In this document: piece after piece, positions 1 through 64,000 of the stretch
Position numbering within the stretch: position 1 is the stretch's first letter
Layout: every line of letters starts with the position of its first letter
Source of the DNA: Acidocella sp.
GTDB taxonomy: Bacteria; Pseudomonadota; Alphaproteobacteria; Acetobacterales; Acetobacteraceae
Assembly: GCA_026224875.1 (NCBI GenBank)
Contig: JAMFRU010000117.1
Span: forward strand, 1-64,000
Direction of reading: 5' to 3'
Length of the DNA: 64,000 nucleotides
Made by a program: the position numbers and the translations under genes
Notes under the pieces: generated by a model
The model's input: only the letters and a program-made list of their open reading frames with translations
Told to the model about the DNA's origin: nothing
Databases searched by the model: none

Positions 1-117
1 AAACTCGCCCTCAACGTCCTGCAGTCCGCACGACCAGACATCTCTGTCAGACGTAAACGAAAGCGCGCAGGCTCGTCAGACGAATTCGCACGCTCGGTCC
101 TCGGTCAAATGCGATAG
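1..117 (+). CDS. Transposase C-terminal fragment, ISAs1-like (cut by window edge)
   Basis: An open frame runs from base 1 to a TAG at 115-117 and gives 39 residues. It reads ALNVLQ, then a basic stretch SVRRKRKRAG, and ends in SVLGQMR. This basic tail is what I recall from the C-terminus of ISAs1-family transposases; the family call rests on pattern memory only. The rest of the element lies outside the window, so it is unknown whether it is intact. A GC-rich hairpin follows at 122-140. Confidence 0.5.
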   Translation, partial: KLALNVLQSARPDISVRRKRKRAGSSDEFARSVLGQMR

Positions 118-121
118 CCGT

Positions 122-140
122 GGGCCCGCCCCGCGGGCCC
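122..140. terminator. GC-rich hairpin after transposase fragment
   Basis: GGGCCCG (122-128) and CGGGCCC (134-140) form a 7-bp perfect stem with a 5-nt loop, right after the transposase stop. No T-run follows, so it may be a weak terminator or part of the element's end. Confidence 0.35.
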
Positions 141-197
141 CTTCCCGCCTGTGGCAAAAACTGCTGTGATACCCCCCATCATAAACGGGAGCGTCCC

Positions 198-962
198 ATG
201 CAGCACACCATCACCGGCACCACCATGCCCGTCCTGCAAATCGGCCTTGATGCCGGCGAGACCATCATTGCCGAGCCCGGCGAATTTGCCTGGATGACCG
301 GCAACATCGCGCTCAACACCACCACCCAGACCGCCGGCACCCGCGGCCTGTTCGGCGCCATCGGACGGGCCCTATCCGGTGGCGGCCTGTTCATGACCGA
401 ATACACCGCCCAAGGCGGCCCGGGCCTGGTCGCCTTCGCCGCCAAGGTGCCGGGCTCCATCCACCAGCTCGATGTCCCGGCCGGCCACAGCTACATGATC
501 CACAAGCACGGCTTCCTCTGCGCCACCCCCGGCGTGCAGCTTACCACCGGCTTCCAGCGCCAGCTCGGGGCCGGCATGTTCGGCGGCAACGGGTTCATCA
601 TGCAGCGCCTGCAGGGCCCGTGTTCGGCCTTCGTGGAATTAGGCGGCGAGAGCGTGGTCTACGACCTGCGCCCCGGCGAAACCATCCAGGTCCACCCCGG
701 CCATATCGGCATGTTCCAGGAAACGGTAAATTTCGACATCGTCCTGCTGCGCGGCGTAAAAAACATGTTCTTCGGCGGCGACGGCCTCTACGTCGCCCGC
801 CTTACCGGCCCCGGAAAAGTCTGGCTCCAGAGCATGACCATGCCAAACCTGGCCCATGCACTGGCCCCCTATCTCGGCCACGAGACGGTTTCGGCCAGCC
901 CCACGCAGATTGGGGGTGCCGCCGTCGCCGGCTCCATCCTCGGCGATATTTTCCGCAGCTAA
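198..962 (+). CDS. AIM24 / TIGR00266 family protein
   Basis: 254 residues. The sequence has the glycine-rich beta-strand character of the AIM24 (TIGR00266) family, with FMTEYTAQGGPGLVAFAAK and LPG-type turns in the first half and GGDGLYVARLTGPGKVWLQS near the C-terminus. Proteins of this family adopt a tryptophan-RNA-binding attenuator-like fold; their bacterial role is not established. No signal peptide or membrane segment is visible, so it is probably cytoplasmic. The ATG at 198 is preceded by CGGGAG 7 bases upstream, which favours it over an upstream in-frame GTG at 120. It converges on the UPF0280 gene with 7 bases between the stops. Confidence 0.85.
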   Translation: MQHTITGTTMPVLQIGLDAGETIIAEPGEFAWMTGNIALNTTTQTAGTRGLFGAIGRALSGGGLFMTEYTAQGGPGLVAFAAKVPGSIHQLDVPAGHSYMIHKHGFLCATPGVQLTTGFQRQLGAGMFGGNGFIMQRLQGPCSAFVELGGESVVYDLRPGETIQVHPGHIGMFQETVNFDIVLLRGVKNMFFGGDGLYVARLTGPGKVWLQSMTMPNLAHALAPYLGHETVSASPTQIGGAAVAGSILGDIFRS

Positions 963-969
963 GCGGGGG

Positions 970-1821
970 CTAAAGCTCCACGCTCAGCATCGATGCGAGA
1001 TTGAACTGCGGCGGGGCCACGAGAAAACTCTTATCGCCAAGCGCGACCAGCATCAGTGTCGCCGTGCCCGCGGCAAACAGCCCTTCCGCGGCCTCCCGCG
1101 CTTGCACCATGGCAGAAGCTATATCCTCCTCGGCCATATCCATCGCCGGATACACCTCCAGCGTCCCCAGCACACTTTCGGCCTCCAGCATCCCGGCCAT
1201 CACCTTCCGCATCCCAGTTCTGGGCTGCATGGCAGCGCTTATACTGCCCAGCACCGCCTCGGCCACGGCGGCGGAGGGGGCTGCGGTATAAATCCGGTCG
1301 ACGCAGCCAAAGGCAAAGCCGTGATAATGCCAGCCCCCAGCGGCCATGCCGCGCGCGCGGGCCGCCGAGGGAATAGGCACCCGTGTGGAGTCGTAACGTG
1401 AGAATTCCGGCCAATCCATCGCCTGCGGGGTCAGGCTCTCCCCCTCCGCCAGATGAAACGCCACCGCGCCATGGTTATTAACGAAACCGCGCGCGAACGC
1501 CCCGGCCTGGGTCATGGCGGTAAGCACCTCATCGGCGATGGCGCCGGTTAGTGCCGCCACCGGCGGCAGCCCGCCCGGGACCGCTTGGGTCGCGGCCGCG
1601 GCGCGCAGTCCCACCGCACTCAAAAATGCCTCCTGCGCCTGCAATCTTGGCAAATCCTCCGCCAGCTCCACCACCAGCGCCCGCGCCCGCTCTATCCCCG
1701 CCTCGTAAGCGCGGCCCAATTGCGCCGGCTGGCCAAACGCCTGGATAATCAAATTAACCGGGCCGTTGCGCAGATGCAGCCGCTTGCCATCCGCCAGCCA
1801 CGCCACGCGCAAACGTTTCAT
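970..1821 (-). CDS. UPF0280 family protein (ApbE-related)
   Basis: About 283 residues. The sequence matches the UPF0280 family, which shares a fold with the ApbE FMN-transferases: RARALVVELAEDLPRL near residue 45, FVNNHGAVAFHL in the middle, and a C-terminal region rich in small residues around GTATLMLVALGDKSFLVAPP. The biochemical role of this family is not known to me; a flavin or metal-cofactor connection is inference from the ApbE relationship. The start is uncertain: MKRLRVAWLADG at 1821 gives a compact N-terminus, while an upstream in-frame ATG at 1878 would add 19 residues; neither has a clear ribosome-binding site. It stands alone between convergent and unlinked neighbours. Confidence 0.75.
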   Translation of the reverse strand: MKRLRVAWLADGKRLHLRNGPVNLIIQAFGQPAQLGRAYEAGIERARALVVELAEDLPRLQAQEAFLSAVGLRAAAATQAVPGGLPPVAALTGAIADEVLTAMTQAGAFARGFVNNHGAVAFHLAEGESLTPQAMDWPEFSRYDSTRVPIPSAARARGMAAGGWHYHGFAFGCVDRIYTAAPSAAVAEAVLGSISAAMQPRTGMRKVMAGMLEAESVLGTLEVYPAMDMAEEDIASAMVQAREAAEGLFAAGTATLMLVALGDKSFLVAPPQFNLASMLSVEL

Positions 1822-1972
1822 ACCGCGCCACACTGGCGCAATACTGCATCGCACCTTGCCAGGCGGGCAGCGAAGCATTGGCGATTCATGGCTTACGCAT
1901 AAAGCCCACTAACTAACGGAGCAAGTATGCCGTAGAGCAAAAAGATTGCCACTGCCCTAACGGAAGCGCCGC

Positions 1973-3079
1973 TTATCTAAAACGCATGGGGTCGATGGCG
2001 GCAATAATGCTCCCCGCCGCCCCGGGGTCCTCACCTCTAACCATTGCGGTCACCAAAGCGCCGGCCGCCGGCGCGGTCTGAATCCCATACCCGCCCTGGC
2101 CGACGCACCAGAAAAACCCAGGCAGTGCCGCATCAAAACCAAAGGCCAGCGAACGGTCCGGCGTAAACGTACGCAGCCCGGCCCAGCTATGCTCAACCCG
2201 GCGCACCACAATATCCAGCGCCTGCTGCATGCGGTCGATGCCAATCGCGATATCCAGCTCGTCCGGCTGCACATCATGCGGCACATCCGGCGTTTCATCA
2301 CAGGGGGTTACCATCAATTTGGTCCGCGCCTCGGTGCGCGCATACCAATCATGCCCGGCCGACTGCACCAGCGGCCAATGTTCCACATTGTACGGCCCAG
2401 GGTCGATAATCGCGGCGGTGCGCCGGCACGGCACCAGCCCGATGCCCGGCAACCCGGCGATGTTAGCAACCTCATCACCCCAGGCCCCAGCTGCGTTAAT
2501 CACAACCGGCGCCGTAATCACCGCCCCGCCGGAAGTCTCAACCTCCCACATGCCGTTCCTGCGCTCGATCCGCCCGGCGCGATGGCGCAGGAGCAAAACC
2601 CCACCCGCCGCGCGCGCCCGGCGCAGATAAAACTGGTGCAGTGCCGCCACATCCATATCGAACCCATCGGATTCCAGCCCAGCACGCACCGCATAGCCAT
2701 CGATAATCGCGGGGCAAAGTTCTTTAGCTTTTGTTAATGAAATCTCCTCGACCCCCAGATCCTGGCCGATCAGCGCATCCAGCGCCGCGGTTTGGTCGCT
2801 GGGCGAAAGATATAGAATCTCGCGCCCGATCGCGAGCGTGTCCGTACCAATATCGGCCGGCGGGTTCTGGTAAAAATCATACGAGAGCCCGGTGAGCACA
2901 CGCACATCCGCCGGCCCGTAATTGCGGATCCAGATCGCCGCTGAGCGCCCGGTGGTATGAAACCCGGCCTGCGCCTCCATCTCCACAATGGCCACTTTAT
3001 GCGTGGCACCCAGCCCGGCTGCTACCGATGCCCCGACAATCCCAGCACCAATAATGGCAATATCAAAATGCTCGCTCAT
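1973..3079 (-). CDS. FAD-dependent oxidoreductase (DAO family)
   Basis: 368 residues. A Rossmann FAD motif GAGIVGASVAAGLG lies at residues 9-22, followed by the acidic ribose-binding end VEMEAQAG. The C-terminal GQGGYGIQTAPAAGALV matches the second FAD-contact region of the glycine oxidase / D-amino acid dehydrogenase (DAO) superfamily. It should oxidise a small amine or hydroxy acid using FAD; the substrate cannot be read from sequence. Start choice: ATG at 3079 gives a standard N-terminus, but AAGGAG lies just ahead of an in-frame TTG at 3100, which would add seven residues. The stop of the upstream hydrolase is at 3090, so the two genes are translationally linked and probably form one transcript. 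Confidence 0.85.
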   Translation of the reverse strand: MSEHFDIAIIGAGIVGASVAAGLGATHKVAIVEMEAQAGFHTTGRSAAIWIRNYGPADVRVLTGLSYDFYQNPPADIGTDTLAIGREILYLSPSDQTAALDALIGQDLGVEEISLTKAKELCPAIIDGYAVRAGLESDGFDMDVAALHQFYLRRARAAGGVLLLRHRAGRIERRNGMWEVETSGGAVITAPVVINAAGAWGDEVANIAGLPGIGLVPCRRTAAIIDPGPYNVEHWPLVQSAGHDWYARTEARTKLMVTPCDETPDVPHDVQPDELDIAIGIDRMQQALDIVVRRVEHSWAGLRTFTPDRSLAFGFDAALPGFFWCVGQGGYGIQTAPAAGALVTAMVRGEDPGAAGSIIAAIDPMRFR

Positions 3080-3089
3080 AGGGATGTGC

Positions 3090-3854
3090 TCATGGCGCAA
3101 AAAACTCCTTCAGCGCCGCGATCACCTCGCGCGGCTTATCGGCATGCAGCCAATGCGCCGCCCCCTCGATGCTTTGCCGCGCCGCACCCGGAAACAAAGC
3201 GTCAATCGTACTCTCGGCTTCCGCCCCGACGTAATCAGACAACGCCCCGCGCAAAAACAGCGTCGGCCCGGTAAAAGCCCGCTGCCCGGGAAGCTCTTGC
3301 CACCCCAGCAAATCCGGCATCGCCGCCTGTATCTCCGTCAGCCCCACGCGCCAGCGTGGGTTGGCACCGAGCACCAGATTATTCAACAAAAACGCCCGCA
3401 TCGGTGCCGCTTTCACCGTCTGCGCCAGCGCCTGGTCCGCCTCGCCGCGCGTAAGCTGCGGGGTAAGTTCCATCCCCAGCATCGCCGAGACGTAACCGTC
3501 GTAATCATGCTCATAGGCCACCGGCGCAATGTCCATCACCACCAGTTTTGCCACCATCTCCGGCCTGGTCAGCGCCAGCGCCATCGCGGTTTTGCCGCCC
3601 AGCGAATGCCCGCATACATTGGCGCGCGTTATGCCGAGCGCGCCCAAAGTCTCCGCCACATCATTCGCCATGGTGGCAAAATCCATCGGCAGCCCGTGCG
3701 GGCTTTCCCCATGGTTGCGCAAATCCATGGCGATCACCTTCGCCCCTTGAGCCAGCGCCCGGGTCAGAATGCCCAGATTGCGCGCCGCGCCGAACAACCC
3801 ATGGATCAACACCAGAGGCTCGCCATCACCCGTCACGGCCGTGTTTAAGATCAT
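3090..3854 (-). CDS. Alpha/beta-fold hydrolase
   Basis: 254 residues. The oxyanion region LIHGLFGAARNLG is near residue 15, a DLRNHGESPH turn near 55, and the nucleophile elbow CGHSLGGKTAM (Ser nucleophile) near residue 90; the catalytic His is likely in AAHWLH near the C-terminus. The pattern resembles YbfF-type esterases. It is probably a cytoplasmic serine hydrolase on an ester or thioester, substrate unknown. The ATG at 3854 is preceded by GGAG with 7-base spacing, better than an upstream in-frame start at 3908. It is the first gene of a two-gene unit with the FAD oxidoreductase and is divergent from the O-antigen-ligase-like gene 69 bases away. Confidence 0.85.
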   Translation of the reverse strand: MILNTAVTGDGEPLVLIHGLFGAARNLGILTRALAQGAKVIAMDLRNHGESPHGLPMDFATMANDVAETLGALGITRANVCGHSLGGKTAMALALTRPEMVAKLVVMDIAPVAYEHDYDGYVSAMLGMELTPQLTRGEADQALAQTVKAAPMRAFLLNNLVLGANPRWRVGLTEIQAAMPDLLGWQELPGQRAFTGPTLFLRGALSDYVGAEAESTIDALFPGAARQSIEGAAHWLHADKPREVIAALKEFFAP

Positions 3855-3923
3855 GAACACACTCTCCGGTTTCCTTAAAAAAATCTCAAGCCCTGATCCG
3901 GAAATCAAGCTATCAGGGCAGCC

Positions 3924-5141
3924 ATGATTCTACTTCTGGTGGCACTCTTCATCGCCTGCGCCCTGGCCCTGACGCTGCTCTACCCCAACATGGCCGCGAT
4001 CATCTGGATTCTGGCGCTGGAAACCTCGCCGGACGACTGGCTCGACCGTCTTGCCGGCACAGCGCAGCACGAGACCATCATCGGCGTGATGAAAGCCTTC
4101 GGCCTGGTCCTGGCCGCCGCCTTGATGCTGCGGCACGGCGTCCGGCGCGACCGCTACAACCCATCCTTCGCGTTCGGGTCAATGTTCCTCACCGGGCTGA
4201 TGCACGGGCTCTACCCCGGCCTCACCCTGCTCTCATCCTTGCGCTCGCTCATAGGCTCCGCCAGCTCCTTCCTGTTCTCCTTCGCCCGCCTGCCGGAAGA
4301 TTTTTGCGCCGCCGTGGTCTGGGCCACCCTCTGGGGCCCACTCTGCACCATCGTCTTCGGCGCCATGCTGGCCGCATGCGGGCTCGACCACATGTATGTG
4401 GTCGAACAAGGAGCGTTGCGCCTCGGTGCCACGGGCGAGCCGCCCTTCCTGGCCGGCTTCGCCCTCATCGGCATCTACGCCGGCCTGCTCGATTTTCTGC
4501 TCCGCCCCCGCCGCGCCATCCTCGCGAGCCTCGCCGTCAACTTCATCATCATCCTGCTCACCGGCGCTCGCGCCCCGCTGGCCATCGCCTGTTTCGATAT
4601 TCTGGCCCTGCTCCTGCTCCAGCGCCGGATTGTACACCTCGCCGGCGCTGGCGTTCTGGCCGCGGGGGCAGTCCTGTTTTCCAGCTGGCTCGGCTTCATC
4701 CGCGTCATCGGCCTCACCCAACTCGGCGAGGCTGCCAACCTCTCCAACCGCGGCATCGTCTGGCCCTATTTCCAGCAGGCCTTCCTCTCCTCACCGCTCT
4801 TCGGCTGGGGCGTGGGCGCGGGCAAAATCATCATCCCCGTCACCTCGCAAATCGACGCGATGCTCGGCACCAACGCCGCCCATAACGAATACCTGCGCCT
4901 CGGCGCCGAAGGCGGGGCGTTCGGCCTGCTCCTGCTCATCGCCCTCATGGCTTTGTGGGTGGTGCGCGGCACCACCGCCATGTCCCCCACCCCACGCTGG
5001 ATGACCCGCTGCATTTTCATTGGCTTCGCGGTCCATTCTGCGACGGATAACACAATGATTGCAACCACTAGCAGTGCATTCTTCCTATGGGCATCCTGCA
5101 TCTTCGCAACAGCGGAAAATCGCGCTAGACCGGCCGCATGA
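3924..5141 (+). CDS. O-antigen ligase / Wzy-like polysaccharide membrane protein
   Basis: 405 residues, almost entirely hydrophobic, with about ten membrane segments. The conserved Wzy_C pattern is visible near residue 315 as NAAHNEYLRLGAEGGAFG, the HN..L..xxE.G motif of O-antigen ligases and polymerases. A large periplasmic loop precedes it (GIVWPYFQQAFLSSPLFGWGVGAG). It probably joins or polymerises lipid-linked glycan on the periplasmic face of the inner membrane. The stop codon overlaps the next start as ATGA, so it is translationally coupled to the beta-propeller protein. The exact partner (ligase versus polymerase) cannot be told from sequence. Confidence 0.8.
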   Translation: MILLLVALFIACALALTLLYPNMAAIIWILALETSPDDWLDRLAGTAQHETIIGVMKAFGLVLAAALMLRHGVRRDRYNPSFAFGSMFLTGLMHGLYPGLTLLSSLRSLIGSASSFLFSFARLPEDFCAAVVWATLWGPLCTIVFGAMLAACGLDHMYVVEQGALRLGATGEPPFLAGFALIGIYAGLLDFLLRPRRAILASLAVNFIIILLTGARAPLAIACFDILALLLLQRRIVHLAGAGVLAAGAVLFSSWLGFIRVIGLTQLGEAANLSNRGIVWPYFQQAFLSSPLFGWGVGAGKIIIPVTSQIDAMLGTNAAHNEYLRLGAEGGAFGLLLLIALMALWVVRGTTAMSPTPRWMTRCIFIGFAVHSATDNTMIATTSSAFFLWASCIFATAENRARPAA

Positions 5142-6121
5142 TCACCCGCCGCCTGGCCCTGGCCACCCCCCTCGCTTTGTTCGCAACCCAGGCGTTCGGC
5201 GACACCCCGCCCCCCATCTGCATGGTGATGAACTCCGCCGGCGCCTCGGTCTCGGTCATCGACATGAACACCCGCCAGGTCATCGCCACCGAGCCGGCCC
5301 TGCGCGAGCCCAGCCATTGGGCCATAACGCCGGACCGCCAGACGCTGTACGTGGCGGACGCCAGCGGCAACGCCTTCTTCGCCTTCGACCCCATCACCGG
5401 CGCGCCCAAAGGCCATGTCCGCATCGCAGACCCCTACCAGCTCGGCTATTCCCCGGATAACCGCTACCTCGTCGTCAACGCGCTCCGCCTCAACCATGTC
5501 GATGTCTATGACGCCACGACCCTGGCCCTGGTGAAGCGCTTCAACGCCGGCAAAATGCCGAGCCATCTCGATTTTTCCCCCGATTCCCGCTGGTGCTTCA
5601 ACTCGCATCAGGAGAGCGACTCCCTCTTCTCCTTCGACCTGACCACCCTGACCCCCCGCTGGACCGTGCCTGTGGGAAATACCCCGGCCGGCGTGCTCTG
5701 GCTCAACGGCAAGCTCATCGTCTGCATCATGGGCGAAGACGGCATCATCGAGGTCGACCCCATCGACGGCCACATCACCCGCCGCCAGAAAACCGGCCCC
5801 GGCGCGCATAATGTGTTCCTCGATGAGGTGAACAACATCCTCTATATTTCCAACCGCGGCCCCGGCCACACCTCACTCTCGGCCCTCAACCCGGAGACGC
5901 TGGAAATCATCCGCAACTACCCCATCCCCGGCGGCCCGGACGACATCGGCATCGCCCCCGACGGCAAAATCTGGATATCCCTGCGCTTCGCCGAAGACGT
6001 CGCCATCCTCGACCCCATCACCGGCGATTACGATACAATCCCCGTCGGCCGCTCCCCGCACGGGCTGTACCTAAGCACCAGCCTCGCCCACAAAGGCCGG
6101 CTCACGGCAGAGACGGTCTAG
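5138..6121 (+). CDS. YVTN-type beta-propeller protein, exported
   Basis: 327 residues. A short signal peptide is visible (MITRRLALATPLALFATQAFG), with likely cleavage after AFG. The mature part holds six to seven repeats of the YVTN type, for example QTLYVADASGNAFFAFDP, NRYLVVNALRLNHVDVYD and NNILYISNRGPGHTSL, consistent with a closed beta-propeller. Such domains bind ligands or proteins in the periplasm; no catalytic motif is evident. The 4-base ATGA overlap with the O-antigen-ligase-like gene suggests a shared envelope role. A REP-like repeat follows the stop. Confidence 0.85.
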   Translation: MITRRLALATPLALFATQAFGDTPPPICMVMNSAGASVSVIDMNTRQVIATEPALREPSHWAITPDRQTLYVADASGNAFFAFDPITGAPKGHVRIADPYQLGYSPDNRYLVVNALRLNHVDVYDATTLALVKRFNAGKMPSHLDFSPDSRWCFNSHQESDSLFSFDLTTLTPRWTVPVGNTPAGVLWLNGKLIVCIMGEDGIIEVDPIDGHITRRQKTGPGAHNVFLDEVNNILYISNRGPGHTSLSALNPETLEIIRNYPIPGGPDDIGIAPDGKIWISLRFAEDVAILDPITGDYDTIPVGRSPHGLYLSTSLAHKGRLTAETV

Positions 6122-6140
6122 CCTCCGCACCTCCCCACAC

Positions 6141-6166
6141 CGTCATGCTCGCGCAAGCGGGCATCT
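6141..6166. repeat. REP-like 26-bp repeat, copy 1
   Basis: Begins CGTCATGCTCGCG and ends AGCGGGCATCT, with a short internal stem (GCTCGC / GCGGGC-type pairing). Two near-identical copies are at 15838-15863 and 22635-22660. All three sit at or just after gene 3' ends. The form resembles the dispersed extragenic palindromes seen in many proteobacteria. Confidence 0.6.
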
Positions 6167-6184
6167 ACGCCTTTCGGCGGCCGG

Positions 6185-6523
6185 TCACACAACCCCCAGA
6201 AACACCGCCAAAGCGCGCCCCACCCGTAACATCAACGCGTCATCCGCAATGCCGATCACACCGCCGATTTTCGCAACCGGCACAGCCGTGATCTTGTCTA
6301 TTGAAATTTGAGACGGCCCACGGAGCCCGTTCAGCTCACCGGGCACCACATCCAGCCTGAACTGCCCCGCATCGTCCCGTATATGCGTCGTCAACGGGCA
6401 AACCACGACGGACGGCAGCTCAGCAAACAAATCCTGCTGCACCACCAATGCAGGGCGCGGCTTGCCATAGTCCCCGGGCATCACGATCGTCACAAACTGG
6501 CCGCGTTGCATCAGCTGCTGCAT
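6185..6523 (-). CDS. MazF/PemK-family toxin
   Basis: 112 residues. The N-terminal strand RGQFVTIVMPGDYGKPRPALVVQ is the hallmark of MazF/PemK/CcdB-fold toxins (KPRPALV), followed by VVCPLTTH and a PSQISIDKITAV segment. Family members are ribonucleases that cleave mRNA or tRNA; the target is unknown here. The ATG at 6523 overlaps the antitoxin stop as TGATG, so translation is coupled; a second ATG four codons in is also possible. It is preceded by its antitoxin gene and governed by the palindromic promoter at 6764. Confidence 0.85.
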   Translation of the reverse strand: MQQLMQRGQFVTIVMPGDYGKPRPALVVQQDLFAELPSVVVCPLTTHIRDDAGQFRLDVVPGELNGLRGPSQISIDKITAVPVAKIGGVIGIADDALMLRVGRALAVFLGVV

Positions 6524-6753
6524 CAGCTATCGGGCCACTCATAAACCTTTTCGATCCAGGCCATGATTTCATCGCCCCCTGGATCGTGTGCAGCCACCGC
6601 ATGGGCCTGGCGCCGGCACGCTTCAATAAATCCAGGTGAACGCGTATCCGGCACCCAAATCTGCACAGGCCGCAACCCAGCCGCGCGCATCCGCTGGCGA
6701 TAGCTCGCCATGCGCTCATGCGGCGTGGTTCTGTTTCCGGCACTTCGCGGCAT
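6523..6753 (-). CDS. MazE-type antitoxin (DUF3018-like)
   Basis: 76 residues. The N-terminus contains a short basic DNA-binding-like stretch (HERMASYRQRMRAAGLRPVQIWVPD), typical of the DUF3018 antitoxins that accompany MazF toxins; the acidic C-terminus (GDEIMAWIEKVYEWPDS) should wrap the toxin. The start has AAGGAG six bases upstream. A perfect 22-bp palindrome lies 11 bases before the start codon and overlaps a plausible -10 box, so the pair probably represses itself. Confidence 0.8.
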   Translation of the reverse strand: MPRSAGNRTTPHERMASYRQRMRAAGLRPVQIWVPDTRSPGFIEACRRQAHAVAAHDPGGDEIMAWIEKVYEWPDS

Positions 6754-6763
6754 TTCAGGCTCC

Positions 6764-6785
6764 TTTGCGTAACATGTTACGCAAA
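6764..6785. promoter_or_regulatory. Perfect 22-bp palindrome: operator of the MazF toxin-antitoxin pair
   Basis: The centre is GCGTAACATGTTACGC (6767-6782), extended by three matching A/T pairs on each side. On the minus strand TTGACG (6803-6798) and TAACAT (6779-6774) are 18 bases apart, so the palindrome covers the likely -10 element. This layout fits autorepression by the antitoxin or toxin-antitoxin complex. Confidence 0.7.
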
Positions 6786-6927
6786 ACCCTGCTGCGGCGT
6801 CAATGTTATTTTACCGTTCCACACAGCGGTTCTGCCCTCAGCCCAGTGCAACTCGCCCGGGCAAGGCGTTTCAGCTATACCGGATTCATCAGGACCAACC
6901 GGCCCGCCTCGCTTACAAGGCAGCAGC

Positions 6928-7860
6928 ATGAGCATAGACCGCCTCTTCTCCAACCTCGCAGGCTACATGGACCAGTACGCGGTCCTGCCCATTCTGTACC
7001 ATTTCCACTGGATGGAATGGGACGACCTGGCCTTCGACTGGTGCCTCATCTGCGTCTACGGGCTGTTCGCGGTCATCCTCACCTATGCCATCTGCTGGCC
7101 GCTGGAGCGCTGGCGCCCCATCGAGCACTGGCCGGACCAAAAAGCCGTGCTGGTGGACGTGTTCTACACCCTGCTCAGCCGCGTCGGCGTGCTCCCGGTC
7201 ATCACCTTCCTATTGTTCTACCAGGTACAAACCGTCTCCACCGCCTGGCTGGTCAACCTCGGCTTCATCCCGCCCACGCTGGAAGAGCTGGTCCCCGGCC
7301 TGTTCGGCCACCCCTACCTCACCTTCTGGATCTACGCCCTCATCCTCGATTTTGCCGATTACTGGCGCCACCGCCTCTCGCATAGTTTCCGCGCCTGGTA
7401 CGCGCTACACGCTCTGCATCATGCCCAGCGCCAGATGAGTTTCTGGTCCGACGACCGCAATCATCTGCTTGACGACGTCATCACCTTCCTCTGGTTCTTC
7501 GCGATTGGATTAGCGATAGGCATCCCGCCGCTACAATTCCCGCTGCTCATCCTGCTGCTGCGCTTCATCGAGAGTTTTTCGCACGCCAACATCAAACTCT
7601 CCTTCGGCCCGCTGGAATGGCTGATCGTCTCGCCCCGCTTCCACCGCCTGCACCATGGCTTACGCGCCGCCGGCCGCAACAGCTGCAACTACGGCGGCGT
7701 CTTCCCCATCTGGGACATCATCTTCCGCACCGCCGATTTCTCACCCATCTATCTACCCACCGGCGACGCCCGCGCGCCCGAGGCCCTGGCCACCGGCGGC
7801 TATCTGGAACAGCAGATTACAGGGGCAAAAATGTTTTTCCGGACCTTGGTGAAGGCATAA
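6928..7860 (+). CDS. Sterol desaturase / fatty acid hydroxylase family protein
   Basis: 310 residues with several membrane segments in the first 220. The di-iron histidine clusters are visible: HRLSH near residue 150, HALHH shortly after, and RFHRLHHG near residue 240, the HxxxH / HxxHH / HxxHH pattern of the family. It should be an inner-membrane oxygenase hydroxylating or desaturating a lipid, possibly a hopanoid, sterol-like or ornithine-lipid acyl group; the substrate is inference. The ATG at 6928 has AAGG seven bases upstream and starts just before the first aromatic-rich segment. The VOC gene follows after 4 bases, so they are probably co-transcribed. Confidence 0.85.
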   Translation: MSIDRLFSNLAGYMDQYAVLPILYHFHWMEWDDLAFDWCLICVYGLFAVILTYAICWPLERWRPIEHWPDQKAVLVDVFYTLLSRVGVLPVITFLLFYQVQTVSTAWLVNLGFIPPTLEELVPGLFGHPYLTFWIYALILDFADYWRHRLSHSFRAWYALHALHHAQRQMSFWSDDRNHLLDDVITFLWFFAIGLAIGIPPLQFPLLILLLRFIESFSHANIKLSFGPLEWLIVSPRFHRLHHGLRAAGRNSCNYGGVFPIWDIIFRTADFSPIYLPTGDARAPEALATGGYLEQQITGAKMFFRTLVKA

Positions 7861-7864
7861 GGAT

Positions 7865-8293
7865 ATGGAGCCACGCGTTTCGATCATTGGCCTGGGTGTA
7901 AGCGACCTGGAACGCGCCTTCCGCTTCTACCGCGACGGGCTGGGCTTCCCCACCTCACGGCGGCCAGAAGATGGGATCATCTTCTTCAAGATGCGCGGCA
8001 CCTGCCTGTGCCTCTATCCCTATGACAAACTCGCCGCGGATGTCAGCCCCGCCTTTATCACCCCACGCGCGAAATTCGCAGGCATCACCCTCGCACATAA
8101 TGTGCGCACCAAGCCCGAAGTTGCGGCCCTGCTGGCCCAGGCCGAGGCAGCAGGGGGCGCAATCGAGAAACCTGCCCAGGACACAGATTGGGGCGGCCAT
8201 AGCGGCTATTTCTCCGACCCTGACGGCTATCTCTGGGAAGTGGCGTATGGCTCGTTCGACTTCGACGAACAGGGCCACCTCATAATCGATTGA
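7865..8293 (+). CDS. VOC (glyoxalase/bleomycin resistance) family protein
   Basis: 142 residues. Two beta-alpha-beta-beta-beta modules can be followed: VSIIGLGVSDLERAFRFY at the N-terminus and ITLAHNVRTKPEVAALL in the middle, ending with WGGHSGYFSDPDGYLWEV, the typical VOC C-terminal metal-site strand (FSDPDGYLWE, with the Glu as ligand). It is probably a cytoplasmic metal-dependent lyase, dioxygenase or binding protein; substrate not predictable. It starts 4 bases after the sterol-desaturase-family gene, whose stop region supplies its ribosome-binding site (AAGGA). Confidence 0.85.
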   Translation: MEPRVSIIGLGVSDLERAFRFYRDGLGFPTSRRPEDGIIFFKMRGTCLCLYPYDKLAADVSPAFITPRAKFAGITLAHNVRTKPEVAALLAQAEAAGGAIEKPAQDTDWGGHSGYFSDPDGYLWEVAYGSFDFDEQGHLIID

Positions 8294-8364
8294 ATCTGAG
8301 AACGGGGCGCTGCTTGGTAGAGGCCCTGCTTGGCAGAGGCATTGCAAAGCAATAAAAGCCCTCC

Positions 8365-9591
8365 ATGGACAAAAGCATCAAAAAAGTCGTCTTGGCCTAT
8401 TCCGGCGGGCTGGACACTTCCGTTATCCTTCGCTGGTTGCAAAACACCTATAAATGCGAGGTGGTCACCTTCACGGCCGATCTCGGCCAGGGTGAGGAAC
8501 TGGAGCCGGCCCGCAAAAAAGCCGAGATGATGGGCATCAAGCAGATCTTCGTCGAGGATCTGCGCGAAACCTTCGTCAAAGATTTCGTCTTCCCGATGTT
8601 CCGCGCCAATGCGTTGTATGAGGGCCAGTACCTGCTGGGCACCTCCATCGGCCGCCCGCTCATCGCCCAGCGCCAGATCGAGATCGCCGAGATGGTCGGG
8701 GCAGACGCCGTAGCGCATGGCGCCACCGGCAAGGGCAATGACCAGGTGCGCTTCGAGCTCGGCTATTACGCTCTGAACCCCAATATCCGCGTCATCGCCC
8801 CCTGGCGCGAGTGGGACCTGACCTCCCGCACCAGGCTCATCGAATACGCGGAAGAGAACCAAATCCCCATCACCAAGGACAAGCGCGGCGAAGCCCCGTT
8901 CTCGGTCGATGCGAACCTTCTGCACTCCTCCTCCGAGGGCAAAATCCTCGAAGACCCCGCCGTGGCACCCGATGAGAGCGTCTATCAACGCACCATCTCC
9001 CCGGAAGCCGCACCCGATGTCGCCACGGAAATCACCATCGATTTTCACGCCGGCGATGCTGTGGCGATCAACGGCGAGACCCTCTCGCCCGCCACCATCC
9101 TCACCCGCCTCAACGAATACGGCAAAGCCAATGGCATCGGCCGGCTGGACCTCGTTGAAAACCGCTTCGTCGGCATGAAGTCCCGCGGCATATACGAGAC
9201 CCCCGGCGGCACCATCCTGCTCGCCGCCCACCGCGGCATCGAGTCCATCACGCTGGACCGCGAAGCCGGGCACCTTAAAGACAGCATCATGCCGCGCTAT
9301 GCCGAGCTGATCTACAACGGCTTCTGGTTCTCCCCCGAGCGCCGCATGCTGCAGGCCCTCATCGACACGTCCCAGGCCTCGGTCACCGGCCGGGTGTTCC
9401 TGAAACTATACAAGGGCAACGTCATCGTCACCGGCCGCGAGAGCCCGAATTCGCTCTACAACACCCGCATGGTAACCTTCGAGGACGATGCCGGCGCCTA
9501 TAACCAGCAGGATGCGGCGGGCTTCATCAAGCTCAACGCATTACGGCTGCGCCTGGGCGCCTCCATAGGGCGGCGCGGCGGGTCACTGTAA
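8365..9591 (+). CDS. argG: Argininosuccinate synthase
   Basis: 408 residues, the usual length. It joins citrulline and aspartate using ATP, the penultimate step of arginine synthesis. The ATP-pyrophosphatase loop [12 protein letters not shown] is at residues 9-20; the citrulline/aspartate region [13 protein letters not shown] and the C-terminal [17 protein letters not shown] are intact. It is a single-gene unit here; no argH is next to it. A stem-loop at 9605-9631 just after the stop probably ends transcription before the recA promoter. Confidence 0.97.
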
Positions 9592-9604
9592 AACGAGCCC
9601 ATGA

Positions 9605-9631
9605 CCGAACCAGGAAAGTTTCCCGGTTCGG
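9605..9631 (+). terminator. Stem-loop after argG
   Basis: CCGAACC (9605-9611) pairs with GGTTCGG (9625-9631), with further inner pairing GGAA/TTCC. It is 13 bases after the argG stop and is followed by a short TTGTG. Likely terminator, without a long T-run. Confidence 0.55.
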
Positions 9632-9670
9632 TTGTGCGCCGTTTCCCCGTCCCGGCCATGTCTTCCCTCC

Positions 9671-9758
9671 GCTTTTGGCGCCGGCGGTGTCAAGGATGGC
9701 CCCCTTGGGCCACTGCACAGCGGCGCGCAGCGTCCTTTACACCGCCGGCGCCAAAAGC
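9671..9758. repeat. 88-bp inverted repeat with 20-bp perfect arms
   Basis: The left arm at 9671-9690 starts GCTTTTGGCGCC, and its exact reverse complement is at 9739-9758. The pairing continues inward for about five more pairs after one mismatch (AAGGA / TCCTT). It lies in the 347-base argG-recA intergenic region, between the argG stem-loop and the SOS box, and shows no coding content. Confidence 0.7.
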
Positions 9759-9835
9759 GACGCTTGGATGGACCGGGTGCAAAAACCCAGTAAAACTATG
9801 GCGCTGCCGCACGAATATACCTAAAAACCACCCGC

Positions 9836-9850
9836 GAACAAAAAACGAAC
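9836..9850 (+). promoter_or_regulatory. LexA (SOS) box upstream of recA
   Basis: GAACAAAAAACGAAC is an exact GAAC-N7-GAAC direct repeat, the LexA operator of Alphaproteobacteria (established knowledge). It lies 89 bases before the first recA start, in an AT-rich stretch that contrasts with the GC-rich surroundings. A nearly identical box is at 63084. Confidence 0.8.
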
Positions 9851-9938
9851 AAATTATTAACAGAACTGTTGCTATTTTGTTCTCGCAATGCCACTCTCGT
9901 GTTAACGAATCGCTCTGGCCTTTCAAGGAAAACACGTT

Positions 9939-11081
9939 ATGGTTGCAATCAACACCAGCAAAAAACCGCGTTTGACAGCCGTCGAGTCGATGTTGGACGC
10001 TCCGGAGACAACAATGGCAACTGTAACTGCAATGGCAAAACCCGACCTCGAAAAGAACAAGGCGCTGGACGCCGCCATGGCGCAGATCGAGCGCGCCTTC
10101 GGCAAAGGCTCCATCATGCGCATGGGCGCCAAAGCCGGAATGGAGACGATCGACGTCATCTCCTCGGGCTCCCTTGGGCTCGACCTCGCCCTTGGCATCG
10201 GCGGCTTGCCGCGCGGCCGCGTCATCGAAATCTACGGCCCGGAAAGCTCCGGTAAAACCACCCTCGCTCTGCACGCCATCGCCGAGGCACAGAAAAAAGG
10301 GGGCGTCTGCGCCTTTATCGATGCCGAGCACGCGCTCGACCCCATCTATGCCCGCAAACTTGGCGTGGATGTCGATAACCTCCTGATCTCCCAGCCGGAC
10401 ACCGGCGAGCAGGGGTTAGAGATCGCCGACACGCTAACCCGCTCCGGCTCTATCGACGTGCTGGTCATCGATTCCGTGGCCGCCCTCGTGCCGCGCGCCG
10501 AACTCGAAGGCGAGATGGGCGATTCGCATATGGGCCTGCATGCCCGCCTCATGAGCCAGGCCTTGCGCAAAATCACCGGCTCGGTGGCGCGCAGCAACAC
10601 CACGCTGATCTTCCTTAACCAGATCCGCCTCAAAATCGGCGTCATGTTCGGCAATCCGGAAACCACCACCGGTGGCAATGCGCTAAAATTCTACGCCTCC
10701 GTCCGCCTGGAAATCCGCCGCACCGGCTCGATCAAGGATCGCGAGGAAGTGACCGGCAACCATACGCGCGTCAAGGTGGTGAAAAACAAGCTGGCCCCGC
10801 CCTTCCGCCAGATCGAGTTCGACATCATGTTCGGCGAAGGCATCAGCAAAAACGGCGAGTTGATCGACCTCGGCGTGAAGGCCGGGGTGGTCGAGAAATC
10901 CGGCGCCTGGTTCTCATACGACTCCATCCGCATCGGCCAGGGCCGCGAGAACGCCAAGCAATATCTGCGCGATAATCCGAAAATCGCGGATGCGATCGAG
11001 AAGAAAATCCGCGACCAATCGGCCGTCATCACCGATGCGCTGATGGCTTCCGACACCACCGAGGAGGCCGGCGAGGAGTAA
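9939..11081 (+). CDS. recA: Recombinase RecA
   Basis: 380 residues from the first ATG. RecA forms ATP-dependent filaments on single-stranded DNA, drives homologous recombination and triggers LexA self-cleavage. Walker [10 protein letters not shown], the HALDP/YARKLG segment, [25 protein letters not shown] and the L2 loop [20 protein letters not shown] are all intact. The start is ambiguous: ATG 9939 has AAGGA eight bases upstream and adds about 36 residues of unusual sequence ahead of the normal N-terminus, while ATG 10014 has GGAG six bases upstream and gives a typical 355-residue protein. Regulation by SOS is shown by the GAAC-N7-GAAC box at 9836. Confidence 0.97.
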
Positions 11082-11166
11082 CTTCCCGCCTAAATCTATC
11101 AGTCTACTTGTTAAACTTTACAACTTCCGGAAGAGCAAATTCTTAAGGTTTTCACTGCTTTAGTGT

Positions 11167-11181
11167 ATAACACCGTGTTAT
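11167..11181. promoter_or_regulatory. Short palindrome in the recA-kinase intergenic region
   Basis: ATAACACCGTGTTAT is a 6-bp inverted repeat with a CCG centre, 70 to 84 bases before the histidine kinase ATG. The surrounding bases (11100-11200) are AT-rich. It could be an operator or a weak terminator of recA; nothing decides. Confidence 0.3.
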
Positions 11182-11250
11182 CACGCGCGTGAAACCATCT
11201 GAATTTGCTTGACCCTTGTCTTCACATGGCGCCAGCTTAACCCGTCGTTC

Positions 11251-12858
11251 ATGAGAAGGTTAGGAACCGCGTTGTTCGGGCTGCTCTGCCGCATCCGCAA
11301 TTCCCCATGGATGGGTTATCTCCTCCCCCTGCCTGCCTGCCTGCTGGCCTGGGTGGGGCATCTGGCCCTGTATCATAACGGTGCCACAACCACCCCGTAT
11401 TTGCCCTTTTTTGTCGCCATTATCTTCAGCACCGTGGTGGGCGGCATCGGCCCGGGTCTGCTCAGTACCGCCATCGTGGAATTCATCGCCGGCGGCCTCC
11501 TGGACCCGGCCGGCTACCCCCCCCTCACCACCGGCAATCCCACCACCACGCTCGCCGTGCTCGCCGCCGCCTGTTCCGCCCTTCTGTTCGCCAATTATGG
11601 CGCTAGCGCCGCCGTCAAGCTCGACCAGACATCCAAGGCGCTGCGTGCCGTTAACGAAACCCTGGAAGCCCGCATCACTGAACGAAGTGCTGCCTTGCTG
11701 GAGGCCGAGGAGAACCTGCGCCAAGCCAAAAAAATGGAGGCGGTCGGTCAGCTCACCGGCGGCATCGCGCATGATTTCAACAATCTGCTCACCGGCATCA
11801 TGGGTAATCTGGAGCGGCTACACACTCTCCTGCCGCACGCCCCGCCCGAAGAGCTGAGCCGCTATATCGATTCCGCCAGCGATGCCACGGCCCGCGCCGC
11901 CAATCTCACCAACCGGCTGCTCACCTTCTCCCGCCGCCAGCCGCTAAAACCCCGCGGCACCGATATCAACCACCTCATCGCCAGCATGGCCGATCTCATC
12001 ACCCGCACCATCGGCCCCGCCATCTCGCTGGACATTGCCCCCTGCCCCCAAGTCCACGCCACGCTGGTGGACCCCAACCAGCTGGAGCACGCGCTGCTCA
12101 ACCTCTGCATCAACGCCTCGGACGCCATGCCCGGCCATGGCATCCTGCGCATCACCACCGCCAATACCAGCCTCACCACGGCACAAGGTAGCGCTCATGA
12201 TCTCGCCGCGGGCGACTACATCACCCTCACCGTCTCCGATACCGGCACCGGCATGACGCCTGAGGTGCTGGCCCGCGCCTTCGACCCGTTTTTCACCACC
12301 AAGCCGCTCGGCCAGGGCACCGGGCTCGGCCTGTCCATGATCTACGGCTTCGCGCGCCAGTCCGGCGGCCATACCGAGGTTATCTCCACCCGGGGCGCCG
12401 GCACCATTGTCACGCTCTATCTGCCACGCCACCACGGCCAGGTGGATGCCATCGTCCAGCCCCCCAGCCCGGCACCTGCCATCGCCACCGGGCTCGGCGA
12501 GCATATTCTGCTGGTCGATGACGAACCCAGCATCCGCCTGCTCGCCGCCGAAGTGCTGGAAGAGCAAGGCTATGTCGTTCACCAGGCCGCCGACGGCGAG
12601 TGCGCCTTACAATTCCTGCGCGATGGCGAGCCGGTGGACATGCTCATCACCGACCTCGGCCTGCCCGGCATCAACGGACGGGAGCTGGCCGAAACCGGGC
12701 TCACCATACGCCCGGATATGAAAATCCTCTTCATCACCGGCTACGGCGACCGCACCCAGCGCCCCCAACCCAGCGCCCCTCCAGGCCAGACCCTACTCAA
12801 CAAACCCTTCTCCATGACCACCCTAGCCACCCGCGTGCAAGAGATGCTCTCGGCGTAG
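11251..12858 (+). CDS. Hybrid sensor histidine kinase / response regulator
   Basis: 535 residues. About three to four membrane helices span residues 20-115, with no large periplasmic sensor loop. A coiled coil (RAVNETLEARITERSAALLEAEENL) links to a HisKA domain with the phosphorylated His near residue 174 (GGIAHDFNNLL). The HATPase has an N-box (NLCINASDAM) and G-boxes (VSDTGTGM, GQGTGLGLSM). A C-terminal receiver domain carries VDDEPSIR and the phospho-acceptor Asp near 468 (LITDLGLPG), with the Lys in LNKPF. The GGIAHDFNN type H-box belongs to the HWE/FixL-like multi-domain kinases often without an adjacent regulator. ATG 11251 is chosen; a TTG at 11209 is in frame and neither has a good ribosome site. 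The signal is unknown. Confidence 0.9.
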   Translation: MRRLGTALFGLLCRIRNSPWMGYLLPLPACLLAWVGHLALYHNGATTTPYLPFFVAIIFSTVVGGIGPGLLSTAIVEFIAGGLLDPAGYPPLTTGNPTTTLAVLAAACSALLFANYGASAAVKLDQTSKALRAVNETLEARITERSAALLEAEENLRQAKKMEAVGQLTGGIAHDFNNLLTGIMGNLERLHTLLPHAPPEELSRYIDSASDATARAANLTNRLLTFSRRQPLKPRGTDINHLIASMADLITRTIGPAISLDIAPCPQVHATLVDPNQLEHALLNLCINASDAMPGHGILRITTANTSLTTAQGSAHDLAAGDYITLTVSDTGTGMTPEVLARAFDPFFTTKPLGQGTGLGLSMIYGFARQSGGHTEVISTRGAGTIVTLYLPRHHGQVDAIVQPPSPAPAIATGLGEHILLVDDEPSIRLLAAEVLEEQGYVVHQAADGECALQFLRDGEPVDMLITDLGLPGINGRELAETGLTIRPDMKILFITGYGDRTQRPQPSAPPGQTLLNKPFSMTTLATRVQEMLSA

Positions 12859-13072
12859 GTTTAAGGAAAAAGGCCAGGGCTCCGCCCTGGACCCGCCAAG
12901 GGCCATTGGCCCTTGGATCCCATAACGTAAGGGTTTGAAAGGGGCCTGCCTCCGTGCTGTTGAAACAGCGAGATGGCAGGCCCCTTTCAAACCCTTAAAA
13001 GCTATTGGGGGTCTGGGGCCTCAGGCCCCAGCGGGGTCGAGGGGCGGAGCCCTCGCCTTTTTCCTTAAACCT
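12857..13072. repeat. Nested 216-bp palindromic element between the kinase gene and alaS
   Basis: Outer arms of 18 bp are exact reverse complements (12857-12874, starting AGGTTTAAGGAAAAAGG, and 13055-13072). Central arms of 22 bp are also exact (12929-12950 and 12975-12996), and the central loop contains GCTGTT-GA-AACAGC (12956-12969). Between outer and central arms each half carries its own small hairpins (CCAGGGC/GCCCTGG, CCAAGGGCC/GGCCCTTGG on the left; GGGGCC/GGCCCC on the right). The first arm overlaps the kinase stop codon. No coding sequence is seen inside. Confidence 0.8.
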
Positions 13073-13118
13073 ATGCCGAGACTTGGCGAAATTCCGCTCT
13101 GCCTGTAATCCATGGGCC

Positions 13119-15749
13119 ATGGTTACCAGCAACGATATCCGCGCCACCTTCCTCAACTATTTTGGCCGCAACGGCCACCAGATTGTGCCCAGCGCCCCGC
13201 TGGTGCCGCGCAACGACCCGACGCTGCTGTTCACCAGCGCCGGCATGGTGCCGTTCAAGAATCTGTTCACCGGCCAGGAAAAGCGCCCCTATGTGCGCGC
13301 CACCTCCGCGCAAAAATGCGTGCGCGCCGGCGGCAAGCATAACGACCTCGACAACGTGGGCTACACCGCCCGCCACCATACGTTTTTCGAGATGCTCGGC
13401 AATTTCTCCTTCGGCGATTATTTCAAGGAACAGGCCATCCTGCATGCCTGGACCCTGCTCACCAAGGATTTCGGCCTAGCCAAGGACAAGCTCATCATCA
13501 CGGTGTACCACACCGATGACGAGGCAGCCGATTTGTGGAAAAAGATCGCCGGCATCGGTGACGATAAAATCATCCGCATCACCACGGACGATAATTTCTG
13601 GAAAATGGGCGATACCGGCCCCTGCGGCCCCTGCTCCGAAATCTTCTACGACCACGGCCCCTCCATCCCCGGCGGCCCGCCCGGCAGCCCGGATGAGGAC
13701 GGCGACCGCTTCATCGAGATCTGGAACCTCGTGTTCATGCAATATGAGGAAGGCCCGCCCGGCACGCGCACGCCGCTGCCCCGCCCCAGCATCGACACCG
13801 GCATGGGCCTGGAACGCTTCGCCGCCATCCTGCAAGGCAAACACGACAATTACGACACGGACACGCTCCGCGCCTTGATCCTCGCCTCGGCCGAGGAAAC
13901 CCACCAGGACCCCGACGGCAAGTTCAAAACCAGCCACCGCGTCGTCGCCGACCATCTCCGCTCCGCCGCCTTCCTGATGGCCGATGGCGTGCTGCCCTCC
14001 AACGAAGGCCGCGGCTATGTGCTCCGCCGCATCATGCGCCGCGCGATGCGCCATGCGCATATGATGGGCACCAAAGAGCCGCTGATGTACCGCCTCGTCC
14101 CAGCCCTCACCCGGCAGATGGGCCAGGCCTACCCCGAGCTCAACCAGGCAGCACCTCTCATTACCGAGACGCTTGAGCTGGAGGAAAACCGTTTCCGGAC
14201 CTTGCTCGACCGCGGCATTTCTCTGCTCCAGGACGAATCCGGCAACATCCCCAACGGCGGCGCCCTGTCCGGCGCTGTCGCCTTCAAACTCTACGACACC
14301 TTCGGCTTCCCGCTGGATCTGACGCAGGACGCGTTGCGCGAGGAAGGCAAAACCGTCGATATCGAGGGTTTCAACGCCGCCATGGCGGACCAGAAAGCTC
14401 GCGCCCGCGCCGCCTGGTCCGGCTCCGGCGAGGCCGCGACGGATAAAGTCTGGTTCGAGCTGGAACAACAGCTCGGCCACACCGAATTCCTCGGCTACAG
14501 CACTGAGACCGCCGAAGCCGAGATCACAGCACTTGTGGTGGACGGCCAGCCCACGGACCAGGCGTTCCCTGAGCAAAGCGTGTTCGTGCTGCTCAACCAA
14601 ACCCCCTTCTACGCTGAGTCCGGCGGCCAGGTCGGCGATACCGGCTTCCTCACCGGCCCCGATGACCTGCGCATCCGCATCACCGACACGCAGAAAAAAC
14701 TCGGCGGGCTATTCGTGCATATCGGCGTGGTCGAAGCCGGCACGGCCCGCGTCGGCCTGCCCATAACCGCCGCGGTGGACCATGAGCGCCGCGGCAACAT
14801 CCGCGCGCACCACTCCGCCACCCATCTGCTGCACGAGGCACTGCGCCGCACCCTCGGCCTGCATGTCACGCAAAAAGGCTCGCTCAACGCACCGGACCGC
14901 CTGCGTTTCGACATCTCCCAGCCCCGCCCCATCACCGGCGAAGAACTGGAAAAGATCGAGCGCGAGGTCAACGCGCGCATCCGCGAAAACACCGAGGTCT
15001 CAACCCGGCTGATGACGCCCGAAGAAGCCGTCAGCCACGGCGCCATGGCTTTGTTCGGCGAGAAATACGGCGATGAAGTGCGCGTCCTCAGCATGGGCGA
15101 GCCGCAGGACGACAAATCCGGCTGGTCCGTGGAACTCTGCGGCGGCACCCATGTATCGCGCACCGGCGACATCGGCCTGTTCCGCATCGTCTCCGAAGGT
15201 GCCGTCTCGGCCGGCATCCGCCGCATCGAGGCACTTGCCGGTGAAGCCGCCGTTGCCGCCATCGAGGACGAATCCCGCCTGCTGGCCGATGCCGCCGCCA
15301 CCATAAAAGCCTCGCCGGCCGAACTCCCCGCCCGCATCACCCAGCTGCAGGACGACAAGAAGCGCCTGGAACGCCAGGTCGCGGATCTGCAAAAGAAACT
15401 GGTCATGGCCACCGCCACCCAAACCGAAGAGATCGGCGGCACCAAAACCATTCTGCGCAATGTCGGCGATATCCCGGCGAAAGAACTCCGCCCCATCGCC
15501 ACCGACCTGCTCAAAGGCATCGGCTCCGGCCTCGTTACCCTGGTCTCAACAGCCGAAGGCAAAGCCGCGATCGTTATCGCCGTGTCGGATGATATTCAGC
15601 ACAGCGCTGTCGATCTCGTGCGGCTGGCGGCGAATGCCGTTGGCGGCCAGGGCGGCGGCGGCAATAAAGCCGTTGCACAAGCTGGCGGCCCGGAAGGCGG
15701 AAAATGGCAGGCCGCGTTGAACGCAGTCCGCGGCGCCCTCGCCGGTTAG
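13119..15749 (+). CDS. alaS: Alanine--tRNA ligase
   Basis: 876 residues, the normal bacterial length. It charges tRNA-Ala and edits mischarged Ser/Gly. The aminoacylation domain begins with [33 protein letters not shown]; the editing-domain zinc ligands are HSATHLLH (near residue 565) and CGGTH (near 675); the C-terminal dimerisation region ends in [16 protein letters not shown], the C-Ala motif. ATG 13119 fits the family N-terminus; an in-frame upstream start at 13005 would read through the palindromic element. Placement downstream of recA is common in bacteria. A hairpin follows at 15757. Confidence 0.97.
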
Positions 15750-15756
15750 GCGTGGA

Positions 15757-15776
15757 TGGCCCGCCCACGCGGGCCA
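15757..15776 (+). terminator. Hairpin after alaS
   Basis: TGGCCCGC (15757-15764) pairs exactly with GCGGGCCA (15769-15776) around a 4-base loop, 7 bases past the alaS stop. No T-run follows; it also serves the convergent side. Confidence 0.55.
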
Positions 15777-15837
15777 TGACGTTACACTAACCCACCGCGC
15801 ACCGCTGCCATGGTGTTTCGCTGCCATCGCCCCACCC

Positions 15838-15863
15838 CGTCATGCTCGCGAAAGCGGGCATCT
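15838..15863. repeat. REP-like 26-bp repeat, copy 2
   Basis: CGTCATGCTCGCG followed by AAAGCGGGCATCT; it differs from copy 1 (6141) by one base in the centre. It sits between the convergent alaS and epimerase genes, six bases from the epimerase stop. Confidence 0.6.
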
Positions 15864-15868
15864 CGCCT

Positions 15869-16690
15869 TCACCAGCGTGGAGGATTGATTCCCAGCCGCG
15901 CCTGCACGGCAAAATCCGGCGCGGGATTTTGATAGATAAAGCTCACAATGGAATCACTCTTAAACCCCAGATTCAACCCGAGCCCCTCGGCTGTACGAAA
16001 AGCAGCATAAAGCAGCTGCCAGGGCACCGGCACCAAAACCACTTTTCGCCCCACCTCCTGCGCCAGAAGCTGCACCATGTCGCGGAACGGCACCGGCGTA
16101 GGGTTGGCCAGAGTAATGGGCTGGTGTTCAGCGTCGAACCGGCCTTGCAGCGCGACCTGCACCGCTTCCACCAACGTGGCCTCGGGCAGCAGATATTGCG
16201 GTGCCTTGCCACTCCCGATCATCGGCACGATTTTACCCTTGGCGACGGTCTGCCGCAGGCTGCCGAACATGCCGCCATTGCCCATCACCAGCCCGAGCCG
16301 CAGCACGATACCGCCGGCCTCCAGCACCGCCTGCTCCACCTGAAGTTTTGCCCGGCCGTAAGCCGAGCGCGCGCCGGGAAACGCACTGATGGTGGAGATG
16401 AAGATCACCCGCGCCCCCGCAGCCGTAGCAGCCTCCAGCAAACGCAAGCTACCAGCCACACAACCGGCTTCCAACTCTTCAAGCTTGCTGGCCTGCATGT
16501 CCCAGGCCGTGTGGATGACATACGTCACACCGCGCGCGCGCAATTCCTCGGCCAGCACATCCGCCGGTGTGGCAAAGCTCCACGCCAGATCATTCGCCCC
16601 AGCCGGGCGCCGCACCAGCCGCAGCACATCCACCAGCCCCGCGGCGATAATCCCGCCGACAAACCCGTTCGCTCCGGTCACGGCGATCAT
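15869..16690 (-). CDS. NAD(P)-dependent sugar epimerase / dehydratase
   Basis: 273 residues. The Rossmann motif ITGANG-type is seen at the N-terminus (VTGANGFVGGIIAAGL), and the catalytic SDR pattern appears as FISTISAFPGARSAYGRAKLQVEQ (S...YxxxK) near residues 95-120. It resembles extended short-chain dehydrogenases acting on nucleotide sugars. It is the last gene of the minus-strand operon with the iron-sulfur GMC oxidoreductase (11 bases apart), the GT2 and the DUF2142 protein, which points to synthesis of an unusual envelope sugar. Substrate not predictable. Confidence 0.8.
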   Translation of the reverse strand: MIAVTGANGFVGGIIAAGLVDVLRLVRRPAGANDLAWSFATPADVLAEELRARGVTYVIHTAWDMQASKLEELEAGCVAGSLRLLEAATAAGARVIFISTISAFPGARSAYGRAKLQVEQAVLEAGGIVLRLGLVMGNGGMFGSLRQTVAKGKIVPMIGSGKAPQYLLPEATLVEAVQVALQGRFDAEHQPITLANPTPVPFRDMVQLLAQEVGRKVVLVPVPWQLLYAAFRTAEGLGLNLGFKSDSIVSFIYQNPAPDFAVQARLGINPPRW

Positions 16691-16701
16691 GCAACGCTCC
16701 T

Positions 16702-18195
16702 TCAGGCCAAATGGCCGATGCGCCAGGCATTGGCCATCACACTCAAGGTGATGGTCGCCGCCGGGATGGTGGGAAACATGGACGAGTCCACAATATGCGT
16801 GCGGCGCCGCCCATACGGCCGCCCCAGCGCGTCAGTCTCGCCCGGGCCAGGGTTTTCGCGCATGGGAAAGGAGCCGCCGGAATGATAGCCGCGCCCGGGC
16901 AGCGTCTCCTGCAACAGCGGCGACAGCGCCCGCGCCCCCAGGCCCAGCCTGTTCAGGCGTTTCACCACACGCTTCAGCACCGCCCGCGTCGCCGGATTAC
17001 GCTGCGGGGTCACACGCAAAACATCGCCCGTCAGCTGCGCCTGCAACCTGCCGGAACTGTCCGAATGCAGATACCCCTGCACCACCAAAGCGCGCTCCAG
17101 CAGCAAAGAGCGCAGCCCCTTCAGCGGCCCGAGTTTCTGGGCGATCATCGCCTCCAGCACATCCGAGTAACCATAGATTTGTAGGTGAACGTTGTTCACA
17201 TCAACCGCCGCATCCTGAATTTCCACGAACAACTGCGCCAGCGTGTGCAGATGTTCCTCGCCAACGCCCTTCGTCCGCGCCAACCCCAGCAACGGCAGGA
17301 TAAAATACTGCGAGTCCAAAATCTCCGCCCGTTCCAGCCCCAGCGAGCGCAGCATCAGCCCAGTGCTGCCATACACGCCGCCGGCCACGAACACGCGCTC
17401 GCCGGCAAAAAACTGCCCGCCGGCGCGTGTCAGCACATGCAGCTGCACACCCTGCGCGTCCTCCGCCACGCCCCGCACCACCACGTTGGGAATGTAATGC
17501 ATCCCCGCCACGCGTAATCCCGCCAGCCCGTGCCGCGCCGAAAAAATCAGATCGCGCGGGCAGCCATTGAGGCACTCCCCGCAGGCAATGCATTGCGCCG
17601 CATCCACCGCCACTCGCGCCCGTCCGGCCGTCACCCCCCGCTGGTTCACCCGCTCCAACCGGCGCAACAGGCCCTCGGCTTGGCGGCTCACCGGCATCTC
17701 GAATTGCGGGCGCACATAAAACGGAAAATCCGCCTCCAGCGCATCGGCCTGGCCGGCCATCGGCACCATCCCAAGCACGGCCTTATAGGCCGGCGCCATC
17801 TCCGCCAGCCCTACCGGCCACCCCTCCAAATCAGCTGCGCGATAGGGCAGCATCGCCGCCCCCCACACATTGCTCAAACCCCCTTGCGCGTAGGAAGCCG
17901 CCACCCCCGGCACCGCAATCTCCAACCCCGGCGCCCCGGTTGCGGCGCGGTACGGGTAATCGGAACCATGGCTGAGTTTGAAATCCGGCATATCCCCGCC
18001 CAGCGGGATTTTGCGCATGGCATGCTGCTCGGCGGTCCAATCCCCGGGCGCTTGCGCCGCCATCGCCGTGCGCAGCGCCTCGCGCCCGGCCTCCAGCTCC
18101 AACCCGGCATCGAGCATCGTCACCGGCCGGCCGCGGGCGAGCAGTGCCGCCGCACAAGCCATGCCCGCCGGGCCGGAGCCGATTACATAATCCAT
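16702..18195 (-). CDS. GMC-type FAD oxidoreductase carrying a 4Fe-4S cysteine motif
   Basis: 497 residues. FAD-binding GSGPAGMACAAALLARG is at residues 7-23. GMC-like regions follow: a GGLSNVWGA substrate/FAD segment near 105, and the C-terminal HSGGSFPM (His near 438) and VDSSMFPTIPAATITLSVMA. Between residues 202 and 212 it has CIACGECLNGC, a CxxCxxCxxxC cluster-binding motif of ferredoxin type that normal choline-dehydrogenase-like GMC proteins lack. It therefore probably passes electrons from a flavin to an iron-sulfur cluster while oxidising an alcohol, perhaps a lipid-linked sugar. Start ATG 18195 has GGGCGGGT upstream and lies one base past the stop of the glycosyltransferase gene (TGATATG), so translation is coupled. 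Confidence 0.8.
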   Translation of the reverse strand: MDYVIGSGPAGMACAAALLARGRPVTMLDAGLELEAGREALRTAMAAQAPGDWTAEQHAMRKIPLGGDMPDFKLSHGSDYPYRAATGAPGLEIAVPGVAASYAQGGLSNVWGAAMLPYRAADLEGWPVGLAEMAPAYKAVLGMVPMAGQADALEADFPFYVRPQFEMPVSRQAEGLLRRLERVNQRGVTAGRARVAVDAAQCIACGECLNGCPRDLIFSARHGLAGLRVAGMHYIPNVVVRGVAEDAQGVQLHVLTRAGGQFFAGERVFVAGGVYGSTGLMLRSLGLERAEILDSQYFILPLLGLARTKGVGEEHLHTLAQLFVEIQDAAVDVNNVHLQIYGYSDVLEAMIAQKLGPLKGLRSLLLERALVVQGYLHSDSSGRLQAQLTGDVLRVTPQRNPATRAVLKRVVKRLNRLGLGARALSPLLQETLPGRGYHSGGSFPMRENPGPGETDALGRPYGRRRTHIVDSSMFPTIPAATITLSVMANAWRIGHLA

Positions 18196-18196
18196 A

Positions 18197-19369
18197 TCAC
18201 CCGCCCTGCATGCCCGGCAGATGCCGCACATTCAGCTTTAGCGTGCTCAGCAACAGGCTGGAGAGCATCACCTCAAACCCCAGCGAAATCGCCAGCGAGG
18301 AGCCAATACACACGCGCGCGATCTGGTCGACATCGAGCCCGCCGAACCGCGCCCCGGACCAGATGGACACGGCATAACCCAGCAGCCCAAACCCCACCGC
18401 CAGCAACGCCAGCCCGGCCAGCAGTCCGGCCTCCAGCGTCACCACCCGGTCCAACGCCCGCATCCGCGCCGATTGCGGCACCAGCCCCTCCTGCACCGTA
18501 TAGGCGCGCGAGAGCAGCGCGAACCACAGAGCCTGAAACCCGACCTCGATCATCGTCACGCAATAGATCAGCGTGCCCACGGAAAACCGCAACCCGCCGA
18601 GATCGAGCGGCGTGGCCATGAGCCCAGCCCCCAGCACAATCCCCGCCAGCATCAGCAACGCGCCGGGATACAGAAACAGCCAGTTGGGCGAGAACAGCAG
18701 CATGAATCGCAAATGCCGCCAACCATCGCGCCAAGGTCTCAGGTGAGGAGGCCGCGAGCGCCCGTCCTTATCCAGCGTCGTCGGCACCTCGCGTATATCC
18801 ATCTTCAGCAGCGTCGCCTTGATGACCATTTCGGAGGCGAATTCCATACCCGTGGTGCGCAGATCCATGGCGAGAAACGCGGCGCGCGAAAACCCGCGTA
18901 TGCCGCAATGAAAATCCTGGATCGGCGTGCGGAACAACAGCCGCCCCAGCCCCGAGAGGATCGGGTTGCCGATATAGCGGTTCTTCCACGGCATCGCCCC
19001 CGGGCCGAGACCACCCTTGAAACGATTGCCCATCACCAGCGCCGCCCCATTGCGCATCGCGGCCACAAACACATCGAGCTTAGAAAAATCATAGCTATCG
19101 TCGGAATCGCCCATGATGCAGTAGCGCCCACGCGCCGCGTGTACCGCGCCGTAAATCGCCGCCCCATAGCCGCGCACCGGCACATCCACCACAACCGCGC
19201 CCAGCCTGCGCGCAATCTCCTGGCTGCCATCGGTCGAGCCGTTATCGCCAATCACAATCTCGCCCGCCACACCACTGCGCGCCAAAAAATCTTGCGCCTT
19301 CACGATACAGCGCTCCAGCGTCTCCGCCTCATTCAGGCAGGGCATCACGATACTCAGTTCAATATCCAT
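18197..19369 (-). CDS. Family 2 glycosyltransferase with C-terminal membrane helices
   Basis: 390 residues. The GT2 fold starts at once: ELSIVMPCLNEAETLERCI, then GDNGSTDGSQEIARRLGA, and the DxD-like metal site MGDSDDSYDF near residue 100. The acceptor region LGRLLFRTPIQDFHCGIRGFSR matches dolichyl/polyprenyl-phosphate sugar transferases. From about residue 240 there are four membrane helices. It probably moves a sugar from a nucleotide donor to polyprenyl phosphate at the inner membrane. ATG 19369 is chosen because GGAG is 6 bases upstream; an ATG immediately before it (19372) is also possible. It sits between the DUF2142 protein and the GMC oxidoreductase in one operon. Confidence 0.88.
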   Translation of the reverse strand: MDIELSIVMPCLNEAETLERCIVKAQDFLARSGVAGEIVIGDNGSTDGSQEIARRLGAVVVDVPVRGYGAAIYGAVHAARGRYCIMGDSDDSYDFSKLDVFVAAMRNGAALVMGNRFKGGLGPGAMPWKNRYIGNPILSGLGRLLFRTPIQDFHCGIRGFSRAAFLAMDLRTTGMEFASEMVIKATLLKMDIREVPTTLDKDGRSRPPHLRPWRDGWRHLRFMLLFSPNWLFLYPGALLMLAGIVLGAGLMATPLDLGGLRFSVGTLIYCVTMIEVGFQALWFALLSRAYTVQEGLVPQSARMRALDRVVTLEAGLLAGLALLAVGFGLLGYAVSIWSGARFGGLDVDQIARVCIGSSLAISLGFEVMLSSLLLSTLKLNVRHLPGMQGG

Positions 19370-19416
19370 CATCGTCTCCACGCCGCCTGTCTTCAAAGCA
19401 AGCTTAGTATTAGCTG

Positions 19417-20895
19417 TTAATGCAGGTAGTAATTCAGCACCATCTTGAGCGGTATGTAGCCGGTATCGAACAGCGCCATGCCCAGGCTGGGCAAGGCCAG
19501 CACCAGCGGCGGCAGGCTGAACCGCACACGCGCCAGCCCTGGCAAAGCGCTGATATGCGGTATGGCGAAGAGCGCGAAGGGCAGGAAGATATCCAGATAG
19601 CGCCCCTGAATACCGTCGATATCCGCCGCCCCGACATTGGTCCAATCGAGATAAAATGTGATGTCCAACATCCAATAAGTCACCGCGATCGCACCCGTAA
19701 TGGCGATGAAATTAACCAGTGCGGTAAGCGGCCGCATGCTCTCCGGCCGGCGTGTCACCAGCAGCCCAAGGCCCGCAAACACCAGGCAGCCGCCCCAGCA
19801 GTAATAAAACGCATGCGGCATCACCAGCTGCAACGGGCCGAGCACGCCGATCAAGGTGAAGTAATCGGCCAGGGCATCGCGGATGGTACTGTAATAGGGC
19901 AAAGCCAGAAACCGCCGCGGCCGTTCCATTAAAATATGCAGCTGCGCCGCGGCATTGGCATGGTCCATCGGTATGCTGTGGTCGCCGGTATAAAGCGGGC
20001 CCGGAAAATATGTCTGCTTGCCGTAGGGCACCACCACGAACAGCGAGATCAGCACGACCCAGCCCAGCACCGGCAGCATCGCCACCACCATGTCGCGAAA
20101 CCGCAGCCAGAACCCCGGCATGAACAGCGGCAGGGCAAAAGCGCCCATCAGCAGAATATACGGCGGCTTGGCCCCAAGCACGAGGGCGAACACCACCAGC
20201 CCGGCGATGCGCCCGCCCCGCGTGGGGCGGGTGAGGCACGCAGCGGCCAGGCAGGTCATCCCGATCAGCAGCCCATCCTGGTTCATCGTGCCGGCCAGGA
20301 ACAAGGTCATCGGCAGCACCAGCACCGTCACCAGCACCGCCTCGCCATAGGCGGCGACGTATAGTGTAGCCAGCCCCACCAGCATGAACGCCACCGCCAT
20401 GAACAGCCGCGCGGTGATGAACCGGTGCAGCGGTGTGGCGCCAAACACCCGCGCCACCGCAACGCCCAGCGCACCGGGCACGTAGGCCGTGGGAAAATAC
20501 GTCGCCGTATTGGGCAGGTTGACGAAGAACATGAAGGGATTCGGCTTCACGTTCTCGCTTGCGTTCCAATCCTCGGCCGTCACCAGCGGCCGGTAAGGGG
20601 TCAAAATGGTGACATTACCTTCGGAGGCATTAAGCTCCCCGGCATTCACCTTCACCCCGGTATGCCACATCAATTTGCCGGTCAGCGTGTCAACATCGTT
20701 ATGGTGCCGCACGGCGAATATGGCACCGTGCAGTAGCCCCAAAGCGCGGGCATAATGCGACACCTCATCGGGCGACTGGCTGGGCGGGGTAATCAGCGCG
20801 GTGGTGACCGTAACCGGCAGAGCGCAAAGCAAAAACAGCGCCATTACGGCGAATTTGCCGCAATAAAGCTGCGTGAACCTTTGCCAACCCGTCAT
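19417..20895 (-). CDS. DUF2142 polytopic membrane protein (GT-C-like)
   Basis: 492 residues with about ten to twelve hydrophobic segments. After the first helix it has PPSQSPDEVSHYARALG, the acidic periplasmic loop typical of DUF2142, comparable to the catalytic loop of GT-C glycosyltransferases that use polyprenyl-linked sugars. It is likely to transfer sugars on the periplasmic face. It opens the four-gene minus-strand operon that continues with GT2, the Fe-S GMC oxidoreductase and the epimerase. ATG 20895 has GGGGCAGG just upstream. A hairpin at 20911-20938 separates it from serA. Confidence 0.82.
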   Translation of the reverse strand: MTGWQRFTQLYCGKFAVMALFLLCALPVTVTTALITPPSQSPDEVSHYARALGLLHGAIFAVRHHNDVDTLTGKLMWHTGVKVNAGELNASEGNVTILTPYRPLVTAEDWNASENVKPNPFMFFVNLPNTATYFPTAYVPGALGVAVARVFGATPLHRFITARLFMAVAFMLVGLATLYVAAYGEAVLVTVLVLPMTLFLAGTMNQDGLLIGMTCLAAACLTRPTRGGRIAGLVVFALVLGAKPPYILLMGAFALPLFMPGFWLRFRDMVVAMLPVLGWVVLISLFVVVPYGKQTYFPGPLYTGDHSIPMDHANAAAQLHILMERPRRFLALPYYSTIRDALADYFTLIGVLGPLQLVMPHAFYYCWGGCLVFAGLGLLVTRRPESMRPLTALVNFIAITGAIAVTYWMLDITFYLDWTNVGAADIDGIQGRYLDIFLPFALFAIPHISALPGLARVRFSLPPLVLALPSLGMALFDTGYIPLKMVLNYYLH

Positions 20896-20910
20896 ACCTG
20901 CCCCTACGAT

Positions 20911-20938
20911 CCGTGCCCCTCTATAAAGCGGGGCACGG
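20911..20938 (-). terminator. Hairpin between serA and the glycan operon
   Basis: CCGTGCCCC (20911-20919) and GGGGCACGG (20930-20938) form a 9-bp perfect stem, 14 bases beyond the serA stop. There is no T-run on the minus strand, so it may be a factor-dependent terminator or an attenuating structure ahead of the glycan operon. Confidence 0.5.
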
Positions 20939-20952
20939 AAGTAACAAGGCGC

Positions 20953-22539
20953 CTAAAAAGCCAGATTCGTCGCCTGCATCACCAGCGGCAGCGCGCGCAC
21001 GGCGTTCAGCACCACATCCGGCGTCTCGCCATCGGTGGAGACCAGGCAGATCGCATCCTCGCCTTCAGCCGAGCGGCCAAGATGGAAGGTCGCGATATTC
21101 ACCCCCGCCTCGGCCAAAATCGTGCCGAACAGCCCGATAAACCCAGGTTTGTCCTTATTGGTAACGTACAGCATATGGGCTGCGAAATCCGCCTCAACCT
21201 TGATGCCCTTGATCTCGACCAGCCGCGGCTTGCCATTGCCGATCAACGTGCCGGCCACCGAGCGCGTGGTCTTCTCCGTGGTCACCGAAATACGCACCAG
21301 CCCCTGGTAGTCGCCGGACCGCTCGGTCGAGGCTTCCGCCACCTCGATGCCATGGTCGCGCGCAATCACCGGCGCGTTGACCATGTTCACCCCTTCCATC
21401 ACGGGTGCCAGTAGCCCGGCCAAAGCAGCCGCATTCAACGGGCGATGGTTGAGCGGGGCGGCGGCACCCTCATATTCCACCAGAATGCGCTTGATAACCC
21501 CTTCCTGCACCCGCGTCAGTTGCCCGGCGAAGGTGCCGAGCAAACGGCAAAGGTCCATATAAGGGCGCAGGCGGGGCGCTTCCTCAGCCGACACACTCGG
21601 CATGTTCAGTGCATTGGTCACCGAGCCGGTGAGCAGAAAGTCGGAAATCTGCTCGGCCACCTGCAGCGCCACATTCTCCTGCGCCTCGTTGGTCGCAGCG
21701 CCCAGATGCGGCGTGCACACCACATTCTCCAGCTCAAACAGCGGGGAGTTCGTAGCAGGCTCGGTCTCGAACACGTCCAGAGCAGCGCCGGCAACTTGGC
21801 CCGACTTCAGCGCATCGTACAATGCCGCCTCGTCCACCAGCCCGCCGCGCGCGCAGTTGATGATCCGCACGCCCTTTTTCATCCGGGCAATCGCCTCGCG
21901 CGAAATGATATTACGCGTCGCATCGATCAACGGCGTATGCAGCGTAATGAAATCGGCCTTGGCGAAAATCGTCTCCAACTCGGCCTTCTCCACGCCCAGC
22001 TCAACGGCCCGCGCCTCGGTCAGGAACGGATCATACGCCAGCACCTTCATCTTCAGCCCAATGGCACGGTCCGCCACGATGGAACCGATATTGCCGCAGC
22101 CGATCAGCCCGAGCGTCTTGGCCGTCAGCTCCACGCCCATAAAACGGTTCTTCTCCCACTTGCCCGCCTTAGTGGAAGCCGAAGCCTCCGGCAGCTGGCG
22201 GGCCAGCGCGAACATCATCGCAACCGCATGCTCGGCCGTGGTAATGGCATTGCCAAACGGCGTGTTCATCACCACCACACCGCGCGAGGTAGCGCTCTTC
22301 ACATCCACATTATCCACGCCAATGCCGGCCCGGCCCACAACCTTCAAATTCGTGGCGAGGTCTAGCACCTCTTTCGTCACCTTGGTGGCGGAGCGGATCG
22401 CAAGGCCATCGTACTGGCCTATGATATCGCGCAATTCGGCGGGCGTCAGACCCGTCTTTACATCCACCTCTACGCCGCGGTCTTTGAAGATTTCGATGGC
22501 GGCGGGGGAGAGTTTATCGCTGATTAGGACTTTGACCAT
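20953..22539 (-). CDS. serA: D-3-phosphoglycerate dehydrogenase, long form
   Basis: 528 residues. It oxidises 3-phosphoglycerate with NAD, the first step of serine synthesis. NAD motif GCGNIGSIVADRA, catalytic Arg in NCARGGLVDE, and His in PHLGAATNEAQE are present. After residue 320 there is the additional substrate-binding region and a C-terminal ACT domain (ARVHMLYVTNKDKPGFIGLFGTIL-like region), which makes this the long class that senses serine. ATG 22539 has AAGGAA upstream and agrees with the family; upstream in-frame sequence is repeat DNA. Same strand as serC, 120 bases downstream of it. Confidence 0.96.
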   Translation of the reverse strand: MVKVLISDKLSPAAIEIFKDRGVEVDVKTGLTPAELRDIIGQYDGLAIRSATKVTKEVLDLATNLKVVGRAGIGVDNVDVKSATSRGVVVMNTPFGNAITTAEHAVAMMFALARQLPEASASTKAGKWEKNRFMGVELTAKTLGLIGCGNIGSIVADRAIGLKMKVLAYDPFLTEARAVELGVEKAELETIFAKADFITLHTPLIDATRNIISREAIARMKKGVRIINCARGGLVDEAALYDALKSGQVAGAALDVFETEPATNSPLFELENVVCTPHLGAATNEAQENVALQVAEQISDFLLTGSVTNALNMPSVSAEEAPRLRPYMDLCRLLGTFAGQLTRVQEGVIKRILVEYEGAAAPLNHRPLNAAALAGLLAPVMEGVNMVNAPVIARDHGIEVAEASTERSGDYQGLVRISVTTEKTTRSVAGTLIGNGKPRLVEIKGIKVEADFAAHMLYVTNKDKPGFIGLFGTILAEAGVNIATFHLGRSAEGEDAICLVSTDGETPDVVLNAVRALPLVMQATNLAF

Positions 22540-22561
22540 TTGCGGAAATTCCTTGAGGAAA

Positions 22562-22604
22562 GCAGTACCTTTTTGTGAACAAAAAGGTACCCAAAAAAAC
22601 TTTA
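22562..22604 (+). repeat. AGCAG 3'-end hairpin repeat, copy A (GTACC stem)
   Basis: Begins AGCAG, then a perfect stem GTACCTTTTT / AAAAAGGTAC around GTGAAC, then CCCAAAAAAACTTT. An essentially identical copy is at 48463. Copies with the same frame but a different stem (GCAGC/GCTGC) are at 52279 and 58841. It lies in the serC-serA gap. Confidence 0.7.
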
Positions 22605-22634
22605 TGAATTGGGCCTGGGGTGTAACCACCAGCA

Positions 22635-22660
22635 CGTCATACCCGCGAAAGCGGGCATCT
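22635..22660. repeat. REP-like 26-bp repeat, copy 3
   Basis: CGTCATACCCGCG followed by AAAGCGGGCATCT; same family as 6141 and 15838. Its last base is the final base of the serC stop codon. Confidence 0.6.
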
Positions 22661-23829
22661 CAGGCCGCGGAAACCGTATCGATAGCGTAGTCAATCCACG
22701 GCAGCAGCGCCGCAATATCAGACGTCTCAACAGTCGCACCGCCCCAGATTCGCAAACCAGGCGGCGCATCGCGATACGCCCCGGCATCCAGCGCCACATT
22801 CTCTTTCTCAAGCAACGAAGCCACATCCTTCGCCGCCTTCGCCTGAGCCTCGGCACTCAGCGCCGTAAACCACGGCGCCGCGATCACCAAACAGATCGAC
22901 GTGCAAGACCGCGTCTGGGGCGTCGCCGCCAAAAACCGCACCCGTTCATTGCCCTCAACCCAATCGGCAATGGCTTTCAAATTACCCTCGGACCGCGCGA
23001 TCAGGCCTTGCAAGCCCCCAACGCTCTCAGCCCAGCGCAACCCATCCAACGCATCCTCAACGCACAGCATCGAAGGCGTATTGATCGTCTCACCGGCAAA
23101 AATACCCTCGGAAAGCTTGCCCCCGGAGGTGAGGCGGAAAATCTTCGGCAACGGCCAGGAAGGCTTATACGTCAGCAGCCGCTCCACAGCGCGGGGCGAG
23201 AGTGCGAGCATGCCATGCCCGGCCTCGCCGCCCAACACTTTCTGCCAGCTCCAGGTCACCACATCGAGCCTGTCCCACGGCAGATCCATCGCAAAGGCGG
23301 CGGAGGTGCTGTCAGCAATCACCAGGCCTTCACGATCGGCCGGAATGAAATCGCCATTGCTAAACCGCACGCCGGAGGTCGTGCCGTTCCAGGCCAGCAC
23401 CACGTCATGCGAGAAATCTATGGCGGAAACATCCGGCAACACACCGTAATCGGCCTTGATCACCCGCGCATCGGCAAGTTTGAGCTGCTTGATCACATCC
23501 GTCGCCCAGGCTTCCGAGAAGCTTTCATGGGCCAGAACATCGACCGGACGGGCACCCAACAGCGACCACAGGGCCATCTCAACCGCCCCGGTATCGGAAG
23601 CGGGCACAATGCCCAGGCGCCAGTCTGCCGGCATGCCTAAAATGGTTTTGGAGCGGGTGATGACCTCGGCGAGCTTGGCCTTGGGACCCTTGGCGCGATG
23701 GCTGCGGCCGAGTGCGGCGCCCTCAAGCGCTGCCAAAGTAAAGCCCGGGCGCTTGGCGCAGGGGCCTGAAGAAAAATTTGGATTCTTTGGACGTACCGCA
23801 GGCTTGGCGGCTATAGAAAAATCTGCCAT
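22660..23829 (-). CDS. serC: Phosphoserine aminotransferase
   Basis: 389 residues. It transaminates 3-phosphohydroxypyruvate with glutamate (serine synthesis, and the equivalent step in B6 synthesis). The N-terminus [14 protein letters not shown] and the PLP lysine in [15 protein letters not shown] are clear; it matches the longer alphaproteobacterial/archaeal-type SerC rather than the E. coli form. GGGAGAGG lies just before ATG 23829. It forms a serine unit with serA and is divergent from an Lrp-type regulator 130 bases away. Confidence 0.95.
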
Positions 23830-23959
23830 GAAACCTCTCCCTTACAGAAGAAAAGCGCCCCGGTGGGGGGGCGTGACCCGAAAGCCGTCTAGCCCAATTT
23901 TTCCCCCACCGCAATATGCCTCCACCACACAACAACACAACCCAGGGTTTTGAAGTTTT

Positions 23960-24415
23960 ATGAGCGAGTTGGACAACATAGACCGCGCCATTCTCCGCCT
24001 GCTGGCCGCCGACGCCTCGCTGTCGCTCAACGACATCGCCGATAAGGTCGGGCTGACCGCGACCCCCTGCTGGAAGCGCATCAAGCGCATGGAGGAAACC
24101 GGCATCATCAAGGCCCGCGTCGCGGTGCTCGATGCCGACAAGCTCGGCCTGCCCGTATCGGTCTTCGTCTCGGTGGAAACCTCGGACCATTCCGCCGGCT
24201 GGCTGGAGCGTTTTGCCGCGGCTGTGGCGGGTACACCCGAAATCGTCGGCGCCTGGCGCATGAGCGGCGATGTGGATTATCTGCTGCATGTCGTGGTGGC
24301 CGATATCGCCGCCTATGATTCCTTCTACCGCAAACTCATCGCCACCGTGCCGTTGCGCAACGTATCGTCAAGGTTCGCGATGGAGCGGATGAAAAACGGC
24401 GCACTCCCGATTTAA
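23960..24415 (+). CDS. Lrp/AsnC family transcriptional regulator
   Basis: 151 residues. N-terminal helix-turn-helix: LDNIDRAILRLLAADASLSLNDIADKVGLTATPCWKRIKRME, then the RAM/Lrp ligand domain with SVFVSVETSDHSAGWLERFA and MSGDVDYLLHVVVADIAAYDSFY. Such proteins sense an amino acid and bind DNA as octamers. It is transcribed away from serC, so serine-linked control of serC-serA is a reasonable inference, but no operator was identified. It ends 7 bases before the convergent cynS stop. Confidence 0.93.
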   Translation: MSELDNIDRAILRLLAADASLSLNDIADKVGLTATPCWKRIKRMEETGIIKARVAVLDADKLGLPVSVFVSVETSDHSAGWLERFAAAVAGTPEIVGAWRMSGDVDYLLHVVVADIAAYDSFYRKLIATVPLRNVSSRFAMERMKNGALPI

Positions 24416-24421
24416 TGGCCT

Positions 24422-24904
24422 CTACTCCTCCTTATACCCCAGCCCCTGCTCATTCTCCCCCGCCCCATAATAGCGGAACGGCAAAAACTTGCCGGACATC
24501 GTAATCTTCACCCGGTCCCCTTTCGGGTCAGCCAGCCGCTCCATAACCATATCGAAATCAATGGCGGACATGATGCCATCGCCGAACTCTTCCTCGATGA
24601 GCGCTTTCCAGGCCGGCCCATTCACCATCACCAGCTCGTAAAACCGGTAAATCAACGGGTCCGTCGGCGGCATCGGCGCACCGCGCATCGGCACCTCGTT
24701 GAGCAGCCGCTGTTCCATCTCGCTGAGCCCAAACAATGCCGCGGCCCGTTCGCATTGCGGCCTGGTCAGCTTCATCTGCCCCAGCAGCGCGCCCACCACG
24801 AGAATTTCGGAAGCCCCGCCGATCTCGCCGGCAATATACCGCCAGCTCCAGCCGCGCTCGCGCTTGATGTCCTGAATTTTCTCGGTCAGATCGCCGCGCT
24901 TCAT
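24422..24904 (-). CDS. cynS: Cyanate hydratase (cyanase)
   Basis: 160 residues, the usual cyanase length. It converts cyanate and bicarbonate to ammonia and CO2. The catalytic triad is preserved with family spacing: Arg87 (IYRFYE), Glu90 and Ser113 (GDGIMSAIDF), equivalent to E. coli R96, E99 and S122. The N-terminal helical DNA-binding-like fold typical of cyanases is present. No cynT or cynR neighbour is seen; instead it starts 21 bases after the VapC toxin stop on the same strand, so it may be carried on the toxin-antitoxin transcript. Confidence 0.95.
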   Translation of the reverse strand: MKRGDLTEKIQDIKRERGWSWRYIAGEIGGASEILVVGALLGQMKLTRPQCERAAALFGLSEMEQRLLNEVPMRGAPMPPTDPLIYRFYELVMVNGPAWKALIEEEFGDGIMSAIDFDMVMERLADPKGDRVKITMSGKFLPFRYYGAGENEQGLGYKEE

Positions 24905-24925
24905 CCGCTCTTTCCCCTTCCAGAT

Positions 24926-25324
24926 TTACGCGAGAAGTTCCGCTTTTTCCCCCGCCGCTGTCAGCAGTTTTACGGCACGCTTATCAAAGGAGCAGAAAAT
25001 TTCGCCTCCCAACCAGCTTCCCTCATGGGCGATGACACCGTCAGCAAAATCCCCGCCCGCATCCAACAGCTTCAGCCCGGCTTCCACAGCGGGACGGTTC
25101 ATCTCGGCCGAGTCCATATCCATGAACTGCCGTATCACGCCGGCAATTTCGGCGCGGCCAAGCCTGTAGCCTTGGCCCAGCACCCAGACCATCTCGCACA
25201 GAGCAGGCAAAGTGATCGCGAGTTTTGCTGCCTGCTCCAACATCCGCAGTGCAGCTGCCGTCTGGGCGAGGTCATCCTCCACCAAAATCCGCAGCAATAC
25301 GTTCGTATCGGGGGTGATGTTCAC
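24926..25324 (-). CDS. PIN-domain toxin (VapC-like)
   Basis: 132 residues. The PIN nuclease acidic residues are visible: Asp6 in ITPDTNVLLRILVEDD, Glu in PALCEMVWVL, and Asp in GGDFADGVIAHEG. VapC toxins cut tRNA or rRNA with a metal ion. It starts with GTG at 25324, overlapping the antitoxin stop as GTGA, which fits coupled translation. Followed closely by cynS. Confidence 0.88.
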   Translation of the reverse strand: MNITPDTNVLLRILVEDDLAQTAAALRMLEQAAKLAITLPALCEMVWVLGQGYRLGRAEIAGVIRQFMDMDSAEMNRPAVEAGLKLLDAGGDFADGVIAHEGSWLGGEIFCSFDKRAVKLLTAAGEKAELLA

Positions 25325-25572
25325 CTTTTGCCGGCCCAGGCATTGGCGATGATCTCGTTCATCTCCTCAATGCTGAGCGTTTTCTGTCCGGGTCTCTTGA
25401 GAATTCCGACCAGATCGGAAATTTTCCCGCGCCGCACTGCCGGGCGCAACTCCACCCGCCCATCAGGGAGCAAATCCACCTCAACCTTGGCACCGGGCTC
25501 CACGCCGAGGTGCCGCAGCACATCCTTGCGCAACGTCACCTGGCCTTTTGCGGTAATCGTGAGCGTGTCCAT
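25321..25572 (-). CDS. AbrB/SpoVT-type antitoxin (VapB-like)
   Basis: 83 residues. The N-terminus MDTLTITAKGQVTLRKDVLRHLGVEPG is the swapped-hairpin AbrB DNA-binding fold; the C-terminus (SIEEMNEIIANAWAGKR) should bind VapC. ATG 25572 is chosen; an in-frame GTG at 25596 lies inside the inverted repeat that looks like the operator, which argues against it. Overlaps vapC by 4 bases. Confidence 0.85.
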   Translation of the reverse strand: MDTLTITAKGQVTLRKDVLRHLGVEPGAKVEVDLLPDGRVELRPAVRRGKISDLVGILKRPGQKTLSIEEMNEIIANAWAGKR

Positions 25573-25578
25573 ACGCTC

Positions 25579-25604
25579 AAAGTAAGGCAAAATCACCTTA
25601 CTTT
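25579..25604. promoter_or_regulatory. Inverted repeat operator of the VapBC pair
   Basis: AAAGTAAGG (25579-25587) and CCTTACTTT (25596-25604) are exact reverse complements separated by 8 bases, 7 bases upstream of the antitoxin ATG. The position and AT-richness fit an AbrB-type autoregulatory site. Confidence 0.65.
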
Positions 25605-25612
25605 CAAGAACA

Positions 25613-26002
25613 TTATTCCGGCGTCACCGGCCGGGACTTGCCCTCGGCATCAATCGCCACAAATTTGAACACGGCTTTGGTCACGCGCTGGTCCTCCTCG
25701 TTGGAGCGTTCGCGCCGCCAGGCTTCCACCTGGATTTTAAGCGAAGTCCGCCCGGTGGACACCAACTCGCAATACACCGTAACCTCATCGCCGATTTTCA
25801 CGGGCAAGATAAAGCTCATCGCATCCACCGCCACGGTCACGCAGCGCCCGTGTGCCACGCGCTGGGCGAGGTTGCCGGCTGCCAAGTCCATTTGACTCAT
25901 CAGCCAGCCACCAAAAATATCGCCACTGGCGTTAGCATCCGCCGGCATGGCGATGGTGCGTATCATCGGCATGATGGCAGGGGGCTTTTCGCCATCCAAC
26001 AT
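25613..26002 (-). CDS. Acyl-CoA thioesterase, hot-dog fold (YciA-like)
   Basis: 129 residues. The YciA/BACH pattern is clear: ADANASGDIFGGWLMSQMDLAAG (catalytic Asp in the hot-dog helix), then CVTVAVDAMSFILPVKIGDEV and RTSLKIQVEAWRR. It should hydrolyse a range of acyl-CoAs in the cytoplasm. ATG 26002 is one base after the trxA stop (TAATATG), so it is the last gene of the trxA transcript on the minus strand. Confidence 0.92.
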   Translation of the reverse strand: MLDGEKPPAIMPMIRTIAMPADANASGDIFGGWLMSQMDLAAGNLAQRVAHGRCVTVAVDAMSFILPVKIGDEVTVYCELVSTGRTSLKIQVEAWRRERSNEEDQRVTKAVFKFVAIDAEGKSRPVTPE

Positions 26003-26003
26003 A

Positions 26004-26321
26004 TTACAGGCTCTTTTCGATCCAGGCTTTCAACGCGGATTTAGGTGCCGCACCCACCTGGGTCGCGGCCACTTTGCCATCCTTGAAGATCAGCAGGGTC
26101 GGGATGCCGCGCACACCGAACTGGCCCGGCGTCATCGGATTCTCATCGATGTTCACCTTCACGATTTCCAGCTTGCCCGCGTATTCCTTGGAGAGATCCT
26201 CCAGCGAAGGGGCGATGGAGCGGCAAGGGCCACACCATTCGGCCCAGAAATCTACCAGCACGGGGCCGCTGGATTTCAGAACATCGGCCTCGAAGGTGTC
26301 GTCGGTAACGGCTTTACTCAT
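26004..26321 (-). CDS. trxA: Thioredoxin
   Basis: 105 residues with the active site WAEWCGPCR and the cis-Pro region [12 protein letters not shown]. It reduces protein disulfides and is recycled by thioredoxin reductase. ATG 26321 has AGGA eight bases upstream; ATG 26330 is three codons earlier and also in frame. It follows addA on the same strand by 56 bases, the usual alphaproteobacterial addB-addA-trxA order. Confidence 0.96.
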
Positions 26322-26377
26322 AATATTCATCCTAGAAAGAGGAATTTTTCGTAACATGGCGCTGAACTGTCCCCCAA

Positions 26378-29300
26378 TCAAGCTGGGGCGGCGGCTTCCA
26401 GCATTTCCGCGGGCACGTCCATCACCGCCCCGGTCTCGGTCCAGATGAGCAAAGTGCGAATCGCATGGTCCGGATAGATTTGCCGCAAAATGCTCCTATA
26501 GGCGGCCAATTGGGCGGTATATTTTTCCGGAATCCCGTCATGCGTGGCAGGCGGGGCACGGTCGCTTTTATAATCGGCGAGAAAAATCACGCGCGAGGTC
26601 ACGGCCAGCCGGTCAACAATACCGCCAACTTCCCGCCCGGCCACGACCCCGGCCAGCGGCACTTCGGCCAGCGACTGAGGGCCAAACAGATCACGCAGTT
26701 CCAAATTCCCCAGCACCGCGAGCACGGATTCACATATGCCCTCGGCCTGCTCGGCAATGCCGTCCTCCTGGGTTGCCAGATACTGCCGCGCCGCCGCGCG
26801 CTGCTCGGAAAACGGCAGAAGCGGCAGATGCTGCAGCAGCGCGTGGATAACATTGCCCCTCGCCATGGCCGTGGCGCGCAAGGTGCGAGCAGTGGCCAGG
26901 CTGGTACCCAGCGGGCTGGCGGCAATGGCACGCCGCACCTCCTCCTCAGCCACGCGGCTAGGCACGATGCGCTCCGGTTTTTGCTCCTCTTTCGGCGGCG
27001 GTAGGGAGTGCCAGCCAGGCGCCGCCCCGGCCCAGACTGGCAAAGCCGCGCTCTGGCTGATGGTCACCTTGGCAACACGATCAGGCGCGGCACCCTGCTC
27101 GCAATCATGCACCAGCACGCCATCTTCATCGCGGGTGAGCAAGCGGGAAAATCCCTGCGCTACCGCTTCATACCAGCAGTTTTCCGGCGGTTTGCGCTTA
27201 CCCTCGGCACCGCAAATAAGCAGTTCATCCTCCGCCCGCGTCAGGGCCACATAAAGCAGGCGGTTATACTCCGCATGCGTCGCCTCCCTATCCGCCGCCG
27301 CGGCCAGCACCACCGCCTCCGCCCGCAACGCCGTGCGCGGGCAAAAAATCGGGGCTTTTGCGCTTTGCTGCGGCACATCCAGCCAAAAAAGCTTCTTGTC
27401 GTTTTTCGGCAGCGTCGTGGTGTCCGGCAAAATCACAATCGGCGCCTGCAACCCTTTCGCGCCATGCACGGTCATCAACCGCACCGCATTGCCGCCGGCT
27501 TCCGTCTCGCGCTTTATGGAGGCGCTGGTCAGCCGCATTTTCTGCACAAACCCCTGCAGAGAGCCGGGCTCGGCTTGGGTAAAGGCGAGCGCCTCGGCCA
27601 GAAATTCATCCAAAGGCTCGGCCGCCTCCGGCCCCAGCCGGCGCAGCAATTTGGCCCGCCCGCCGAGGACACCAAGCGCCTCCGCCAACAGCGCATACGG
27701 CGGCAAAAAATCGGCCTTCCGGCGCAGCGCATCGAAGTAGTCTTTCGCTGCCCCCCAATCCGGCCGGTCATCAGCCTTGGCGTAAAGCGTGCCAACCAGG
27801 CTGCGTTCGCGCCCCAAAGCCAGCTGCATCAAACTGTCATCGGAGAGCCCGCCTAGTGGCGAGGCGAGAAAATGTGCAAACGCCCGGTCGTCATCCGGCA
27901 GCAGCAGCGCATCGCATAGCGCCAGCAAATCAGCCACGCCGGTCTGCGCGGTAAGCACCATGCGGTCCAGCCCCGCCACCTCAATCCCGCGCGCCTTCAA
28001 CGCCGTGGTAATCGCACCCACCAGCGCATCACGCCGGCGCACCAGGATCAAAAAATCCCCAGGCCGTGCCAAGCGGTTCCGCGAGGGTAGCGGCTGCGTC
28101 AGCCTTGCCGCGATATAATCCGTCAGCTGACGCGCCAGCAGCGCATAGGCCGAATCCGCCGTCTCATAATCATCCGGCAGCGCCCAAGGTGCCAGCGCCG
28201 TCGCATCCTGCGCACGGGTGAGCGGCCACAGGCTTACCCGCCCGGCCTGGCCGGCGCGGCTCACCACATGCAGCGGCACTTCATCCGGCGCATAAACCCC
28301 CTGCCGCGCAAACCCGCCGGCAAACACCGCATCCGTCAGCGCCAGCACAGGTGCCGTGGAGCGAAACGATACGGACAATTTCCCATCCAGCCATTTCTGC
28401 CCCGCATCCACCGCCTGCGCTTTAAATTTCTCCTGGTAAAGGCTGAAACTCGTCAAATCCGCGCCCTGAAACGAGAAGATCGACTGCTTCGGATCGCCCA
28501 CCGCAAAAATACTGCGTTTCTGCTCCTGCGCCCCCGCACCCGCAAAAAACTCGGTGGCGATGGCATTGGCGATCTCCCATTGCTGGGGCGCCGTATCCTG
28601 CACCTCATCCAGCAACAAATGATCAATCCCGCCATCGAGCTTGTACAACACCCAGGCCGCACCCGGATCGACCAGCAATTTCTCGGTATACGCCACAAGA
28701 TCGCTATAGGAGAGCTGTGCCGCCAGCGTCTTCGCGCCCCGCTCGGACGCTGCAATCGGCAACAACAGTTTGATCACCGCGGCATTGATCAACGCCAGCC
28801 TTGCGGCCTTGAGCTTCTCCTGCACAATGCGAATGCGGTCTCGCTCCAGCCCGATCACCGCATCGACATCCTCCTCCACCGCGCGCAAATTCTTACCGCA
28901 GATCGGCCCCATCTTGCGCGGCTCGCCAGTGGTGGTGAAGAAGGACACAGCCCAATCTTCCCAGCTATCAGCGCGGGATTCTGGAAACTGCGCCAGCCAG
29001 TCCAGCCAGAATTGCGCCTTGGCCTGGCCGGTAGCCGTGCCCTGATAGGCGATGCGCAAAATCATCTCGCGCAAATCCGCCTCATGCGGCACCTGCACGG
29101 CTTGCGCCACAATCTCCGCCTCGCTCTCATCACCAGCACCCAGGCAAGCCCGCTGCATAGCAATAATCGCGTCGCGGTCAGCCCCAAGCGTAACCGCCTC
29201 CGGCGCCATGCAAAACGCCTGCGCCAGGCTCGTAAAACTCTGCTCGTCAATCTCCGCCGCCAGCACGGCAATCGCCTCGCGCGCAGCGGGGTCCGCCAAA

Positions 29301-29785
29301 GCCGCCTCCCGCGCCTCACGCAAATTCTGCGCCGCCAGCTCATCATCGGCCACCTGAAAATGCGGCGATAATTCCGCCTCCAACGGAAACCGCCGCAACA
29401 GCGATTGGCAGAAGGCATGGATCGTCTCAATCCGCATTCCGCCCGGCAGATCGAGCACATCGGCAAAAAGCTTCCTGGCCAGCACAAGGGTTTTCTCACC
29501 CGGCGCCACATCCAGCCCGCGCAGCTCCGTCTCAAGCACCGCGCGCGGCAGCACCACCCATTTGCCAAGCCGCGCGTTCAGCCTTATCCGCATCTCCGCC
29601 GCCGCAGCCTTGGTGTACGTCAGGCACAGGATTTTCTCAGGCCCCGCCCCACCCAGCATCAACCGTAGCAACCTGTCCGTCAGCAGCTTGGTCTTGCCAC
29701 TCCCTGCCGAGGCTGCCGTAAACGTGGAAATCGCCGGATTTGAGGCCCGCCTCTGTTCCTCATTAGCAATGTCAATCGCCGTCAT
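26378..29785 (-). CDS. addA: Double-strand break repair helicase-nuclease AddA
   Basis: 1135 residues. It is the UvrD-type helicase and nuclease subunit of AddAB, which processes double-strand breaks for RecA. Walker [14 protein letters not shown] is near residue 20; Walker [16 protein letters not shown] near 380; helicase motifs [17 protein letters not shown] and [14 protein letters not shown] follow. The C-terminal RecB-type nuclease motif is [15 protein letters not shown] 29785 has GGGGAGG six bases upstream and lies inside the addB 3' end (14-base overlap), so the two are coupled. Confidence 0.96.
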
Positions 29786-32687
29786 TGCCATCCTCCCCGG
29801 CCCATTCCGCACGCCGCGAAATCCCGGCATAGGCATCGTATTTATTCTCCCGCGCCGGATGAGGTGCCGCGAGATATGGTGTGTTCTCATCAGCAAACTT
29901 ATCAAACAAATCCGTCAACGCCGCACCCGCGCTCTCAATTACCTCGCGCAATTTACCTGTCTTGTTCTTGAATAGCCGCGTCTCTTCCCCAGCCTCGGCG
30001 CGGCCGGAAAATTTCATATAGGTCAGCTCGGTCACCGGTACGGCAAACTCTTCGCCAAACACGCCGGCCTCGGCCATCACCGCCTCCAGCGGCAATTGCG
30101 GTGCCGTACCGGCCTCGACGGCGGAGGCGGCAGGCACCACACCGGTCTTGTAATCAATCAACGAAACAGATCCATCAGCCGCGCGCTCAATCCTATCCGC
30201 GCGCCCTTTCAGCACAAACCCGCCGGGCAGGTTCAGCTCCGCCGCCTGCTCATGCACCAGCGCCTGCGGAATCCCCTTCTCCTCACGCCGCGCCTGCTCC
30301 AGCCCCACAACGAACGCCGCAATCCGTGCCAGCCGCGCTTCCCACCATGCCTCAAGTGCTGCCCGAGGCCGCCGCGCGCGCATCGCACTCTGCATCGCCA
30401 ATGTCAGCCGCGCCACAGCTCCCGGCTTGGCGCAACCATCCTTATCCACCCCAAAAAACGCCGCCAGCCCTTCATGCACAATCTCGCCAAACAGACTCTG
30501 GTCGCTCTCCTCATCCAGCTCGTTCAATTCCCGAAGCTTTAGAATTTTGCGCGCATAAATCGCATAGGGATCAGAAATCAGCGTGCCCACTTCAGAAATT
30601 GACAGCGAATTTGGCCGCAATTCAGCAGGCGGGCGCGGATAGGGTTTCGCGCGCCACTCACGCGCCACGGGCAAATCCAGTTGCGCCGCCCAAAGTGCTG
30701 CCTCATGCTGCGCCAAAACCAGCCCGGAACCTGCCAGCATCGCATCCAGCCGCGTTAACCAGCGCGCCGGCACGGCCGGTGCGCGCTCACGCCGCGCCGG
30801 TGCCGCCAAAACCAATTCCCGGCAGGCACAAGCAAGCGAGAAAAACCCATGCGCCGCCTGGCCAATTTTCAATTCCGGCGAGGGCAGTCCAGCCGCCTTC
30901 CGCATCGGCCGTGACAGCCAAGGCCCAGGCTCCGCCGGTGCCGGCCAAACGCCCTCCACCAGCCCGCCTAGCACGGCGAGGTCCACACTCTGCAGTGCGG
31001 CCTCCTGAATCCCCCAGATGGCAATGCGCGGATGCCCATCTTTTACCCGCGGCCTGCGCACAACGGCGCCCGCCAGCACGGCATCCAGCAAATCCGGCAA
31101 ATCCCCGCGCGCCATATCTGGCAAATCCGCAAGCGCCGAAAACATGTCTGAAAACAACTCGGAAAGCGCAATCCCCGCCTCACCGGCCCACAGCACGGCG
31201 GCACCAGGCAGCTCATCCGTCTGCGCCAATGCTTCGCCCGCCTCGGCCAACAGCCGCAAAGCGGTGGCAGGTTGCACAAACTCCGCTAACGCCATCGGCC
31301 GCAACAGCAGCTCCAGCCGCTCGACAAAATCGCTCAACCCCTGCGGCGCGCCTTCAAGCCGGTATTTTATCCCATCAAACCCCGACCCAGGACGCGGCCC
31401 GCGCAAGGCCCGCGTCTCCAGCCGCCGCCCCTGGTCCCGAAACTGCCCCGGCGGCAGCCCGCCCGCCGCCAAAGGATGTTTTAACAACGACAGCAATGGC
31501 AGCGGCGCGTAATCGCTCGCAGCGGCCCGCGCCAGCAGGCGCAAAAACACCGCAGGCGGGGTTTCGGCAAGCTGCTCACCGGCGCTGTCATCGGCGGTAA
31601 TACCGAAACGTTTCAACGCGCTCGCCACACGCGCGGCAACGCCACGGTCAGGCGTAATCAGCGCCGCGGTTGTCCCCGGCCGCTCCAGCGCATCGCGTAG
31701 AATCATCGCAATCGCCAGCGCATTCTGCGCCTCTTCCGGCGTCTCCAGCCGTTTTATGCCCGTAACATCAAGCGCCACCTCGTCCTGCCATGCGCCCAGA
31801 GCCGCCGCCGGCAACAACGCGCGGGAGAACAACGCGGCACGCCCCGCCGGCACATCCGGCATCTGTGTCGCCAGGTCCAAAACCTCACCGCGCCGCGCCC
31901 CCATATCCACCAGCAACCGGGCGATGCCCGCCTGTGCATGGGTATCATCCAGCGCCTCCCAGGCCGCATCATCCAGCACCGGATCGTAACCCGGCAGAAG
32001 CAACATGCCGGCGGGCAGTGCCGCCACCACTTTCGCCATACCGGCAATCGCCGGATTGCCCTCGGCCGCCACCATCCATACGCGGTGGCTGGGCGGGCGG
32101 TCATGCCACACCTGGCTCTGCGCCCGTATCAGCGCGCGCAGCCGCCCGGCCGGGTTCATCAGCCCATGCGCGCGCAAATGCGCCGGCCAAGCATGGGTGA
32201 CGATGCGCAAAAACGCCAGCGTCTTCTGCCAATGCGCGGCCAGCTCGCCTTCCACCAGCAACGGCAGGGTCTCGGCCAGATCCACCTCGGCATAATCCGC
32301 CTCATCCAGCAGCGAAGCCAACTCGGCCGCCAGCATCCACGCGGCATGCGGCTTCTGCGGCGCCCCGCCCTCGCCCTTCATCGCCAGAATCAGCCGCGCC
32401 AGCAGCGCCTGCCTGTGCGTGGCGGAAATCGCGGGCGGCAGCGAAAACCCGGTGGAAAGCAGCAGCCCCGCCTCGTCAATATTGCCCAGCGCGATAATGC
32501 GCGGCAACAGCAACGCCTCGCCGTCATTGGCCTCCAGAAACGCTCCCGCCAACCCCTGCGCGGCACGGCGGCTGGGCAGAATAATCAACCCATCCTGCGC
32601 CGGCGCGCCATCCGCCAGCCAAAGCCGTGCCAGCGCCGGCAAAAACGGCGCGGAAGGCGGGAAGGCGCCAATCTGCAGCGCACTCAC
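29772..32687 (-). CDS. addB: Double-strand break repair nuclease subunit AddB
   Basis: 971 residues. The N-terminal inactivated helicase-like part begins with LIILPSRRAAQGLAGAFL, and the C-terminal nuclease domain has GEIVHEGLAAFF and SLIDYKTGVVP (catalytic DYK). The four-cysteine iron-sulfur frame of Bacillus AddB is not visible, as expected for the alphaproteobacterial type. The start is a GTG at 32687 that overlaps the murU stop as GTGA. Flanked by murU and addA in a tightly coupled string. Confidence 0.95.
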   Translation of the reverse strand: MSALQIGAFPPSAPFLPALARLWLADGAPAQDGLIILPSRRAAQGLAGAFLEANDGEALLLPRIIALGNIDEAGLLLSTGFSLPPAISATHRQALLARLILAMKGEGGAPQKPHAAWMLAAELASLLDEADYAEVDLAETLPLLVEGELAAHWQKTLAFLRIVTHAWPAHLRAHGLMNPAGRLRALIRAQSQVWHDRPPSHRVWMVAAEGNPAIAGMAKVVAALPAGMLLLPGYDPVLDDAAWEALDDTHAQAGIARLLVDMGARRGEVLDLATQMPDVPAGRAALFSRALLPAAALGAWQDEVALDVTGIKRLETPEEAQNALAIAMILRDALERPGTTAALITPDRGVAARVASALKRFGITADDSAGEQLAETPPAVFLRLLARAAASDYAPLPLLSLLKHPLAAGGLPPGQFRDQGRRLETRALRGPRPGSGFDGIKYRLEGAPQGLSDFVERLELLLRPMALAEFVQPATALRLLAEAGEALAQTDELPGAAVLWAGEAGIALSELFSDMFSALADLPDMARGDLPDLLDAVLAGAVVRRPRVKDGHPRIAIWGIQEAALQSVDLAVLGGLVEGVWPAPAEPGPWLSRPMRKAAGLPSPELKIGQAAHGFFSLACACRELVLAAPARRERAPAVPARWLTRLDAMLAGSGLVLAQHEAALWAAQLDLPVAREWRAKPYPRPPAELRPNSLSISEVGTLISDPYAIYARKILKLRELNELDEESDQSLFGEIVHEGLAAFFGVDKDGCAKPGAVARLTLAMQSAMRARRPRAALEAWWEARLARIAAFVVGLEQARREEKGIPQALVHEQAAELNLPGGFVLKGRADRIERAADGSVSLIDYKTGVVPAASAVEAGTAPQLPLEAVMAEAGVFGEEFAVPVTELTYMKFSGRAEAGEETRLFKNKTGKLREVIESAGAALTDLFDKFADENTPYLAAPHPARENKYDAYAGISRRAEWAGEDGNDGD

Positions 32688-33409
32688 GTCGTATTACCCA
32701 CTTCCCGCGCATCCAACGCGCCCTGTGCCTGCGCCAGATCCTCCGGCGTGGAGAGGTGAAACCATATGCCGTCATGCACGACGGCATCGCACCGCCCCGC
32801 CGCCAGTGCGCGGTCCCACAGCACATTCATGCTGAACGGCTCGGCGGGTGCGGCGGCAAACAAAGCCGGGGAGACCAGCTGCACGCCCGAATACAAATAA
32901 GGTGCCACATCGCGCTCGCCGCGGCGGCGCAACGCCCCATCGCGCGGCCAGATGAAACCGCCCAGGCCGGTTTCGGCCACCGCCCCGGCGGCACGCGCCA
33001 GCAGCAGCACCACATCGGTGCGCGCGGCATCGAACGCACGCTCCATGCGCGGTAAGGTCGGATTGGGGCCGTCCACCCAATAGGTATCGCCGTTCACCAC
33101 GTAAAACGGCGAGTCGGGGAGCAGGTTTTTCGCCAGCATGGCGGTCACCGCCCCGCCGGTATCCTGCAGCTCGCCTTCACGCGTTACGGTTACATTCGGA
33201 TAGGGGCGCAAAAACGCCTCGATCTGGTCCGCCAGGTAATGCGCGTTCACGATAATGCGCTTCACGCCGGCCTCATGCAGCCGCTCTAGCGTATGCGCCA
33301 GAATCGGCCTTCCGCCGAGGGGGAGCAAAGGCTTGGGCGTGGTGTCGGTGAGCGGACGCATCCGCGTTCCCAGCCCGGCACTCAGGATTACTGCTGTGTC
33401 AAAGCTCAT
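32684..33409 (-). CDS. murU: Nucleotidyltransferase, MurU-like (MurNAc-1-phosphate uridylyltransferase)
   Basis: 241 residues. The nucleotide-sugar pyrophosphorylase signature ILSAGLGTRMRPLTDTTPKPLLPLGGRPI is at residues 9-37, with metal site VNGDTYWVD near 103 and C-terminal VHDGIWFHLSTPEDL. In other Alphaproteobacteria this position between tsaE and addB encodes MurU of the anhydro-MurNAc recycling path, normally paired with the kinase AmgK. No AmgK gene is present between it and tsaE here. ATG 33409 has AGAGGTGG upstream and overlaps the tsaE 3' end by 11 bases. MurU is likely but another sugar-1-phosphate substrate is possible. Confidence 0.8.
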   Translation of the reverse strand: MSFDTAVILSAGLGTRMRPLTDTTPKPLLPLGGRPILAHTLERLHEAGVKRIIVNAHYLADQIEAFLRPYPNVTVTREGELQDTGGAVTAMLAKNLLPDSPFYVVNGDTYWVDGPNPTLPRMERAFDAARTDVVLLLARAAGAVAETGLGGFIWPRDGALRRRGERDVAPYLYSGVQLVSPALFAAAPAEPFSMNVLWDRALAAGRCDAVVHDGIWFHLSTPEDLAQAQGALDAREVGNTT

Positions 33410-33833
33410 CAAGCCACCTCTGTTCGCCTTGCAACTCTATCTCACGCCCGGAACCGTCATGCGAGAGGGTCACGCGCAGCGCGTCTACCGGGGTGAGGGA
33501 CCCAAGCCGCTCCGGCCACTCCACCAGCACGATTTTTTGCTCCGCCTCATCCCAGCCCAGCTCGGTGAGGCCCTCCGGACCGGCCAACCGCCATAAATCG
33601 AAATGCCAAACCTCACCACGCGGCGTTTCGTAAGCTTGCACCAGGGTAAAGGTGGGGCTCGGCACCGTCAGCCGCTGGTCCCCCGCCAAAGCGCGGATAA
33701 AAGCGCGGGCCAAAGTCGATTTACCAGCACCCAGCGGGCCTTCCAGCAGCAAAACATCGCCCGGCCGGGCCCGTGCGGCCAGTTTGGCGCCCAAGGCAAT
33801 TGTGGCTTGTTCATCTTCCAGGCGGAGTCGCAT
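33399..33833 (-). CDS. tsaE: tRNA N6-threonylcarbamoyladenosine biosynthesis ATPase TsaE
   Basis: 144 residues. Walker A LEGPLGAGKSTLARAFIRAL is near residue 30, followed by PSPTFTLVQAYE and the WHFDLWRL segment with the family Asp. TsaE works with TsaB and TsaD to make t6A37 in tRNA. ATG 33833 fits the family N-terminus, although no good ribosome site is seen. It is the first gene of the minus-strand tsaE-murU-addB-addA-trxA unit and is divergent from the reductase gene 58 bases away. Confidence 0.94.
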   Translation of the reverse strand: MRLRLEDEQATIALGAKLAARARPGDVLLLEGPLGAGKSTLARAFIRALAGDQRLTVPSPTFTLVQAYETPRGEVWHFDLWRLAGPEGLTELGWDEAEQKIVLVEWPERLGSLTPVDALRVTLSHDGSGREIELQGEQRWLDEL

Positions 33834-33891
33834 GGGTGGATTTTGCCTGTCCGCGCTTGATTGTGGAAGGGCGCTGCGGCAGAGCAAACGC

Positions 33892-34917
33892 ATGAATACG
33901 ATAACAGCGGATACGATAACAGCCGATGTGGCGATCATAGGTGCCGGCCCGACGGGCATGTTCGCGGTGTTCGAATGCGGCATGCTGAAAATGTCCTGCG
34001 TGCTCATAGACGCACTGGACGAGCTGGGCGGCCAATGCGTCGCCCTCTACCCGGAGAAGCCGATCTACGACATCCCGGCCCACCCGGCCATCGAGGGTGC
34101 AGCCCTCATCGCCCAGCTGGAACACCAGATCGCGCCCTTCACCTGCGCCAAACTGCTGGGCCGGCAGGTTACCGGCCTGACCGGCACCAAGGGCGCCTTC
34201 ACCCTCACCACCAGCGCCGGAGACACGATCAAAGCCAAAGCCGTAATCCTGGCCGCCGGCGCCGGCGCCTTCGGCCCCAACCGCCCGCCTTTGGATGGGC
34301 TCTCCGCCTACGAGGCCACAGGGGCCGTGCGCTATTACGTCAAACGCCGCGAGGACCTACGCGGCAAACGCGTCGTCATCGCCGGCGGCGGCGATTCGGC
34401 GGTGGATTGGGCCCTGGCCCTGCAAGGCATTGCCGCCCACATCGCCGTGGTACACCGCCGGCCCAAATTCCGCGCCGCACCTGAGAGTGCAGCACAGCTC
34501 GACGCGCTGGCGGAATCCGGCGCCGTGGAAATGGTCATCCCCTACCAGCTGCACGGCCTGCACGGTGCCAACGGCCAGCTCGCCGCCGTGGAAGTGGCTG
34601 ATCTGGATGGGAATACCAAGCACCTGCAAGCCGACGTGCTGCTGCCCTTCTTCGGCTTGGCCATGGAGCTGGGACCCATCGCCGATTGGGGTCTCGACCT
34701 CGCCCACCACCACGTCCAGGTCACGCCCTCAACCCTGGAAACCTCCACCCCCGGCATTTTCGCGGTGGGCGATATCGTCACCTATCCAGGCAAGCTCAAA
34801 CTCATCCTCCAAGGCTTTGCCGAAGGCGCGATGGCGGCGCATGCCATCCATCCGATCGTCTATCCGGACACGGCGCTGCATTTTGAGTATTCCACCAGCA
34901 AGGGCGTGCCGGGCTAA
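33892..34917 (+). CDS. Ferredoxin/flavodoxin--NADP reductase (thioredoxin-reductase-like)
   Basis: 341 residues. FAD motif GAGPTGMFAVFECGML at residues 16-31 and NADPH motif AGGGDSAVDWALAL near residue 165 match the TrxR-like ferredoxin-NADP reductases (YumC type). The redox CxxC pair of thioredoxin reductase is absent, which supports the FNR assignment; DELGGQCVALYPEKPIYDIPA is the family-specific N-terminal segment. It would supply reduced ferredoxin or flavodoxin. ATG 33892 matches the family start. It converges on tag with 10 bases between stops. Confidence 0.9.
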   Translation: MNTITADTITADVAIIGAGPTGMFAVFECGMLKMSCVLIDALDELGGQCVALYPEKPIYDIPAHPAIEGAALIAQLEHQIAPFTCAKLLGRQVTGLTGTKGAFTLTTSAGDTIKAKAVILAAGAGAFGPNRPPLDGLSAYEATGAVRYYVKRREDLRGKRVVIAGGGDSAVDWALALQGIAAHIAVVHRRPKFRAAPESAAQLDALAESGAVEMVIPYQLHGLHGANGQLAAVEVADLDGNTKHLQADVLLPFFGLAMELGPIADWGLDLAHHHVQVTPSTLETSTPGIFAVGDIVTYPGKLKLILQGFAEGAMAAHAIHPIVYPDTALHFEYSTSKGVPG

Positions 34918-34927
34918 CGGGTTGGCG

Positions 34928-35527
34928 CTACGGGCGCTTGAATTTTTTCCATGCCTTCTCGACATCCGTCTTAATCACGCAGCCCTCAGCATGGTCATTA
35001 ACCAACCCCATGGCTTGCATAAAAGCATACACAGTGGTCGGGCCGACGAATTTCCAGCCGCGTTTTTTCAGATCTTTCGACAGAGCAATGGATTCGGCCG
35101 TGGTCGCAACAATTTGCGATTTTGCGCGCTCAGCCTTCGGCGGCTCGAAGCGCCAAAAGTAAGCGGCCAGCGAGCCTTCCTGCTGCACCAGCTCCAAGGC
35201 CCGCGCGGCATTGTTGATGACAGCCTGGATTTTGCCACGGTGGCGGACGATGCCGGCATCCTGCAACAGCCGCTCGACATCTTTTTCCGTAAAGCACGCA
35301 ACTTTATCGGCTTCGAAGTTGCGGAACGCGGCGCGGAAATTCTCGCGCTTGGCCAGAATGGTGCGCCAGCTGAGGCCGGATTGAAAACCTTCCAGGCATA
35401 ATTTTTCGAACAACCGGCGGTCGTCGGCCACGGGAAAACCCCATTCGGTGTCGTGATACGCCAGATATTCCGGCGTTACCGTACACCATTGGCAGCGCGG
35501 CCGCCCATCGGGACCTGATGTTATCAT
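34928..35527 (-). CDS. tag: DNA-3-methyladenine glycosylase I
   Basis: 199 residues. The family zinc ligands are visible: CQWC near residue 12, YHDTEWGFPV near 25, and NDHAEGC near the C-terminus. FEKLCLEGFQSGLSWRTILAKRENFRAAF is the hallmark helix of Tag. It removes 3-methyladenine from alkylated DNA. ATG 35527 has GGGAGA eight bases upstream. No SOS or Ada operator was found. Divergent from the acyltransferase 125 bases away. Confidence 0.95.
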   Translation of the reverse strand: MITSGPDGRPRCQWCTVTPEYLAYHDTEWGFPVADDRRLFEKLCLEGFQSGLSWRTILAKRENFRAAFRNFEADKVACFTEKDVERLLQDAGIVRHRGKIQAVINNAARALELVQQEGSLAAYFWRFEPPKAERAKSQIVATTAESIALSKDLKKRGWKFVGPTTVYAFMQAMGLVNDHAEGCVIKTDVEKAWKKFKRP

Positions 35528-35652
35528 GTCTGCGATTCTCCCAGCATAAATATGATGCAGCATAAGCCAGTCCCGCCACCCAGACCAGCGGCTTTGCAGC
35601 AATGCCAGGCCGGGCTAGAACCAGTTTAAATCGTGATGAGGCAACGAGACCG

Positions 35653-37557
35653 ATGCAGACACCGGCAGCACCTCACGGCTTCATAAAATACCGCGCGGAT
35701 ATCGACGGGCTGCGGGCCATCGCCGTGCTTTGCGTCGTCATCTACCATGCCATGCCCTACGCGCTGCCCGGCGGTTTCATCGGCGTCGATGTGTTTTTCG
35801 TAATTTCCGGCTACCTCATCTCAGGCCAGATTTTCGGCGAAATCCGGGAGCATCGTTTCAGCCTGGCAGCGTTTTACGGGCGCCGGGTGCGGCATATTTT
35901 TCCCGCCCTCATCCTCGTGCTGCTGGCAACACTCGCCTATGGTTTCGTCATTTTACTACCCTCGGAGCTGGCAGCACTGGGCGCCGATGTGGCCGGCGGT
36001 GCGGGCTTCGTCTCCAACCTCATGCTCTGGCAGGAGGCAGGGTATTTCGACCGCGCCGCCATGCTCAAACCGCTGCTGCATCTCTGGTCGCTCGGGGTGG
36101 AGGAGCAGTTTTATATTTTCTGGCCGGTGGCTTTGTGGCTGGCACACCGGGCCGGGGTGCTGCGGCTGTGGCTATTGGTAGCCCTCACCGCAGCCTCATT
36201 TACCGCGAGCGTGGCTTTGGCGACGGCACACCCCACCATGGATTTTTACGCCCCTTTCACCAGGCTCTGGGAACTTGCCGCCGGTGCGTTACTGGCGTGG
36301 CGCCCGCCGGTGCCGCGCGGGGAAAATACCATGTCCTGGGCCGGGCTGCTGCTCATTCTCGGTGGTGCCGCAGCACTCAATGCGCGGCTGGTGTTTCCCG
36401 GTTGGTGGGCAATCATACCCGTGCTGGGCGCGGTATTACTCATCGCCGCCGGGCCTGAGGCGTGGGTCAATCGCAAACTGCTGAGCCGGCGCGCAGCGGT
36501 GTTCATCGGCAGCATCAGCTACCCGCTGTATCTGTGGCATTGGCCGCTCATCTCCTATGCCTATTTCATCAACAACGCGCGAGTACTCAAAACCTTTCCC
36601 GCACTCTGCATCATTGCCGTCTCTATGGCGCTGGCGGCGGCCACCTACCGCTGGGTCGAGCGCCCGCTGCGTTATGGCAGCCATAAGCGGACAAAAACCA
36701 TCTACCTCGCTCTAGCCATGGCCGCCACCTGCGCGGCTGGTGCCGCGACCTGGGCCGCCCACGGTTTCCCCGGACGCTTCCCGGATTTACCCCGCACGGA
36801 TATCGGCAAAATCAATCTCGCCGTGCGCGACGGCGTATTCGCCACCACCCCGCATATGCGCGTAACGGTGGAAGACGGCATCACCATCGGCGAGCTTGGC
36901 GATACCGGCAGCGCCATCATGTTCACCGGCGATTCCATGCTGCTGCAATGGGATGCGCGGGTGGAGCAATTGCTGGTCGAAGGACGGCTACGGCACCGCG
37001 TCTATTTCGTTTCGGGGCCAAGTTGCCGCCCCTACCCCGGCATCGGCTACGCGCCGGATTTTACGTATTGCTACAACATGCCGAAGGTTCAGGCGCGGAT
37101 CATCGCACGGGAGCATATCGGCACCATCATCATCGGCGCGCGCTGGCCAGATACGCTCGGGCCCCTGGCCCCCGGCCTCACCGCCGAACTCGCCGGCTGG
37201 ATTGGCCAGGGTCATGGCGTGTACATCATCCTCCCAGCACCAAGGGGCACGCGCTTCGACCCAGCGCTGATGGTGCGGCATGGTTTTACGGGTTTTACGG
37301 TCAACCAAGCGATGTTCGCAGGCGTCCCGTTTTCCGATTTACCGGCCTATGCCGCGCCCATTGCCGGGGAGTTAACCGCGATTGCGCAACAAACAGGCGC
37401 CAAAACACTCGACCCACGCCCGGATGTTTGCGGCAGCGGCCCCATCTGCTCGCCATTTTTTGCCGATGGCGAGCCAAAATTCGCCGATGAGAACCATCTG
37501 CGGCCGGTGTTTGTGAGAACGAATGTACTGTTTCTTGATGCGTTACTGACGCAATGA
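35653..37557 (+). CDS. Acyltransferase-3 / SGNH O-acetyltransferase (OafA type)
   Basis: 634 residues. The acyltransferase-3 half has about ten membrane helices and starts with YRADIDGLRAIAVLCVVIYHA (catalytic-type His) and GVDVFFVISGYLIS. After residue 385 a periplasmic SGNH domain follows with GDSM near 418 and the catalytic DENHLRP near the C-terminus. Such proteins O-acetylate lipopolysaccharide, capsule or peptidoglycan. ATG 35653 precedes the first conserved helix. Its last 15 bases overlap the convergent DUF2784 gene. Confidence 0.9.
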   Translation: MQTPAAPHGFIKYRADIDGLRAIAVLCVVIYHAMPYALPGGFIGVDVFFVISGYLISGQIFGEIREHRFSLAAFYGRRVRHIFPALILVLLATLAYGFVILLPSELAALGADVAGGAGFVSNLMLWQEAGYFDRAAMLKPLLHLWSLGVEEQFYIFWPVALWLAHRAGVLRLWLLVALTAASFTASVALATAHPTMDFYAPFTRLWELAAGALLAWRPPVPRGENTMSWAGLLLILGGAAALNARLVFPGWWAIIPVLGAVLLIAAGPEAWVNRKLLSRRAAVFIGSISYPLYLWHWPLISYAYFINNARVLKTFPALCIIAVSMALAAATYRWVERPLRYGSHKRTKTIYLALAMAATCAAGAATWAAHGFPGRFPDLPRTDIGKINLAVRDGVFATTPHMRVTVEDGITIGELGDTGSAIMFTGDSMLLQWDARVEQLLVEGRLRHRVYFVSGPSCRPYPGIGYAPDFTYCYNMPKVQARIIAREHIGTIIIGARWPDTLGPLAPGLTAELAGWIGQGHGVYIILPAPRGTRFDPALMVRHGFTGFTVNQAMFAGVPFSDLPAYAAPIAGELTAIAQQTGAKTLDPRPDVCGSGPICSPFFADGEPKFADENHLRPVFVRTNVLFLDALLTQ

Positions 37558-37923
37558 CCGCCGCCCGAACGGCACCAGCATTGTAAGCAGCAGCACGTAC
37601 AAAAACACCAGGCTGTAGATGACGGCGAACACCCACAGCGGCAGGTTCCGATAGATCAGATGATCGACCCAGCCCATGATAAGCGGCGTGGTGGTTGGCC
37701 CTGCGCCGCTAAGATCATTCTGCCAGATGGTCAGAATACAAGCCCGCCCATCCAGCGCCTGGCCGGCCACCACAGCGAGCAGCGCCAAATGCAGCAGCCG
37801 CAGCCAGGCGATACGGACGATGCGCCACCCCAGCCACGCCCCCAACGGAATAACCACCAGCCCCGCGACGTTAAAGGCGATGATAAGCACATGCAGCGCC
37901 AGAATGGCTTGCGCGAAAAACAC
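37543..37923 (-). CDS. DUF2784 family membrane protein
   Basis: 126 residues with four predicted membrane helices (ILALHVLIIAFNVAGLVVIPLGAWL, HLALLAVVAGQAL, and a C-terminal WVFAVIYSLVFLYVLLLTML). The PWRACILTIWQNDL-type loop (here RACILTIWQNDLSG) is the DUF2784 signature. Function unknown. GTG start at 37923 directly follows the TAG of the lipoprotein hydrolase gene, and GGGGG of that stop region serves as ribosome site. The 3' end overlaps the convergent acyltransferase by 15 bases. Confidence 0.8.
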   Translation of the reverse strand: MFFAQAILALHVLIIAFNVAGLVVIPLGAWLGWRIVRIAWLRLLHLALLAVVAGQALDGRACILTIWQNDLSGAGPTTTPLIMGWVDHLIYRNLPLWVFAVIYSLVFLYVLLLTMLVPFGRRSLRQ

Positions 37924-38919
37924 CTAACCCCCGCCGGATAAAAACACCGTGGCCAGACTCGGCGCCGATGAGGGCAGACCGCGGCCTTCGATGAAAGCCA
38001 GGATATCGGCATTGGGGGTGGCGCGTTCGAGGTCACGCGGGATGAGGTGGTAGTCCGGCGGGTAGAAGGCAAGCGTAACCGGCGCACCGGCGGGGATGGC
38101 TTCCCAGCAATCGCGCATGGCATCAGGCGGAACCAGCTCGTCATGCCCGCCGTACAGGATGAGCGCGAGCTGGCGGAAATTTACACAAGCAGATTGGGCC
38201 TGGCCCATGAGAGTGACCAGCCCGGCAACATGATCGATCCTGGGCGCGTGCATGGTCAGCGGGTCCTCGCCAAAAGCGATCAGGGCCGGCACGTTGTCGG
38301 ATGCCTCCACATGCACGGATTGGCCGGTAAGGCGCCGGCCGGGGTCGAAGAAGGCGGCAACCCGCAGCGTCTCGCGATACCCTGGGCTCATGGAAGGCCC
38401 GCCCCAAACAGCGGGGGCAGAGAGAATGTAGCCATCCACCGGCGGCGGATTGGCCGAGGCCCCCAAAAGCATGCCAATGGCACCGCCCATGCTCTCGCCC
38501 ATGATGTACAGTTTTACCCCTGGGTATTGCGCGCGCAGCTGGATCGCCTCGTCACGCGCCTCATCCACCAGCACCGCGGTGCCGGGCCAGTGGCCGCGGT
38601 TGGCGGTAGCACCGAAGGAGGACAGGTCCGGCGCGTAGATTTCTATCCCATGCGGGGTGAGGCCGGAGGCCAGAATAGCCCAGCCGTCGCGGCTGTCGGT
38701 ATAGCCGTGCAGGGCCAGAACCACTTCCCGCACCGGCCCCTGGGCAGGGTACAGGCGGTAGGGCTGGCGGGCGCCATCCGGCAGAGCAAAATAGCCGCTG
38801 GTGATGATGGGGTAGCCGGTCTGGCTTTGCGGCACGCCAAAAGGGATGGGGGTACAGCCGGTAAGCGCCATATTGGGAAATACGCCAAGCCACGCTAATA
38901 GGAGGAGCAAAGATTTCAC
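37924..38919 (-). CDS. Lipoprotein alpha/beta hydrolase (lysophospholipase-like)
   Basis: About 331 residues. A lipoprotein signal is seen (KSLLLLLAWLGVFPNMALTGC) with lipidation at Cys22. The mature part has VVLALHGYTDSRDGW and nucleophile elbow MGESMGGAIG, with a late Asp/His pair (GGHDEL; DYHLIPRD). It resembles monoacylglycerol lipase / lysophospholipase. The start is taken as GTG 38919 because the codons before it are not needed for the signal peptide; longer frames upstream run antisense through the zinc-finger and polA genes. It is divergent from the zinc-finger gene with 18 bases between. Confidence 0.85.
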   Translation of the reverse strand: MKSLLLLLAWLGVFPNMALTGCTPIPFGVPQSQTGYPIITSGYFALPDGARQPYRLYPAQGPVREVVLALHGYTDSRDGWAILASGLTPHGIEIYAPDLSSFGATANRGHWPGTAVLVDEARDEAIQLRAQYPGVKLYIMGESMGGAIGMLLGASANPPPVDGYILSAPAVWGGPSMSPGYRETLRVAAFFDPGRRLTGQSVHVEASDNVPALIAFGEDPLTMHAPRIDHVAGLVTLMGQAQSACVNFRQLALILYGGHDELVPPDAMRDCWEAIPAGAPVTLAFYPPDYHLIPRDLERATPNADILAFIEGRGLPSSAPSLATVFLSGGG

Positions 38920-38937
38920 CCAGCGAGGCAGGATTTT

Positions 38938-39123
38938 ATGGACACGCAGCCGCAAGCCACCGAAATTGTTCACGTCCAAAGCTCTACCGTCTCCTGCGAT
39001 GGCGGGGACGGCCCGCTGGGGCACCCGCGTGTCTATTTGCGCATAACCGGCGTCCAAGTCACCTGTCCGTATTGTTCCAAACTGTTCGTGCTGGAAGAGG
39101 GTGCGACGGATTCGGGCCATTGA
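38938..39123 (+). CDS. Small zinc-finger domain protein (zf-CHCC type)
   Basis: 61 residues with C...GHPRVYL.......CPYC, the pattern of the zf-CHCC family related to the mitochondrial complex I subunit NDUFS6. The pattern predicts one zinc site (Cys-His-Cys-Cys). In Alphaproteobacteria such proteins are found near respiratory or housekeeping genes; the function is not established. AGGA is just upstream of ATG 38938. The stop TGA overlaps the likely TTG start of polA. Confidence 0.85.
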   Translation: MDTQPQATEIVHVQSSTVSCDGGDGPLGHPRVYLRITGVQVTCPYCSKLFVLEEGATDSGH

Positions 39124-41816
39124 GGCTCGTTCTGGTCGACGGCTCGGGGTATATCTTCCGGGCCTACCACGCGATTCCGGACATGCAGCGGGCCGATGGC
39201 GTGCATGTGAACGCCGTTTTCGGCTTCTGCAACATGATGGCCCGGCTGCTGAAAGACCATACCGGCTCGCATCTGGCGGTAATTTTCGATGCCGGGCGGT
39301 ATACATTCCGCAACCGGCTGTACGAGGCATATAAGGCGCACCGGCCGGAGGCGCCGCCGGAACTGGTGCCGCAATTCGCGCTCATCCGCGAGGCAACACG
39401 GGCATTCGGTCTCTCCTGCATCGAGCTGGACGATTGGGAGGCCGATGATCTGATCGCCGCCTACGCCAAGGCCGCGGTCGAGGCCGGCGGCGAGGCGGTG
39501 ATCGTCTCCTCCGATAAGGATTTAATGCAGCTGATCCGGCCGGGCGTGGAAATGCTCGACCCGATGAAGAACGTACCAATCGGCCTGGCCGAGGTAGAGG
39601 CCAAGTTTGGCGTCACACCGGATAAGGTCGTCGAGGTGCAGGCGCTGATCGGCGATAGCTCCGATAACGTGCCGGGCGTGCCGGGGATTGGGCCGAAAGG
39701 TGCAGCCCAGCTGATTGCCGAATACGGCACGCTGGAGGCCGTGCTGGCAGCGGCTCCGGGCATGAAGCCCAGCAAGCGGCGCGACATGCTGATCGAGCAT
39801 GCGGACAAGGCGCGGATTTCCAAAGAGCTGGTGATTTTGCGTGACGATGCGCCGCTACCGGAGCCAATCGAGGCGTTCGCCGTAAAACCGTGGGATGCGG
39901 CGGTGCTGCGCGACTTCCTGGTGTTCAACAATTTCAAAAGCATCCGCCACCGGCTCGGGTTGGAGGAAAGCGAGAGCCCGGTGGAGCTGGTACCGGCAGC
40001 GGACGCCGCACCATTCGGGCCTTATACGGTGGTAACCTCGCTGGAGGAGATTGTGGCCCAGGCGCGAACCTCGGGCGCGGTCGCGCTTTCGGTGCAAACG
40101 GATGATCCGGCCTCGCTGCATGGCAATCTCGCCGGCATCGGGTTCTGCACGGAGGCCGGGCGCGCTGCGTATCTACCGCTCACGCATAATCTGGGGTTGG
40201 AGGACGCGCCGCAATTGCCGCTGGCACAGGTGGTGGAGATTCTCGGGCCGCTGCTCACCGATGTAAGCGTGCTTAAAATTTTCCATGATGCCAAGCGGGG
40301 CCTTGAAGTTTTCCGGCGCGCGGGATTCCCCGCCGTGACACCTTTCGACGATGTGATGCTGATTTCCTACGCGCAGGACGCAGGGAATTTCGCGCATGAT
40401 GCGGCGACCCTGGCGCGGGTACATTTAAACCACGAGGCCGGGCATGTGGATGGTGTAACCGGCACCGGGCGCGGGCGCTTGGCCTTTGCCAGTGCCGCTC
40501 TGGACAAGGCCGTGGCATTCGCGGCCGAGGGCGCGGATATTTCGTTGCGGCTATGGCAGATGCTAAAGCCGGCACTGCGCGTGCATAAAGCGCTGGCTTT
40601 GTATGAGCTGATCGAAAAGCCGCTGACCCCGGTGCTGGCGGATATGGAAGAGTACGGCGTGATGGTGGACCGGGCTGATCTGTCCGCCATGTCCGTCGAG
40701 TTTGAAGGCCGGATGGCTGAGTTTGAGAAAGAAATTTATCGCCTCGCCGGGCAGGAATTTAATGTCGGCAGCCCGAAGCAATTGGGCGAGCTGCTGTTTG
40801 AAACGATGAAGCTTCCGGGCGGCAAGAAGGGCAAGGCCGGGGCCTGGGGGACGGATTCATCCGTGCTCGAGGATCTGGCCGAACAGGGGATTGAGATTGC
40901 GCAACGCGTGATGGATTGGCGGCAGCTCTCGAAGCTGAAAAGCACCTATGCGGATGCGTTGATCGGGCAGATCGATGCGGTGACCGGGCGTGTGCATACG
41001 AGTTTCCAGATGGCAGTGGCGGCAACGGGACGGCTCTCCTCGACCGATCCGAATTTGCAGAATATCCCGATCCGCACGATTGAAGGGGCGCGGATACGCA
41101 AGGCGTTTATCGCAGCCCCTGGGTGCAGTTTAATCTCCGCCGATTACTCCCAGATCGAGCTGCGGCTGCTAGCACACGTGGCGAATATCCCGGCCCTGAA
41201 AGAGAGTTTCGCGCAGAGTGAGGACATCCACGCGCGTACCGCCTCCGAGGTTTTCAACGTACCGATGGCGGGCATGGATTCAGCCACGCGCCGGCGCGCC
41301 AAGGCGATCAACTTCGGCATCATCTACGGGATTTCAGCATTCGGCCTCGCCCGCCAACTAGGCATTCAGCCCGGCGAGGCGAAAATCTATATCGATGCCT
41401 ATTTCAAACGCTACCCTGAAATCCGCGCCTATATGGACAACACCAAGGAACAAGCCCGCATCAACGGCTTCGTCCTCACCCCCTTCGGCCGCCGCTGCTG
41501 GGTACCGCGGATAAAAGATAAAATCCCAGCGCTGCGGGCCTACGCCGAACGCCAGGCCATCAACGCCCCCCTACAAGGCGGCGGCGCGGACATCATCAAA
41601 CAAGCGATGGTGCGCCTACCACGAGCATTTGCCGAATCCGGCCTAAAAACCCGGCTGATTTTGCAAGTGCATGACGAGTTACTGTTCGAGGCGCCGGATG
41701 CGGAGGCAACGGCGGCGGCGGTGCTGGTGCAGAAGGTGATGCAGGGGGCGGCGGAAATTTCTGTTCCACTGGTTGTGGAGACGGGGGTGGGGAAGAATTG
41801 GGGAGCGGCGCATTAG
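39120..41816 (+). CDS. polA: DNA polymerase I, with degenerate proofreading site
   Basis: About 898 residues. The 5'-nuclease (1-290) has LVDGSGYIFRAYHA, DDLIAAYAK, SSDKDLMQL and GDSSDNVPGVPGIG. The polymerase motifs are intact: A SADYSQIELRLLAH, B RRRAKAINFGIIYG, C LQVHDELLFE. The 3'-5' exonuclease region (about 300-480) has lost its metal ligands: aligned with E. coli, D355 and E357 become Ser324 and Gln326 (LSVQTDD), D424 becomes Gly394, and Y497/D501 become Phe467/Gly471 (FAAEGAD). It should fill gaps and remove primers but not proofread. Start TTG 39120 overlaps the zinc-finger stop; an in-frame TTG at 39072 is the alternative. Confidence 0.95.
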   Translation: MRLVLVDGSGYIFRAYHAIPDMQRADGVHVNAVFGFCNMMARLLKDHTGSHLAVIFDAGRYTFRNRLYEAYKAHRPEAPPELVPQFALIREATRAFGLSCIELDDWEADDLIAAYAKAAVEAGGEAVIVSSDKDLMQLIRPGVEMLDPMKNVPIGLAEVEAKFGVTPDKVVEVQALIGDSSDNVPGVPGIGPKGAAQLIAEYGTLEAVLAAAPGMKPSKRRDMLIEHADKARISKELVILRDDAPLPEPIEAFAVKPWDAAVLRDFLVFNNFKSIRHRLGLEESESPVELVPAADAAPFGPYTVVTSLEEIVAQARTSGAVALSVQTDDPASLHGNLAGIGFCTEAGRAAYLPLTHNLGLEDAPQLPLAQVVEILGPLLTDVSVLKIFHDAKRGLEVFRRAGFPAVTPFDDVMLISYAQDAGNFAHDAATLARVHLNHEAGHVDGVTGTGRGRLAFASAALDKAVAFAAEGADISLRLWQMLKPALRVHKALALYELIEKPLTPVLADMEEYGVMVDRADLSAMSVEFEGRMAEFEKEIYRLAGQEFNVGSPKQLGELLFETMKLPGGKKGKAGAWGTDSSVLEDLAEQGIEIAQRVMDWRQLSKLKSTYADALIGQIDAVTGRVHTSFQMAVAATGRLSSTDPNLQNIPIRTIEGARIRKAFIAAPGCSLISADYSQIELRLLAHVANIPALKESFAQSEDIHARTASEVFNVPMAGMDSATRRRAKAINFGIIYGISAFGLARQLGIQPGEAKIYIDAYFKRYPEIRAYMDNTKEQARINGFVLTPFGRRCWVPRIKDKIPALRAYAERQAINAPLQGGGADIIKQAMVRLPRAFAESGLKTRLILQVHDELLFEAPDAEATAAAVLVQKVMQGAAEISVPLVVETGVGKNWGAAH

Positions 41817-41861
41817 CCGTCGTCTGCTGTTGAGAGGCCTTTGGCCGTACAGATTATTTTC

Positions 41862-41890
41862 TTGACGGCATGGATATGTTAGTATAAATA
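41862..41890 (+). promoter_or_regulatory. Promoter of the orphan two-gene unit, probably leaderless
   Basis: TTGACG (41862-41867) is followed after 15 bases by TATAAA (41883-41888) or after 17 by TAAATA. Transcription would start at about 41895-41897, at most a few bases before the ATG at 41899, and there is no ribosome-binding site, so the message may be leaderless. Confidence 0.5.
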
Positions 41891-41898
41891 ACTTCGCC

Positions 41899-42618
41899 AT
41901 GGTTGGCCTGTCTCCCCGCTGGCGCCGCTTGGTTAAACTGCTCACCTGGGTGTGGGCGGTGTTTTTGTGGTATGGGCCGATGGCCGTTTTTCTCGCGTGC
42001 CGCTTCAATTGGCAATTATCTCAAGGGTCTGTTTTGTTGGCTTGGGTGTACTGGCCAGGTGTGATCAGCGCCATTGCCGCGCTCGGCACAGGTTTTATGC
42101 TGGTTTTTGATATGCCGAGGCGCGCTATTGTGCCATTCCTGCTTTTTTCGGCCAGTGCCACTCTAATATTCTCCCCCCTGGGTGACATCCTCACTGTGAA
42201 ATCATTTGCTGACCACAGCAAGCCGGAAGCGGCCTATGTAAAGAAGCATTGCGCACCCGTGGATTTTGTTCAGGATGGAAAAACTTATTGGTTCGGCGCG
42301 TGCGATCTAAAGCTCGATGCCACCGGTCAGATTGCTGACTTGACGTTTTATTACGACACGAGCGGCGATCTTAAAAATTATGACTCTCTCTCCAAGGCGG
42401 ACAAACAAATCTTCGCCGCCGCTGTCCGAGAACATTTTAATGACGATCCGAATGAACCATTCGAGCATGCTTATTTTACCGCAATCCACTTCTATCGAAA
42501 TTTTTACGATATCGATTTCATCGACGAAGACGCTGGCGGATTTACCTCTGATTTTGGACCTCCACCTGAGAATTCGAAAAATCCGTATTCCCCATTGTTT
42601 TGGAGTAAGCATTCATGA
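41899..42618 (+). CDS. Uncharacterised membrane protein, first gene of an orphan pair
   Basis: 239 residues, not recognised. Three hydrophobic segments occupy residues 12-105 (LLTWVWAVFLWYGPMAVFLA, VLLAWVYWPGVISAIAALGTG, VPFLLFSASATLIFSPLGDI). The soluble C-terminal half has two cysteines (KKHCAPVDF and WFGACDLK) in a beta-rich stretch and ends in aromatic, acidic sequence (HFYRNFYDIDFIDED). The base composition is visibly lower in GC than the flanking genes, and the codon use differs. It has its own promoter and overlaps the next gene as ATGA. An anchored partner or immunity-type protein is possible but unsupported. Confidence 0.7.
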   Translation: MVGLSPRWRRLVKLLTWVWAVFLWYGPMAVFLACRFNWQLSQGSVLLAWVYWPGVISAIAALGTGFMLVFDMPRRAIVPFLLFSASATLIFSPLGDILTVKSFADHSKPEAAYVKKHCAPVDFVQDGKTYWFGACDLKLDATGQIADLTFYYDTSGDLKNYDSLSKADKQIFAAAVREHFNDDPNEPFEHAYFTAIHFYRNFYDIDFIDEDAGGFTSDFGPPPENSKNPYSPLFWSKHS

Positions 42619-44051
42619 GTGGCGAAATATTTTACGTAAAACCGGAGGCTGGCCGGGACAAAAGCGGGAATATTATTCCTGATGAGTTTCATCCTATCCC
42701 GGCAAAATTCCTGATCGTGAATGGAAAGAAGGTTCTCGACCCCAATCCGGAACCGCTCCACAAAATCAACCTCTACCGGAAGCTGGACGCCAATGGCCGG
42801 ATTGATGATTCGAGTGTTTTCCAAAACTCCGGCAACTACCTGATCGTACCGGCCAATTACGACCCGTCCGAGGCCATGCAATTTGCCGGTACAGTAGATG
42901 CGGGCATGACCGCGGCAACGGGGTTTGCCGGGCCCGAAGCGGGAGCAGCGGTAGGGTTGGCCGCCATGACAAGCGCTTTTGTGCCTGGAGGTGAGCAGGA
43001 CCTGCAACGTAATGAACGCTGGGGAATACCACAAGGAGAAACCTCACCCGCATTCCGCGATTCCGCCTCGTGGAATCTCGGCCTTGTCACGCAAACCACG
43101 GCTCTACCAGACGCCGCCGCCGTGGCTGGTGGTGCGGCGGTGAATGCTGCAGGGTATCTTTGGGAGTTAGTCAAACAGAAAGCGGCTGGCAGTTCCGCCC
43201 CCACCCAAAAACTGAATGGCCCCCTCGGCATGTCGGACATCGATTACCAGTCGTTTCTGGCCGGCGTGCAATCCGGCAAAATTTCCGAGAAAGACGGCAT
43301 CATCGGTGTGTATCGCTGGCTTCGTGAACATACGTTGAATGGCGCGAAAGATACCGGCAGTACACTTCACGGCTTGGCGCTGGGTCTGGGCCGGCCAGGG
43401 CTTGGCGGGTTTGCCCCTGTTGGCCGCACGAAGCCCCTGCAGCGTAGAGCCGTGCCGAGGCCGCAAGGCGCGCACGGTGCGGTGACAACACCAACAGCAC
43501 GGCAGACGGAACATGGCGGCGCAACGGCGCTCGGTGGTGGCGAACCATTCGCAGCCAATGCACCCGGTTACAAGACCGTACTGGCGCAGGCGAAGGCGCT
43601 GGCCGCGCAACAGCGGCAGAACCGGGAGGCGGCAGCAAACGGGATGTATCTGGCACCATCGGGGAATGGGCTGGAGGGTATCTCCTTCGCACCCATCGGC
43701 ACGCATGGGCTTGGCCCCGCCGCGCGTTTTGCGGCCCGTACGCAGCCATCCGGCACGGCGGCGGAGATGCCGATGCCCCAGCAGGCGGATTTTGCGGGGG
43801 AAACGCTCGTTCCGGGCCAAGCGCCGGGCCAAGCCGGCACGGCCCTGGCCGCCGCCCAGGCCGGGAGGCACGAAGCCGCGGGCACGTTGGCAGCCATGAC
43901 CGCATCAGGGACACCCGCCGCTAGTACTGCGGATGCCGGGCGCGCGCTTGATGATTATTTCTTTCGGCAGTCGCGCCTGCCGCCGCGCGGCGGGGCCGCA
44001 TTCAACCCGTTTCTCTCACCGCTCTGGGCCGGGCTGAAAATACCCGGCTGA
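42615..44051 (+). CDS. Uncharacterised Ala/Gly-rich protein, second gene of an orphan pair
   Basis: 478 residues, not recognised. The N-terminus (about 1-75) is a compact polar domain starting SGEIFYVKPEAGRDKSG. Residues 80-190 are rich in small residues (AAVGLAAMTSAFVPGGEQ, AAAVAGGAAVNAAGYLW), which could be membrane-interacting. The middle holds DIDYQSFLAGVQSGKISEKDG. The last 200 residues are low-complexity, ending DDYFFRQSRLPPRGGAAF followed by NPFLSPLWAGLKIPG. That ending reminds me of the C-terminus of some phage tail or tape-measure-like proteins; this is weak. Translationally coupled to the membrane protein. An effector or phage-derived origin is inference. Confidence 0.65.
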   Translation: MSGEIFYVKPEAGRDKSGNIIPDEFHPIPAKFLIVNGKKVLDPNPEPLHKINLYRKLDANGRIDDSSVFQNSGNYLIVPANYDPSEAMQFAGTVDAGMTAATGFAGPEAGAAVGLAAMTSAFVPGGEQDLQRNERWGIPQGETSPAFRDSASWNLGLVTQTTALPDAAAVAGGAAVNAAGYLWELVKQKAAGSSAPTQKLNGPLGMSDIDYQSFLAGVQSGKISEKDGIIGVYRWLREHTLNGAKDTGSTLHGLALGLGRPGLGGFAPVGRTKPLQRRAVPRPQGAHGAVTTPTARQTEHGGATALGGGEPFAANAPGYKTVLAQAKALAAQQRQNREAAANGMYLAPSGNGLEGISFAPIGTHGLGPAARFAARTQPSGTAAEMPMPQQADFAGETLVPGQAPGQAGTALAAAQAGRHEAAGTLAAMTASGTPAASTADAGRALDDYFFRQSRLPPRGGAAFNPFLSPLWAGLKIPG

Positions 44052-44221
44052 GCGCCCTTGGTGTCCTCACCATTAATCCTGTGGCAGCAAAATTGCGGCA
44101 AATACGCTCAGAAGGCATTCCCGGCGCGCTAAAAACCCTCATCAGCCTTGAGCGCGCCGTATATGCCGCAGTGCGGTAGCATTGTATAAGCCACCACCCC
44201 AACCTGAGCAGGATGCACCAT

Positions 44222-45694
44222 ATGAGCGCCACCGCCGGAGCAAAAACCAAGGTCACAGCTTTACCGGGGGATGGCATTGGCCCCGAAGTGATGGCCGCCA
44301 CCATGAAAATTCTGGCCGAAGCCGGGGCACCCATAGAATGGGAGGTCGCCGAGGCCGGGGCGGAAGTGTTCAAAAAAGGCTCGGTTACGGGCGTGCCGCG
44401 CGAGACGCTGGACAGCATCGCCGCCAACGGGCTGGCGCTGAAAAGCCCGCTGGAAACGCCGATCGGCTATGGCGGCAAGTCAGCCAATGTCACCATGCGA
44501 AAATACTTCGAGCTTTACGCCAATATCCGCCCGGTGCGCGAGCTGCCGGGTATCCAAACGCCCTATACGGGGCGTGGGATAGATATGGTGATCGTGCGCG
44601 AGAACGTGGAGGACGTGTACGCCGGCATCGAGCATATGCAGACCACCACGGTGGCCCAGTGCCTCAAATTGATGACAGCACCTGGCTGCGAGCGCATCAT
44701 CCGCGCCGCCTACGGGCTGGCCCAGGCCGAGGGCCGTAAGCAGGTTATGGTGGCGACCAAAGCCAACATCATGAAGCTGACCGAAGGCATGATGAAGCGC
44801 ATGGGCGAGAAGGTGGCGCCGGAATTTCCCGACATCAAATCCGGCCACATCATCATCGATAATTGCGCCCACCAGCTCGTCATCAAGCCGGAGGCGTTCG
44901 ATGTTATCGTCACCTCCAACATGAATGGCGACATCATCTCGGACCTGGCGGCAGGGCTGGTCGGCGGGCTCGGCATCGCCCCCTCCTCCAACCTGGGTGA
45001 CCATGCGGCGATTTTCGAGGCCGTACACGGCTCGGCGCCGGATATCGCCGGCAAGGGGTTGGCCAATCCCACAGCACTACTGTCGGCGGCCATCATGCTG
45101 CTGCGGCATATCGGCGCGTTCGCGGTGGCGGAAACCGTGGAGCAAGCGCTGTTCATTACCCTCGCCGAAGGCAAGAACCTCACCGGCGACCTCGCCCCGC
45201 GCGGGCATGGCGTGGGTACCGATGCCTACACAGGCCAGATTATCGATAACCTCGGCCGCTTCTCCACCATGCCGTCGCGTGAATACAAGCCGTTCGAGCT
45301 GAAAACCTGGCCGGAACTGACCGCGCATATGGAGCCCGATACCCGCGAGCTGGTGGGTATCGACGTGTTTCTGGAAACCGACCTGCGCGCGGAGGAACTG
45401 GGCCGTCAGCTCGAAGCCATCGCCCAGGACAGCCCCTTCGTCCTCTCCGGCATTTCCAACCGCGGTGTTTCGGTGTTCCCCCCCACTGGCGGGCAAACCT
45501 TCCTGGTCGACCATTTCGCCTGCCGCTTCATGTTCAAACACCCCATCCCCCTGCTGGCCTCCAAATCCGAGGGCCAGGCGGAGATCTCGTACCTGGTGCA
45601 ACGTATCGGCGCGAAATTCACCTGGATGCATATCGAAAAACTGCAACGGTTCGATGGCAAGGATGCGTTTGAGCGGCCCCAAGGCGAGGGTTAG
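44222..45694 (+). CDS. icd: Isocitrate dehydrogenase, NADP type with C-terminal extension
   Basis: 490 residues, longer than the 340-420 of ordinary forms and like the Thermus enzyme (about 496). It oxidises isocitrate to 2-oxoglutarate in the TCA cycle. Substrate residues are in KSPLETPIGYGGKSANVTMRKYFELYANIRPVR; metal Asp residues in SNMNGDIISDLAAGLVGG; the cofactor loop is EAVHGSAPDIAGKGLANPTA. The extra domain begins around residue 345. ATG 44222 has AGGA eight bases upstream and is preferred to ATG 44213. NADP preference is expected for the family, not shown by sequence alone. Confidence 0.93.
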   Translation: MSATAGAKTKVTALPGDGIGPEVMAATMKILAEAGAPIEWEVAEAGAEVFKKGSVTGVPRETLDSIAANGLALKSPLETPIGYGGKSANVTMRKYFELYANIRPVRELPGIQTPYTGRGIDMVIVRENVEDVYAGIEHMQTTTVAQCLKLMTAPGCERIIRAAYGLAQAEGRKQVMVATKANIMKLTEGMMKRMGEKVAPEFPDIKSGHIIIDNCAHQLVIKPEAFDVIVTSNMNGDIISDLAAGLVGGLGIAPSSNLGDHAAIFEAVHGSAPDIAGKGLANPTALLSAAIMLLRHIGAFAVAETVEQALFITLAEGKNLTGDLAPRGHGVGTDAYTGQIIDNLGRFSTMPSREYKPFELKTWPELTAHMEPDTRELVGIDVFLETDLRAEELGRQLEAIAQDSPFVLSGISNRGVSVFPPTGGQTFLVDHFACRFMFKHPIPLLASKSEGQAEISYLVQRIGAKFTWMHIEKLQRFDGKDAFERPQGEG

Positions 45695-46718
45695 ACCTCA
45701 GCCCTTGGCGAGCGCCGCCGCCTGGCTGGAGCGGATCGACCCCGGCACGCATCGCCGGATCAAAGGGCTGCGGCTGGTAACGGCCTATGGCATTGTCGCT
45801 CTGCTGGGCACGCTCCAGGAGATCAGCCATGGCCTGCCGAGCGGCGCGTCCTTGGCCTCGCTTGCCGGCGGCATCGCACTTTGGGCCAGTGTTTCCGAAG
45901 CACGGACGACACGGGCGAAATCCTCGCGCGACCTCGCTCTGCTCTGCGCCGCTGCCGTCATCGGGGCAGCCAGCATGATGCTTTTAACGCCTTTGCTGAG
46001 CGGCCCACACCGGCCAGGGCCGGAGCTGACGCTCGCGGGCGGGGCGTTTCTGGCCGGGGATCGGAGCGCAGATATTTATCGGCCAGCTGCTGGCGTTTGG
46101 CGCCGGGTTGCTGCCGGCTGACTTCACCATGGTCTGCGCCGCCGGGCTAATTGCGGCGGTGGCGGCGGTTGTACCTCGTGTGTTGAGCGGGCCGCCGAGC
46201 AGCCCATCATCGCTGCCACGGCGGTGCCGGTTGCGGGCAGAATGAAGCCGGAAATCCTGATGGGTTTGCAGGCTGCCGTCGCGGCACTTGTTATCGTGAC
46301 GTTGAACGATGTTTTTGGGCTGGTGGAATCCGCCTGGGCCATTGCGGCCTGCACCTATGTCGTTGCAGGCTCCACCTTGGGAACCATAAAGCGTATCCGG
46401 CACCGGATCATCGGCACCGCCATCGGCGTACCCATCGGCCTGGCGTTTTTACCCATCGTGCCGCATGCGATGATATTGATCTGGGTGCTCGCGGCACTTG
46501 CCATGGTCATCTACGCCATGGCCCTGCCCGAGCGCTACGACATTGCCTGCGGCGCCTATGCTTTTACCCTTATCGTAACGCTTGCGGTGAGCGGCGAGGC
46601 CTCTGTTTTCACCCTCGCCTCGCGCGCCTGGGAAACGCTGATCGGCGGCGCGCTCGGCCTCGCCATCGCACTGTTTCTGGCACCCCTTGGCCGGAGCAAA
46701 AAACCTTCCTCGGGCTGA
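45663..46718 (+). pseudogene. FUSC-family membrane transporter gene with two compensating frameshifts
   Basis: Hydrophobic FUSC-type sequence is read in one frame from 45663 to about 46055 (KGLRLVTAYGIVALLGTLQ; SLASLAGGIALWASVSEARTT), then makes sense only in a second frame up to about 46190 (IFIGQLLAFGAGLLPADFTM; LIAAVAAVVPRVLSGPP), then returns to the first frame to the stop at 46718 (KPEILMGLQAAVAALVIVTL; YAMALPERYDIACGAYAFTL). The first shift fits one extra G in the run at 46056-46059; the second fits one missing base near 46190-46197. In the uncorrected frame a TGA occurs at 46119. Either sequencing errors or a decayed gene. Start ATG 45663 overlaps the icd end and is uncertain. Confidence 0.7.
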
Positions 46719-46874
46719 GTTACCGGCGGAACGGCGCACCTGCGGGCTTGCCGCCCAGCCGCTGGGTCCGGGAGCATGCCCAATTTGGCTGTCATTGACA
46801 AAATATGACGCTCCTACGTAACCCGGAGGACAGCCTGCCGCGCTATGACCGCGGCCACGCTCACGGAGGAACAG

Positions 46875-48479
46875 ATGAACGAACCGGCGGATTTTGGAAC
46901 GTTCGACTATATCATCATAGGTGCGGGCAGTGCCGGTTGCGTGCTGGCCAACCGCCTAAGTGCCGATGCACGCAACAAGGTGCTGTTGCTGGAAGCCGGC
47001 GGCAAGGATGATTACCTCTGGATCAAAATTCCGGTGGGCTATTTATATTGCATCGGCAACGCGCGTACCGATTGGTGCTTCAAAACTGAATCCGAGCCCG
47101 GGCTCAACGCACGGCAGATCAACTATCCGCGCGGGCGTGTGCTGGGCGGCAGTTCCTCAATCAACGGCATGATTTACATGCGCGGCCAGGCGCAGGATTA
47201 CGACAATTGGCGCCAGGCCGGGCATACCGGCTGGGGCTGGGACGACGTGCTGCCTTATTTTAAAAAGGCCGAGGACCATGTTGAGGGCGCAAATGACATG
47301 CATGGCGCCGGTGGCGAGTTGCGCGTGGAAAAACAGCGTTTGCGCTGGAAGATTCTGGAAGCGTTCCGCGATGCCGCCGCGCAATATGGAATACCGCAAA
47401 CCCATGATTTCAACACCGGCGATAATGAGGGCGCGGGGTTTTTCGAGGTGACGCAAAAACATGGCCGGCGCTGGAGTGCCGCCGATGCGTTTCTGCGCCC
47501 CGCCACCGGCCGGCCGAATTTACGCATCCAGACCGGTGCGGCGGTCGATCATCTGCGCATTGAAAATGGTGAGGCCACCGGCGTTGTCTTCCACCTTAAC
47601 GGCAAACCGTATTTTGCCCGCGCGCTGGGCGAAACCCTGCTCTCCAGCGGCGCCATCGGCTCGCCCGTGGTGCTGCAGCGTTCCGGCATTGGCGATGGCG
47701 AAAAACTGCAGGCGGCGGGTATAACCCCCGTGCATCATCTGCCAGGTGTCGGCGAGAATCTGCACGACCATCTGCAAATTCGCTGTGCTTATCAGGTGGA
47801 AAACGTATCCACCCTCAATGCCCGCGCCGCCTCATGGTTCGGCAAAGGGCTTATCGGATTGGAATACATGCTCGCCCGTACCGGGCCGATGTCCATGGCG
47901 CCAAGCCAGCTCGGTATTTTTACCCGCTCACATGCGCATCTCGCCACCGCCAACCTCGAATACCACGTCCAGCCGCTCAGCCTGGCGGCTTTCGGGGGCG
48001 CACTGGACCCCTTCCCTGCCTTCACCGCCAGCGTGTGCAACCTGCGCCCCACCAGCCGCGGCAGCGTGCAAATCGCCTCAGCTGACCCCAGTGCTGCGCC
48101 GCGCATCCAGCCCAATTATCTCGCCACGCATGAAGACCGGCAGATCGCCATCGAGTCCATAAAAATCACCCGCAAAATCGTCAGCCAGCCGGCCCTCGCG
48201 CGCTACAATCCCACCGAATTCCGGCCGGGCCCAGCATGCAATACCGATGAGGAACTGGCGCAAGCCGTGGGTGATATTTCCACCAGTATTTTTCATCCCG
48301 TTGGCACCGCCGCCATGGGCAGCGTGGTCGACGCCGATCTACGCGTGCGTGGCATCAACAAACTACGCATTGTCGATGCGTCCATCATGCCGAATATCAC
48401 ATCGGGCAATACGAATGCGCCGGTTATGATGATTGCGGAGAAGGCCGCGGCGATGATTTTAAGCAGTACCTTTTTGTGA
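46875..48479 (+). CDS. GMC family oxidoreductase (choline-dehydrogenase-like)
   Basis: 534 residues. FAD motif DYIIIGAGSAGCVLANRL near residue 10, GMC signature 1 region YPRGRVLGGSSSINGMIYMRG, signature 2 LLSSGAIGSPVVLQRSGIG, and the active-site His region FHPVGTAAMG followed by VDASIMPNITSGNTNAPVMM. It oxidises a primary or secondary alcohol with FAD; the substrate is not evident. ATG 46875 has GGAGG five bases upstream, better than an in-frame ATG at 46845. The final codons (SSTFL and the stop) are formed by the AGCAG repeat at 48463. It converges on the thiolase gene. Confidence 0.92.
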   Translation: MNEPADFGTFDYIIIGAGSAGCVLANRLSADARNKVLLLEAGGKDDYLWIKIPVGYLYCIGNARTDWCFKTESEPGLNARQINYPRGRVLGGSSSINGMIYMRGQAQDYDNWRQAGHTGWGWDDVLPYFKKAEDHVEGANDMHGAGGELRVEKQRLRWKILEAFRDAAAQYGIPQTHDFNTGDNEGAGFFEVTQKHGRRWSAADAFLRPATGRPNLRIQTGAAVDHLRIENGEATGVVFHLNGKPYFARALGETLLSSGAIGSPVVLQRSGIGDGEKLQAAGITPVHHLPGVGENLHDHLQIRCAYQVENVSTLNARAASWFGKGLIGLEYMLARTGPMSMAPSQLGIFTRSHAHLATANLEYHVQPLSLAAFGGALDPFPAFTASVCNLRPTSRGSVQIASADPSAAPRIQPNYLATHEDRQIAIESIKITRKIVSQPALARYNPTEFRPGPACNTDEELAQAVGDISTSIFHPVGTAAMGSVVDADLRVRGINKLRIVDASIMPNITSGNTNAPVMMIAEKAAAMILSSTFL

Positions 48480-48503
48480 ACAAAAAGGTACCCAAAAAAA
48501 CTT
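48463..48503 (+). repeat. AGCAG 3'-end hairpin repeat, copy B (GTACC stem)
   Basis: AGCAG plus the stem GTACCTTTTT / AAAAAGGTAC around GTGAAC, then CCCAAAAAAACTTT. It is identical over its shared length to copy A at 22562. It provides the last codons and stop of the GMC gene. Confidence 0.7.
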
Positions 48504-48550
48504 TGGCCCTGTGGGCGTTGGCCTAGCCAACGCCCACAGGGCCAAAGTTT
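48498..48550. terminator. Near-perfect long palindrome between convergent GMC and thiolase genes
   Basis: Two 25-base arms (48498-48522 and 48526-48550) are exact reverse complements around a 3-base loop CTA; two further A/T pairs extend the stem. The A-run before and T-run after make it a bidirectional intrinsic terminator for the two converging genes. Confidence 0.8.
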
Positions 48551-48566
48551 TTGGTGCAGCTTTTTA
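48545..48566 (-). repeat. AGCAG-family repeat, truncated copy
   Basis: AAAGTTTTTGGTGCAGCTTT matches the minus-orientation start of the copy at 58841 and stops before the second half of the stem. It lies against the arm of the palindrome and one base before the thiolase stop codon. Confidence 0.5.
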
Positions 48567-49820
48567 TTAAACCCTTTCGATAATAACCGCTGGCCCCATT
48601 CCACCGGCGGCACACATCGTGATAAGCCCTCGCTTCAGGTTACGCCGCTCCAACTCATCCAGCACCGTGCCAATCAACACCGCACCAGTGGCACCAATGG
48701 GATGCCCCAGCGCAATCGCGCCGCCGTTCACGTTAATCTTCTCACGATCGATGCCGAGATCGCGGATGAATTTCTCCACTACCACGGCAAACGCCTCGTT
48801 GACCTCGAACAGGTCGATATCCGCCACCGTCAGCCCAGCGCGGGCCAGCACTTTGCGGGCGGCGGGCACGGGGGCGTTCAGCATCAGCGTCGGATCATCG
48901 CCGATATTGGCGGTGGCGACGATGCGGGCGCGCGGCTTCAACCCGTGTTTTTTCACGTAATCGCCGGAGGCCAGCAGCAGGGCCGCCGCGCCGTCCACCA
49001 CGCCGGATGAATTACCGGCGTGGTGGATCGGCACGATGTTGAGCCCGGGGAAACGCTTGGTCACCAGCTCGCCGTATGTGGCACCTGAGCCATCGTCAGC
49101 CGGCGCGTCGAGGAATTTAGCGAAGGCCGGCTTCAATCCAGCCAGGCCCTCGGCCGTGGTTTCAGGGCGCGGATGTTCGTCATGGTCGAGAATTACGCGG
49201 CCCTCGTCATCAACAACCGGAACCATGGATTTCGCGAAACGGCCTTCGGCTATCGCAATGCCCGCACGGCGCTGGCTCTCCAGCGCATAGGCATCCACAT
49301 CTTCCCGCGTAATACCTTCGAGTGCCGCAATCGCATCCGCCGCCACACCCTGGTTGGTTTGCGGGTGGCGTGCCTGCAACCGCGCATTACCGCCCAGGCT
49401 ACCGCGCTTAATGCCGGCGGCCGCCTGCTCCATACCGTGCTGGGTGATGTAGGACATCATTTCGGTACCCCCGGCAATCACCAGATCTTCCATGCCCGAC
49501 ATGATCTGCGCCGCGGCGAAATTCGTGGCGGTAAGACCGCTGCCGCAGAAACGGTCCAGCGTCACACCGCTTACTTTCACATCGTAACCCGCATCGAGTG
49601 CGGCCATGCGCCCCATGTCGCCGCCCTGCAGCCCAAACTGCGCGCTGGTGCCCCAGATCACATCGTCCACCTCGGCGGTGTTGAGATTGTTCCGTTCGGC
49701 CAGCGCTTTCAGCACGGTGGCGGCCAGATGCTGCGGGTGCATCTGCGCCAAAGCGCCTTTGCCGGGCTTGCCGGTGCCGCGCGGGGTGCGTACCGCGTCG
49801 ATGATATAGGCTTCTGCCAT
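48567..49820 (-). CDS. Acetyl-CoA C-acyltransferase (thiolase)
   Basis: 417 residues. Thiolase signatures: active-site Cys92 in RFCGSGLTATNFA, His in ALGHPIGATGA, and second Cys in MCAAGGMGPA. It cleaves 3-ketoacyl-CoA or condenses acyl-CoAs; biosynthetic (PhaA) versus degradative role cannot be told. ATG 49820 starts the standard MAEAYIIDAVRTPRG N-terminus, with GGAGGA just upstream. It follows the CoA-transferase on the minus strand by 85 bases and may share its transcript. Confidence 0.93.
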   Translation of the reverse strand: MAEAYIIDAVRTPRGTGKPGKGALAQMHPQHLAATVLKALAERNNLNTAEVDDVIWGTSAQFGLQGGDMGRMAALDAGYDVKVSGVTLDRFCGSGLTATNFAAAQIMSGMEDLVIAGGTEMMSYITQHGMEQAAAGIKRGSLGGNARLQARHPQTNQGVAADAIAALEGITREDVDAYALESQRRAGIAIAEGRFAKSMVPVVDDEGRVILDHDEHPRPETTAEGLAGLKPAFAKFLDAPADDGSGATYGELVTKRFPGLNIVPIHHAGNSSGVVDGAAALLLASGDYVKKHGLKPRARIVATANIGDDPTLMLNAPVPAARKVLARAGLTVADIDLFEVNEAFAVVVEKFIRDLGIDREKINVNGGAIALGHPIGATGAVLIGTVLDELERRNLKRGLITMCAAGGMGPAVIIERV

Positions 49821-49905
49821 TTGGTCCTCCGTATTTTAGACTCTAAGTTAAGTTTGCGCCGTGGAACAGACAAACCGCCGCCAGCGCAACGCGGTCATGC
49901 GCCCC

Positions 49906-51132
49906 TTAAGCAATAGCGCCGGCCGCCTTCAGCTGCTCGATCCGCTCCCATTCCAGCCCCAGCTCCAGCAGTACGCTTTCGGTATGCTCGGAGGCCTCGG
50001 GGGCGCGGGTGGTGGTCACCGGCGTATGGTCGAACTGCACCGGGCCGCGCACCAGTTTTAACGGCTTGCCGCCATCGGAGGGCTCAACCTCGAACAGCAG
50101 ATCGTTCGCCAACGCCTGTTCATCGCTGGCGATATCGATGAGGCTTTGGATCGGCGCCCACTGGCCCTTCATGGTCTTCAAATGCTGGCGCCAATAGGCA
50201 AACGGCTTGGCGCCAATCGCCACAACGATAAGCGCGCTCGCCGCCGCCCAGTTGGTCAACAGTGCTTCCACAGTGGCAAAACGCGGGTCATCGGCAGCTT
50301 CGGGCAGGCCGAGGTGTTCAAACGTATCGCGGATGCAGGGGCCCGGGGTAAGCACGCATAAATTGATCGTGCCGCCATCTTCGGTGCGGAAATTACCCAT
50401 GAACGGGTTGCCCGGGTTAGCGCCGGATGTGGGCATGCGGTTGCGGGTCGTAAGGCCGGTCTCGATCCCCATATCGATCGCCGTACCCGCCGCCCAGCAC
50501 GCGCTGCTCAGCAGCGAAACATCGATCTCGCTGGCATGCCCGGTGCGGTCGCGGTGCAGCAGTGCCGCCGCAATACCGCCGGCGATGTTCATGCCGCCGA
50601 TGGAATCGCCAAACGCGGGAATGCCCTGGGTCAGCGGCCCCTCAAGCTCGGCCGGGCTCATGGCGTAGCCCACCCCGCTGCGCGACCAGAAGGCAGTGCC
50701 ATCAAACCCGCCGGTCTCGCGCTCCGGCCCCTTATCGCCATAGGCACTGCCGCGGGCGTAAATAATATTCGGGTTGGCAGCGCGGATATGTTCGATATCG
50801 ATGTTCAGTTTCTGGCGCGCCGCCGGCAGATAGTTGGTGAGGAACACATCGGCCGTCTTGGCCAGTCCATAGATCACCTGCTGGCCCTCGGGCGTGGACA
50901 CATCCACACCCACGCTGCGCTTGCCGCGATTCGGGTGCTCCATCAGCGTATTACGCGCCGGGTTTACCTTCACCCCGCCGATATTCACAAAACCGCGCAT
51001 CGTGTCGCCGCGTTTGGGATGCTCCACCTTGATCACATCCGCACCCCAATCGGCCAAAATAGCGCCGGCGGCCGGCACGAATGTGTGCTGCGCAACTTCG
51101 AGGATGCGCACCCCCTGCATTGGCTTTGTCAT
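49906..51132 (-). CDS. CaiB/BaiF family CoA-transferase
   Basis: 408 residues. The family III CoA-transferase start [33 protein letters not shown] and [12 protein letters not shown] are clear, with [43 protein letters not shown] and [14 protein letters not shown] in the middle. It transfers CoA between carboxylic acids. AGAGGAA lies 8 bases before ATG 51132. It is divergent from an AraC-type regulator with tandem repeats in between, so that regulator probably controls this CoA-transferase-thiolase unit. Confidence 0.92.
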
Positions 51133-51220
51133 ATGTCTGGTTCCTCTATTCTTATGCTTCATGTTAAAACACCGGCGGCACAGTGCAATTGCGTGGCCGC
51201 GCCGTATTTGCGTATCCACG

Positions 51221-51253
51221 CCAATTTTGGGCCAATTTTGGGCCAATTTTGGG
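51221..51253. promoter_or_regulatory. Three tandem 11-bp direct repeats in the CoA-transferase/AraC gap
   Basis: CCAATTTTGGG occurs three times head to tail at 51221, 51232 and 51243. Each unit contains the dyad CCAATTTTGG, and the 11-base period is close to one helical turn. A TTGACA follows at 51259-51264 with CATGAT 17 bases further, a plausible promoter for the AraC gene. This is likely an operator of the divergent pair. Confidence 0.65.
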
Positions 51254-51313
51254 CTTTCTTGACAGTATCTCAGCCCAAGCCACATGATGCGCGACCGCGC
51301 CGGGAATGCGAAT

Positions 51314-52273
51314 ATGCCCCATGATACCAGCACCGAAATCGCCTTAAGCGAGCAGCACCACCTGACCGCCGAGGATTTTCTGGCTGCCGCCAGCGACCGT
51401 TTTCCGGTCGGCCGCGTGCTCGATGTGCGCTCCATCCGCACCGCCGGCGCCACCGCCATGATGCTCGATTACGACAGGGATTTTCCGGTCAGCGGCAACT
51501 GGTTTTCCAAAAAAATCCATTTTTTCGACATGAGCCTCTCCAAACGCCCGCCAGGCGCGCGCGGCTATTTCGACGAGGCGTTTACCGACTACCGCAGCCT
51601 GGGGAAAATATTCTTCCTGCCCGCCGGCCACCGCTACCATGGCGAAGGCGGCCTGGGGCGCCAGCAAAGCCTCTCGCTGTTTTTACGCGCCCGGCCGCAG
51701 GATGAGGAGGAGTTTGGCACAGAACTGACACCGGTTTTACAAAACTGCTTGCGGCTGGAAAGCGAGACCATCCGCACGCTGCTGACCCGCATCGCGCATG
51801 AGGTGGCGGAGCCTGGCTTTGCCACGGATTTGCTCCTAGAAGGGCTGAGCCTGACCTTGCTGGCGGAAACCGCGCGGCTACTGAATACATTGCGCTCACA
51901 GGATCTACGCAAAGGCGGCCTCTCCCCGCAACGGCTCAAAATAATCGAGGAACGCATCCGTAACGGTGACCGCTCCACCAGCATCGCCGAGCTGGCGGAA
52001 TTATGCCACCTCAGCTCCCGCCAACTCATCCGCGCCTTCCGTGCCGAAACCGGCGAGACAATCGGCGCGTTCGTGCAACGTTTAACCATGGACCGCGCCA
52101 AAACCATGCTGAGCCGCAGCGACAAACCCATCGGCGTGATTGCCGCCGAGTTGGGTTTCGCGAGTGCCGCCGCGTTTTCCACCGCTTTCCATCGCGGCAG
52201 CGGGCAATATCCGCGGGATTATCGCACGACGCAGCAGATTGCCGTTGAGGTCAAAACGGGGATTATTGTTTAG
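51314..52273 (+). CDS. AraC family transcriptional regulator
   Basis: 319 residues. The first 180 form a cupin-like/AraC-binding-2 type domain ([41 protein letters not shown]). The C-terminal AraC double helix-turn-helix is at about 220-310: [33 protein letters not shown] and [32 protein letters not shown]. It senses a small effector, unknown. ATG 51314 is chosen because a -35/-10 pair (51259-51287) would put transcription start after an ATG at 51284; GGGA is upstream. Likely controls the divergent CoA-transferase/thiolase genes. Confidence 0.9.
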
Positions 52274-52278
52274 GAAAA

Positions 52279-52318
52279 AGCAGCAGCTTTTTGAAAAAAG
52301 CTGCGCCAAAAACTTTTA
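52279..52318 (+). repeat. AGCAG 3'-end hairpin repeat, copy C (GCAGC stem)
   Basis: AGCAGCAGCTTTTTG then AAAAAAGCTGCGCC and AAAAACTTTT. The stem GCAGCTTTTT / AAAAAGCTGC is at 52283-52304. Same layout as copies A and B but with a different, still fully paired stem. It serves as terminator between the convergent AraC and TetR genes. Confidence 0.7.
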
Positions 52319-52888
52319 CTTTAATTCAATAATGGCTTGTACTGTTGCTGCGAACCAATCTGCAACGAGTTTCAATTCCTTGCGCGTCGTCGCGCGTAAA
52401 GGCAGATGCTTGGTGTAGGTCACCAGCCCTGTTGCCAGAGCCGCAATCTGCAACGCGCGGGCCCGCCCGTTCGGCGCGCCTAGCCAGGCGGCCAGCGGGG
52501 TGATGGAACGCTCCTCCATCACCCGTGCTGCAATTTCAGCAGCCTCGGTATCACCGGCGGCAAGCGCCATCATCAACGGCGGACGAATCGCCTGGCCGGG
52601 TTTCAACAGCGCCTCCGCCAGGGCTGCGCCAAATTCAGCACGAGGGCGCGAAAGCATGTCGGCCACCGGCATAGCCGCATATAAAGCCGCCTCGTACAGC
52701 CCGAGTTTTGAGCCGAAATATTGCAGCAGCAAAGTCGAGCTGGTGCCGGCCATGGCGGCGATCTCACGTATCCCGGTATCGCGAAAACTATTGCGCGAAA
52801 ACGCCTCCTGCGCCGCATCTAAAATACGCGCTTTCGTGGCCTGGGCATCGCGCTTGCGGGGTGGCTTGAACTTGACCTCAGTTGTCAT
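52316..52888 (-). CDS. TetR/AcrR family transcriptional regulator
   Basis: 190 residues. The TetR helix-turn-helix is ATKARILDAAQEAFSRNSFRDTGIREIAAMAGTSSTLLLQYFGSK (about residues 17-60), followed by an all-helical ligand domain with LSRPRAEFGAALAEALL. Family members are repressors of adjacent genes. ATG 52888 gives the usual short lead before the HTH; upstream in-frame starts would cross the operator. Divergent from the hydrolase gene; a 14-bp palindrome lies between them. Confidence 0.92.
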   Translation of the reverse strand: MTTEVKFKPPRKRDAQATKARILDAAQEAFSRNSFRDTGIREIAAMAGTSSTLLLQYFGSKLGLYEAALYAAMPVADMLSRPRAEFGAALAEALLKPGQAIRPPLMMALAAGDTEAAEIAARVMEERSITPLAAWLGAPNGRARALQIAALATGLVTYTKHLPLRATTRKELKLVADWFAATVQAIIELK

Positions 52889-52935
52889 CGCCGCAGTGAT
52901 AGCCAGGATTGACACCCTGGCAAGAGGCTCATAAC

Positions 52936-52949
52936 TTATCAGCTGATAA
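52936..52949. promoter_or_regulatory. 14-bp palindromic operator between TetR and hydrolase genes
   Basis: TTATCAGCTGATAA is a perfect palindrome, 24 bases before the hydrolase ATG and 48 before the TetR ATG. It starts at the end of a likely -10 region downstream of TTGACA at 52909-52914. A TetR-type operator is the simplest reading. Confidence 0.6.
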
Positions 52950-52973
52950 TATAAAAAGCGAATGGAGAGAAAC

Positions 52974-53693
52974 ATGGCTGTTTTCGTTCTGGTACATGGC
53001 GGCGGGCATGGCGGCTGGTGCTATCAGCCTGTGGCACGGCTGTTGCAAAAAACCGGGCATATCGTCTACGCCCCCTCGCTCACGGGGCTGGGGGACCGCG
53101 CGCATCTGGTCAGCGATAAGGTCGATCTCGACATGCACATCACCGACATCGTGCGGCTGCTGGAATATGAAGACCTGCGCGATGCCATCATCGTTGGCCA
53201 TAGCTACGGCGGCATGGTGATCACCGGTGTGGCGGACCGCGCGACCGATCGCGTTGGCCACCGCGTCTATCTCGATGCCGCCTATCCGCGGCACGATGAA
53301 TCGCTGCTGGAACATGCCGGGCCGATGATAAGTGCCGCGCGCCAGGGCGGCAGGATCATCGATGGCGTGGAGCTGGTGCTGTTTCCCGACATGTCCGGGC
53401 CGGAGTTTTATGGGGTAACCGACCCTGTGCGGAATGCCTGGGCCAAGGCGCGCCTTACGCCACAGCCGTGGAAATGCTTCGACCAAAAACTGCAACTCAC
53501 CAACGAGGCGGCGATGCGGGCGATCCCGGAGAGCCATATAATCTGCACCGTGACCAAGCCGGGCCGCAACATGGAGCTTTTGCAGCAGCGCGCACAGGGC
53601 CGCGTATGGGATATCGATACCGGGCATGACCTGATGCTAACCGAACCGGACTGGGTCGCCGAAAAACTGCTGCTGATTGCAGCCGGCGGCTAA
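52974..53693 (+). CDS. Alpha/beta hydrolase (MenH/esterase-like)
   Basis: 239 residues. LVHGGGHGGWCYQPVARLL at the N-terminus, nucleophile elbow VGHSYGGMVI near residue 80, and GHDLMLTEPD near the end (catalytic His). It is the EstC/hydroxynitrile-lyase-like subgroup recognised by VHGxxHGxWCW and DLxGHG (here LTGLGDRAH). Substrate unknown. ATG 52974 has GGAGAG at good spacing. Under the control of the divergent TetR gene (inference from the shared palindrome). Confidence 0.9.
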   Translation: MAVFVLVHGGGHGGWCYQPVARLLQKTGHIVYAPSLTGLGDRAHLVSDKVDLDMHITDIVRLLEYEDLRDAIIVGHSYGGMVITGVADRATDRVGHRVYLDAAYPRHDESLLEHAGPMISAARQGGRIIDGVELVLFPDMSGPEFYGVTDPVRNAWAKARLTPQPWKCFDQKLQLTNEAAMRAIPESHIICTVTKPGRNMELLQQRAQGRVWDIDTGHDLMLTEPDWVAEKLLLIAAGG

Positions 53694-53763
53694 GTCAGCA
53701 TTGTATACGGCGCAAACATGAGTTGATATCCTTCGCCATGGATTTGCTCCGGCCCATTCCCAA

Positions 53764-55833
53764 ATGAACGCGCCGCGCCGCGCCTTAACGTCGGCCGAAC
53801 TGTTACAGTTTGCCGGGATATTGCAGGCGCAGGGCAAGCTCACGGAAGCCGAGGCCGCCTATCGCCGCGTGGTGCAACTGCTCCCCAGTGAACCCGCCGC
53901 CGCAACCGGGCTTGGCCTGCTGCTCGGCGAAAAGGGCGATACGGCGGAGGCCTTGGACTGGCTGCGCCGCGCCTGCGTGCTGGCCCCGGCAAATGCCGAG
54001 ATGCACAATAATCTCGGCCGCCTGGCCCGCGCGGGCGGTGCGCTGGAGGAGGCGCTGGCCAGTTTCCAAACCGCCCTCACACTCGCCCCGCACCAGCCCG
54101 AGGCACATTATAACTGTGCCCAGGCGCTGGCCGCTCTGGGCCGGCAGCACGAGGCCATGGCCGCATGGCGCGCCGCAATTGCCCTCGCCCCCGGCTTGGC
54201 TCCCGCGCATTTCCAGCTCGGCCTGGCCTTGCAAACGGCAGGCGATTTCCCCGCCGCGCGCGAACATCTACGGCAGGCAGCGCCCGGCCACCCCGCGGCA
54301 AGCGCCGCGCTCGCCCGGTTATCGGCGGCAATGGGTGAACCAGAGGCGAATTATGCCTATGCCCAGGCCCTCACTCTGGCACCGGAGGATGCCGCTTTGC
54401 ACAGCGATGCCGGTGCCGCTCTGGCCGCCACCGGCGAGTATGAGCAGGCCATCGCCCTCTTCACCCGCGCCATCGCTTTGCAACCCGGGCTGGCCGCCGC
54501 GCATAATAATCTCGGTAATTCATTGGTGGCCTTAAAGCGCTGGGCGGAGGCAACGAACGCCTATCGCGCCGCTCTGGCACTGGACCCGGATTTTCCCGAG
54601 GCACATGGCAATCTCGGCAATGCCGCGCTGGAGTTGCTGCGCCCGGCCGAAGCGCTGGCATATTTCGATGCCGCGCTGGCCATAAACCCCAGCCTCGCCG
54701 AATACCATCATTACCGCGGCCGCGCGCTGCTGTTTCTGGGCGATCTGCCCGCCGCCCGCGCCGCGCATACCGAGGCCGTGCGCCTGGCCCCCGGCCATGC
54801 GGAATATTACGGCGGCCTCGCCGTCGCCCAGCAGCTGGAAGCCGGCGACCCCGCCTTCCACGCGCTACTCGGCCTGGCCGAAACCATCGCCACCCAGTCG
54901 CTGTCCACCCGCGTCACCCTGCATTTCGCTTTGCATCGCAGCCTGGAGCATCAGGGCCGGCATGAAGAGGCGTTTGCGCATCTGCTGCAGGGCAATGCAC
55001 TGCGCCGCCCGCTGCTGGCCTATGACGAAGCCCGGGCGCTGCGCTATTTCAGCCGCGTCGAAACCGTGTTCACCCCGGCCTTATTGGGCCGTGCAGCACC
55101 CGAGCCCGCGGTGCCGGATGTGCCCATCTTCATCCTCGGCATGCCACGCTCCGGCTCCACCCTTATCGAACAGATCCTGGCCAGCCACCGCGACGTCTTT
55201 GGCGCCGGCGAGCTGATGTATCTGAGCGATACCGCCGCCACGCTGAGCGCTGGCGGGCTCAGCTACCCGGAAAACATGCTGGCGCGGAGTGACGCGGAAC
55301 TCGCCGCCGCCGGCACTGCCTACCGCGCCCGGCTGCGCGCTCTCGCCCCCGATGCGCCGCGCATCACCGATAAAATGCCCGCCAATTTCCTCCATATCGG
55401 CCTGCTGCGGCTCATCCTGCCCGGCGCCCGCATCATCCACACCCGGCGTAACCCGGTGGACACCTGCCTCTCCTGCTTCGCCCAGACGTTCAGCGAGGGC
55501 CAGCCTTTCGCCAACAACCTGGGCGAGCTCGGCCGCCATTACCGCGCCTATGCCAGGCTGATGGCACATTGGCGCCAGCATTTGCCCGCGGGGGCAATGC
55601 TGGAGGTGGATTACGAAGATGTCGTCGCCGATTTCGAGCCGCAGGTAAGGCGCATCCTCGCTTTCTGCGGGCTGGACTGGGACCCGGCCTGCCTGGATTT
55701 CCATGAGTACAAACGCCCCGTGATGACCGCAAGCGCCGCCCAGGTACGGCAGAAACTCTACCCCCACGCCACCGGCCGCGCCCGGCCCTACGGCACACTG
55801 TTGCAGCCCCTGCTCGATGCACTGGCCGACTGA
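53764..55833 (+). CDS. TPR-repeat sulfotransferase
   Basis: 689 residues. About the first 380 are tandem tetratricopeptide repeats (for example AEAAYRRVVQLLPSEPAAATGLGLLLG, EALASFQTALTLAPHQPEAHYN, ALAYFDAALAINPSLAEYHHYRGRALL). The C-terminal part from about 455 is a sulfotransferase: PAPS 5'-phosphosulfate loop IFILGMPRSGSTLIEQILAS and 3'-phosphate region LILPGARIIHTRRNPVDTCLS. It probably transfers sulfate from PAPS to a glycan, lipid or protein. It lies 70 bases after the hydrolase gene and 94 bases before trpB. No PAPS-synthesis gene is adjacent, but cysQ, which removes its product PAP, is 4 kb away. Confidence 0.9.
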   Translation: MNAPRRALTSAELLQFAGILQAQGKLTEAEAAYRRVVQLLPSEPAAATGLGLLLGEKGDTAEALDWLRRACVLAPANAEMHNNLGRLARAGGALEEALASFQTALTLAPHQPEAHYNCAQALAALGRQHEAMAAWRAAIALAPGLAPAHFQLGLALQTAGDFPAAREHLRQAAPGHPAASAALARLSAAMGEPEANYAYAQALTLAPEDAALHSDAGAALAATGEYEQAIALFTRAIALQPGLAAAHNNLGNSLVALKRWAEATNAYRAALALDPDFPEAHGNLGNAALELLRPAEALAYFDAALAINPSLAEYHHYRGRALLFLGDLPAARAAHTEAVRLAPGHAEYYGGLAVAQQLEAGDPAFHALLGLAETIATQSLSTRVTLHFALHRSLEHQGRHEEAFAHLLQGNALRRPLLAYDEARALRYFSRVETVFTPALLGRAAPEPAVPDVPIFILGMPRSGSTLIEQILASHRDVFGAGELMYLSDTAATLSAGGLSYPENMLARSDAELAAAGTAYRARLRALAPDAPRITDKMPANFLHIGLLRLILPGARIIHTRRNPVDTCLSCFAQTFSEGQPFANNLGELGRHYRAYARLMAHWRQHLPAGAMLEVDYEDVVADFEPQVRRILAFCGLDWDPACLDFHEYKRPVMTASAAQVRQKLYPHATGRARPYGTLLQPLLDALAD

Positions 55834-55927
55834 CATAGGGCAGAGCCCTGGCCCTTTCCGTGCCAAATCCCCACCCTAAGTCAGATGTGGCCTTTATCCG
55901 GCGGGGGGGTTGGTTTAAAGCCGGGGG

Positions 55928-57145
55928 ATGGATGATGTGATTGTGAATAGTCTGCGCAATGGTCCGGACGGGCGGGGCCGGTTTGGCGAGTTTGGCGGGC
56001 GGTATGTGGCGGAGACGCTGATGCCGCTGATACTGGAGCTTGAGGCGGCGTATGAGGCGGCGAAGGCTGATCCGTCGTTCCAGGCTGAGCTGGACTATTA
56101 TTTGAAGCATTATGTCGGGCGGCCTAGCGCGCTTTGGTTTGCCGAGCGGCTGACGCAGCATCTGGGCGGTGCCAAAATTTACTTCAAGCGCGAGGAGCTG
56201 AACCACACCGGCGCGCATAAGATCAACAATTGCATCGGCCAGATTTTGCTGGCCAGGCGCATGGGCAAGACGCGGATTATTGCCGAGACCGGGGCCGGCC
56301 AGCATGGCGTGGCGACGGCGACGGTGTGCGCGCTGTTTGGCCTGCCGTGTACCATCTACATGGGCGCGGTGGATGTGGAACGGCAGAAGCCGAATGTGTT
56401 CCGCATGAAGCTGCTGGGTGCCGAGGTTGTGCCGGTGAGCTCCGGTGCGGCGACGCTGAAGGATGCCATGAACGACGCCATGCGCGACTGGGTCGCCAAT
56501 GTGCAGGACACGTTTTATATTATCGGCACGGTGGCGGGCCCGCATCCGTATCCGGCGATGGTGCGCGATTTTCAGTGCATCATCGGCGAGGAGGCCAAGG
56601 CGCAGTTGTTCGAGGCCGAGGGGCGGCTGCCGGATGTGGCGATTGCCGCTGTGGGTGGCGGGTCCAACGCGATGGGGTTGTTCCATCCGTTCCTCGATGA
56701 GCCTTCCGTAAAACTGATCGGCGTTGAGGCCGCGGGGCATGGGCTGGATACGGACCAGCATGCGGCGTCCCTCAACCGTGGCCGGCCTGGTGTGCTGCAT
56801 GGCAACCGCACGTATTTGCTGCAGGATGACGACGGGCAGATCATCGAGGCGCATTCCATTTCGGCGGGGCTGGATTATCCCGGCATCGGGCCTGAGCATT
56901 CGTGGTTGTTCGATATCGGCCGTGCGGAATACGTCGGCATTACCGATGCCGAGGCATTGGCGGCGTTTCAATTATGCACGCGCACCGAGGGCATCATTCC
57001 GGCTCTGGAATCGGCCCACGCGATTGCGCATATCGTGAAAATTGCCGGCGGCATGGACAAGGATAAGATCATCCTGCTCAATCTCTCCGGCCGTGGCGAC
57101 AAGGATATCCCTTCCGTTGCCAAATACCTCGGAGCCGACCTATGA
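55928..57145 (+). CDS. trpB: Tryptophan synthase beta chain
   Basis: 405 residues. It condenses indole with serine. PLP lysine 98 in [14 protein letters not shown]; the phosphate loop [10 protein letters not shown] and [19 protein letters not shown] are intact; the N-terminal [15 protein letters not shown] is typical of TrpB1. The ATG at 55928 follows GGGGGATGG. Its stop overlaps the trpA start as ATGA. trpF is not immediately upstream, where the sulfotransferase lies instead. Confidence 0.97.
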
Positions 57146-57945
57146 GCCGGATTGCCGGTGTTTTTGCCGGGCTGAAAGCCTCCGGCCATGCGGCGTTGAT
57201 CCCGTTTGTTGAGGCCTTCGACCCGGACCGTGCAACCTCGCTGGTGCTGCTGCATGGCATGGCGGAGAATGGCGCGGATATTATCGAAATCGGCATGCCG
57301 TTCACGGACCCTATGGCCGATGGCCCGACCATCCAGGCCGCCGGGCGCCGCGGGTTGCTGGCGGGCGCCTGCCTGGAGGGTGTGCTCGGGCTGGTTTCAG
57401 AATTCCGATCCACCAACGACCGTACCCCGCTGGTGCTGATGGGCTATCTCAACCCCATCCTCTCCTATGGTGTGGAAAAATTCTGCGCCGATGCCGCGAA
57501 GGCTGGCGTGGATGGATTGATCGTGGTCGATCTGCCGACCGAGGAGGCCGATTTGTTGCTGCCGGATGCGGCGAAAAATGAAATCGACGTGATCCGTCTG
57601 ATTGCCCCCACGACTTCGGACGAGCGCCTGCCTTTAGTCCTCGCGGGCTCCTCGGGCTTTGTCTATTACGTCAGCATCACCGGCATCACCGGCACACGCA
57701 CGGCCTCCGCCTCAGACCTGGCGCGCGACATCCCGCGCATCCGTGCCGCAACCGACCTGCCGATAGCAGTCGGGTTTGGCGTACGCACACCGGCGCAGGC
57801 CGCGGTGGTGGCGCAGTATGCCGACGCCGCGATCGTCGCCTCGGCGCTGATCGAGACCTTGTGCCGCGAAAATGTCGCCGCCGTGCTGCGTGACGTGAAG
57901 GCGCTGTCCGTTGGGATTTGCGGGGCGCGACAGGTGGCAGCGTAA
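57142..57945 (+). CDS. trpA: Tryptophan synthase alpha chain
   Basis: 267 residues. It cleaves indole-glycerol phosphate and passes indole to TrpB. Catalytic Glu49 and Asp60 are in [20 protein letters not shown]; the phosphate site [11 protein letters not shown] near 210 and [14 protein letters not shown] loop are present. The early strand reads PFVEAFDPD where most TrpA have TAGDPD, a small deviation. Coupled to trpB; a PhyH-type gene follows 11 bases later. Confidence 0.96.
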
Positions 57946-57956
57946 AGGGGAGCGTT

Positions 57957-58835
57957 ATGAGCTTTTTCAGCAAGCTGCGCGCACGTCTCTCCATGCTCGG
58001 GCAAAAACCGCCCGCCGTCGCCTTCGCCGATTTTTCCGAAACACCGCCGGATGAGCTGCTGCCGTATCTCGACCGCAGCGTGGTGGATGAGGCGAGCCTG
58101 ACCCCGACGCAGCGCGAGTGGCGCGAGACCGGCGTGGTCATCCTGCGCAATTTTATACCCGATGAAGTGACCGCCCCCTATATCGCCGTGCGCGAGGCTT
58201 TGGGCGAAGAGGCCGGCTGGCTCGAATGCGCGCCTTACATGCATGTGGAGGAGATGCGCGATCTCGCCCTGTACCCGCCGCTGATGGCGAAGATGAAAGA
58301 GGTGATCGGCGAGGATATGATGCTGCATCTGTGCCTCACCGGCTGGATCAGCACCAAGCGCGAGTGGCATCAGGATGATTATCTGAACCCGGATTTCGTC
58401 AATTGCTGGTACATCGCCATCTGGATCGCGCTGGACGATATCCATCCCGATAGCGGACCGTTCGAATATATTCCGGGCTCGCATCGCTGGCCATTGATGC
58501 GCGGCGAGAAAATCCGCGCCCTGCTCACGGAAGAAGAGCAGGACATGCACTGGCCAAAATGGAGCGAGCGTTTCACCACGCCCGCGGCGGTACATGAAAT
58601 CAAGAAAAGCGGCGTGAAGGTAAAGCAGTTTCTGGCCAAGCGCGGCGATGTTTTGTTATGGCACGGACGGCTAATGCACCAAGGTGCAAAGCCAAATGAC
58701 CCCAACATGGAACGCCGCTCGCTAATCGCGCATTACTCCAGCAGCGCGCACCGGCCGGACATTCATGAGGATTATCGCGCCCGCGACGAGAACGGCCAAA
58801 TCTACATCGTATTCGGCGTATCCACCGCAATTTAA
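57957..58835 (+). CDS. Phytanoyl-CoA dioxygenase (PhyH) family protein
   Basis: 292 residues. The Fe(II) ligands HxD are in REWHQDDYLNPDF and the distal His in LLWHGRLMHQGAKPN, with the 2-oxoglutarate Arg in MERRSLIAHY. GSHRWPLM marks the PhyH fold. It hydroxylates an unknown small molecule. ATG 57957 has GGGGAG four bases upstream and lies 11 bases after the trpA stop, so it may be read as part of the trpBA transcript. Confidence 0.9.
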   Translation: MSFFSKLRARLSMLGQKPPAVAFADFSETPPDELLPYLDRSVVDEASLTPTQREWRETGVVILRNFIPDEVTAPYIAVREALGEEAGWLECAPYMHVEEMRDLALYPPLMAKMKEVIGEDMMLHLCLTGWISTKREWHQDDYLNPDFVNCWYIAIWIALDDIHPDSGPFEYIPGSHRWPLMRGEKIRALLTEEEQDMHWPKWSERFTTPAAVHEIKKSGVKVKQFLAKRGDVLLWHGRLMHQGAKPNDPNMERRSLIAHYSSSAHRPDIHEDYRARDENGQIYIVFGVSTAI

Positions 58836-58840
58836 AAATA

Positions 58841-58884
58841 GCAAAAGTTTTTGTGCAGCTTTTTTCAAAAAGCTGCTGCTTTTA
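58841..58884 (-). repeat. AGCAG 3'-end hairpin repeat, copy D (GCAGC stem, inverted)
   Basis: The reverse complement reads AGCAGCAGCTTTTTG, then AAAAAAGCTGCAC, then AAAAACTTTTGC, as in copy C. It lies between the convergent PhyH and PAS genes and probably terminates both. Confidence 0.7.
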
Positions 58885-59235
58885 CACGGCCTCCTTACCC
58901 TCAGCATCAGCATAACGCTTAACCACCCGCAGCCAAGGCGTACGCGTCCGCTCCTCCACGGCCAGGCGCCCGCTGGCAGAGGCGAACAGCACACGGTTAC
59001 GCCCCGTGGCCTTGGCCAATGCGGTTACCAGGCCGCCTGCAGCACGTGCCTCGGGCGGATGGAACATGGCGAAATGCTGGCCAATCACATCGCCGGCTTC
59101 ATGCGGGGTAAGTGCGCGGGCGCCCTCATTCCAGGCCTCGATCTCACCTTCCGTATCCAGAATGATAACGGCATAATCGGCCAGATCGCTGAGAGAACGG
59201 CACAGCACGGCATTGCTAAACAGGAACGCGTCCAT
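58882..59235 (-). CDS. Single-domain PAS protein
   Basis: 117 residues, essentially one PAS domain: LSDLADYAVIILDTEGEIEAWNEGARALTPHEAGDVIGQHFAMFHPPE. No kinase, cyclase or helix-turn-helix domain follows, and no ligand residue (heme His, FMN Cys) is evident. It may sense a signal and act through a partner protein. GGAGG lies 6 bases before ATG 59235. Nothing adjacent points to the partner. Confidence 0.85.
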   Translation of the reverse strand: MDAFLFSNAVLCRSLSDLADYAVIILDTEGEIEAWNEGARALTPHEAGDVIGQHFAMFHPPEARAAGGLVTALAKATGRNRVLFASASGRLAVEERTRTPWLRVVKRYADAEGKEAV

Positions 59236-59358
59236 ATTAATCCTCCCGCGGGATGCGAGAATTTCATGAGACGGGAGAAACCTTTAGCAATGCTTAAAAA
59301 TCGCCACATAAACGCGTGATGTAACGAAATGGGCGGGTTTTACGTCCCGCCCACACGA

Positions 59359-59526
59359 TTAGTGCCCGCTGCCGCCGCCGTGGTTATAGCCACCGCCACC
59401 GCCGTGCCAGCTATTTCCACCACCATGATTATAGCCATGGTAACCATAACCGGGACCCCACACGCACCCGCCAAGGCTGAGTACGAGGGTTAAAAGTGCC
59501 GCAACGGCAAAGGGTGATTTTTTCAT
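59359..59526 (-). CDS. Small Gly/His-rich lipoprotein
   Basis: 55 residues. MKKSPFAVAALLTLVLSLGGC is a lipoprotein signal with lipidation at Cys21; the rest is glycine-rich with five histidines and aromatic residues (YGYHGYNHGGG, WHGGGGGYNHGGGSGH). The function is unknown; surface exposure and metal binding are inferences. It has no clear ribosome site. A larger protein of the same plan is encoded 126 bases upstream on the same strand. Confidence 0.75.
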   Translation of the reverse strand: MKKSPFAVAALLTLVLSLGGCVWGPGYGYHGYNHGGGNSWHGGGGGYNHGGGSGH

Positions 59527-59652
59527 AAACCCAACATGGTGCCGCAGTGCGGCGGGATTGAGGGGGAATCATGTTATAATTGCAGAAATAAGCTGAAATT
59601 TCCGTCACCAAATGAAAATGCTGCGCTGCTTGCACAACGCGGCATGTGACAG

Positions 59653-60054
59653 TTACGGATGCTGGTGACCGCCGCCGCCGTTGTTGTTCTGGCCGCCACC
59701 GTGCCCGCCACCGCCCTGGCCACCGCCATTGTGGCCGCCGCCGCCGTGCTCTCCGCCATCGGGCGGATGTCCACCACCGCCCTGGCCACCGTGCCCGCCG
59801 CCGCCATCCGGCGGATGCCCACCACCGTGCCACTCGCCACCATGGTTGTAGCCTCCACCATGGTCGTAACCCCCACCGCCGACGCCAATCACCACAGTGG
59901 AACCACCATAATAGGCCGGCCCCGGTGCATAATAGCCGGGAGATGCATAATAACCGCCACTGCTATAGCCGGGACTGCCGTAATAGCCGGTGCCGCCGTA
60001 AACGCAGCCGGTAAGGCCAAGGGCAAGAAGGCAAGGTGCGAGAAACTGTTTCAT
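59653..60054 (-). CDS. Gly/His-rich lipoprotein with HPPDGG repeats
   Basis: 133 residues. MKQFLAPCLLALGLTGC is a lipoprotein signal (Cys17). Residues 18-60 are Tyr/Gly/Ser/Pro-rich; from about 62 to the end it is a tract of Gly and 11 His, including two HPPDGG units. The His density resembles nickel or zinc storage proteins, and the lipid anchor would place it in the envelope. ATG 60054 is used; the upstream in-frame start at 60081 would put nine residues before the signal. Precedes the smaller paralogue; cysQ is upstream on the same strand. Confidence 0.75.
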   Translation of the reverse strand: MKQFLAPCLLALGLTGCVYGGTGYYGSPGYSSGGYYASPGYYAPGPAYYGGSTVVIGVGGGGYDHGGGYNHGGEWHGGGHPPDGGGGHGGQGGGGHPPDGGEHGGGGHNGGGQGGGGHGGGQNNNGGGGHQHP

Positions 60055-60099
60055 GATGTGGATATGGTGACGCCGGATCATGGCGGCAATCAGGCGGAA

Positions 60100-60855
60100 T
60101 TACCGCAAACCCCAGGCATTAAAATCCGGGTTCTCCCAGCCGGGCTTGCCGTAGCGCAAAGGCGCGCCCTCCGTGGTGAGTACACAGCCGCCAGCGGCTT
60201 CCAGCACCGCCTGGGGGGCGGCCGTGTCCCATTCCATGGTGCGGCCCAGGCGCGGGTAAAAATCCGCAACTCCCTCAGCCAGGCGCAAAAATTTCAGCGC
60301 CGAGCCGATGTTCGTCAACGCCGCCACCCTGTACCTATCCAGTAGTGCGGCCAACTCCGGCGCATCGGCGTAATGGCGCGAGGCCATCACCGTAAGCCCC
60401 GCCTTCGGCGCCACCCGTGCCGCGATTTGCTCTTCCACCCCACCGCGCCGGCGCCAGGCGCCATGTCCGATCAAGCCAAAATGCAGTTCCTCCAGCGCCG
60501 GCGAGGCCACCGCCCCCAGCACCGGCACACCATGCTCAATCAGCCCGATATTCACGGCAAACTCGGGGCGCCCGGCGGCAAACTCGCGCGTGCCATCCAG
60601 CGGGTCCACCAGCCAGTAGCGCGTCCCCGGCGCAATATGCAGCCCCGCCGCCACCTCTTCCTCGGCAATCACGGGAATATCCGGTGCCGCCGCGCGCAAC
60701 CCCGCCACAATCAGCGCCTCGGCGCGGGTGTCGGCTACCGTCACCGGCGTCTCATCGGCTTTCGCGGCCACGGCAAACCCCGCGGCGCGCACTTCACGGA
60801 TCAAGGCAGCGGCCTCATCGGCCAGGCGCACGGCCAAACTCAGTAATTCCTGCAT
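60100..60855 (-). CDS. cysQ: 3'(2'),5'-bisphosphate nucleotidase
   Basis: 251 residues. Inositol-monophosphatase fold: metal ligands in VIAEEE near residue 65, LVDPLDGTREFAAG near residue 82, and C-terminal MEWDTAAPQAVLEAAGG near 207. CysQ removes 3'-phosphoadenosine-5'-phosphate made by sulfotransferases and PAPS reduction, which fits the sulfotransferase gene 4.3 kb away. Divergent from pepA with 87 bases between. Confidence 0.93.
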   Translation of the reverse strand: MQELLSLAVRLADEAAALIREVRAAGFAVAAKADETPVTVADTRAEALIVAGLRAAAPDIPVIAEEEVAAGLHIAPGTRYWLVDPLDGTREFAAGRPEFAVNIGLIEHGVPVLGAVASPALEELHFGLIGHGAWRRRGGVEEQIAARVAPKAGLTVMASRHYADAPELAALLDRYRVAALTNIGSALKFLRLAEGVADFYPRLGRTMEWDTAAPQAVLEAAGGCVLTTEGAPLRYGKPGWENPDFNAWGLR

Positions 60856-60942
60856 GGCTCCCCTGTACCGCCCCGCTCACCTATGGCCAAGCGCCCCGGG
60901 TTTGTTATGCTCGCTCCCAAGAGAATTTTGAGGAGCCGTTAC

Positions 60943-62430
60943 ATGCTGGATATCTCATTCGCCGCGTTGGATCTGCCGGAAGAAGGCGTGCTGGTGCTGC
61001 CTTTGGCGGAAGGTGCCGAGCTGACCGGCCCGGTTGCCGCTTTAGACAAAGCCCTAAAAGGCGGGCTGAAGCGCGCGCTGGAGGCCGCCGAATTCACCGG
61101 CAAAAAGGGCCAGCAAGCCAACCTGCTCGCCCCGGGCAAGTATAAAAAAATCCTGTTCATCGGCACCGGCAAGGCGGAATCCCCGGGCAAGCCCGAAGAG
61201 CTAGGCGGCACCATCGTAGCCTCATTGGCTAAGGAAACAGCGGTTGCCGTGCTCACCGCCAGCCCTGAGCAAGCCGCCAAACTGGCCTTCGGCGCCCGGC
61301 TGCGCGCCTACCGGTTCGACACCTACCGCACCACGCTGAAGCCGGACGAAAAACCCAAGCTGGCCAAACTCCGCCTCCTCACGCCCGAGCCGAATGCCGC
61401 CGAGAAAGCCTACAAAACCCTCGCCGCCATCGCGCGCGGCGTGGAATTCACCCGCGATCTCGTCACCGAGCCCGCCAACATCCTCTACCCGGCGGAATTC
61501 GCCGACCGCGCCGAGGGTTTGAAAAAACTCGGGCTCAAGGTGGAAGTGTTCGGCCAGAAGGAGCTGGAAAAACTCGGCTTCGGCACGTTGCTCTCGGTAT
61601 CCCAGGGCTCGGCCCGCGAGCCGCGCATGGTGGTGCTGCAATGGTTTGGCGCCGCCCACGAAGATGAGGGCAAAAAATCCGCCAAGAAGCTGAAAGACCC
61701 GATCGCCTTCATCGGCAAGGGTGTGACCTTCGATACCGGCGGCATTTCCATTAAACCCGCGGCCGGCATGGAAGACATGAAATGGGACATGGCCGGCGCC
61801 GGTGCCGTTGTCGGCGCCATGGCGGCTCTGGCCGGGCGCAAGGCCAAGGTTGATGCCGTGGGCCTGATCGGCCTGGTGGAAAACATGCCCTCCAGCACCG
61901 CCACCCGCCCCGGCGATGTGGTGAAAAGCTACTCCGGCCAGACGGTCGAAATCCTCAACACCGATGCCGAAGGCCGGCTCGTGCTGGCCGACGTGCTGTA
62001 CTACGCGCAACAGCGTTTCGAGCCCAAATACATGGTGGACCTCGCCACGCTCACCGGCGCCATTATCACCGGCCTGGGCCATGAATATGCCGGCCTGTTC
62101 AGCAATAACGACGAGCTGGCCGCACAGCTCACCGCCGCCGGTGCATCCGTGGACGAACTGCTCTGGCGCATGCCGCTGGTGCCGCTGGGTGAGAGCTACG
62201 ACAAGGAGATCAACTCCCCCATCGCGGATGTGAAAAACATCGGCAGCCGCGCCGGCGGCTCCATCACCGCCGCGCAGTTCCTGCAGCGCTTCGTCAACGG
62301 CAAACCCTGGGCGCATCTGGACATCGCCGGCATGGCCTGGGCCTCCAAGGACTCAGCCGTAACACCCAAGGGCGCCACGGCGTTCGGCGTGCGGTTGCTG
62401 GACGCGTTTGCCCGCGGCTTCGAGGCTTAA
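60943..62430 (+). CDS. pepA: Leucyl aminopeptidase
   Basis: 495 residues. The M17 signature NTDAEGRLVLADVL is at about residue 340; metal ligands in GKGVTFDTGGISIKP and MKWDMAGAG are intact. It cuts N-terminal amino acids from peptides in the cytoplasm. GAGGAG is 8 bases before ATG 60943. The last four bases overlap the decayed NTF2-like gene on the other strand. The holC gene often found after pepA is not present. Confidence 0.96.
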   Translation: MLDISFAALDLPEEGVLVLPLAEGAELTGPVAALDKALKGGLKRALEAAEFTGKKGQQANLLAPGKYKKILFIGTGKAESPGKPEELGGTIVASLAKETAVAVLTASPEQAAKLAFGARLRAYRFDTYRTTLKPDEKPKLAKLRLLTPEPNAAEKAYKTLAAIARGVEFTRDLVTEPANILYPAEFADRAEGLKKLGLKVEVFGQKELEKLGFGTLLSVSQGSAREPRMVVLQWFGAAHEDEGKKSAKKLKDPIAFIGKGVTFDTGGISIKPAAGMEDMKWDMAGAGAVVGAMAALAGRKAKVDAVGLIGLVENMPSSTATRPGDVVKSYSGQTVEILNTDAEGRLVLADVLYYAQQRFEPKYMVDLATLTGAIITGLGHEYAGLFSNNDELAAQLTAAGASVDELLWRMPLVPLGESYDKEINSPIADVKNIGSRAGGSITAAQFLQRFVNGKPWAHLDIAGMAWASKDSAVTPKGATAFGVRLLDAFARGFEA

Positions 62431-62720
62431 AGCGATCCGCCAAACAAAGCGTAAGACGGATCACCCCGGTCGAGCGTAAAGCGCGGCACGATTGAAGCGA
62501 AGGTGACATCGAGAATTTCGTTGATGTCACCTTCGAAAAAACGTTTCTCGATGCCCCATTTCTCAGCCCGCCGCGACCAGCGGTCGAGATAGCGGCCGCG
62601 CGTGGTAATCTGCCTGGGCTGCCACTATGCCCAAGCGCCGGATCAATCCGGTCCACCGCGCTACAGCAGCTCCGTGATCTGCTGCTTGTCCATGAGCAAC
62701 CTTAAGTCTGCCTCTCCCAT
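62427..62720 (-). pseudogene. Decayed NTF2/SnoaL-like gene
   Basis: A good ribosome site (AGGGAGG) precedes ATG 62720, which reads MGEADLRLLMDKQQITELL and meets a TAG. A one-frame change then gives VDRIDPALGHS, and the original frame resumes as RQITTRGRYLDRWSRRAEKW and GIEKRFFEGDINEILDV up to TAA at 62427. These three pieces match the start, early part and end of SnoaL-like nuclear transport factor 2 proteins; roughly 60 central residues are missing. The gene is therefore a remnant with a frameshift, an internal deletion and stops. Confidence 0.6.
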
Positions 62721-62740
62721 TATTACCTCCCTGGCTTTTG

Positions 62741-62760
62741 GCCCGGCGGCTTAGCCGGGC
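62741..62760. terminator. Hairpin after the 77-aa gene
   Basis: GCCCGGC (62741-62747) and GCCGGGC (62754-62760) form a 7-bp stem, 13 bases after the stop of the minus-strand gene that ends at 62773. No T-run follows. Confidence 0.4.
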
Positions 62761-62772
62761 CCGGCCATCCTC

Positions 62773-63006
62773 CTACACCAACTGCGCCAGCGCCATCCTT
62801 TTGCCCTGCCCGGCGATGGTCGCCATCCGCCCGCCCTCGGTGCCGGTCAGCATCACCATATCGCCCTCGCACAGCAAGTCCGCCGCATCGGTAAAATACC
62901 CCGTCCCCATGGTCTGCACGAAATTATCGTTGCCGGCCTTGTAGTGCCACAGGGTAAAACCGTTGGCATAAGCGAGGACGGAGAGATTGCGCAGACTGAA
63001 AGCCAT
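62773..63006 (-). CDS. Uncharacterised 77-aa protein
   Basis: 77 residues starting MAFSLRNLSVLAYANGFTLW and continuing HYKAGNDNFVQTMG, then GYFTDAADLLCEGDMVMLTG and a GGRMATIAG turn. The beta-rich pattern matches a widespread family of short proteins I remember from Acetobacteraceae and their phages, with no known function; the memory is of sequence form only. AAGGAA lies 7 bases before ATG 63006. It shares a 198-base promoter region containing an SOS box with the divergent S24 repressor gene. Confidence 0.75.
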   Translation of the reverse strand: MAFSLRNLSVLAYANGFTLWHYKAGNDNFVQTMGTGYFTDAADLLCEGDMVMLTGTEGGRMATIAGQGKRMALAQLV

Positions 63007-63083
63007 ATCATGTTTCCTTTTCGTAAGTTAACCTAAGGTTGCGATCTTGTGAGGCTTATATTCCTACACCCCTCATAAGACAA

Positions 63084-63098
63084 GAACAAAACAAGAAC
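63084..63098. promoter_or_regulatory. LexA (SOS) box between the 77-aa and S24 genes
   Basis: GAACAAAACAAGAAC is an exact GAAC-N7-GAAC site, as before recA at 9836. It is 78 bases from the 77-aa ATG and 107 from the S24 ATG, in AT-rich DNA. It could control either or both genes. Confidence 0.7.
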
Positions 63099-63204
63099 TT
63101 AACGGTTAATTCAGAGAAATTTTACGATAAAATTCCTATTTCACCCTTGGCTTCTCAGCAAAAATCTCTAAGGTCTTGAAGATTCAACATTGGCAGCATC
63201 AACC

Positions 63205-63852
63205 ATGCGGCATGAAGATATCTGGCGGGCGATCGACACGCTGGCGGCCGAAAACGGGCTCTCGCCATCCGGCCTCGCGCGCAAGGCCGGGCTGGACCCG
63301 ACCAGCTTCAATATTTCCAAACGCCGCGCCATTGGCGGCAAATTGCGCTGGCCCTCCTCCGAGAGCCTGGCCAAAATCCTGGTCGCCACCGGCGCCCGTC
63401 TGGAAGATTTCACAGCGCTGGTCAGCGGTGCACGCGCCATGCCGCCCGAAGCCCGCATGCGGGGGCGGAGCAAAATCCCGCTCATCGGCCTCGCGCAGGC
63501 AGGCTCAGAAGGGTTTTTCGACGATGGCGGCTATCCAGCCGGCGCCGGCTGGGACGAGGTCGAGCTGCCGGCCACAACCGATGCCAACGCCTATGCGCTG
63601 GCCATCAACGGCGAGTCCATGGAGCCGATCTACCGCGCCGGCGACCGCATCATCATCTCCCCCGCCGCCCCCGTGCGCGTGGGAGACCGCGTGGTGGCCC
63701 GCGCCAAAGACGGGGCGGTAATGGCCAAGGAACTGGCCCGGCGCACCGCCGGCCGCATCGAGCTCGCCAGCCTCAACCCGGAATTCCCCGAATTGCGCTT
63801 CGCGGCCGAAGATATTTTATGGATGCACCGCATCATCTGGGCCAGTCAGTAG
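63205..63852 (+). CDS. HTH / S24-peptidase repressor (LexA-like fold)
   Basis: 215 residues. The N-terminal XRE-type helix-turn-helix runs to about 65 (LSPSGLARKAGLDPTSFNISKR). The S24 part has a likely self-cleavage site Ala99-Gly100 (GLAQAGSEG), the Ser138 nucleophile in NGESMEPIYRAGD and the Lys175 general base in AVMAKEL. This is the plan of LexA and phage CI repressors, but the N-terminus is not the winged helix of LexA. RecA-stimulated self-cleavage is likely. ATG 63205 is chosen; an in-frame TTG at 63190 adds five residues. The 3' end overlaps the convergent partial gene. Confidence 0.88.
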   Translation: MRHEDIWRAIDTLAAENGLSPSGLARKAGLDPTSFNISKRRAIGGKLRWPSSESLAKILVATGARLEDFTALVSGARAMPPEARMRGRSKIPLIGLAQAGSEGFFDDGGYPAGAGWDEVELPATTDANAYALAINGESMEPIYRAGDRIIISPAAPVRVGDRVVARAKDGAVMAKELARRTAGRIELASLNPEFPELRFAAEDILWMHRIIWASQ

Positions 63853-64000
63853 GCCCAGCCGTCCACCGAAATATCGTTTGAGAGACAGAGCTGGGTTCTC
63901 GACCAGATGCCAGCTGGCGTAGCCGGCCAACCCCGCCAGCGGCAAGGTGGCCAGAGCCAGTATCCAAGGAGAGATGCCGGGGTCGTGCAGCACGATCAGC
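63817..64000 (-). CDS. Acyltransferase-3 family protein, C-terminal part (cut by window edge)
   Basis: The frame runs from the window end (first full codon 63999) to TAA at 63817 and gives 60 residues: a last membrane helix (PWILALATLPLAGLAGYASW) followed by HLVENPALSLKRYFG, the typical C-terminal signature of acyltransferase-3 (OafA/NodX) proteins. The start lies outside. It overlaps the end of the S24 gene by 36 bases on the opposite strand. Confidence 0.65.
   Translation of the reverse strand, partial: LIVLHDPGISPWILALATLPLAGLAGYASWHLVENPALSLKRYFGGRLGLLTGPDDAVHP

What the first reader, a model, noticed from the sequence alone, without database searches (positions are those of the whole stretch)
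39120..41816. DNA polymerase I with a dismantled proofreading site
The polymerase and 5'-nuclease motifs are intact, but all five metal/catalytic positions of the 3'-5' exonuclease are replaced by alignment with E. coli Pol I: D355 to Ser324, E357 to Gln326, D424 to Gly394, Y497 to Phe467, D501 to Gly471. The domain itself is kept in length. Loss of proofreading is known in Thermus and Bacillus Pol I; I do not know it to be described for this group. It would make gap-filling error-prone.
Basis: partly seen in the sequence, partly recalled or inferred. Interest (0 to 1): 0.72.

Follow-up and report, generated by a model that had tools for sequence, protein, structure and literature searches.

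The report
DNA polymerase I without working proofreading
The DNA repair and gap-filling enzyme of this Acidocella-like bacterium has kept the shape of its error-correcting part but lost every catalytic residue in it, a change found in all the members of its genus that were read, repeated in several related bacteria, and of a kind already known elsewhere.

Summary
The polA gene (39120-41816, +) keeps all tested polymerase and 5'-nuclease residues; E. coli D355, E357, D424, Y497 and D501 are Ser324, Gln326, Gly394, Phe467 and Gly471. The exonuclease domain is still recognisable (PF01612, 34 bits) and predicted to fold like Klenow fragment. It is not a sequencing error: 31 of 31 same-genus genomes read (of 38 searched) lack the motif, while a sister row has it. 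None of the 31 has Asp at the D424 site and 30 have Asp at the N420 site; the other ligands are eroded to different degrees. The loss recurs in 12 of 48 sampled genera of the family, with 8-9 changes on trees. The domain evolves faster than the rest but not neutrally, so it looks like a kept scaffold. DnaQ and MutS are present. The kind is known: about half of bacterial Pol I orthologs lack the motif (PMC12926913), and H. pylori Pol I was shown to lack editing (PMC3121766). New here: the lineage, its recurrence in Acetobacteraceae, the graded decay, the N420-to-Asp signature. No activity was measured.

The parts
39120..41816 (+). polA, DNA polymerase I, 898 aa, TTG start
   Evidence: Pfam; start position shared by 21 of 28 genus rows
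39123..39899 (+). 5'-3' nuclease domain (PF02739 + PF01367, residues 2-260), all 7 tested acidic residues kept
40038..40577 (+). Vestigial 3'-5' exonuclease domain (PF01612, residues 307-486, 34 bits)
40089..40097 (+). Exo I site: Ser324-Val-Gln326 in place of D355-x-E357
40287..40289 (+). Asp390 at the E. coli N420 position; directly precedes predicted helix 391-400
40299..40301 (+). Exo II site: Gly394 in place of D424
40518..40532 (+). Exo III site: Phe467 and Gly471 in place of Y497 and D501
40677..41804 (+). Family A polymerase domain (PF00476, residues 520-895, 503 bits), tested catalytic residues kept
38938..39123 (+). Small zf-CHCC zinc-finger ORF (61 aa) whose stop overlaps the polA start (TTGA); possible translational coupling
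   Evidence: same overlap in 13 of 28 genus rows; coupling inferred

Best explanation
This is an ordinary bacterial DNA polymerase I whose 3'-5' exonuclease became catalytically dead, most simply in the ancestor of its genus (Acidocella by its named relatives), and has since eroded, while the domain is kept as a folded scaffold for the polymerase. Pol I would then fill Okazaki gaps and repair patches with 5'-nuclease and polymerase only, without idling or editing at the primer end; this should help strand displacement, mismatch extension and lesion bypass. Overall fidelity would rest on polymerase selectivity, DnaQ in Pol III, and mismatch repair. Shown: residues, predicted fold, distribution in the genus members read, relaxed but not neutral constraint, presence of DnaQ and MutS. 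Inferred: absence of activity and the cellular consequences.
For: All five catalytic positions replaced, tested polymerase and 5'-nuclease residues intact. 31 of 31 same-genus genomes read lack the motif; row L068 from the sister genus has it. AlphaFold2 model: mean pLDDT 88.5, ten-residue blocks 77-96 across 301-490; matches Klenow chains 1kfs, 1d8y and 1kln over 585-587 residues, Z 41-42, rmsd 2.0-3.0 A. Columns conserved in at least 95% of 69 intact family rows are kept in 27 genus rows at 37 of 68 (exo) against 115 of 122 (5'-nuclease) and 180 of 191 (polymerase); at polymerase divergence of 5-20% the median exo/pol ratio is 2.35 in the genus against 1.73 in intact rows. Genus median dN/dS is 0.415 for exo and 0.151 for pol. 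DnaQ over its cut-off in 37 of 38 genus genomes and MutS matched in 37 of 38; the window genome's DnaQ shows the DEDDh residues. Biochemical precedent: H. pylori Pol I.
Against: No activity was measured. 11 of 31 genus rows keep at least one of D355, E357 and D501 (L009 keeps E357, Y497 and D501), and two (L067, L069) have Glu at the D424 site, so residual activity in some members is not excluded. dS values near 1 make the dN/dS figures rough. Coordinates of the model were not available, so distances in the pocket could not be measured.
Confidence: 0.9

Rival explanations
1. The exonuclease site was rebuilt rather than lost: Asp390, one helical turn before the lost D424, and other nearby acids hold the metals in a new arrangement, so some 3'-5' activity remains.
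For: Asp at the N420 site in 30 of 31 genus rows, none of which has Asp at 424; across 206 rows Asp there in 41 of 49 lost and 0 of 157 intact rows. Bacillus Pol I (Bst structures, 'FDSKRA') has Asp and M. smegmatis Pol1 ('HEAKLA') Glu at the aligned site.
Against: E357 and D501 are both gone in 29 of 31 genus rows. Bst and Taq Pol I are exo-deficient enzymes (recalled). Constraint on the domain is clearly relaxed. In the model Asp390 directly precedes helix 391-400, which fits a plain N-cap role.
Confidence: 0.05
2. The loss was selected because it turns Pol I into a translesion or strand-displacing enzyme that takes over from error-prone polymerases.
For: DnaE2 over its cut-off in only 8 of 24 genus genomes, against 38 of 39 intact family genomes tested; the window's genome has no DnaE2-level match and one Y-family match. 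H. pylori Pol I does mutagenic bypass, and that species lacks translesion polymerases.
Against: The other 11 genera with lost sites keep DnaE2 (9 of 11 over the cut-off, the other two as fragments), so the link is one clade only. Relaxation fits the decay without selection for a new role.
Confidence: 0.2
3. Compensated loss: another 3'-5' exonuclease edits for Pol I in trans, so the loss has little effect.
For: DnaQ is present and shows the DEDDh residues in the window genome.
Against: No exonuclease family among the six flanking ORFs scanned; no second full-length polA found in the draft genome. Other exonucleases in the genome were not searched for.
Confidence: 0.3
4. Sequencing or assembly error.
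For: The genome is a draft of 145 contigs.
Against: The same class of change in 31 of 31 same-genus genomes read, the nearest (L003, another assembly) at 89% identity.
Confidence: 0.005

Closest known systems
Bacterial PolA1 (Pol I orthologs) with inactivated Exo3-5 domain, as surveyed in PMC12926913
   Same: Canonical three-domain architecture with a substituted DEDDy motif and intact 5'-nuclease and polymerase domains
   Different: The passages seen name Firmicutes, Tenericutes and Actinobacteria; 'Alphaproteobacteria' and 'Acetobacter' do not occur in the main text. Its supplementary tables could not be read, so this lineage may be listed there
Helicobacter pylori Pol I (HP1470), PMC3121766
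   Same: D355, D424 and D501 missing, domain shape kept, shown to lack editing
   Different: Different class; all five positions lost here; H. pylori lacks translesion polymerases, whereas the window's genome keeps one Y-family match
Bacillus stearothermophilus Pol I (Bst / BF)
   Same: Vestigial exonuclease domain; Asp at the N420 site and Ala at the D424 site (alignment, read by eye)
   Different: Firmicutes lineage; the model matches it less closely than Klenow (Z about 37 against 41-42)
PolA2 / APEX of Actinobacteria
   Same: Family A polymerase with a dead exonuclease domain
   Different: PolA2 lacks the 5'-nuclease domain and has a QxxLF clamp motif in the vestigial domain; here the 5'-nuclease is present and a QxxLF-like pattern was not found in the genus rows

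Membership tests
PolA1 (Pol I ortholog) | 5'-nuclease, DnaQ-like exonuclease and family A polymerase domains in one chain | tested here: met
   Four Pfam families over their cut-offs
PolA1 (Pol I ortholog) | Polymerase catalytic residues | tested here: met
   R638, D675, R724, K728, Y736, H851, D852
Proofreading (DEDDy) Pol I | D355, E357, D424, Y497, D501 | tested here: not met
   S, Q, G, F, G
Pol I with inactivated 3'-5' exonuclease | Domain fold retained with catalytic residues lost | tested here: met
   (fold by prediction)
Pol I with inactivated 3'-5' exonuclease | No measurable 3'-5' excision | not testable with these tools
   Needs a purified enzyme
PolA2 / APEX | No 5'-nuclease domain | tested here: not met
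   5'-nuclease present
PolA2 / APEX | QxxLF clamp motif in the vestigial exonuclease domain | tested here: not met
   Pattern scan of E. coli positions 281-520: no hit in the genus rows

The most novel reading that the evidence does not exclude
Dead Pol I exonuclease domains converge on an acidic residue at the N420 site, one helical turn before the lost D424. It occurs in no intact enzyme sampled and arose several times. The shift may be a general step in Pol I exonuclease decay, either stabilising the metal-free pocket (helix N-cap, charge balance) or, more boldly, holding a metal in a rearranged, non-canonical site. Together with the cluster of repeated losses in Acetobacteraceae this would make the decay path of a proofreading domain readable step by step.
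Probability: 0.35. Interest if true: 0.5.

Novelty: new member of a known kind. Interest (0 to 1): 0.38.

Why it matters
Pol I proofreading is often treated as a standard part of bacterial replication fidelity, yet it is widely dispensable. In this family intact and lost versions sit in neighbouring genera, and within one genus the site is at different stages of decay. That allows clean comparisons: mutation rate and lagging-strand bias in sister genera, and enzymology of natural intermediates such as L009 (D355 and D424 lost) against the window's enzyme (all five lost).

Tried and rejected
Sequencing error: rejected, found in every genus member read. PolA2/APEX or a clamp-binding variant: rejected (the pattern used was a loose QxxLF-like one, with 9 hits among 155 intact rows and 3 among 43 lost rows, none in the genus; 8 further rows, without a label in that script, had no hit). 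A second polA supplying proofreading: the other PolA-family match in the genome (G000:C63, L002) is a 370-aa ORF, 27% identical over 217 alignment columns, with PF00476 as its only Pfam match. A general link between loss and DnaE2: not supported outside the genus. Association of Asp420 with D424 loss specifically: suggestive only; by hand from the list (Firmicutes rows L032 and L036 left out), with the genus and the pair L142/L154 each counted once, 6 of 7 without D424 against 4 of 9 with it. Independent-pairs test of loss against Asp420: 6 pairs on starred branches, about 3 in the same direction, none opposite, median p 0.25, not significant. Placement of L006+L009 inside or at the base of the genus is unresolved (AU p 0.33). 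Four lost rows from different GTDB families group together in the FastTree tree (L163, L170, L177, L189); in the mixture-model tree L170, L177 and L189 still do, but L163 pairs with L165: long-branch attraction or transfer, unresolved. The states of the two Firmicutes rows L032 and L036 change with the alignment, so they carry no weight. Genomes of phyla other than the window's own could not be sampled with the genome search. Papers: PMC12926913, PMC3121766 and PMC11253446 were read as passages (the last held nothing useful); all others were seen as listings only. That the Acidocella case is not in print rests on searches of an open-access library only.

Full report
Observation. The ORF at 39120-41816 (+) is DNA polymerase I: PF02739 and PF01367 (5'-nuclease), PF01612 (3'-5' exonuclease, 34 bits, cut-off 23.6) and PF00476 (polymerase, 503 bits). 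The TTG start lies where 21 of 28 genus rows that cover it also have a start-like codon. L361 and F473, substrate contacts by recall, are changed too (P330, V443), while intact family rows keep Leu and Tyr/Phe there; the R455 site is Gly in 49 of 52 intact family rows and so is uninformative. All seven tested 5'-nuclease and all seven tested polymerase residues are kept.

Distribution in the genus. Named relatives place the genome near Acidocella (Acidocella aminolytica 76%, several Acidocella MAGs 73-74%; the nearest at 89% is an unnamed bacterial MAG). Of 38 same-genus genomes searched, 35 had a polA match; polA covering the exonuclease was read from 31, and all 31 lack the DEDDY motif. Four genomes with fragmented polA and three without a match were not read. 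At the D424 site the 31 have G 18, S 4, A 4, N 3 and E 2; at the N420 site D 30 and V 1. E357 survives in 1 (L009), D501 in 2 (L006, L009), D355 in 9; 11 of 31 keep at least one. The sister row L068 is intact. The simplest history is loss of D424 with N420D on the stem, then erosion of the rest; it needs L006+L009 to be basal, which the best genus tree does not show but does not reject (AU p 0.33).

Distribution beyond. Reading the genus codes against the motif table, 48 genera of the family were sampled, 40 of them by one row; 12 have lost the motif (g1, g2, g7, g10, g25, g40, g47, g49, g60, g70, g72, g81), the 11 other than g1 by one row each. Elsewhere in the class 5 of 90 rows have lost it (L163, L165, L170, L177, L189); in other classes of the phylum 2 of 37 have lost it (L228, L247) and 5 more have only D424E. 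Rows were taken from matches the searches listed, mainly full-length ones, so these are not frequencies of all genomes. The tree without the exonuclease columns needs 9 changes of state (198 rows, FastTree) or 8 (62 rows, IQ-TREE mixture model; starred branches force at least 5). The loss is therefore recurrent, although the grouping of some lost rows is uncertain.

What has happened to the domain. Of columns conserved in at least 95% of 69 intact family rows, 27 genus rows keep 37 of 68 in the exo domain, against 115 of 122 in the 5'-nuclease and 180 of 191 in the polymerase. At polymerase divergence of 5-20%, median exo/pol divergence is 2.35 (171 genus pairs) against 1.73 (353 intact pairs); at 20-30% it is 2.21 (177 pairs) against 1.43 (1702 pairs). 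Pairs share branches, so they are not independent. Median dN/dS with a common dS is 0.415 for exo and 0.151 for pol in 156 genus pairs. In 4078 intact pairs it is 0.414 and 0.297: those pairs are more diverged and dS near 1 is rough, so the absolute exo value does not separate the groups; the exo/pol ratio of dN does (2.84 against 1.41). Constraint is relaxed but present. AlphaFold2 on 34 aligned sequences gives mean pLDDT 88.5 and pTM 0.65. The model matches Klenow chains at Z 41-42 over 585-587 residues with rmsd 2.0-3.0 A (Foldseek). S324 and Q326 lie in predicted strand 320-327, G394 in helix 391-400, F467 and G471 in helix 461-488, as expected for the DnaQ-like site.

The N420 site. Asp at this position is found in 41 of 49 lost rows and 0 of 157 intact rows; with 40 further rows, 40 of 56 and 0 of 190, where the 56 include the five D424E rows. 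The genus supplies 30 of the Asp rows. On the 62-row tree the trait needs 8 changes, at least 4 on starred branches. Bst Pol I has Asp and M. smegmatis Pol1 Glu at the aligned site. In the model the residue directly precedes helix 391-400, so Asp as an N-cap once Asn is no longer needed for catalysis is the simplest account. The tree-aware pairs test was not significant.

Rest of the fidelity machinery. DnaQ (TIGR01406) is over its cut-off in 37 of 38 genus genomes, and the window genome's copy has the DEDDh residues by eye in the translation. MutS is matched in 37 of 38, over the cut-off in 34. DnaE2 (NF004225) is over its cut-off in 8 of 24 genus genomes, in 38 of 39 intact family genomes and in 9 of 11 other lost genera, the remaining two showing fragments. 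The window's genome has no such match and one Y-family match. So loss of Pol I editing is not tied to DnaE2 in general, although the two coincide in this genus.

Mechanism. Most likely Pol I here works with the 5'-nuclease and polymerase only, and the third domain is structural. Consequences are inferred from precedent: H. pylori Pol I, which lacks D355, D424 and D501, shows no excision of mismatches, extends most of them and bypasses lesions, yet has good intrinsic accuracy; passages of the same paper cite E. coli genetics in which loss of Pol I editing gives a lagging-strand mutator (PMC3121766).

Novelty. The kind is known and common: about half of Pol I orthologs in a survey of over 3000 species (PMC12926913). 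No paper in the searched library holds both Acidocella and DNA polymerase I. The new points, as far as these searches reach, are the lineage, the recurrence in one family, the graded decay and the N420 signature.

Noticed in passing
window 38938-39123 (+): A 61-aa zf-CHCC zinc-finger ORF whose stop overlaps the polA start (TTGA), suggesting coupled translation; the same overlap is seen in 13 of 28 genus rows tested.
   Followed up: partly
G000 and the genus: DnaE2 (error-prone polymerase) reaches its cut-off in only 8 of 24 genus genomes, against 38 of 39 intact family genomes tested; absent at that level in the window's draft genome.
   Followed up: partly
L002 (G000:C63:722-1348, -): A second family A polymerase ORF of about 370 aa with PF00476 as its only Pfam match, 27% identical to polA; origin not established, possibly a mobile element.
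   Followed up: partly
L239, L243, L244, L250, L252: Five rows from other classes of the phylum carry D424E with the rest of DEDDY intact; possibly an active conservative variant.
   Followed up: no
L124, L203, L229, L238, L240, L241, L245, L259, L261: Nine enzymes with an intact motif have His instead of Asn at the N420 site; none of the 190 intact rows has Asp there.
   Followed up: no
window 37924-39330 (-): The alpha/beta hydrolase ORF overlaps the start of polA on the other strand; its Pfam match covers residues 199-434 only, so the true start is probably further in.
   Followed up: no
window 41899-42618 and 42615-44051 (+): Two overlapping ORFs downstream of polA (239 and 478 aa) with no Pfam match at E 0.001.
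   Followed up: no
L163, L170, L177, L189: Exo-dead PolA from four different GTDB families group together in the FastTree tree; the mixture-model tree keeps L170, L177 and L189 together; artefact or transfer.
   Followed up: partly
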